This document shows, piece after piece, positions 1 through 21,924 of a DNA stretch of 21,924 nucleotides. The DNA is from a virus, in the IMG/VR virus record IMGVR_UViG_3300001679_000112, positions 1 through 21,924 of that record. One strand, written 5' to 3'. The notes beneath the pieces were generated by a model. It ran no database searches and was not told the DNA's origin. It saw only the letters and a list, made by a program, of their open reading frames with translations. Within the stretch, counting starts at the first letter, position 1; each line of letters starts with the position of its first letter. The position numbers were made by a program, and so were the translations under genes.

Positions 1-1
1 G

Positions 2-277
2 TCGTTAGAAAAAGGTGCAAATGACCTTACTTCTATTAGTATGAATATGAATACGATTTCATATTCTATGGAATCCATTAATAGAGATATGGATGTAATG
101 AAAATGCAAGCAGATGAAGTTGTTACAATATCAACTCAGATGGAATTGCATATGCACAAATTAACAAATGATATTAACGTAATGACCCAACAGATGCAGA
201 ATATTAATCGCAGTGTGGGTGGAATACAAAATAACTTCAGTCCCCAAGGGATGATGAGAAGTTTCATACCTTTTTAG
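2..277 (+). CDS. Methionine-rich coiled-coil protein, 5' end outside window
   Basis: The reading frame is open from base 2, so this is the C-terminal part of a longer protein. An internal ATG at 41 exists, but the 13 codons before it are in frame and similar in character. The visible 91 residues are rich in Met, Asn and Gln with hydrophobic residues (often Met) at heptad-like spacing, which suggests a long amphipathic helix. The end is short and hydrophobic (MMRSFIPF). From memory, T4-like cyanophages encode small Met-rich proteins of this type ending in a similar MP/IP-rich tail, some with an upstream membrane segment; that segment, if present, lies outside the window. The function is unknown. 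It is followed after 9 bases by the gene at 287, probably in the same operon. Confidence 0.7.
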   Translation, partial: SLEKGANDLTSISMNMNTISYSMESINRDMDVMKMQADEVVTISTQMELHMHKLTNDINVMTQQMQNINRSVGGIQNNFSPQGMMRSFIPF

Positions 278-286
278 GAGAAAGAA

Positions 287-1000
287 ATGGCAGATTCAGA
301 AAATGGACAATTTGATATAGATGAGGATTTCGAATGGGGTTTCTCGTTCTCGGATAACGACGATGGTGATTTAGATACCGTTGTTACCAAAGTATCGTCT
401 GCAGCAACTGCAGACCTTGGTCCAGTTATAGCAAAATTAGATGCAATTTTAGCATTAATTCCTGATGATGTTGGTCATACTCATACAGCAGAAGAAGTTG
501 ATTTAACTTCAGTTGAAAATAAACTAGACCAAATCATTGCATTAGAAAGATTGGACGCATTAACTGCTGGCGATTTGCCAGATATGTCAGGTATTGAAAC
601 AAAATTAGATTCTATATTTGAATGTACACATACCCATGCACATGATGTAGCACCTGCAGTAGATTTTACTGAAATCACAGATAAGTTGGATGCATTAGAA
701 ATAACCATAGGAGAAGTACGTGAACTTGACTTTAATGGGGATGGCAGTGTTGATTTCGGAGATATTAATAACAATTTGGCTGATCTTTTGGTTAGGCAGG
801 AGACGGTCGAAACTGAGCTCGATGCGAAGAAAGAAGAGTTTACGAATTTTAAAGCGAATAAACTTAAAGCGTTGGAAAGATTGATTATTCCTTTATTAAA
901 GAACTTAAAGAGTAATCCAGATAAAGCATACATTCATTGGCCAAATCGTGCTGGTGTATTAGATGCTCAAATCGCAAAGATTTTAAGTATGACTAGGTAA
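287..1000 (+). CDS. Repeat protein with dockerin-like Ca-binding loop, possibly virion structural
   Basis: This 237-residue acidic protein starts at an ATG with a strong AGGAG site. Residues 11-27 carry a DFEWGFSF-type motif. Four Lys-Leu-Asp units start at residues 50, 79, 106 and 133 (spacing 29, 27, 27), each within a predicted helix, with His/Thr-rich stretches between some (GHTHT, CTHTHAHD). Residues 148-160 read DFNGDGSVDFGDI, which fits an EF-hand/dockerin type I calcium loop (Asp/Asn/Asp at 148, 150, 152, acidic at 156 and 159). A charged helix follows, then a C-terminal motif around residues 198-222 (two Leu-rich turns, then YIHWPN) that I recall from short T4-like marine phage proteins. 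A fibrous or tail role is inferred only from the repeats. Confidence 0.75.
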   Translation: MADSENGQFDIDEDFEWGFSFSDNDDGDLDTVVTKVSSAATADLGPVIAKLDAILALIPDDVGHTHTAEEVDLTSVENKLDQIIALERLDALTAGDLPDMSGIETKLDSIFECTHTHAHDVAPAVDFTEITDKLDALEITIGEVRELDFNGDGSVDFGDINNNLADLLVRQETVETELDAKKEEFTNFKANKLKALERLIIPLLKNLKSNPDKAYIHWPNRAGVLDAQIAKILSMTR

Positions 1001-1003
1001 ACT

Positions 1004-1447
1004 ATGTTTGAATACAAATGCAAGGTCAAACGAATCATTGATGGTGATACTATTGATGCCTACATTGACCTTGGTTTTGATGTTTGGATAACTAAACGTA
1101 TCCGTTTTATGGGTATGGATGCCCCAGAATCTCGCACACGTGACCTGACTGAAAAACGTTATGGAAAGGGTGCAACACATAGACTAACTGAGATGTTAGA
1201 ACAGAGTGACGATAAGTTTGTTCTTAAATCTCACGGCACTGGTAAATACGGCAGGGTAATTGGTGAGTTGTTTATCGTCTGTAAAAAGAATAACGATTCA
1301 ATAGTTTCAATAAACAAACAATTAATCAAAGAAGGACATGCAGTCGCATACTTCGGTGGTTCTAAACAACAAGTCAAAACTGCTTTAATCGAAGCACGTC
1401 ATTTATCAAAAGAATACGTTGAAAAACATATAGAAAAACTTGACTAA
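1004..1447 (+). CDS. Staphylococcal-nuclease-like endonuclease (SNase/TNase fold)
   Basis: The 147-residue protein matches the thermonuclease family along its length. The IDGDT motif at residues 12-16 supplies the calcium-binding Asp15. The stretch RIRFMGMDAPES at 32-43 carries the counterparts of SNase Arg35, Asp40 and Glu43 (here Arg34, Asp39 and Glu42). GKYGRVIGEL at 80-89 supplies the second catalytic arginine (Arg84). All key residues are present, so a calcium-dependent, non-specific DNA/RNA hydrolase is likely. There is no signal peptide, so it should act in the host cytoplasm, perhaps in host DNA breakdown or nucleotide scavenging (inference). It starts 3 bases after the previous stop with only a weak AGG upstream. 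Its last codons overlap the -35 box of the promoter before dexA. Confidence 0.88.
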   Translation: MFEYKCKVKRIIDGDTIDAYIDLGFDVWITKRIRFMGMDAPESRTRDLTEKRYGKGATHRLTEMLEQSDDKFVLKSHGTGKYGRVIGELFIVCKKNNDSIVSINKQLIKEGHAVAYFGGSKQQVKTALIEARHLSKEYVEKHIEKLD

Positions 1448-1468
1448 TTGGGTATTCCGTAGTATAAT
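1440..1468 (+). promoter_or_regulatory. Sigma70-like promoter before dexA
   Basis: TTGACT at 1440-1445 and a perfect TATAAT at 1463-1468 are separated by 17 bases. The extended core TAGTATAATA recurs in the promoters at 6266 and 18070. Transcription would begin near 1475, giving a leader of about 27 bases that contains a GGAG ribosome binding site before ATG 1502. This fits early expression by unmodified host RNA polymerase. Confidence 0.7.
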
Positions 1469-1501
1469 AGAGGTATTGAAATTATATTATTGGAGAAATA
1501 A

Positions 1502-2098
1502 ATGCCCATAGACTCAGTTGTCTTTGACTTAGAAACGTTAGGCACTCATGCCAACGCAGTCATCTTATCAGTCGGTGCTGTAGCAGTAGACTCATCTAAA
1601 GAATACAAATACGAAGAACTCCTTGTAAATGGTTTTTATGTTACTATGGAAGTTAAATCTCAAGTTGACGCCGGACGGAAAATTGAAAAAGATACTTTAG
1701 ATTGGTGGGCAACTCAAGGTGAAGATGCCATGAAAGTTCTTAAACCATCTGAAAACGATATGCATTGGTCTAAATTAATGCCTGCTATATCTGATTGGTT
1801 CAATTCATTAGACATAAATTCTAAAGACGTTCTAGTTTATTCTAGAGGTTCTCATTTCGATTTCTCTATCATGCACGACCTATTTCGTGTTACTGGTAAT
1901 GCAACCCCATACGAACTACCTTGGAAATGGTGGAATATCCACGACTCTAAGACTGTAGTTCATACCTTATTGAATAAAACTACTCAAGTTATGCCTGACG
2001 GGTTTATTCATCATAATGCTCTTCACGACGCAGCGAGAGAATATATGACTATTCAAACTGCTATTGAGCAATTTCAAACAACTTTAGGAGAAGACTAA
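1502..2098 (+). CDS. dexA: DexA-like 3'-5' exonuclease (DEDDh, DnaQ superfamily)
   Basis: The 198-residue protein opens with the ExoI motif FDLETLGT (Asp9, Glu11), where T4 DexA has a DFETMG-like sequence. The ExoII aspartate lies in SHFDFSIM (Asp120), and the ExoIII DEDDh signature is ALHDAAREY (His175, Asp176 or Asp180 region). Metal-dependent 3'-5' exonuclease activity on DNA is expected; T4 DexA degrades DNA from 3' ends and is about this size. It starts at ATG 1502 after a GGAG site and is the first gene behind the promoter at 1440. Its TAA stop shares a base with the ATG of the next gene (TAATG), implying translational coupling. Confidence 0.85.
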   Translation: MPIDSVVFDLETLGTHANAVILSVGAVAVDSSKEYKYEELLVNGFYVTMEVKSQVDAGRKIEKDTLDWWATQGEDAMKVLKPSENDMHWSKLMPAISDWFNSLDINSKDVLVYSRGSHFDFSIMHDLFRVTGNATPYELPWKWWNIHDSKTVVHTLLNKTTQVMPDGFIHHNALHDAAREYMTIQTAIEQFQTTLGED

Positions 2099-2409
2099 TG
2101 GCTGATAAATTAGATGAATATGATTTAGACGAGGATTTTAACGAATACGCAGATGCAAGATTTTATGACGTATCATTGTGTTTTACATTTATGGAAATGG
2201 ATGACTGTATCACTTTTGAAATGGTAGCAGATGGTGAAGTTGAAGATAAAATATCATTAGTAGAGGCTGTGATTGAGGGGTATGGTGGTGTCGTTGAAAT
2301 GGACGACGGAACTATTATGAATTTAAAGTCATATGTAAATGCATTTGTTATTGAGTCTACAGAAAGAAAAAAGAGTACTGTAAAATCTAAATTTAACATA
2401 GTACATTAG
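2098..2409 (+). CDS. Acidic hypothetical protein
   Basis: I do not recognise this 103-residue protein. It is strongly acidic at the N-terminus (residues 1-20 carry many Asp/Glu) and turns basic only in the last 15 residues. No catalytic or metal motif and no membrane segment is evident. Alternating hydrophobic and acidic stretches in the middle suggest a small alpha/beta fold. Its ATG overlaps the dexA stop by one base, and it ends one base before the oxygenase gene, so it is embedded in the replication operon. Confidence 0.7.
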   Translation: MADKLDEYDLDEDFNEYADARFYDVSLCFTFMEMDDCITFEMVADGEVEDKISLVEAVIEGYGGVVEMDDGTIMNLKSYVNAFVIESTERKKSTVKSKFNIVH

Positions 2410-2410
2410 C

Positions 2411-3025
2411 ATGGAATTAAAAGATTTTATAAAGATTTATAATGGAGCATTGCCTCCTAAAGTTTGTCATGATTTGATTGACAACTTTGAATGGAATACA
2501 GATAGTCATGTTATAAGTGGGGTTGGTGGTTCGGAACAACGTCAAGATGGATATCGTTCGGCAATTGAACTTAATTGTTCTGTTGTTGCTGATACCGATC
2601 CTGATATGAAGTTCTTATTAGCATCCCTGAATAAAGTCGTGATGGATTATGCTAATTTGTATCGTTACGAAATGAAATCAAAGGGTTTTTCTGACACTAT
2701 ACCAGAATCTAATATCATAGAGGAATGGAGAATGCATAGATATGACGAGGGTGAGCATTTTTATAAAAAGCATGTAGACTCTGTTGATATTAATTCTTCT
2801 AATAGAATGTTAGCATTTTTATTTTATCCAAACACAGTTGAAGAGGGAGGAGAAACCGCCTTTACTGACCATTTAAAAGGAGTAGAATGTACAGCAATTC
2901 AAGGCAGACTTCTTGTATTTCCAACTTGGATGGGGTTTCCTCATGAAGCAAAACCTGTTATTAAAGGAACAAAATATATGCTAAAAACTTATATACATTA
3001 TCCAGGTGAATTAGAACTTGTATAA
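2411..3025 (+). CDS. 2-oxoglutarate/Fe(II)-dependent oxygenase (prolyl 4-hydroxylase-like)
   Basis: The 204-residue protein carries the iron-binding facial triad of the family: His121 and Asp123 in KKHVDS, and the distal His178 in GFPHEAKPV. Lys188 (GTKYMLKTY) is the likely 2-oxoglutarate contact. The stretch from 133 to 150 (LAFLFYPN then EEGGET) and GRLLVFP at 165-171 are typical P4H beta-strands. The reaction would be hydroxylation of a protein, nucleotide or small-molecule substrate with decarboxylation of 2-oxoglutarate; the substrate is unknown. Such enzymes are common auxiliary genes in marine T4-like phages. No clear ribosome binding site is visible, so translation probably depends on reinitiation after the stop one base upstream. 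Confidence 0.88.
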   Translation: MELKDFIKIYNGALPPKVCHDLIDNFEWNTDSHVISGVGGSEQRQDGYRSAIELNCSVVADTDPDMKFLLASLNKVVMDYANLYRYEMKSKGFSDTIPESNIIEEWRMHRYDEGEHFYKKHVDSVDINSSNRMLAFLFYPNTVEEGGETAFTDHLKGVECTAIQGRLLVFPTWMGFPHEAKPVIKGTKYMLKTYIHYPGELELV

Positions 3026-3308
3026 ACTAGAAAGCACTACATATAGATGTTCTGACTGCTCAGAAATGTGGACTATGTATGACCAAAAAGTACCAAATGC
3101 TTGGTGTCCTCATTGTGGGTTTAATGCTGATATAACATCTAATGTAGAACCTACTAAAGATGACACTATAATTAAAACTAAGGAAGAATCCGTCAATGAT
3201 GCAGAAGACAGAATAACAGAATCTAGATGCTCTGATGGAGGATGGTGGAACCCACTTAAAAAAGAATGTATGGGTTCTGGTCTAGGATATAAAATTAGTC
3301 AACAATAG
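3018..3308 (+). CDS. Small zinc-ribbon protein, TTG start
   Basis: The 96-residue product has CSDC near residue 11 and CPHC near residue 30, a typical zinc-ribbon pair. The TTG start at 3018, inside the end of the oxygenase gene, is preferred because the first ATG downstream would remove the first Cys pair. Residues 45-70 are charged and probably disordered. The C-terminal part has two further Cys residues (ESRCSDGGWW, KKECMG). No enzymatic motif is seen. It sits directly before the DNA polymerase gene. A nucleic-acid or protein-binding role is only a guess. Confidence 0.65.
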   Translation: MYKLESTTYRCSDCSEMWTMYDQKVPNAWCPHCGFNADITSNVEPTKDDTIIKTKEESVNDAEDRITESRCSDGGWWNPLKKECMGSGLGYKISQQ

Positions 3309-3323
3309 GAAATAATAGAATAT

Positions 3324-5804
3324 ATGAGTTTTTACACATCAGTAAATGTATTAGGAAATAAGGTTTTATCTAGAGGGATTTCTGACTCAGGTAGAGACTT
3401 TATTCGTAGAGAAGAATTTAGACCAACAATGTACGTTCCTGGTAAAAAGGGCGAAACTCCGTTTAGAACACTAGAAGGAGAAAAGGTATATCCTATTAAT
3501 CCTGGAACTATTAAAGATACTAGAAACTTTGTTAATGATTATGGTGACGTTTCTGGGTTTAATGTTTATGGCATTGACCAATATGATGTTCAGTATATTT
3601 GTGATAAGTGGAAAGGTAATATTGAATTTGACCCAAAGAAAATTAGAACGTATAATATTGATATTGAAGTACAGTCTGACGAAGGATTCCCTCACCCAGA
3701 ACAAGCAAAGAGTATTATCAATGCCATTACAGTTTATGATAGCATTAAAGAAACTTACTTCACTTGGGGTCTTGAATATTGGGATAAAGCAGATGGTGAG
3801 TATGCAGATACCGATATTAAAATAGAATATTTTCAGTATGATACTGAAATAGAACTTTTAGAATCTTTCCTAAATTTCTGGGAATTAGAACCACCACATA
3901 TTGTAACTGGTTGGAACGTTGAGGGTTTTGATATCCCTTACATCATAAACCGTTATGCTAGAGTATTTGGTCCTGATATTACAAAAAGGTTTTCTCCCTT
4001 TGGTTGGGTTAGGGAACGTAATGTAAAATCTAGGTTTGGTAAAGACCAAGTTATCTACGACCTTTATGGTGTTCAGACATTAGACTATATGGCACTGTAT
4101 AAGAAATTCACTTATAAATTACAAGAGAGTTATAAACTTGATTGGATTGGTCATGTTGAATTAGGTGAAAAGAAACTTTCTTATGAAGAAGAGGGTTCGT
4201 TATTTAATCTATCTAGAGATAATTATCAAAAGTTTATTGACTATAACATTAGGGACGTAGAGATTGTAAAACGACTTGACGATAAAATGAAACTTATTGA
4301 CTTGACATTAACTATGGCATATGATGCTAAAATTAATTATCAAGACGTATTCGGTACGGTTAAACAGTGGGATGCTATTATCTATGATTATTTGATTAGA
4401 CAGAATATCGTAGCACCACCTAAAGTACATACTAGTAAAAATGAACAATATGCTGGTGCTTATGTTAAAAAACCTATTGTGGGTAAACATAACTGGATTG
4501 TTTCTTTTGACTTAAACTCACTGTATCCCCATTTAATTATGAATTACAATATCAGTCCTGAAACTATTGTTGGTTTCAAATCTGGGGTTGATGTAGATTC
4601 TTTACTTAAAAAAGAAGTAGATTTAAGTGAGTTAAAAGTTACAAATCAAACGGTTGCTCCTAATGGTACTTTATACCGTAGGGATAAACGTGGATTCTTA
4701 CCTGAGTTGATGGAAAAGATTTACAACGAACGTAAGATTTTCAAAGGTAAAATGTTAGATGCTCAACAACGTAAAGAGGATGGTGAAGATACAACTAACG
4801 AGATTAGTAAATATAATAATATCCAGATGGCAAAAAAGATTCAGTTAAACTCTGCTTATGGTGCTATTGGTAATCAATGGTTTAGATATTATGATTTAAG
4901 AAATGCTGAAGCAATTACCACTGGTGGTCAACTTGCTATTCGTTGGATTGAACAGAAACTAAACTCTTATTTGAATAATTTATTAGGAACTGACCGTGAT
5001 TACATTATTGCTATTGATACCGATTCTGTTTATGTTGATATGGGAAAACTTGTTTCTAGGTTCAAACCTAAACGACCTGTTGATTTTCTTGACACAATCG
5101 CTAAAGAAAAAATTGAACCATTTATTGATGACTCATACCAAGAGTTAGCAGACTATGTTAATGCCTATGAGCAAAAGATGCAAATGGGACGAGAGGTAAT
5201 TGCTGAGCAAGGACTTTGGACTGCTAAGAAAAGATATGCTTTGAATGTTTGGGATAATGAGGGTGTTAGATATAAGAAACCTAAAATGAAAGTAATGGGT
5301 CTTGAAATTGTTAAATCCTCTACTCCTGCCAACGTAAGGGGCAATTTAAAAAAAGCAGTTCAGGTAGTTTTAACTGGTTCTGAGTCTGAATTACAAGAAT
5401 TGGTAACTAAATATAGGGAAGAATTTAATACTTTGCCCGTAGAAGATATTTCTTTCCCTCGTGGAATTAACGAATATACTAAATATTTAAAACAAGAGAA
5501 ATCTGTTCCTATTCATGTAAGGGGTTCTATATTATTTAACAAGTTGTTGGATAAATATAATTTAAATGAAATTGAACGTGTTGATGCAGGAACTAAGATT
5601 AAATTTGTTTATTTGAAGACTCCAAACCCAAATGGGCAGAATGTAGTTTCGTTTGTAGGTGGACTTCCTCCTGAATTTGATATGGAAAAGTATATTGATT
5701 ATGATACTCAATTTGAGAAATCATATTTAAGACCATTAGAATCTATTTTACAACCTATTGGTTGGGATTGGGAAGTTAAGAGTTCGTTAGATTCATTTTT
5801 TTAA
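3324..5804 (+). CDS. 43: T4-type family B DNA polymerase (gp43)
   Basis: This 826-residue replicative polymerase has proofreading and polymerase domains. The exonuclease motifs are DIEVQSDEG (Asp113, Glu115), a GWNVEGFDIPYI ExoII segment and YNIRDVEIVKRL (ExoIII). The polymerase motifs are A at 396-402 (DLNSLYP), B at 505-513 (KIQLNSAYG) and C at 564-568 (Asp565 and Asp567 in IDTDS). The C-terminus ends SSLDSFF, a plausible sliding-clamp binding tail. T4 gp43 is 898 residues, so this is a somewhat compact version. All catalytic aspartates are present. Clamp and clamp-loader genes are not in the window. The polymerase should work with the helicase and primase encoded downstream. Confidence 0.97.
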   Translation: MSFYTSVNVLGNKVLSRGISDSGRDFIRREEFRPTMYVPGKKGETPFRTLEGEKVYPINPGTIKDTRNFVNDYGDVSGFNVYGIDQYDVQYICDKWKGNIEFDPKKIRTYNIDIEVQSDEGFPHPEQAKSIINAITVYDSIKETYFTWGLEYWDKADGEYADTDIKIEYFQYDTEIELLESFLNFWELEPPHIVTGWNVEGFDIPYIINRYARVFGPDITKRFSPFGWVRERNVKSRFGKDQVIYDLYGVQTLDYMALYKKFTYKLQESYKLDWIGHVELGEKKLSYEEEGSLFNLSRDNYQKFIDYNIRDVEIVKRLDDKMKLIDLTLTMAYDAKINYQDVFGTVKQWDAIIYDYLIRQNIVAPPKVHTSKNEQYAGAYVKKPIVGKHNWIVSFDLNSLYPHLIMNYNISPETIVGFKSGVDVDSLLKKEVDLSELKVTNQTVAPNGTLYRRDKRGFLPELMEKIYNERKIFKGKMLDAQQRKEDGEDTTNEISKYNNIQMAKKIQLNSAYGAIGNQWFRYYDLRNAEAITTGGQLAIRWIEQKLNSYLNNLLGTDRDYIIAIDTDSVYVDMGKLVSRFKPKRPVDFLDTIAKEKIEPFIDDSYQELADYVNAYEQKMQMGREVIAEQGLWTAKKRYALNVWDNEGVRYKKPKMKVMGLEIVKSSTPANVRGNLKKAVQVVLTGSESELQELVTKYREEFNTLPVEDISFPRGINEYTKYLKQEKSVPIHVRGSILFNKLLDKYNLNEIERVDAGTKIKFVYLKTPNPNGQNVVSFVGGLPPEFDMEKYIDYDTQFEKSYLRPLESILQPIGWDWEVKSSLDSFF

Positions 5805-5813
5805 AGAGGACAT

Positions 5814-6260
5814 ATGGCAAAGATTAATTTAGATAATGTAGTAGCAGATAGTCAAGGTAAAACTTTTGAAGATTTTGCGGAGAATTTCCAAGATAATATT
5901 CAAAACCTTAATGCTCAAAATAAATATGCTACTTCTAAAGGCGATAAAGACTATGCCTTAGACGAAGATGGTTATATTATCGGAGACGTTTGGAGTGAGA
6001 AAATTGCTTCAGAGTTGATGGACGTTAATGGGTTTGTATCAACAATATCACGATTAGATGCTTTAGTTGAGGGTAGAGGAGTATATGGTAAATCGTCTTT
6101 ACCCACTGATTATAAGGTAGTAGCAGAGAAAGTTGGTATTGATGCCCCAACATTCCTTAAAATGTTTCCCAAATATCCTATTATTTACTTTACACGTTGG
6201 GGTAATATGAGAAAACCTTTCAATCTTGAAGAATTAATTAATGAACCTGTTCGTAGATAA
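5814..6260 (+). CDS. Conserved-position hypothetical protein between gene 43 and uvsX
   Basis: The 148-residue product is not recognised. It begins at ATG 5814 with an AGAGGA site, 9 bases after gene 43. The first 40 residues are acidic and polar; residues 50-105 look helical; the C-terminal 40 residues contain an aromatic, basic stretch (YPIIYFTRWGNMRKPF). No catalytic motif, signal peptide or membrane segment is visible. From memory, T4-like cyanophages also carry a small unknown gene between 43 and uvsX, which suggests a replication or recombination link, but that is inference from position. The promoter for uvsX begins just after its stop. Confidence 0.65.
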   Translation: MAKINLDNVVADSQGKTFEDFAENFQDNIQNLNAQNKYATSKGDKDYALDEDGYIIGDVWSEKIASELMDVNGFVSTISRLDALVEGRGVYGKSSLPTDYKVVAEKVGIDAPTFLKMFPKYPIIYFTRWGNMRKPFNLEELINEPVRR

Positions 6261-6265
6261 AAAAC

Positions 6266-6294
6266 TTTACTTTTCGTCTAAAGTATAGTATAAT
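6266..6294 (+). promoter_or_regulatory. Sigma70-like promoter before uvsX
   Basis: TTTACT at 6266-6271 and TATAAT at 6289-6294 are spaced by 17 bases. The boxes, spacing and the TATAGTATAATA core nearly match the promoter at 18070. The predicted start near 6301 gives a leader of about 30 bases with an AGG site before the uvsX ATG at 6332. Confidence 0.7.
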
Positions 6295-6331
6295 ATAGGT
6301 ATATTGAATAAAACTTTAGGAAATTTATATT

Positions 6332-7378
6332 ATGAGTACATTACTTGAACGTCTGAAAAAATCAGGCACAATCAAATCCACGCAACTTTCAAAGTCTGCG
6401 TTATTCAATGCAAAGGATATAATCCCGACTTCAGTACCAATGATTAATGTAGCACTTTCTGGTAGACTAGATGGTGGTATTACTTCTGGTCTAACTGTTC
6501 TTGCGGGACCATCTAAGCATTTTAAAACTGCCTTTGGTCTATTAATGATGAAAGCATATATGGATAAATATCCCGACTCAATAGCATTGTTCTATGATTC
6601 AGAGTTCGGCACTCCACAATCCTATTTCGAGTCCTTTAACATTGATACCGATAGGGTACTACACATTCCCCTTAAAAACATCGAGGAACTTAAATTTGAC
6701 ATTGTGAATCAATTAGAAGATTTAGATGAAAAAGATAATGTTTATATTATGATTGATTCTATTGGTAATCTAGCATCTAAGAAAGAAATGGACGATGCTA
6801 GAGATGGTAAATCCGTTGCGGATATGACAAGAGCAAAACAATTAAAATCGTTATTTAGAATGGTAACACCTTATTTAACCCTAAAGGATGTCCCTTTAAT
6901 AGTGGTAAATCATACATATGAAACACAGGAAATGTTCAGCCGGCAGGTTGTGTCTGGTGGCACTGGTGTCATGTACTCTGCTGATAACGTCTGGATTATT
7001 GGACGTCGCCAGAATAAGAAAGGCGCCGAAATTGAAGGATACGACTTCATCATCAACGTAGAGAAATCAAGGTTCGTTAAAGAGAAAAGTAAGATTCCTA
7101 TTTCAGTAACATGGGAAGGAGGAATTAAAATGAATTCTGGTTTATTAGAAGTTGCTGTAGAAGGAGGGTTTGTAGTTAAACCATCTAACGGTTGGTACTC
7201 TAAAGTTGACTTAGAAACAGGTGAAGTTGAAGAAAAGAAAGTACGAGCATCTGAAACGGAAAAGAGTAAGTTTTGGAAAGATATAGTTACACATGAAAAG
7301 TTTAAAGAATTTATTACAAATAAATATGCAATTGGGCAACATTCACTACTAGAGGGAAGTAAAGATGAAGAAGAATAA
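6332..7378 (+). CDS. uvsX: UvsX-type RecA-like recombinase
   Basis: The 348-residue protein has a RecA fold. The Walker A motif GPSKHFKT lies at residues 59-66, in the form typical of T4 UvsX rather than RecA. Walker B is VYIMIDSIGNL with Asp142. Residues 205-215 (the SGGTGVMYSAD region) fit the L2 DNA-binding loop. UvsX coats single-stranded DNA, catalyses strand exchange using ATP, and drives recombination-dependent replication with UvsY, gp32 and gp41. The C-terminus is acidic (SKDEEE), as in RecA-family proteins where it tempers DNA binding. It has its own promoter upstream, and a small gene begins inside its last 14 bases. Confidence 0.95.
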   Translation: MSTLLERLKKSGTIKSTQLSKSALFNAKDIIPTSVPMINVALSGRLDGGITSGLTVLAGPSKHFKTAFGLLMMKAYMDKYPDSIALFYDSEFGTPQSYFESFNIDTDRVLHIPLKNIEELKFDIVNQLEDLDEKDNVYIMIDSIGNLASKKEMDDARDGKSVADMTRAKQLKSLFRMVTPYLTLKDVPLIVVNHTYETQEMFSRQVVSGGTGVMYSADNVWIIGRRQNKKGAEIEGYDFIINVEKSRFVKEKSKIPISVTWEGGIKMNSGLLEVAVEGGFVVKPSNGWYSKVDLETGEVEEKKVRASETEKSKFWKDIVTHEKFKEFITNKYAIGQHSLLEGSKDEEE

Positions 7379-7538
7379 TATGAAGAAACCGATGAAAAAT
7401 AATAAAATACCAAAACCTATGATGTCGGATATTGAAGTTAAACGTAGAAATGATGCGAAACGAATTGGAGAAGAAAAAGGATGGAATGCTTGGACATATG
7501 TAAATCCAACTAGGGAACAAACAAGAAATGACCTCTGA
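7365..7538 (+). CDS. Small basic hypothetical protein (57 aa)
   Basis: ATG 7365 follows an AGAGGG site at 7351-7356 and overlaps the end of uvsX by 14 bases. The product is basic at the start (MKKNNMKKPMKNNK), then helical and charged, ending around WNAWTYVNPTREQ. A second in-frame ATG at 7380 is possible. It overlaps the next gene by 11 bases, so it fills what would otherwise be a gap in a tightly packed operon. There is no recognisable domain. The coupled overlaps at both ends are the main argument that it is real. Confidence 0.5.
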   Translation: MKKNNMKKPMKNNKIPKPMMSDIEVKRRNDAKRIGEEKGWNAWTYVNPTREQTRNDL

Positions 7539-7731
7539 TATATTCTACATAAGGACTAAAGACGGTACGGAGATTGCTGTATTTGATTTAGAGGTAGGTG
7601 AAGATGAAATATCGTATAGTTATAATGCTGTAGAAGAAGATATAAAGTCTGAACCTTATGAAGATGAAGTTCAGGTAATATTATCTAAAATTATAACAGA
7701 AAGAATGATGAAAGAGAGGGAAACTGGTTGA
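7528..7731 (+). CDS. Small acidic hypothetical protein upstream of gene 41
   Basis: The 67-residue product is acidic, with a beta-rich first half (FYIRTKDGTEIAVFDLEV) and a helical second half ending in ERMMKERETG. It has no recognised motif. Its TGA stop is nested in the TTG start of the helicase gene (TTGA), so the two are translationally coupled. T4-like cyanophages, as I recall, also have a short gene between uvsX and 41, so position supports it being real. The function is unknown. Confidence 0.6.
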   Translation: MTSDIFYIRTKDGTEIAVFDLEVGEDEISYSYNAVEEDIKSEPYEDEVQVILSKIITERMMKERETG

Positions 7732-8837
7732 GTATTGAAAACACGATTCTATCGAATCTAATATATAATGAAGACTATGCTAGAAAGGTAATTGTATTCT
7801 TAAAAGACGATTACTTTCAGAATCATAGTGATAAAAATGTCTTTAGTGAAATACAAACTTTCTACGCAAAGTATAATTCTGTACCCACTAAAGAAGCATT
7901 AACAATTGCTATTGACGGAAGAGACGATTTAAGTTCTACTGATTATGAAGAAACTTCGGCACTAGTAGGTTCGTTAAAAGAAACAGAAAGTAACGAAGAA
8001 TGGTTGCTTGATGAGACTGAAAAGTTCTGTAAAGATAAAGCAGTTTATAATGCTATCATGGAATCAATTAGTATTATTGATGACGAGGAAAATAAACAAC
8101 AGTCTGAGGGTTCAATCCCTGAGTTATTATCAACAGCATTAGCAGTATCTTTTGATACTCATATTGGTCACGACTTCTTAGATAATGCTGAAGAACGTTT
8201 TGAGTTTTATCAACGTAAAGAGGAACGTATTCCTTTTGATATTGAATATCTTAATAAGATTACTAAGGGTGGTGTTCCTCGTAAAACGTTAAACATCCTA
8301 ATGGCAGGAACTGGTGTAGGTAAAACGATTGGTATGTGTCATATGGCAGCGTCAAATCTCACTATGGGTAAAAATGTATTATACATTACTGCTGAGATGG
8401 CAGAGGAACGTATTGCTGAACGTATTGATGCTAATCTAATGGACGTAGAAGTTGACTCTCTTGTTGATTTATCATTTGAACGATATTCTAAAAAGATTGC
8501 AGCGATTCAATCTAAAACAAAAGGTAAGTTAATTGTTAAAGAATATCCTACATCAACTGCCCATGCTGGTCACTTTAGACACCTATTAAAAGAATTAGCA
8601 CTTAAAAAGAACTTTATGCCTGATATCATTTATATTGATTATTTGAATATTTGTGCTTCTCAAAGGTTAAATGGTGCTAATAACGTAAACAGTTATACAT
8701 ACGTTAAGGCAATTGCCGAAGAATTAAGGGGTCTTGCTGTTGAATTTAATGTTCCAGTATGGTCTGCTACACAAGTTAATCGTTCTGGTTTACTTCTGAG
8801 TCGTTTGGTCTACCAGCAACTGCTGACTTATTCCTAG
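7728..8837 (+). CDS. 41: gp41-type replicative DNA helicase, N-terminal and ATPase part (frameshifted)
   Basis: This is the DnaB-family 5'-3' helicase of T4-like phages. The TTG start at 7728 follows an AGAGAGGG site and overlaps the previous stop. Residues 1-150 are the N-terminal helical domain. The RecA-like domain carries Walker A GTGVGKT at 194-200 and Walker B IIYIDYLNI with Asp304. Homology with T4 gp41 runs through ATQVNRSG at 347-354. After that this frame gives 15 unrelated residues and a stop at 8835. The true continuation (SESFGLPATAD) lies in the -1 frame from 8795. As read, the protein lacks the last DNA-binding loop and the arginine-finger region, so it should not be an active hexameric helicase unless the frame is restored. 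Confidence 0.9.
   Translation: MSIENTILSNLIYNEDYARKVIVFLKDDYFQNHSDKNVFSEIQTFYAKYNSVPTKEALTIAIDGRDDLSSTDYEETSALVGSLKETESNEEWLLDETEKFCKDKAVYNAIMESISIIDDEENKQQSEGSIPELLSTALAVSFDTHIGHDFLDNAEERFEFYQRKEERIPFDIEYLNKITKGGVPRKTLNILMAGTGVGKTIGMCHMAASNLTMGKNVLYITAEMAEERIAERIDANLMDVEVDSLVDLSFERYSKKIAAIQSKTKGKLIVKEYPTSTAHAGHFRHLLKELALKKNFMPDIIYIDYLNICASQRLNGANNVNSYTYVKAIAEELRGLAVEFNVPVWSATQVNRSGLLLSRLVYQQLLTYS
8787..8797 (+). other. Frameshift and short deletion junction in gene 41
   Basis: The 0-frame reads Gly at 8787-8789. The -1 frame continues with Phe (8789-8791), Thr, Ser (8795-8797), then the conserved ESFGLPATAD. As I recall T4 gp41, about a dozen residues lie between RSG and ESAGLPATAD; only about three are present here even with the frame corrected. 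One event removing roughly 27-30 bases, not a multiple of three, would explain both the lost loop and the lost frame. A sequencing or assembly artefact is equally compatible. Confidence 0.75.
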
Positions 8838-8878
8838 CATTAATTCAGACTGAAGAATTACAAGAATTAAATCAAGTA

Positions 8879-9091
8879 ATGGTGAAACAATTGAAGAATC
8901 GTTATGGTGATGAAAACTTAAACAAACGATTTGTTATTGGTATTAACAAAGCAAAAATGAAATGGTATGACGTCGAACAAGATGCTCAATCAGGTATAAT
9001 GGGTAATTCTGATAAAGAAGACTTTGAAGAATCAGTTTTTACTAGCAAAGGGAGCAAGAATAAAAACGCATTCAAAGACTTCAAAGTGTAA
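8879..9091 (+). CDS. 41: gp41 helicase C-terminal fragment, out of frame
   Basis: From 8795 this frame encodes the conserved end of gp41: SESFGLPATAD, then a TEELQEL helix, KQLKNRYGD and GINKAKMKW, which carry the arginine-finger and core strands of the RecA-like fold. The only in-frame ATG is at 8879, has no Shine-Dalgarno, and lies inside the conserved domain, so it is unlikely to be an independent gene. The entry gives that formal start; the homologous segment begins at 8795. It ends KDFKV, close to the promoter region before 9134. Joined with 7728-8789 it would give a protein of about 454 residues, compared with 475 in T4. Confidence 0.8.
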   Translation: MVKQLKNRYGDENLNKRFVIGINKAKMKWYDVEQDAQSGIMGNSDKEDFEESVFTSKGSKNKNAFKDFKV

Positions 9092-9095
9092 TTAT

Positions 9096-9103
9096 TATAA
9101 ATA
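9096..9103 (+). promoter_or_regulatory. T4-late-type promoter box
   Basis: TATAAATA, the consensus -10 box of T4 late promoters, lies 30 bases before ATG 9134. A start around 9109 would give a leader of about 25 bases without a clear Shine-Dalgarno. It stands at the boundary between the replication genes and the putative packaged-protein block, where a switch to late expression would be expected. Confidence 0.55.
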
Positions 9104-9121
9104 TAGTAACAACATTTATAG

Positions 9122-9127
9122 TATAAT
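9122..9127 (+). promoter_or_regulatory. TATAAT -10 box immediately before the 9134 start
   Basis: TATAAT within TATAGTATAATA repeats the core of the promoters at 1440, 6266 and 18070, but no good -35 hexamer lies 17 bases upstream. If used, transcription would begin on or next to ATG 9134, giving a leaderless message. Confidence 0.4.
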
Positions 9128-9133
9128 ACTAGT

Positions 9134-10348
9134 ATGAAATCTTTTAAGTCGTACCTTTCCGAAGAAAAACTGACTCATCTTGAGCACGTCGAAGACGCTA
9201 TCTTTGACTTCGGTGTGTCTGGTGCTAAACAGGCTCTTACCATACTTAACGACGTTGCCCATTCTTTAGAAGGACATTCTAAAAAGTCTGTTAATATTCA
9301 AGCAAAAGTAGATGGTGCTCCGGCAGTAATTGCTGGTATCAATCCGGAGAACGGTAAGTTCTTTGTTGGTACAAAGGCATTATTCAACAAAACCCCTAAA
9401 ATCAATTACACAAATGCTGATATTGATAAAAATCATCCTGGAGGATTAGGGGATAAGTTAAAGGTCGCACTCAAAGAATTCCCTAAGATGGGACTTAAAG
9501 GGGTTTATCAAGGTGACTTTATGTTTACTTCTGATGAGTTAAAGAAAGAAACCATTGACGGTGACAACTATATTACATTCACTCCAAATACTATTACATA
9601 CGCAATACCTGCCGATTCCGATTTAGCAAAAACTGTATTAAAATCTAAAGTAGGTGTTATCTGGCATACAACATATACTGGCAAAACTATTGCCGATTTG
9701 TCTGCTCAATTTAAAATAAGTCTATCTTCATTTAAACGTCAAAAAGATGTTTGGTTCACTGATACTAATTTTGTAGATGCTTCGGGTACTGCTACATTTA
9801 CTGTAAAAGAATTAGGTGAAATTAAGAAAAAACTAAATCACGCAAATATGGAATTAAAGAAATTGAATACTAAAGATATGGGTATTCTATTTGGTAAAAC
9901 TGAAATTGCTAAAATGGTTAAAATTTATATCAACGGTCAAGTTAGAAAGGGTGAAAGGTTTTCTAATAAACAGAAAGCAGTTGCTACTTTCATTGATTTT
10001 ATCCGTTCTGATTATGAGAAGAAGATCTCTAAATTAAAATCAGTTAAAGGTAAGGACAAAAAGAAAAAACAATTAGACGACTTTACAAAACAACTACGTT
10101 CGGTTGCTGGTACATTTGCCCACACATTAGAGTGGCATAATGATGTAATTGATATCAAAATGATGATTGTTAAGAAGTTAGAAAAGGTTAATCAAATACC
10201 AGCATTCGTTAAGACAGCAAACGGTTATAAAACAACAGGTCCAGAGGGTTTCGTTGCTATTGACACTTTGTCTAACAGTGCAGTTAAACTAGTCAATCGA
10301 TTGGAGTTTAGTAAAAATAACTTCAATGCGGTAAAGAGTTGGGGGTAA
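9134..10348 (+). CDS. Capsid-targeting-signal protein with ligase-like nucleotidyltransferase motifs
   Basis: The 404-residue protein opens with the shared signal MKSFKSYLSE, whose L-S-E at 8-10 fits the T4 prohead-protease consensus. The body shows the order of covalent nucleotidyltransferase (DNA/RNA ligase) motifs. Motif I is AKVDGAP with candidate nucleotidyl lysine Lys58. A motif III-like YQGDF lies at 125-129, motif IV EGFVA at 371-375, and motif V AVKLVN with Lys385. Residues 310-330 are very basic (KGKDKKKKQ). I believe this family is DUF6267 in databases, but I cannot confirm that. The inferred role is a packaged nucleic-acid ligase or related AMP/GMP-transferring enzyme delivered at infection. 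It lacks a recognisable OB-fold, so substrate and activity are uncertain. Confidence 0.75.
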   Translation: MKSFKSYLSEEKLTHLEHVEDAIFDFGVSGAKQALTILNDVAHSLEGHSKKSVNIQAKVDGAPAVIAGINPENGKFFVGTKALFNKTPKINYTNADIDKNHPGGLGDKLKVALKEFPKMGLKGVYQGDFMFTSDELKKETIDGDNYITFTPNTITYAIPADSDLAKTVLKSKVGVIWHTTYTGKTIADLSAQFKISLSSFKRQKDVWFTDTNFVDASGTATFTVKELGEIKKKLNHANMELKKLNTKDMGILFGKTEIAKMVKIYINGQVRKGERFSNKQKAVATFIDFIRSDYEKKISKLKSVKGKDKKKKQLDDFTKQLRSVAGTFAHTLEWHNDVIDIKMMIVKKLEKVNQIPAFVKTANGYKTTGPEGFVAIDTLSNSAVKLVNRLEFSKNNFNAVKSWG

Positions 10349-10349
10349 T

Positions 10350-11702
10350 ATGAAACGATTTAGTCATTATTTAACTGAAACTGCTCTATTAAGTGAGGGG
10401 TCGTTTGCTAAATTTAAAGTTGGAGAGCAACCTAAGTTTTCAGATAGAGATAAAGAAAAGATTGGAAAACGTCTTTCCGATTATGTGAAGATGAACCCTA
10501 ACGATATTCAAGACATTCATTATAGCGCAGTCGGCAAACAAGTAAAATCATTCTTAAATACGAATCAAACGGAAATTAAAGTTACTGATAAGAAAGTATT
10601 AAAACGACTTGCTAAATACATGTCTATATTTACAGTAGACGTAAATGGTGATAATGTTAAGGTGACGCAAGGAAAGGGTAAAGTTCTATTCAAATATAGT
10701 TCTGGTCGTGGTTTTTTCTTTCAGTCTGAAAAGAGTGTTAGTAATCCAACTACGGCACAACAAGAAACAGGAACAATCAAATTCTTAGAGTTCTATCAAT
10801 ACAATAGTGGCAAGCATCCTACAAGAAACCAAATAAACGATATTGTTGGTTTTATTTTTGACGAGAATTGGTATAAATCTTTCATCAATCATACAAACGC
10901 AATAACGTCTGTTATTAAACTTAATAAGAAACATAAGATAGAATTAGACAGTGATGATTCTTCGATCGGTCAAGTTATATTTAAAATGCTGAAGAAGAAT
11001 CATAGTTTTAAACAAAGTAACGATAACTGGAACCCTGCTGATATTTGGATTTACAATAGTTCATCAAAGTCTAATATATTAACTGAATTAGATTCTGCCG
11101 AATCCGTAACTGAATTCAACATAATAATGAAGAAGTTATTCAATTCTGGCGACTTGATGGGTATATCGTTAAAGAAATCAGTTAAACGAACAACAGCAAA
11201 AACGATTGACACTTCTAATGTTAAACCTTTTGCGTTAAAGTTTGCTCCTACCGTTTATGACGTTAAGAATACATATTGGGACATTAAGACTTCTGGATAC
11301 CCTAAAGGGTTTATGATAAGAGCTAGGGCAAAGGCTGCAGCTATTACTAAGGTGGGTGATATTAAAATTTACTTTGAAGGAAAAATTGATAAGAGTTCAG
11401 AATTTCTTGGTGCCATTGCGGCTCCACTGGTTAAAACTCCAGGATCTGATACTGTTAATTTTGAGGTAGATATAGATACTATTAAATCTATGGCATCTAA
11501 AGTTTCTGCTTCAGGTCCTATGACGTTTAAAAACATGGATATGTTAGAGGAGATGGATGACATCAAACTAATTTATGTATATGTTATGATGAGATACGCA
11601 TCAGTCATTTATAAGTCAGGAAACGATAATCTTAAAAAACTTGCTATGTCTGGTTATAAGTTAAATGACTATTCTTCTATTCACTACAAAGTAGGAGGAT
11701 GA
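10350..11702 (+). CDS. Capsid-targeting-signal protein, possible PD-(D/E)XK nuclease
   Basis: The 450-residue protein starts MKRFSHYLTE (L-T-E at 8-10), with a second possible cut L-S-E at 14-16. It begins two bases after the previous stop, behind a G-rich site. The centre contains an acidic residue in a helix (Glu139, QETGT), then NPADIWIY with Asp231, then GISLKK at 271-276. That spacing and pattern (helix E, strand D, strand x-L-K) resembles PD-(D/E)XK restriction-type nucleases, but I have no alignment and the second acidic residue is not obvious. The C-terminal 130 residues look alpha/beta and unrelated to anything I know. A packaged nuclease is a hypothesis; a non-enzymatic internal protein is the alternative. 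Confidence 0.65.
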   Translation: MKRFSHYLTETALLSEGSFAKFKVGEQPKFSDRDKEKIGKRLSDYVKMNPNDIQDIHYSAVGKQVKSFLNTNQTEIKVTDKKVLKRLAKYMSIFTVDVNGDNVKVTQGKGKVLFKYSSGRGFFFQSEKSVSNPTTAQQETGTIKFLEFYQYNSGKHPTRNQINDIVGFIFDENWYKSFINHTNAITSVIKLNKKHKIELDSDDSSIGQVIFKMLKKNHSFKQSNDNWNPADIWIYNSSSKSNILTELDSAESVTEFNIIMKKLFNSGDLMGISLKKSVKRTTAKTIDTSNVKPFALKFAPTVYDVKNTYWDIKTSGYPKGFMIRARAKAAAITKVGDIKIYFEGKIDKSSEFLGAIAAPLVKTPGSDTVNFEVDIDTIKSMASKVSASGPMTFKNMDMLEEMDDIKLIYVYVMMRYASVIYKSGNDNLKKLAMSGYKLNDYSSIHYKVGG

Positions 11703-11764
11703 TGTGAAAGTTATATGCTATATAAGAAAGAAAAAACTAATTTAATAATAATAGGAATAAGAAA

Positions 11765-11995
11765 ATGAAAACATTTAGAGAACTAATGAACGAAGGAACT
11801 GATTCGTACATGTTAATGCATCCAACATTGGATAAACAAATCATCGTTAAAAAAGCAAAAGATGCTAAAGATGCGGCTAAGCAAGCCAACAAGAAATTAA
11901 AATTAAAGAACGTATCTTCGTCGTATGCTATGTCTAAGAGTGAAATGCAACGCGCAGAATGGGATAGACAAGAACCAGACGCTATTATCGTATAA
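11765..11995 (+). CDS. Small basic protein with capsid-targeting-like N-terminus
   Basis: The 76-residue product starts MKTFRELMNE, which keeps Met-Lys, Phe4 and Glu10 of the shared signal but has Met at position 8. Its signal is the closest in the block to the T4 form, which I recall as MKTYQEFI-E. An AGGA site lies about 10 bases upstream. Residues 28-50 are Lys/Ala-rich and probably one long helix (AKDAKDAAKQANKKLKLK), suited to binding DNA. The end is acidic with a hydrophobic tail (EPDAIIV). It resembles small T4 internal proteins in size and charge. No enzymatic motif is present. Confidence 0.65.
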   Translation: MKTFRELMNEGTDSYMLMHPTLDKQIIVKKAKDAKDAAKQANKKLKLKNVSSSYAMSKSEMQRAEWDRQEPDAIIV

Positions 11996-11999
11996 ACCA

Positions 12000-12308
12000 A
12001 TGAAAGTGATATTAACATTTGAAGACTTCTGTAATATTCTCGAAAAGAAAGAGAAGAAGGAAGGCTGCAAGTGGTGCCATAAGCGTGACTATAAAGACGA
12101 GTATGAGAAGTTTCAATCTTCTGAAAAAATGAAGAATTATCGTGGTGAGTTAAATAAATACAGACGTGACCACGGTGTGTATGGTAATGGTGATGGTTTA
12201 GATGCATCGCATAAAAATGGTAAAATAGTTGGATTTGAAAAGGCATCTGTAAATAGAGGTCGTGCTGAGAAATCTAGGTTAAAGGGATCTAAAAGGAAAA
12301 AGAGATGA
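12000..12308 (+). CDS. Small basic protein with HNH/treble-clef-like features
   Basis: ATG 12000 is chosen over the upstream ATG at 11925 because the latter lies in the previous gene and adds sequence of no family character. The 102-residue product has a hydrophobic start with I-L-E at 13-15, a possible diverged packaging signal. A CKWC pair near residue 23 follows, then the block YRGELNKYRRDHG followed by YGNGDGLDASHKNG and a basic tail (RLKGSKRKKR). I recall this central block as conserved across phages; the Cys pair plus Asp-x-x-His suggests a zinc-bound HNH or treble-clef fold, unproven. There is no Shine-Dalgarno; reinitiation four bases after the previous stop is likely. Its stop overlaps the next ATG (ATGA). 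Confidence 0.6.
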   Translation: MKVILTFEDFCNILEKKEKKEGCKWCHKRDYKDEYEKFQSSEKMKNYRGELNKYRRDHGVYGNGDGLDASHKNGKIVGFEKASVNRGRAEKSRLKGSKRKKR

Positions 12309-12883
12309 AATCGTTTAAACAACATCTAGAAGAAGCAAAGAATAAACCAGTCGTATTTACGTTTGGTCGGTTCAATCCTATTACAAAAGGACATGGTGCT
12401 CTAATTGATTTTGTTGTAAAATCTGCTAAAGGCGGAGAAGGAATGATATTCACTTCTCAAAGTCAAGATGCTAAAAAGAATCCTTTGGATTATAAGACTA
12501 AGACTAAGTATTTGAAAAAGTTCTTTCCAAAAGCAACGATTGTTAAAAATACTTCACTTAAAACTCCATTTGATATTTTAAGATGGTTATCAGACCAAGG
12601 GTATAAAGATGTGACTATGGTTGTTGGTGGTGATAGAGTTGCTGAATTTGAAAAAAGAATGAGACCATACGTTAATCATAAAGACCCTAAGAAATCATAC
12701 GACTTTGATAAATTTGAAGTTGTGAATTCTGGAGCAAGAGTTCCTGGTGTTTCTGGTACTGATATGAGAAATCATGTTAAAAACGATAGTGTTGACGAAT
12801 TTAAAAAGGGATTACCTACAGGTACATCGACTAAAGATGCTGAGGCATTTTTTAACGCAGTTAAGAAAGGAATGAAGTTATGA
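12305..12883 (+). CDS. NMN adenylyltransferase/cytidylyltransferase-like enzyme with capsid-targeting signal
   Basis: The signal MKSFKQHLEE (L-E-E at 8-10) is followed at once by a nucleotidyltransferase domain of the HIGH superfamily. The stretch FTFGRFNPITKGH at 18-30 holds the nucleotide-binding T-x-G-H motif (Thr27, His30), VVGGDR lies at 106-111, and SGTDMR at 150-155 corresponds to the I-S-S-T-x-[IV]-R motif. Such enzymes join ATP or CTP to a phosphate group, as in NAD or phospholipid-precursor synthesis. Its size (192 residues) fits NadM/NadD-like proteins. The signal suggests the enzyme is packaged rather than made only in the infected cell (inference). The true substrate cannot be told from sequence. 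It overlaps both neighbours by four bases. Confidence 0.85.
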   Translation: MKSFKQHLEEAKNKPVVFTFGRFNPITKGHGALIDFVVKSAKGGEGMIFTSQSQDAKKNPLDYKTKTKYLKKFFPKATIVKNTSLKTPFDILRWLSDQGYKDVTMVVGGDRVAEFEKRMRPYVNHKDPKKSYDFDKFEVVNSGARVPGVSGTDMRNHVKNDSVDEFKKGLPTGTSTKDAEAFFNAVKKGMKL

Positions 12884-13158
12884 AGTCGTTTAGACAACAT
12901 TTAACTGAAGACAAACTGAAGTGGAAAAAGTCTAAGGAAGTTTCAAAAGAGAATTTGAAACTTATTAACTTAAAGAAATTCACTGCTGAGATAGAATGGA
13001 CATCAGGTAAATATACTATTGTTAAAGTAGGTGGAACACTTTCATACAAATACTATATTATGATAAACGATGGTAAAGTGCGTCCATCGGGTCATGGTAA
13101 AGGTGCACAAACATATTCAAAATTAAACATGGCAAAATTTTACTTCGAGGAATTATAA
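12880..13158 (+). CDS. Small basic protein with capsid-targeting signal
   Basis: The 92-residue product starts MKSFRQHLTE (L-T-E at 8-10). The remainder is Lys-rich and looks like a compact beta fold: alternating hydrophobics in TAEIEWTSGKYTIVKVGG and YKYYIMIND, then SGHGKGAQTYSK. There are no catalytic motifs. After cleavage the mature part would be about 82 residues, similar to T4 internal proteins in size and charge. It overlaps the upstream gene by four bases (ATGA) and shares one base with the next ATG (TAATG), so it is in a tightly coupled translation unit. Confidence 0.7.
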   Translation: MKSFRQHLTEDKLKWKKSKEVSKENLKLINLKKFTAEIEWTSGKYTIVKVGGTLSYKYYIMINDGKVRPSGHGKGAQTYSKLNMAKFYFEEL

Positions 13159-13859
13159 TGAAATCTTTTAAGCAATGGTTAGATGAACGTACAAGAGCCT
13201 CTCAAGGAGGTCACAACGATTCTTGGACTGCTGATTTACTTAAACGACTTTTACCTAAGAAGTGGGTACATAAGTTTAAACGAGCAGTACATGCCGAAAG
13301 ATATAAAGCTGCTTTAAAGTTGTATCATGAGATGGTAAGAGCATATAATAGAGATCCTGATGCACAACAGTCTCCTGGCATGATGGTTATGAATCCTAAA
13401 GGATTAGCAATGGCAAAGGCTGCTCAGGCATTTGGATTATCTACTAAAGAATTTAAGAAAGTATTAGACCACAAAACAAGATACGAAGAAGTTGAACTTG
13501 AAGAAGAAATAACTAAGGTAGATTTATCTCAAGTTGAGAAGTTTGCTGATAAAATCTTTGCTAAAGTTGGTATTGATATTGAGTTTACTAGGCATTTCTT
13601 AGAGAGAGTTAATGATAAACGCAACGGAAAGGATATTACAGTTGGTGAATTAACTAGATTGTTCAAACAAACATATAAGAAACACGGTAAGAAGATTGCT
13701 AAAATGGGTGACGATGCTGAAGCAGTATTACACGACTTACAAACAGATATTAATATGCCGTTTGTGTTACAGTGGGATGGTAAAGAGTTTGATTTGATTG
13801 CTAAGACAATCATGAGAAAGAAAGATTTCAAAACTAACGATCCGAAATTGAAAGTATAG
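13158..13859 (+). CDS. Two-domain protein with capsid-targeting signal and RelE/DUF4258-like C-terminal domain
   Basis: The signal is MKSFKQWLDE (L-D-E at 8-10). Residues 11-108 form a basic, mostly helical domain. An acidic linker at 109-118 contains L-E-E at 114-116, a second potential prohead-protease site exactly between domains. Residues 120-233 form the second domain. It includes FTRHFLERVNDKRNGKDIT (143-161), which resembles the HA/HF-x-x-R core of DUF4258/BrnT-like RelE-fold toxins, and later a strand-rich end (MPFVLQWDGKEFDLIAKTIM). I recall this second domain as conserved in T4-like phages. An mRNA-interferase-like role is a hypothesis; the family match is from memory. It has a GAGGAATT site and a TAATG junction with the previous gene. 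Confidence 0.75.
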   Translation: MKSFKQWLDERTRASQGGHNDSWTADLLKRLLPKKWVHKFKRAVHAERYKAALKLYHEMVRAYNRDPDAQQSPGMMVMNPKGLAMAKAAQAFGLSTKEFKKVLDHKTRYEEVELEEEITKVDLSQVEKFADKIFAKVGIDIEFTRHFLERVNDKRNGKDITVGELTRLFKQTYKKHGKKIAKMGDDAEAVLHDLQTDINMPFVLQWDGKEFDLIAKTIMRKKDFKTNDPKLKV

Positions 13860-13863
13860 TTAT

Positions 13864-13871
13864 TATAAATA
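13864..13871 (+). promoter_or_regulatory. T4-late-type promoter box before 13877
   Basis: TATAAATA lies just after the previous stop and only five bases before ATG 13877. In T4 late promoters this box covers about -13 to -6, so transcription would start on or next to the A of the ATG. The sequence between (TTGGT) has no ribosome binding site. Confidence 0.6.
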
Positions 13872-13876
13872 TTGGT

Positions 13877-14845
13877 ATGAAATCATTTAAACAACATATT
13901 AATGAAGAGAAACTATTTGAGGAATTCCTTGAAGAGAAACTCATCATGTTATCTAATGGTAAGAAATACGGTCAAATTGTATTCTTAGCAGGCGGTGCAG
14001 GTTCGGGTAAAGGTTTTGCTTCTACTAACTTTATGCAGAAAGAACTGTTTAAGGTACGTGACGTTGATGAATGGAAGAAAACATTCATGGCAATTGCTGA
14101 TATACATTCCAACCCTGAAAAATATGGTAAGATGCAAAAGGCTGGTTCTAAAATCCCTAAAGGGGAGTATGCCAAAGTTAAAGGTTTGAACCTAAAGAAA
14201 CCAGGCGATGTTGAAAAATTACACTTCTTTATTAAGAAATTAGGTCTTAAAGATAAGACATTAGATATGATGTTAAGTCAAATGAAGAATAAGACAACAT
14301 TGCCAAACATTATGTTTGATATTACAGCAAAAGATACTAAAGACATTGGTCAGTTTATGCCACGCTTATTAAAGGCAGGATATAACCCAGCAAACATTCA
14401 TTTAGTATGGGTATTGACTGATTATAATATCGCAATTAAACAAAATGCAGAGAGGTCAAGAGTAGTTCCTTCTGATATTATGTTGGCAACCCATAAGGGT
14501 GCTTCGGAAACAGTTTATAAATATGTAACAGGTGCTGGTAGAAGAATGGCAATCAATGGTGAGATACATGTTATTTTGAATAATAAACAAAATACTATTA
14601 TGTTTGAACCATCGGGTGCTGATAGAACTTCTAATATGAAGACGAAAGGCGAAGACGAAGATACAAACAAAATGGTAACAAAAGTTAATACTGCTGTCGT
14701 TAAAGACTTCACATATTTGACATTAAAGAAACGTGGTAAACCTATGACGTCGGAGAAGAAAGTTATGAAATCTCTGTTTGATTGGGTAGTTGATAACATC
14801 CCAAAAAGTGATTTCCAAAAGGCACTATCGGATACAGTTAAGTAA
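13877..14845 (+). CDS. Zeta-toxin-like P-loop kinase with capsid-targeting signal
   Basis: The 322-residue protein starts MKSFKQHINE (I-N-E at 8-10), with a second candidate cut L-E-E at 18-20. Walker A follows as FLAGGAGSGKGF with Lys45. Further on, NIHLVWVLTDYNIAI and NAERSRVVPSDIM (about 178-202) resemble the strand and arginine-bearing lid of zeta-toxin/polynucleotide-kinase proteins. Zeta toxins phosphorylate UDP-N-acetylglucosamine or related nucleotides; other relatives phosphorylate nucleic-acid ends, and I cannot decide between them. No antitoxin-like partner is adjacent. The late-type promoter box directly upstream and the lack of a Shine-Dalgarno fit late, possibly leaderless, expression for packaging. 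Confidence 0.8.
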   Translation: MKSFKQHINEEKLFEEFLEEKLIMLSNGKKYGQIVFLAGGAGSGKGFASTNFMQKELFKVRDVDEWKKTFMAIADIHSNPEKYGKMQKAGSKIPKGEYAKVKGLNLKKPGDVEKLHFFIKKLGLKDKTLDMMLSQMKNKTTLPNIMFDITAKDTKDIGQFMPRLLKAGYNPANIHLVWVLTDYNIAIKQNAERSRVVPSDIMLATHKGASETVYKYVTGAGRRMAINGEIHVILNNKQNTIMFEPSGADRTSNMKTKGEDEDTNKMVTKVNTAVVKDFTYLTLKKRGKPMTSEKKVMKSLFDWVVDNIPKSDFQKALSDTVK

Positions 14846-14846
14846 A

Positions 14847-14939
14847 ATGTGTCCTATATGTTGGACGGTAGGTGTTTTATCGTTCTTTGGTTTATATAAA
14901 GGTAGTAAGATATGTACGCGTGGAAAACAGAAGAAGTAA
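14847..14939 (+). CDS. Possible 30-aa CPxC membrane microprotein
   Basis: An ATG one base after the kinase stop opens a 30-residue frame. It begins MCPICW, continues with a hydrophobic stretch (VGVLSFFGLY) and ends basic (RGKQKK). I recall short CPxC-plus-membrane proteins in T4-like cyanophages, but this one is shorter. No ribosome binding site is visible, and it overlaps the next gene by 28 bases. Weak support. Confidence 0.25.
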   Translation: MCPICWTVGVLSFFGLYKGSKICTRGKQKK

Positions 14940-15244
14940 TTGACCTCTTAGAAGGCGCTCCCGTAAGGTTGAAGTTAAAATATACCAACGGTGAGTTAAG
15001 GCAATTCACTAGAGATATGGGAACTGCTGATACATGCAATTGCCATGCGGGTGAAAAGAGTTGTGGATTTATATCCGAATTGGAATGGACTGAAATGTTA
15101 CATACTTGGGATATAGATGGAAGAATTGGTGTTTGGGATATTGGTACTCATACGTTTACTAATATACTAGCAGGTGATATTGATAAAATTATTGGGCATT
15201 CGGAAGATGTAGATCGTTCCAGTTGTTGTTCAAAGGAGAAATAA
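14912..15244 (+). CDS. WYL_2/Sm-like SH3 beta-barrel protein, copy 1
   Basis: The 110-residue product has a beta-barrel pattern: LLEGAPVRLKLKYTNGELRQFTRD near the start, IGVWDIGTHTF in the second half, then a terminal DIDKIIG. This arrangement resembles the phage family once called DUF2693 (WYL_2, Sm-like SH3 fold). The middle carries several cysteines and a histidine (TCNCHAGEKSC), with more Cys at the end (SSCCSKEK); these may bind a metal. The next gene encodes a clear paralogue without the Cys insert. Function is unknown; the fold suggests nucleic-acid or peptide binding. Only a weak ribosome binding site precedes the ATG. Confidence 0.7.
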   Translation: MYAWKTEEVIDLLEGAPVRLKLKYTNGELRQFTRDMGTADTCNCHAGEKSCGFISELEWTEMLHTWDIDGRIGVWDIGTHTFTNILAGDIDKIIGHSEDVDRSSCCSKEK

Positions 15245-15245
15245 A

Positions 15246-15506
15246 ATGACTAAAGCAGATTTAATAAAAGAATTAAAAAACGGCGTAGTTAGAGTAAGAA
15301 TTGACGGAGAATTAAAGCAATTCACTCGTAATGCTTCTTTAACTGGTTTAACTGAAGACGATATGGATAACGTATTAACTGATGCTAAAATCAAGGAAGC
15401 AGATACTGGCGCAACCATTGGTGTATTTGAATTAGGTTCAGGTAAATTAACTACAATTACAAATAAAGAGATGAAAGATATCATTGGAATGGGTCTAGAC
15501 AAATGA
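15246..15506 (+). CDS. WYL_2/Sm-like SH3 beta-barrel protein, copy 2
   Basis: The 86-residue product shares three blocks, in the same order, with the preceding gene: ELKNGVVRVRI plus GELKQFTRN, IGVFELGSGKL, and KEMKDIIG. It lacks the Cys/His insert of copy 1. A strong AAGGAG site precedes ATG 15246. The pair probably arose by tandem duplication and diverged. Its stop overlaps the next ATG (ATGA). No catalytic residues are evident. Confidence 0.72.
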   Translation: MTKADLIKELKNGVVRVRIDGELKQFTRNASLTGLTEDDMDNVLTDAKIKEADTGATIGVFELGSGKLTTITNKEMKDIIGMGLDK

Positions 15507-16579
15507 AGAATTTTAACGAATTAAGAGAAATAATCTCTGAAGACTATTTCACTGTTCAATACTATAATGGTAATGGCAGTGTAGTAGACGATAAATTTAA
15601 GAACTTCAAGTCTAAAGCAGAAGCAGATAAGTATGCTAAGAAAGGTAATAAAATAGACAGTGTAGGTGGAGAGTATAAAACTTTCAAAGTTAAAGGTCGT
15701 ATGGAATCTGTTGAACTTGATGAATATGGATTAGCAAAAGGTCGTGGATTTCCAGGCATTAAAGCCGATAACACTGTTGATAAAACCACAGGTAAAAAGA
15801 AGAAAAAGAAGAACAAACGAGTCCTTGGGCAAAATAAAAACATAGCTTATAATTACGATAAAGATAAACGTAAAGAATCTGTCGATGTAGATAATTCAGA
15901 AGATACTTTAGAAGAGAATCTGAAAGGTATTGCCAAAGCATTAACCTCTATGGCGGGTAAACCTGAATATAAAAAGGTTGCAAGAAATCTTAAATCGTTA
16001 GCAATGAGAGCCGGTGAGGGTGATAAGAAAGCAGCTAAGCAAATTTCAACTCAATTAGATAAACTAATTATGAAAGTGGATAAGAAATCTGCTAAAAAAT
16101 TAATGAAACTTGCCGACCTTACTGCTACATATGAGTCGGTTGAAGAGGGTTGGAAGAAGAAAAAGAAGAACGAAGAATGCGGACTCGACCACGACACACT
16201 GAAGAAGAAAAAGATGAAGAAGCACATGGACGATGTTCATGAAGATGAAGAACTTGAAGAAGGAGTTTCTCTTTCTAAGAAAGGAAACTATGAAGTTACA
16301 GTTGACGGTAAATCGGCAGTTGGTATTAGAATCGGACTTCGTTTTAAAGGTAAATTAATTGTTCCTGGTACAAAACAGAAAGGTCTGTTTGTAATGGGAT
16401 TCAATAAGAAGGATGGTAAGCATAAATTACCTCCAGGTGCTACAATAGTTAAGGACAGTGGTAAATACGTTCACATTGGATTTAAGAAAGTGGATGATAT
16501 TATTGCTTATGCCGTGCTTGAAAATATTACCGAAGAAGTGGCAAACAAAACTTTTACAGAGTTTAGAAATTTAACATAA
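15503..16579 (+). CDS. Lysine-rich multi-block internal protein with several candidate prohead-protease sites
   Basis: The 358-residue protein begins MKNFNELREIISE, a longer version of the shared signal ending I-S-E at 11-13. Further (L/I)-x-E sites fall in acidic linkers at 72-74 (L-D-E), 136-138 (L-E-E) and 251-253 (L-E-E). They separate a small N-terminal block, a basic block with a run of lysines (about 98-106), a helical Lys/Ala-rich block ending in more Lys runs (218-240), and a beta-rich C-terminal domain (254-345). The linkers share an E-S-V-(E/D) start at 68, 125 and 211. This is what a processed, DNA-binding internal head protein would look like, by analogy with T4 internal proteins. 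No enzymatic motif is seen. Confidence 0.72.
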   Translation: MKNFNELREIISEDYFTVQYYNGNGSVVDDKFKNFKSKAEADKYAKKGNKIDSVGGEYKTFKVKGRMESVELDEYGLAKGRGFPGIKADNTVDKTTGKKKKKKNKRVLGQNKNIAYNYDKDKRKESVDVDNSEDTLEENLKGIAKALTSMAGKPEYKKVARNLKSLAMRAGEGDKKAAKQISTQLDKLIMKVDKKSAKKLMKLADLTATYESVEEGWKKKKKNEECGLDHDTLKKKKMKKHMDDVHEDEELEEGVSLSKKGNYEVTVDGKSAVGIRIGLRFKGKLIVPGTKQKGLFVMGFNKKDGKHKLPPGATIVKDSGKYVHIGFKKVDDIIAYAVLENITEEVANKTFTEFRNLT

Positions 16580-16582
16580 ATA
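16575..16582 (+). promoter_or_regulatory. Late-type promoter box variant
   Basis: CATAAATA differs from the T4 late box by one base and overlaps the stop of the previous gene. A start near 16588 would leave only about five leader bases, so the upstream AGAGG at 16581-16585 would serve only read-through mRNA. Weak on its own. Confidence 0.35.
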
Positions 16583-16592
16583 GAGGTATATT

Positions 16593-16751
16593 ATGGCAGA
16601 TAAAAAACCAAATAAAGCATTAAAAAATGCAATGAAATTAAATGAAAGTATTAAGTCAAAGACTAAATACGCAGAGGAACTAGTTATGGCTGAAGACAAC
16701 ACAGCAAACGGTTCGGCAGATCTATTAAAGGAGTTAATGAAAAATGTCTAA
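16593..16751 (+). CDS. Small hypothetical protein (52 aa)
   Basis: ATG 16593 follows an AGAGG site. The product is basic in the first half (MADKKPNKALKNAMK), then acidic, ending LLKELMKNV, and is probably helical. There is no known domain. The AAGGAG near its end serves the next gene, which overlaps it by eight bases. This tight coupling supports it being real. Confidence 0.5.
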   Translation: MADKKPNKALKNAMKLNESIKSKTKYAEELVMAEDNTANGSADLLKELMKNV

Positions 16752-16902
16752 AACTAAAAAAACTGTTAAAGAAACAGTAAAGAAAATTGTAAGTAAAGAC
16801 TTATTACGTGATGCAAACACAGGTGTATTCTATGAAGGAAAAGCACCAAAAGGTAAATCTCCTTCAGGAAAGAATGGTGGAGTTCCTTACTGGGAAGTGT
16901 AA
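16744..16902 (+). CDS. Small basic hypothetical protein (52 aa)
   Basis: ATG 16744 has a good AAGGAG about nine bases upstream. The product starts with a Lys/Thr-rich helix (MSKTKKTVKETVKKIVSKD) and ends with a Gly/Lys-rich segment finishing in PYWEV. No domain is recognised. It overlaps the preceding small gene by eight bases. Between its stop and ATG 16973 there are 70 bases with no supported gene. Confidence 0.55.
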   Translation: MSKTKKTVKETVKKIVSKDLLRDANTGVFYEGKAPKGKSPSGKNGGVPYWEV

Positions 16903-16972
16903 ATGTTTCTACGCGTGGTGGAGACAATCGTTACTCAAGAACTTGTGAGTGTAGCAAACGAGGATATAGATA

Positions 16973-17365
16973 ATGATACAGCAGCTTGTGAAAGTAGACA
17001 TTCAAGTACTGACGAAACAAAACTTTCTGATGTACATGGCGAGTTATTACGAAGAGAGTCTGAGTGATGACCACTGCGACTTTGAAGATGACCTCAAACG
17101 TATAAAATACATAAAACGGTTATTATCAAAGTATAAAGAAACTGGTATATTAAGAACTAGATTAATTATTAATCATATGATAATTCTTATGAATACTTTA
17201 GGACCACTTGCTACCACTCGTATTTTATTTCATAAAATAGACCCAATTCATCATATTGTAGTATCGACGTTTTTATACAAGTTAGATGCATTGACTGAAC
17301 ATTTGAAAACTGAAATGAACATTGATGAGGGTGTATGTAAACTGATTGATGAGGAAATGAGATGA
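16973..17365 (+). CDS. Conserved T4-like phage protein of unknown function (helical)
   Basis: The 130-residue product is predominantly helical. The segment from VLTKQNFLMYMASYYE through DDLKRIKYIKRLLSKY to RLIINHMIILMNTLG matches, from memory, a family widespread in T4-like cyanophages and other marine myoviruses (a DUF without known role). The ATG at 16973 places that conserved start about a dozen residues in, and a GAGG lies about nine bases upstream. An in-frame stop at 16967 excludes earlier starts. Its stop overlaps the next ATG (ATGA), pairing it with the 17362 gene. The conserved pairing suggests a joint role, but that is inference. Confidence 0.75.
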   Translation: MIQQLVKVDIQVLTKQNFLMYMASYYEESLSDDHCDFEDDLKRIKYIKRLLSKYKETGILRTRLIINHMIILMNTLGPLATTRILFHKIDPIHHIVVSTFLYKLDALTEHLKTEMNIDEGVCKLIDEEMR

Positions 17366-17781
17366 AAAATATTAACGAAAGTGCAATGCTTGATATGTAT
17401 TTTGTGTATAAATTCGCAAAGTATATCGGAAAACCTTTTAAAAAGTGGGAAGCATACGATACGGGCGTTATTGATAAAAAAGGCAATTTACTCCTAAAGA
17501 ACAACCTTACTAGTCAACAGAAAGATAGTTACACATTCTTTCATAGATTGGTTAGAAATTTAAAACAGTTGCTTGAAAAAGTTCCTGGAATGAAATCTAA
17601 ACTAGGTAAGGCAGTTGCAGCCTATTTTTTGTTTAAAGAACAAATGGTTAAACATGGCACTAATGGTGAAATGTTAGACGAAGCATTTATTGAATATTGT
17701 AATGAAAGTATGCCGTTAAATGAATCGATGCAAATCGATACGTTAATGAAACAGCATATGTTAGTGGAGAATATAAAATGA
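17362..17781 (+). CDS. Conserved marine T4-like phage protein of unknown function
   Basis: The 139-residue product contains FAKYIGKPFKKWEAYDTGVIDKKG and later FHRLVRNLKQLLEKVPG. I recall this pattern from conserved cyanophage proteins (in those, typically LLTTPWEKTDAYKLGIID). A hydrophobic helix with aromatic residues (AVAAYFLFKE) follows, then an acidic tail. The N-terminus reads MKNINES, where I-N-E could be a very short packaging site, but the match to the shared signal is poor. A GAGGAAATGAG site overlaps the end of the previous gene. The function is unknown. Confidence 0.75.
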   Translation: MKNINESAMLDMYFVYKFAKYIGKPFKKWEAYDTGVIDKKGNLLLKNNLTSQQKDSYTFFHRLVRNLKQLLEKVPGMKSKLGKAVAAYFLFKEQMVKHGTNGEMLDEAFIEYCNESMPLNESMQIDTLMKQHMLVENIK

Positions 17782-18065
17782 AGGAAGAAGTAACAGTCGG
17801 TGACGGTGGTGGAGCAGTAAATGTCCAAAAGGATATGCCATTATTCACACCAAACGGCAAAGCATTCGGAAGTAATTATTTTACAGCACCCGATTCAGAC
17901 ACATATAACAACGTTAGATTAGGAAAGAATCGATATAGACGTTGGGACTCATTCGTTGGTAAAACCTCTTGGGGTAAGCAGATAGCAACGTATGCTAAAC
18001 AAAATAAAGGTGGTATGTTAATCAAGCACCCAAACGATCCCGTATTTCAAGTAATTAGACGATAA
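17778..18065 (+). CDS. Small Gly/Arg-containing hypothetical protein
   Basis: The 95-residue product has a glycine-rich N-terminus (VGDGGGAVN), a middle of aromatic and polar residues with a basic cluster (GKNRYRRWDSFVG), and a C-terminus QIATYAKQNKGGMLIKHPNDPVFQVIRR. No domain is recognised. It follows its neighbour with an ATGA overlap and a GGAG site. It ends just before the primase promoter, so it closes the accessory operon. I considered a late structural role, without evidence. Confidence 0.6.
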   Translation: MKEEVTVGDGGGAVNVQKDMPLFTPNGKAFGSNYFTAPDSDTYNNVRLGKNRYRRWDSFVGKTSWGKQIATYAKQNKGGMLIKHPNDPVFQVIRR

Positions 18066-18069
18066 AAAC

Positions 18070-18098
18070 TTTACTTTTTGATAGGTTTATAGTATAAT
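18070..18098 (+). promoter_or_regulatory. Sigma70-like promoter before the primase, probably leaderless
   Basis: TTTACT at 18070-18075 and TATAAT at 18093-18098 are spaced by 17 bases. The ATG begins at 18106, seven bases beyond the box, which is where transcription should start. There is no Shine-Dalgarno in the gap. The sequence closely matches the uvsX promoter at 6266. Confidence 0.7.
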
Positions 18099-18105
18099 AG
18101 ATACT

Positions 18106-19128
18106 ATGGATTATATTACTCAAAAGTACATTGGCATCGTTGGTGTACGTCTAGAACAATTCAAAAAGAAAGGAAAAGGACTTTGGCAATGCCGTTGTCC
18201 TCTATGTGGGGATTCTCAAAAAGATAAGAATAAGGCACGTGGATTCATATTTGAATATGATGGCGACGTTCTATATAAATGTCATAACTGTGGTGTGTCT
18301 CTGGGGTTATCTCAATTCCTTTCAGAAGTTGACCCAAACTTAAAAAAGCAGTATATTTTAGAAAGGTTTGGTAATAAGAATAAACGTAAAAAGGTTGAAC
18401 CTAATGACGATTTATTCAAATCAAAGAAAATCAAATTTAAGAAGAAACCGTCTACATTAGGCGGTGCTACAAATGTCTTAAAACTCGCACCAAATCACCC
18501 AGCCAAACTATATGTTGACAGTAGGAGAATACCTCTAGACCAGCAGGCGAGGTTGTACTATACTGACACCTTTAAGTCATGGACTAACACGATAGTTAAA
18601 AATAAATTTAAGTCCGTTAAACGGGAAGAGGCACGTCTGATTATTCCATTCTTTGGAGAAGATGGTCAATTGATAGCATTTCAAGGTAGAACCTTAGACC
18701 CTAACAACGAATTACGCTATATAACTATTAAGGTTGATGAATCGGTATGTAAGTTATATGGATTAGATAAAATGGACACAACAAAACCTGTGTATGTTCT
18801 TGAAGGACCAATTGACAGTATGTTTATTCCGAATGCTATTGCTATGGCAGGTTCTGATATGAATAAAAAGTGTGTAGCAAATAAAAGTGCTGATTTTGTT
18901 ATTGTAATGGATAATGAGAACAGAAACAAAGAGATTGTCAATAAGATTGAAGGATTTATTAATGCTGGCTTCTCAGTTTGTGTATGGGATGAAAATATTA
19001 AACAGAAAGACGTTAATGATATGGTATTAAGTGGTATGACTCCGGAAAGTATTTTTGAGTCAATTAAACAACACACATATAAGGGGTTACAAGCAAAGAT
19101 GGCATTAAAGAAATGGAGTAGGGTTTGA
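18106..19128 (+). CDS. 61: T4 gp61-type DNA primase (DnaG-like)
   Basis: The 340-residue protein has an N-terminal zinc-binding domain with CPLC at 31-34 and CHNC at 59-62. A primase core follows, with the TOPRIM motifs VLEGPIDSMF (Glu233, Asp237), VIVMDNE (Asp269) and QKDVNDMV (Asp302/Asp305 area). This is the gp61 arrangement, which makes RNA primers for lagging-strand synthesis together with the gp41 helicase. All expected metal-binding acidic residues are present. A strong promoter abuts the ATG, with no ribosome binding site. Its TGA stop overlaps a TTG start of the next small gene. Confidence 0.93.
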   Translation: MDYITQKYIGIVGVRLEQFKKKGKGLWQCRCPLCGDSQKDKNKARGFIFEYDGDVLYKCHNCGVSLGLSQFLSEVDPNLKKQYILERFGNKNKRKKVEPNDDLFKSKKIKFKKKPSTLGGATNVLKLAPNHPAKLYVDSRRIPLDQQARLYYTDTFKSWTNTIVKNKFKSVKREEARLIIPFFGEDGQLIAFQGRTLDPNNELRYITIKVDESVCKLYGLDKMDTTKPVYVLEGPIDSMFIPNAIAMAGSDMNKKCVANKSADFVIVMDNENRNKEIVNKIEGFINAGFSVCVWDENIKQKDVNDMVLSGMTPESIFESIKQHTYKGLQAKMALKKWSRV

Positions 19129-19316
19129 AGTATAGGGTTAATTATGATGAAGATAAAGAATTTACACTCTCTGGAAAGGATATACATAGTATAATAGATA
19201 AGTGCGAAGAGAAAGGTCGCAGTATCAATTGGTTGAAAGATGATGATGGAACGGTTTTAGCAGAACGATTAACACCGACTGTCTCAACAGCGAAGAATAA
19301 ACTTAAACTTAGATGA
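19125..19316 (+). CDS. Small hypothetical protein with TTG start
   Basis: The 63-residue product starts at TTG 19125, overlapping the primase stop as TTGA, with GGAG about ten bases upstream. The sequence (KYRVNYDEDKEF, then a helix around DIHSIIDKCEEKG, then INWLKDDDGTVLAERL) suggests a small alpha/beta fold with a basic tail. There is no known function. The overlap copies the arrangement at the gp41 start, which favours a real coupled gene. Confidence 0.55.
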   Translation: MKYRVNYDEDKEFTLSGKDIHSIIDKCEEKGRSINWLKDDDGTVLAERLTPTVSTAKNKLKLR

Positions 19317-19326
19317 GGAGAATGAT

Positions 19327-19674
19327 ATGAAATTTAAACTAGAAATGGTAACAGCTATAATGATGGGTGTTATTTTATATGCCGGAACTGCTAATGCAGA
19401 ATCGCATACCTGTCCGACTAAGGATGTAGTAGTAGAAAGAGATGTAATTGATACAGCAGTGAATGTTGGTTTAATAACATTAGAAGAAGCAATGCAACTT
19501 AGAAAGGATATTGCTGAGGGTAAGAAAGATATTATTGATGTTAATAGTCCAGACGGCATCATAACTTTTGGTACAATAACCTATGATGAAGAATTGGGTG
19601 AAAATGTATTGGACGAAGTTGACCCAGAAGAGGGTGAATATATAGATGGTGAATGGTACGATGCGTATCATTAA
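19327..19674 (+). CDS. Exported acidic protein with signal peptide
   Basis: The 115-residue product has an N-terminal signal peptide: a basic start, a hydrophobic core (AIMMGVILYAG) and an A-x-A cleavage site after TANA (about residue 24). The mature part is strongly acidic, especially the C-terminal 40 residues (EVDPEEGEYIDGEWYD), with one Cys. A strong GAGGAGA site precedes the ATG. Phage proteins exported to the periplasm can act in lysis or superinfection exclusion, but nothing here points to either. It forms a pair with the next exported protein. A host-derived origin is possible. Confidence 0.65.
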   Translation: MKFKLEMVTAIMMGVILYAGTANAESHTCPTKDVVVERDVIDTAVNVGLITLEEAMQLRKDIAEGKKDIIDVNSPDGIITFGTITYDEELGENVLDEVDPEEGEYIDGEWYDAYH

Positions 19675-19695
19675 TTTAATAATGAGGAAAATAGT

Positions 19696-20031
19696 ATGAA
19701 TAAAGTGAAAAGTTTAGTTTTAGCAACAGCAGTGGCAGTATCGACAACAGTCAGTGCATTGACAATCGATGATTTAATGAATGATTCAAAATTGGCATTA
19801 ACTGCCTTGGGAGTAGCAAATTATTACTCACAGAATTGTGCGGGTTTAACAAGTAGAGGGAAGAATGCTATGCTTCAAGCGTTCTATATCCACGGATTTA
19901 ACAAATGGAACCCAGTAGATATTGCATATTCAGAGGAGTTTAAGTTAGGATATGATACATCTGAAAAATATACTTGTAATAGTTTAAGAGATGTTTTAAC
20001 TGACGCTGGTGCTGGTCCACTTATTAGGTAA
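19696..20031 (+). CDS. Exported small protein with two cysteines
   Basis: The 111-residue product carries a typical signal peptide (MNKVKSLVLATAVAVSTTVSA, cleavage about residue 21). The mature chain is helical with two cysteines (QNCAGL and YTCNSL), likely to form a disulfide in the periplasm. I vaguely recall similar short secreted proteins with an NCAGLT-type motif in marine proteobacteria, which would fit capture from the host. The GAGGAA site is good. The function is unknown; a role at the envelope during infection is inferred only from export. Confidence 0.65.
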   Translation: MNKVKSLVLATAVAVSTTVSALTIDDLMNDSKLALTALGVANYYSQNCAGLTSRGKNAMLQAFYIHGFNKWNPVDIAYSEEFKLGYDTSEKYTCNSLRDVLTDAGAGPLIR

Positions 20032-20041
20032 GGAGAATATA

Positions 20042-20260
20042 ATGCCAACGTTTGATTTTAGATGTGAAGAATGTGGAAATACGATTGAAAAATCGTTAAA
20101 GTGGACTAAGACTATGGCAGACGATTTAAAACCGTGTCAATGTGGCGAACAAAAGTGGAAACAATATATTACAGTAAGCAGAAGTAAATTTGCGGAACCT
20201 GAGAAAGATATAGCAGTACAACAGGCAAATGAAATGATGACAGGAAAAGGATGGATGTAA
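20042..20260 (+). CDS. FmdB-like zinc-ribbon protein
   Basis: ATG 20042 with an AAGGAG site is chosen over the upstream ATG at 20009 because the family begins MPxYDFxCxxCG, matched here by MPTFDFRCEECG. The second Cys pair is CQC in KPCQCGE, so the ribbon has a shortened second knuckle. The protein is 72 residues, normal for this family, whose role (putative regulatory protein) is not well defined. The C-terminal helix (DIAVQQANEMMTGKGWM) is polar. It abuts the rhodanese-like gene (TAA directly followed by ATG). Confidence 0.75.
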   Translation: MPTFDFRCEECGNTIEKSLKWTKTMADDLKPCQCGEQKWKQYITVSRSKFAEPEKDIAVQQANEMMTGKGWM

Positions 20261-20677
20261 ATGGGTGAAACTTGGAACAAATTGATGGGTTCTTATTGGA
20301 AAGAACAGGCAAAGATAAACAAAAATAAACAAATCAGAGCAGATAGACATAAAGAGGTTTATGATGGTGAAGGAACGAAATTAAAATGTTCTGAAATAAA
20401 AGAAATACACGATGCTGGTGGAGTTATATTAGATTTAAGAAATCCTGTAGATTATGCTACTACTAAAATTCTTCATAATGCTATTAATGTCCCTGCAACG
20501 AATGTTCTTAAATGGGTAATCGCAAATCATCAGATTAATATGAATACACCTATTTTACTGTACTCACAAGATGGTAAAATATCAGAATCTGTAAAAAATG
20601 ATTTATTAGATGGTGTCGATTATAAAAACGTAGCAAATATCGGTAGTATTAATTGGTATTCTGAGTGTTCGGGTTAA
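20261..20677 (+). CDS. Rhodanese-like domain protein lacking the catalytic cysteine
   Basis: The 138-residue protein has a basic helical N-terminus (1-40) and a rhodanese fold: GGVILDLRNPVDYA at 53-66, then HNAINVPA at 72-79, then ILLYSQDG at 98-105, where the active-site loop should begin with Cys. Here Ser102 replaces the cysteine and the loop lacks its usual arginines, so sulfurtransferase activity is not expected. Inactive rhodanese domains often act as binding or regulatory modules. It follows the FmdB-like gene without a gap; that pairing may be functional (inference). Confidence 0.72.
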   Translation: MGETWNKLMGSYWKEQAKINKNKQIRADRHKEVYDGEGTKLKCSEIKEIHDAGGVILDLRNPVDYATTKILHNAINVPATNVLKWVIANHQINMNTPILLYSQDGKISESVKNDLLDGVDYKNVANIGSINWYSECSG

Positions 20678-20683
20678 AGTTCT

Positions 20684-20691
20684 TATAAATA
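20684..20691 (+). promoter_or_regulatory. T4-late-type promoter box before 20700
   Basis: A perfect TATAAATA lies eight bases upstream of ATG 20700. The predicted start at about 20697 leaves a leader of roughly three bases and no room for a ribosome binding site. It would drive the zinc-ribbon and RuvC-like genes late, when a resolvase is needed to debranch DNA for packaging. Confidence 0.55.
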
Positions 20692-20699
20692 AAATTATT

Positions 20700-20870
20700 A
20701 TGCCGAAGAAGAAGAAAATTATGGTTAAAGTTTATATAGAGTGTGACGACTGTCTTGCCTCGTGTGAGATTCATCACGAATTAGATGAAGATTTATATGA
20801 ATTGACCGAAGAATGCCCATTTTGTGGATCAGAAGATGTATTAGTAGTGTATGATGAGGAAATAAAGTGA
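20700..20870 (+). CDS. Small zinc-ribbon protein (56 aa)
   Basis: The frame from ATG 20700 encodes a basic start (MPKKKKIMVK), then CDDC, a further Cys (SC), an acidic stretch, and CPFC, making a zinc-ribbon pair. An internal ATG at codon 8 is possible. Its TGA stop is nested in the GTG start of the resolvase (GTGA), so the two are coupled. Without this gene there would be a gap of about 190 bases. The function is unknown; zinc ribbons often bind nucleic acid or protein partners. Confidence 0.65.
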   Translation: MPKKKKIMVKVYIECDDCLASCEIHHELDEDLYELTEECPFCGSEDVLVVYDEEIK

Positions 20871-21445
20871 TTGTAGGTATAGATTACTCAATGACTTCCC
20901 CCGCAGTATGTGTATGTAATGGTGAGTTTAAAATAGAAAATTGTCAGTTCCTCTATATAACTAATACTAAAAAGTATGAAGGAACTTATGGTCAATTTAC
21001 TGGCATTTTAATGAATACATGGACTGATAATATCGATAGGTTTGCTCAACTTGCCGAACATACACGTGAGTTTATTTTCTATAAATGGCCAGAGGGTGCT
21101 GACGAACCATCTGTTGGTTTAGAGGGTTATGCCATGGGTGCTAAAGGTCAAGTCTTTAATATTGGTGAAAATACTGGTATTCTTAAATACTACCTACAAT
21201 TCATGGAGGGATGGGATGTTACAACATACCCACCATCTACTGTTAAGAAGTTTGCTACTGATAAAGGAAATGCTAATAAAGAAAAGATGTATGAACAATT
21301 TATCAAGGAAACCTCTCTGGACCTTGAGAAAATATTTGGTATTGATATCAACCCAGAGAAAATAAACGGACCCATCAGTGATATTGTCGATGCATATTAC
21401 ATTGCTAAAATACACTCAGAGAGTAAAGACAGTATAGAAAACTAA
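20867..21445 (+). CDS. RuvC-like Holliday-junction resolvase/endonuclease
   Basis: The 192-residue protein has an RNase H-like fold of the RuvC type: VGIDYSMTSP with Asp6, GLEGYAMGAKG with Glu86, a lysine-rich segment TDKGNANKEKM, and the final acidic pair in PISDIVDAYYIA (Asp172, Asp175). These fit the four-acid metal site of RuvC-family resolvases. T4 itself uses the unrelated gp49, so this is probably the functional replacement that clears branched DNA before packaging (inference). The GTG start at 20867 overlaps the upstream stop and has GAGGAA upstream. It ends just before a late-type promoter box. Confidence 0.85.
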   Translation: MIVGIDYSMTSPAVCVCNGEFKIENCQFLYITNTKKYEGTYGQFTGILMNTWTDNIDRFAQLAEHTREFIFYKWPEGADEPSVGLEGYAMGAKGQVFNIGENTGILKYYLQFMEGWDVTTYPPSTVKKFATDKGNANKEKMYEQFIKETSLDLEKIFGIDINPEKINGPISDIVDAYYIAKIHSESKDSIEN

Positions 21446-21451
21446 TAAATA
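21444..21451 (+). promoter_or_regulatory. Late-type promoter box variant before 21459
   Basis: AATAAATA differs from the T4 late box by one base and lies seven bases before ATG 21459, with no ribosome binding site between. It matches the spacing seen at 13864 and 20684. Confidence 0.4.
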
Positions 21452-21458
21452 GTTTACT

Positions 21459-21924
21459 ATGAGTGAAAACCTATTTGATTACCGCCCCATAAAATCTTGG
21501 ACTGGAGACATTATTGACTTCGGTACAGGAAGCTCGTCTGTAAATTATGATATCACTGCCATATGCACAGATGCCAACGATGTATCGGATGCCATATTCA
21601 GGGTAGACGCATATTCCGCTTATGATGTAAATACCGCAAAATATATAAATGAAACTATCCTTAAATTTTTTAGGGGTGAAATAGACGAATCTTATATATC
21701 AGAGGGTATTATTGAAATTGAAACTCATATTATTGAGTCGTTCTTAGATGTGATTATGAGTTTTACTCTTGATTCTATTTATGAGATAGATATTAAGGGC
21801 ATATTATCAACACCAGGATCTTTAGCAGATTACGGAATATTTAATAAACACATAGAAGAACCTAGAAGTATGTCATTATCTGTGGGGACTATCAATAATG
21901 CTGCTGACACATTAACGCATGGTA
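21459..21924 (+). CDS. Unknown protein, 3' end outside window
   Basis: An open frame runs from ATG 21459 to the window end (155 codons seen). It starts MSENLFDYRPIKSW, continues through mixed alpha/beta sequence, and includes an acidic helix-like region (SEGIIEIETHIIESFLDVIM). No signal peptide, membrane segment or catalytic motif is visible, and I do not recognise the family. A late-type promoter box and the lack of a Shine-Dalgarno suggest late expression, which would fit a virion component, but that is inference. The base usage looks like that of its neighbours. Confidence 0.6.
   Translation, partial: MSENLFDYRPIKSWTGDIIDFGTGSSSVNYDITAICTDANDVSDAIFRVDAYSAYDVNTAKYINETILKFFRGEIDESYISEGIIEIETHIIESFLDVIMSFTLDSIYEIDIKGILSTPGSLADYGIFNKHIEEPRSMSLSVGTINNAADTLTHG

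What the first reader, a model, noticed from the sequence alone, without database searches (positions are those of the whole stretch)
9134..16579. A block of unrelated proteins sharing a ten-residue capsid-targeting-like tag
Seven genes (9134, 10350, 11765, 12305, 12880, 13158, 13877) start M-K-x-F-x-x-x-(L/I/M)-x-E with identical spacing, although their bodies differ. An eighth (15503) has a version three residues longer. T4 internal proteins carry a similar N-terminal capsid-targeting sequence, cut by gp21 after (L/I)-x-E. Six of the seven fit the cut rule at residue 10 exactly. This suggests a cargo locus: many enzymes with a common address label, packaged in the head and injected with DNA. 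The T4 comparison is from memory; packaging is inference.
Basis: partly seen in the sequence, partly recalled or inferred. Interest (0 to 1): 0.88.

Follow-up and report, generated by a model that had tools for sequence, protein, structure and literature searches.

The report
Phage cargo genes with a packaging tag
A marine T4-type phage puts the same ten-residue N-terminal label on at least seven unrelated proteins; this looks like the address tag that T4 uses to load proteins into its head for injection, and it is far more widespread, and on larger enzymes, than the classical T4 case.

Summary
Seven ORFs of one block begin MKxFxxx[LIM]xE, no other ORF start in the window does, and their bodies share no detectable similarity. 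In IMG/VR a DNA pattern for the tag hits at least 120 stretches (scan stopped at its limit); a same-composition pattern with two positions swapped hits none. The 241 tagged proteins held here fall into 85 BLAST body clusters. 108 of 120 loci carry T4-type markers, and the same 12 large records carry gp23 and gp21. Published virion mass spectrometry supports packaging of homologues: in S-CREM2 all four proteins tagged at the annotated start were virion-detected; tagged cytidylyltransferases were also detected in S-SCSM1 and S-SZBM1, while three other tagged proteins were not. In sister phages two of the window's cargos are fused: the second domain has lost the targeting half of its tag but keeps [LI]xE at the junction. 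Most likely this is a T4-style internal-protein cargo locus carrying enzymes. Cleavage and injection remain inferred.

The parts
9134..9163 (+). tag MKSFKSYLSE
   Evidence: disordered in the AF2 model (residues 1-16 pLDDT<50)
9134..10348 (+). tagged DUF6267 (PF19782, E=5e-108); invariant KxDGxP, QGD, EGxV, KxVxR: ligase-like nucleotidyltransferase motifs
10350..10379 (+). tag MKRFSHYLTE
10350..11702 (+). tagged 450-aa protein of unknown function (phrog_1462, E=2.5e-18)
11765..11794 (+). tag MKTFRELMNE (M at position 8, L at 7: weakest of the seven)
11765..11995 (+). tagged 76-aa protein, unknown
12000..12308 (+). untagged ORF (phrog_6437); start MKVILTFEDFCNILEK at most tag-like, register not met
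12305..12334 (+). tag MKSFKQHLEE
12305..12883 (+). tagged cytidylyltransferase/NMNAT-like enzyme; homologues found in three cyanophage virions by published MS
12880..12909 (+). tag MKSFRQHLTE
12880..13158 (+). tagged 92-aa protein, unknown; in homologues the stretch right after E10 varies in length
13158..13187 (+). tag MKSFKQWLDE
13158..13859 (+). tagged 233-aa protein; fused behind the cytidylyltransferase in sister phages, keeping only [LI]xE at the junction
13877..13906 (+). tag MKSFKQHINE
13877..14845 (+). tagged P-loop kinase (zeta-toxin / adenylate kinase / polynucleotide kinase-like fold)
15503..15541 (+). longer tag variant MKNFNELREIISE
15503..16579 (+). 358-aa lysine-rich protein, unknown
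7728..9091 (+). gp41-type DnaB helicase (left border; frameshifted in this contig)
18106..19128 (+). gp61-type primase (right border of the island)
   Evidence: synteny

Best explanation
The block is a T4-style internal-protein cargo locus. Each protein carries an N-terminal capsid-targeting sequence of about ten residues: aromatic residues at 4 and 7 dock it to the prohead scaffold core, and [LI]8-x-E10 is the cut site of the gp21-type prohead protease. The protein is co-assembled into the prohead, cut after residue 10, kept in the head with the DNA, and presumably injected at infection. The cargo differs from the small T4 inhibitors in including enzymes (a ligase-like DUF6267 protein, a cytidylyltransferase/NMNAT-like enzyme, a P-loop kinase) and in sitting between helicase and primase. 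Shown: tag, register, co-occurrence with gp21/gp23 in relatives, the same cut rule by sequence, and tagged homologues in published virion preparations. Inferred: targeting, cleavage and injection in this phage, and what the enzymes do in the host.
For: (1) Register identical to T4 IPII/IPIII; T4 genetics: first 10 residues suffice, 4 and 7 target, 8 and 10 are processed (PMC9026906). (3) Pattern scan: at least 120 stretches; same-composition swapped control 0. (4) 241 tagged proteins in 85 body clusters; 108 of 120 loci have T4-type markers; the same 12 of 24 records carry gp21 and gp23. (5) gp23 and gp21 of tag-bearing phages end their propeptides in FLTE, LLSE, VITE and the like. (6) One tagged 106-aa family sits between portal and gp21 in many loci, the T4 gp67/68 slot. 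(7) S-CREM2: all four proteins tagged at the annotated start (SAM hydrolase, gp13, APH-like kinase, cytidylyltransferase) are in its virion list; chance 0.003. Tagged cytidylyltransferases are in S-SCSM1 and S-SZBM1 virions. (8) Fused homologues of 12305+13158 carry one tag but keep LDE/LEE/IME at the junction. (9) The tag is disordered in the DUF6267 model and absent from the same enzymes in some phages.
Against: No virion data exist for this phage and it is uncultured. Three tagged cyanophage proteins (S-SCSM1 gp30, S-SZBM1_191 and _192) were not in the virion lists. Some virion proteins of the same block carry no tag. Authors of the cyanophage proteomes note that the enzymes could be contaminants. 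No published N-terminus was found. The window itself holds no gp21. 11765 and 15503 fit less well.
Confidence: 0.87

Rival explanations
1. The tag is a docking peptide for another phage machine, for example the replisome or late-transcription complex, since the island lies between helicase gp41 and primase gp61.
For: Location between helicase and primase; the enzymes act on nucleotides.
Against: The tag also sits on genes among terL, sheath, portal and gp21, on T4 internal proteins, and on virion-detected proteins; its end matches the gp23 cut site.
Confidence: 0.07
2. The shared start reflects recent duplication of one gene start or a DNA/RNA-level element such as a translation leader, not a functional peptide.
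For: Identical spacing; an AAA/AAG second codon is common in strongly expressed genes (general knowledge).
Against: Codons differ between copies; the residue pattern is kept over body families and the swapped-position control gives no hits; fused genes keep only the cut site; DNA upstream of the starts is not shared.
Confidence: 0.03
3. Packaging is real but without injection: the tagged proteins are prohead core (scaffold) components like T4 gp67/gp68, removed or trapped in the head.
For: A tagged family occupies the slot between portal and gp21; several small tagged proteins are not detected in mature virions.
Against: Tagged enzymes persist in mature virions; catalytic motifs are conserved, which a scaffold does not need.
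Confidence: 0.15

Closest known systems
Phage T4 internal proteins IPI-IPIII with capsid-targeting sequence, processed by gp21 (Tequatrovirus; PMC9026906, PMC12373910, Repoila 1994 as cited there)
   Same: Ten-residue N-terminal peptide in the same register, L/I-x-E end, unrelated bodies, several genes per genome, gp21/gp23-type head in relatives.
   Different: Here at least seven in one block inside the helicase-primase region, with enzymes up to 450 aa; T4 internal proteins are small inhibitors (IPII/IPIII lie next to gene e); marine, uncultured phage.
Virion-associated enzymes of T4-like cyanophages (S-CREM2, S-SCSM1, S-SZBM1)
   Same: Homologous cytidylyltransferase in virions; tag present on it in all three.
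   Different: Reported as virion-associated without any tag being noted in the passages read here; fewer tagged genes per genome than in the window.
Prohead-protease-processed ejection proteins of giant phages (phiKZ, SPN3US)
   Same: Many different head proteins cut after Glu and ejected.
   Different: Cut motif S/A-x-E in phiKZ; no short common N-terminal address of this kind described in the text read.

Membership tests
T4-type capsid-targeted internal proteins | About ten N-terminal residues in the T4 CTS register (aromatic 4, aromatic/His 7, L/I 8, E 10) | tested here: met
   11765 (L7, M8) and 15503 only partly
T4-type capsid-targeted internal proteins | Same tag on otherwise unrelated proteins | tested here: met
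T4-type capsid-targeted internal proteins | Genome encodes a gp21-type protease and gp23-type capsid | tested here: inconclusive
   Not in the 21.9 kb window; present in the 90 kb relative and 12 of 24 tag-bearing records
T4-type capsid-targeted internal proteins | Cut rule L/I-x-E shared with gp23 and gp21 | tested here: met
   By sequence in relatives
T4-type capsid-targeted internal proteins | Proteins present in the virion | tested here: inconclusive
   Homologues in other phages: 6 of 9 tagged proteins detected, p=0.0018; none for this phage
T4-type capsid-targeted internal proteins | Tag removed after residue 10; protein injected | not testable with these tools
   Needs N-terminomics and infection assays
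Covalent nucleotidyltransferase/ligase superfamily (for DUF6267) | KxDG and following motifs in order | tested here: met
   Invariant K58 D60 G61, G127-D128, E371-G372-V374, K385-V387-R389 in 21 sequences
Covalent nucleotidyltransferase/ligase superfamily (for DUF6267) | Ligase fold | tested here: inconclusive
   No significant PDB match; LigA and a capping enzyme appear at E 1.5-2.6

The most novel reading that the evidence does not exclude
T4-superfamily phages in the environment use one short address label to load a large, exchangeable set of enzymes (in this phage possibly a ready-made nucleic-acid and NAD repair kit: ligase-like, kinase, NMNAT-like) into the head, sometimes as tagged polyproteins cut apart inside the prohead; the label predicts the injected protein repertoire from sequence alone.
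Probability: 0.4. Interest if true: 0.92.

Novelty: new variant of a known kind. Interest (0 to 1): 0.8.

Why it matters
Which phage proteins enter the cell with the DNA is a long-standing open question, and packaged proteins are the first to meet host defences. If this tag is what it appears to be, the packaged repertoire of T4-type phages becomes readable from genomes: 85 body clusters were found with one capped scan plus the relatives. It also gives a simple reason why cytidylyltransferases, kinases and a SAM hydrolase turn up in cyanophage virions, and supplies many natural tags for loading proteins into phage heads.

Tried and rejected
DNA-level repeat or shared leader: rejected, codons and upstream DNA differ. 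Chance: rejected. Homologous bodies: rejected for direct similarity, though 12305 and 13158 are joined through fused proteins in sister phages. Foldseek of the DUF6267 model gave nothing significant, so the ligase reading rests on motifs. The kinase model has low confidence (mean pLDDT 65.5); its matches (E about 5e-5 to 1e-3) only say P-loop kinase. The DLP6 paper has no virion proteomics. In PA5oct (a phage with MS annotation) no strict tag was found; the homologue of one tagged family is MS-detected with MKSFRDYYDAS, i.e. without E10, compatible but not a test of cutting. The S-CREM1 proteome (14 proteins) was too shallow to use. The 'eighth' gene 15503 could not be confirmed as tagged.

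Full report
Observation. The window is a 21.9 kb IMG/VR fragment of a T4-type phage related to Kyanoviridae (Methylophilales phage Melnitz, Pelagibacter phage HTVC008M): DNA polymerase, UvsX, DnaB helicase and primase lie in the same order. Seven ORFs between helicase and primase begin MKxFxxx[LIM]xE; no other ORF start in the window does. A shuffle of residues 2-20 of the 36 genes gives 0.004 matches on average and never more than one. The bodies show no similarity to each other and hit different families: DUF6267 (9134), cytidylyltransferase (12305), a zeta-toxin-like P-loop kinase (13877), and proteins of unknown function. Codons differ between copies.

Conservation. Loci recruited by body similarity carry the tag on homologues and on further proteins, with the register kept while residues 3, 5, 6 and 9 vary. 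In 60 distinct tags from these loci, position 7 is F, Y, W or H in 51, although position 7 was not part of the search rule. At first-Met sites the motif occurs in 48 of 563; elsewhere in 5 of 3,150, at least two of which are DUF6267 starts preceded by another Met.

Comparison with T4. T4 IPII and IPIII begin MKTYQEFIAEA in NC_000866. A review of T4 genetics states that the first ten residues of IPIII suffice for packaging, that residues 4 and 7 matter most for targeting and 8 and 10 for processing, and that gp21 cuts after L/I-x-E (PMC9026906). T4 internal proteins share nothing but this leader and block type IV restriction enzymes (PMC12373910).

Breadth. The same pattern with positions 4 and 6 exchanged hit nothing. 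Together with the earlier loci this gives 241 distinct tagged proteins of at least 50 residues in 85 BLAST body clusters, among them adenylate kinase (E=2e-40), an HD_4 domain and a methyltransferase-like protein. Of the 120 loci, 108 carry a T4-type marker, and the 12 that do not are mostly short. Among 24 larger records, 12 carry gp23 and the same 12 carry gp21. Tagged genes lie in the helicase-primase island, among terL/sheath/gp15, and one 106-aa family lies between portal and gp21 in many loci, the place of T4 gp67/68.

Cut rule. In the 90 kb relative G001 (DUF6267 75% identical) gp21 begins MRLISEINEQVNYLTE|G and gp23 has TALDE|ANVTG before the mature domain. In other tag-bearing records gp23 shows FLSE|A, FLTE|A, LLSE|A, MLHE|A, LLTE|A, VLNE|A. 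These cut positions are read by homology, not measured.

Virion evidence. Three T4-like cyanophages have published CsCl/LC-MS virion lists. In S-CREM2 the four proteins with the tag at the annotated start are gp6 SAM hydrolase (MKDFDSFLEE), gp13 (MKDLHSFLTE), gp14 APH-like kinase (VKRFDAFLTE, annotated with a Val start codon) and gp154 cytidylyltransferase (MKNFSSFLTE); all four are in the list of 52 (PMC10665884). The Cas9-like gp12, also listed, has FASFMAE|A further in. In S-SCSM1 gp91 (MKSFLQFLKE) is listed (PMC9602691) and gp30 (MKTFKQFMSE) is not annotated as a virion protein. In S-SZBM1 gp140 (MRFRQFIIE) is listed (PMC9146016), gp191 and gp192 are not. Six of nine against the three backgrounds gives p=0.0018; S-CREM2 alone p=0.003. 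These tests were made after gp154, gp91 and gp140 had been seen, the motif used for them was loosened, and detection depends on size and depth, so the values are indicative. The three homologues of 12305 are 33-39% identical to the window's enzyme. The authors allow for contamination. None of the passages read there mentions a targeting tag, and a library search pairing capsid targeting with cyanophages found no paper that makes this link; supplementary files were not read.

A natural experiment. Homologues of 12305 and 13158 are separate tagged genes in the window and some relatives but one protein with one N-terminal tag in others (L016, L017, L020, L029), and G001 (L075) has the same junction. 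At the junction the fused proteins lack MKSFKEY yet keep LDE|G, LEE|G or IME|G, aligned with tag residues 8-10 of split copies such as MKSFKEYIEE|GTLKD. That is what a single address plus two cut sites would predict: packaging as a polyprotein and separation by the protease. A relic of recent fusion cannot be excluded, but three variants all keep [LI]xE.

Cargo. The tag is disordered in the DUF6267 model (residues 1-16) and missing in the same enzymes of P-HM2 and others, so the catalytic domains do not need it. DUF6267 has invariant KxDGxP, QGD, EGxV and KxVxR in the order of ligase-type nucleotidyltransferase motifs (motif assignment from general knowledge), but Foldseek gave no significant match. 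12305 matches the cytidylyltransferase-like family above its cut-off. 13877 models as a P-loop kinase (low confidence). A packaged ligase, kinase and NMNAT-like enzyme would fit immediate repair of nucleic acid or NAD damaged by host defence; this is inference.

Verdict. Targeting, cleavage and injection in this phage are not shown.

Noticed in passing
window 8750-8840: DnaB helicase reading frame is broken: the window lacks 28 bases present in near-identical contigs L007, L008, L064, L065. Assembly error or real deletion.
   Followed up: partly
NC_000866 18966-19130 (L268): T4 gp61.1 (54 aa, next to primase gene 61) begins MKTFKEFIKEDMVAGDSGG: it fits the tag, resembles tagged genes just upstream of primase in L180 and L215, and may be an unrecognised further capsid-targeted T4 protein.
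   Followed up: partly
L134 2357-3911, L176 6505-9422, L222: Other loci with four to five neighbouring tagged genes of unrelated bodies.
   Followed up: no
L124:3736, L176:9422, L185:6037: Tagged small proteins with YHGT/FYRG-like motifs that look like ADP-ribosyltransferases, as T4 Alt is; no meaningful Pfam match for the two tested.
   Followed up: partly
MK797984 126689-127291 (L247): PA5oct EST35_0202, marked ESI-MS/MS, is a homologue of a tagged family but starts MKSFRDYYDAS: positions 4 and 7 kept, E10 lost.
   Followed up: partly
L094 16625-16690: In phage C48C1 the annotated cytidyltransferase start seems too late: the frame upstream reads IKNFSQYLLEEEREVYFTFGRMNPP, a tag-like stretch; start codon unclear.
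   Followed up: no

Follow-up and report, generated by a model that had tools for sequence, protein, structure and literature searches.

The locus considered here raises the question of what is made by a viral gene whose product resembles a ligase in its motifs but falls into a protein family that has no assigned function. The gene lies in a stretch of 21,924 nucleotides (IMG/VR record IMGVR_UViG_3300001679_000112, positions 1 to 21,924; referred to as the window), a fragment of a T4-like phage with homologues of DNA polymerase gp43, UvsX, gp41, and gp61, gene names being based on the translations as read and on synteny with annotated relatives. The gp41-like helicase gene (7728-9090) is broken by a 28-base gap relative to the near-identical contigs L001 and L002, where it forms one open frame; either a lesion in this strain or an error of assembly may be the cause. 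A preliminary description had read the gene of interest as a ligase-like nucleotidyltransferase hidden in a family of unknown function and bearing a packaging tag. It is described here as follows:

9134..10348, plus strand: DUF6267 protein of 404 aa, a ligase-like covalent nucleotidyltransferase and probably an RNA ligase (PF19782; models and fold comparison; mutual exclusion with RNA ligases).

The family placement is confirmed by a full-length match to the profile PF19782 (DUF6267; E 5.4e-108, 362 bits against a gathering cut-off of 27), a phage family without assigned function, and by membership in phrog_455, which PHROGs lists under 'unknown function.' A literature search found no mention of DUF6267, but its fold may nonetheless have been noted by someone. 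A total of 471 phage records contain relatives, and nearly all of these are T4-like cyanobacterial phages, with a minority of phages of Pelagibacter, Methylophilales, and Stenotrophomonas; many IMG/VR contigs contain relatives as well. Nearly every T4-like virus of marine cyanobacteria carries DUF6267: among T4-like cyanophage records named 'Synechococcus' it was found 371 times vs. 375 for UvsX, and among those named 'Cyanophage' 61 times vs. 61. Matches in GTDB genomes (L290-L321), labeled with many bacterial and archaeal species, are almost all on MAG or bin contigs and probably represent phage contigs binned with their hosts.

The preliminary description had assigned KVDG, YQGDF, EGFVA, and AVKLVN to motifs I, III, IV, and V of DNA/RNA ligases and capping enzymes. 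Their positions in the protein (58-61, 125-129, 371-375, and 383-388) proved exact, and conservation was followed in two alignments, one of 63 sequences with 32 invariant columns and one of 56 sequences with 26, the latter extending down to 29-30% identity to its first sequence and including the short forms typified by phage S-SM1. K58, D60, G61, Q126, D128, E371, G372, V374, and K385 are invariant in both, as are K81, H178, and R389, which had been missed at first. Together these residues follow the order of motifs I, Ia, III, IIIa, IV, and V of the covalent nucleotidyltransferases:

9305..9316, plus strand: motif I, K58-V-D-G, with K58 as the predicted nucleotidyl-lysine (K58, D60, and G61 invariant).
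9374..9376, plus strand: K81 at the motif Ia position (invariant; paired with Rnl1 K119 by hhalign, below significance).
9509..9517, plus strand: motif III-like Q126-G-D128 (Q126 and D128 invariant; within strand 124-132 of the model).
9662..9667, plus strand: motif IIIa-like W177-H178 (H178 invariant; W or F precedes it in most members).
10244..10255, plus strand: motif IV, E371-G-F-V374 (E371, G372, and V374 invariant).
10286..10300, plus strand: motif V, K385-L-V-N-R389 (K385 and R389 invariant; K385 falls on Rnl2 225 and NgrRnl 326 by alignment end points).

By motif context, K81 corresponds to K119 of T4 Rnl1 and R55 of T4 Rnl2, GDF resembles the motif III GEF of Rnl2, and the aromatic residue with H178 sits at Rnl2 F119-D120 (motif IIIa). 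The features by which the superfamily is recognized are thus found in the sequence, namely a KxDG motif I followed in order by motif III with its acidic residue, motif IV as EG(x)V, and the motif V lysine. There are two departures: the motif III glutamate is replaced by aspartate, and the second motif V lysine by valine.

Structure prediction and a fold search including T4 Rnl1, T4 Rnl2, and DNA ligases had been proposed as a check of this reading. Two AlphaFold models were obtained, model 1 for the window protein on 63 sequences (pLDDT 83.9, pTM 0.77) and model 2 for a relative of another clade that is 38% identical (pLDDT 90.4, pTM 0.86). With plain Foldseek, neither model had a significant match in the PDB (the best entries, at E 0.18 and 0.03, are unrelated proteins), and a Foldseek search of viral models retrieved chiefly DUF6267 relatives, with known ligases absent at E up to 0.001. 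VIA-align, applied as a second look at candidates from Foldseek, placed the Naegleria gruberi RNA ligase NgrRnl at the top for model 1 (Z 8.9 over 186 residues, 4.0 A), then T4 Rnl2 (Z 8.2 over 170 residues, 3.6 A), T4 Rnl1 (Z 7.7), and DNA ligases (about 7); ligases occupied 48 of the first 50 rows, the remaining two being helices-only matches. For model 2, NgrRnl again led (Z 8.7 over 180 residues, 3.8 A), followed by Rnl1 (7.6), Rnl2 (7.3), Trypanosoma brucei REL1 (7.1), and human LIG1 (6.8). Both models therefore match ligases best, with RNA ligases ranked above DNA ligases in each case, and an unrelated fold did not emerge. Z scores of about 8-9 are modest and only moderately over background, but both models recover one and the same superfamily across its subfamilies. 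In both models the motif V lysine falls on residues NgrRnl 326, Rnl2 225, and LIG1 744, and in model 2 also on LIG4 449, a mapping made from alignment end points on the assumption that the last few residues are gap-free. Residue 225 is a lysine in the T4 Rnl2 sequence, and we take the other three to be motif V lysines as well. This agreement with several known ligases bears out the motif assignment.

The models also account for two further points of the preliminary description, the missing OB-fold and the long distance between motifs III and IV. No OB-fold is visible, as K385 is followed by 19 residues only and a single helix makes up the N-terminal part ahead of motif I. The distance is explained by a predicted helical insert:

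9803..10183, plus strand: helical insert of residues 224-350, lying between motifs IIIa and IV (predicted as five to six helices with high pLDDT; shorter in S-SM1-like forms).

A natural short form of about 320 aa (L204-L243; 324 aa in S-SM1) has lost residues mainly around this insert and kept the motif residues, and would be a handy minimal version for structure work. The structure comparison of both models thus upholds the proposal of a divergent, OB-less branch of ligase-type nucleotidyltransferases, and we consider it very likely that DUF6267 belongs to one.

Which nucleic acid such an enzyme would seal was approached through the distribution of known ligases among 17 hand-picked, related T4-like genomes, with no phylogenetic correction. 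Ten carry DUF6267 (HTVC008M, S-SM1, Syn1, S-PM2, Melnitz-3, DLP6, C48C1, P-HM2, DSL-LC02, and S-CRM01) and seven lack it (T4, KVP40, RB49, Aeh1, Acinetobacter 133, phiM12, and Cr30). RNA ligases of the families PF09414 (Rnl2-type) and PF09511 (Rnl1-type) were found in 0/10 of the former vs. 7/7 of the latter; Fisher's exact test gives 5e-5, which is only a guide because the genomes were hand-chosen and are related. In tblastn searches with T4 Rnl2 or Rnl1 as query, cyanophage names were likewise absent among the ten commonest listed. The distribution fits a functional replacement of Rnl1/Rnl2, in a sample that is small and non-independent. DNA ligases are distributed differently: all seven genomes lacking DUF6267 also have DNA ligase families, and among the ten carrying it the ATP-dependent DNA ligase PF01068 stands beside DUF6267 in DLP6 and S-CRM01, a DNA ligase family is absent from the other eight, and PF01653 occurs in none.

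These absences would fit another role, in which DUF6267 is the missing DNA ligase of cyanomyoviruses and replaces T4 gp30 at replication forks. Cyanomyoviruses have been described as devoid of g30 homologues, with the proviso that distant ones may be unrecognised (PMC2984593), and DUF6267 is one candidate for the distant ligases that this review left open. In the window, HTVC008M, Syn1, S-SM1, S-PM2, and Melnitz-3, moreover, the gene lies near gp43, uvsX, and gp41. DLP6 and S-CRM01, however, carry DUF6267 alongside a PF01068 DNA ligase, whereas RNA ligase families are missing from all ten genomes. DNA ligases also generally have an OB domain, which DUF6267 lacks; a head-packaging tag (see below) is odd on a replication enzyme; and RNA ligases outrank DNA ligases in both fold comparisons. 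We rank this role second, since two phages carry both DUF6267 and a DNA ligase, and regard it as unlikely. The co-occurrence and the exclusion from Rnl1/Rnl2 make RNA sealing likelier, if not decisively so, and it is the function toward which we lean.

The genes downstream of DUF6267 have to be considered as well:

10350..11702, plus strand: tagged neighbor (MKRFSHYLTE) of phrog_1462, unknown function (PHROGs, tag scan).
12305..12883, plus strand: tagged HIGH-type nucleotidyltransferase ('cytidyltransferase', T4-GC190 family; PF01467, E 2.8e-6).
12880..13158, plus strand: tagged small ORF (MKSFRQHLTE; tag scan).
13158..13859, plus strand: tagged ORF (MKSFKQWLDE; tag scan).
13877..14845, plus strand: tagged P-loop kinase-like ORF (MKSFKQHINE; GGAGSGKG) of phrog_5268 (Pfam, PHROGs, tag scan).

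A HIGH-type nucleotidyltransferase adjoins DUF6267 or is near it in many phages, phrog_455 spans both domains, and in S-PM2 the two are fused into a 591-aa polypeptide (L127 6983-8758). In some relatives a tagged HAD-like 'FDIDDTLF' protein, with weak Pfam support, is also found near DUF6267. The fusion could serve substrate channeling, e.g., in the regeneration of a dinucleotide cofactor, and such a partnership is what might be expected if DUF6267 did not ligate but transferred AMP or GMP onto an RNA end, a protein, or a small molecule. The loss of the second motif V lysine would agree with such a role, and capping enzymes belong to the same superfamily. Capping enzymes, however, use an OB domain with motif VI, which is absent from DUF6267, and the exclusion from RNA ligases points to sealing, so that we give non-ligating transfer only a slim chance. 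For an RNA-sealing DUF6267, the kinase-like, HIGH-type, and HAD-like neighbors, as far as they can be judged from their sequences, would fit an RNA healing-and-sealing set.

The shared N-termini of these proteins resemble the 10-aa capsid targeting sequence that T4 internal proteins carry at the N-terminus and that the prohead protease removes (PMC10229621, PMC3012670, PMC5694885). In DUF6267 of the window it takes the following form:

9134..9163, plus strand: N-terminal tag MKSFKSYLSE, capsid-targeting-sequence-like, with a predicted prohead protease cut after Glu10 (recurrence and strand statistics).

Six ORFs of the window are tagged, all between 9134 and 14845, and by chance the strict tag pattern would turn up in 1.7e-4 of random starts. 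Across 121 related contigs the tag occurs on 198/1397 plus-strand vs. 0/954 minus-strand ORFs, and with a looser pattern in 104/131 IMG/VR relatives of DUF6267 with an anchor. On the plus strand of these contigs (L001-L121) it is found on many unrelated proteins, among them HIGH nucleotidyltransferases, P-loop kinases, and HAD-like proteins, and on a possible PD-(D/E)XK nuclease at L036 3074 and L091 4182. It offers a simple pattern by which candidate head-packaged proteins in marine T4-like phages could be listed. Among named phages, DUF6267 is tagged in DLP6, Melnitz, and C48C1, and untagged in Syn1, S-PM2, S-SM1, P-HM2, DSL-LC02, and S-CRM01; in S-SM1 and DSL-LC02 the adjoining cytidylyltransferase is tagged instead. 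Since DUF6267 is untagged in several marine isolates, the tag is optional and lies outside the definition of the enzyme. Mass spectrometry of purified virions revealed the tagged S-SM1 cytidylyltransferase (T4-GC190 family, MKKFSAFLNEAER), and the accessible part of the same report does not mention DUF6267 among the virion proteins (PMC3037559). The packaging tag of the preliminary description is therefore real and recurrent, as borne out by the strand statistics and the published virion detection of the tagged neighbor family, and its presence makes head packaging of DUF6267 likely in the lineage of the window.

Given a capsid tag in many members and the altered motif III glutamate and second motif V lysine, one might suspect that an inactive nucleotidyltransferase fold has been co-opted to serve as a scaffold or internal head protein. 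This is very improbable, because K58, D60, K81, D128, E371, and K385 remain invariant down to about 30% identity, which implies catalysis, and because untagged members keep the same motif residues.

Sequence comparison in itself yielded no link to ligases. None was found for DUF6267 with phmmer and hmmsearch against the PDB or for the window protein in Pfam, PHROGs, and NCBIfam, and neither PF09414, PF09511, nor PF01068 matched the window protein or appeared in the Pfam listing for 56 members. Weak Pfam matches to SWI2_SNF2, DUF6294, and SpoIVA were rejected, as they were under the cut-off and lay in the insert or outside the motifs. With hhalign, a Rnl1 profile aligned motifs I, Ia, IV, and V in register at E 0.045, a value to be read against shuffled columns that score equally high; T4-type Rnl2 and gp30 profiles gave nothing, and removal of the insert left the comparisons with T4-type Rnl1, Rnl2, and gp30 likewise non-significant. 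That an unrelated fold merely happens to show the motifs in this order, as the lack of a significant link by Foldseek and sequence profiles might suggest, is nevertheless scarcely credible, because VIA-align recovered the same ligase list from two models with motif V in register.

DUF6267 is best explained, and in our judgment probably, as a divergent covalent nucleotidyltransferase that lacks an OB domain and joins the ends of nucleic acids, most likely of RNA, that replaces T4 Rnl1/Rnl2, and that is tagged in the lineage of the window. From the computed family assignment, motif invariance, fold class, exclusion pattern, and tag statistics we infer its activity, substrate, packaging, and timing as follows. 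Lys58 would be adenylated by ATP (or charged by another nucleotide donor), the AMP would move to a 5'-phosphate end, and attack by the 3'-OH would then close the break. The nucleotide and metals would be bound by K81, D128, H178, E371, and K385, and gripping of the substrate, in place of the missing OB or accessory domain, would fall to the helical insert. Kyanoviridae-type T4-like phages would employ DUF6267 in place of T4 Rnl1/Rnl2. In the lineage of the window, the tag would carry the protein into the prohead, where cleavage by the prohead protease is expected after Glu10. The enzyme would be delivered to the cell along with the DNA and could, immediately after entry as the preliminary description had proposed, reseal tRNAs or other RNAs that host nucleases have cleaved. 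A possible but doubtful extension is that the tagged cluster forms a head-packaged RNA-repair kit, in which the DUF6267 ligase, the P-loop kinase, the HIGH-type nucleotidyltransferase and, in related phages, a HAD-type phosphatase share the same tag and are delivered with the genome; if so, RNA healing and sealing would begin ahead of any phage gene expression. The T4-like cyanophages with DUF6267 are abundant marine viruses, and an RNA ligase in this family would fill a gap in their gene set, may explain the absence of a recognised RNA ligase, and would suggest that their hosts use RNA-cutting defences.

Several known systems can be compared with DUF6267. The T4 internal head proteins (IPI-III, Alt) share a short N-terminal tag of about 10 aa among several unrelated proteins, and the DUF6267 tag does likewise, with predicted removal by the protease. 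A nuclease inhibitor and an ADP-ribosyltransferase are among the known T4 internal proteins, but no ligase that we know of, and DUF6267, if an RNA ligase, may exemplify a ligase carried in the virus head. The phage RNA ligases T4 Rnl1 (gp63) and Rnl2 (gp24.1), which are absent from the DUF6267 phages tested, share the fold (Z 7.3-8.2) with the motif V lysine in register. Motif I is KxDG in Rnl1 and DUF6267 and KxHG in Rnl2, and motif IV reads EGYV in T4 vs. EGFV in DUF6267. In both T4 enzymes motif V is KxK and is followed by C-terminal domains, whereas DUF6267 has KxV and ends 19 residues after motif V. NgrRnl, of the Rnl5-type, is the best structural match of both models and shares the KxDG motif I, and its spacing from E312 to residue 326 equals the predicted motif IV-V spacing of DUF6267, 14 residues. 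It differs by its N-terminal OB domain and the lack of a large helical insert, and at 8-12% identity there is no significant sequence link. Human RLIG1 (C12orf29), an OB-less protein with the catalytic Lys57 in KX(D/H/N)G, was shown to be an RNA ligase after a structure-only match to NgrRnl (PMC9931718). RLIG1 is a vertebrate protein to which DUF6267 is likened by description, as OB-less and NgrRnl-like, and if DUF6267 is an RNA ligase, it would add an OB-less branch to the ligase superfamily.
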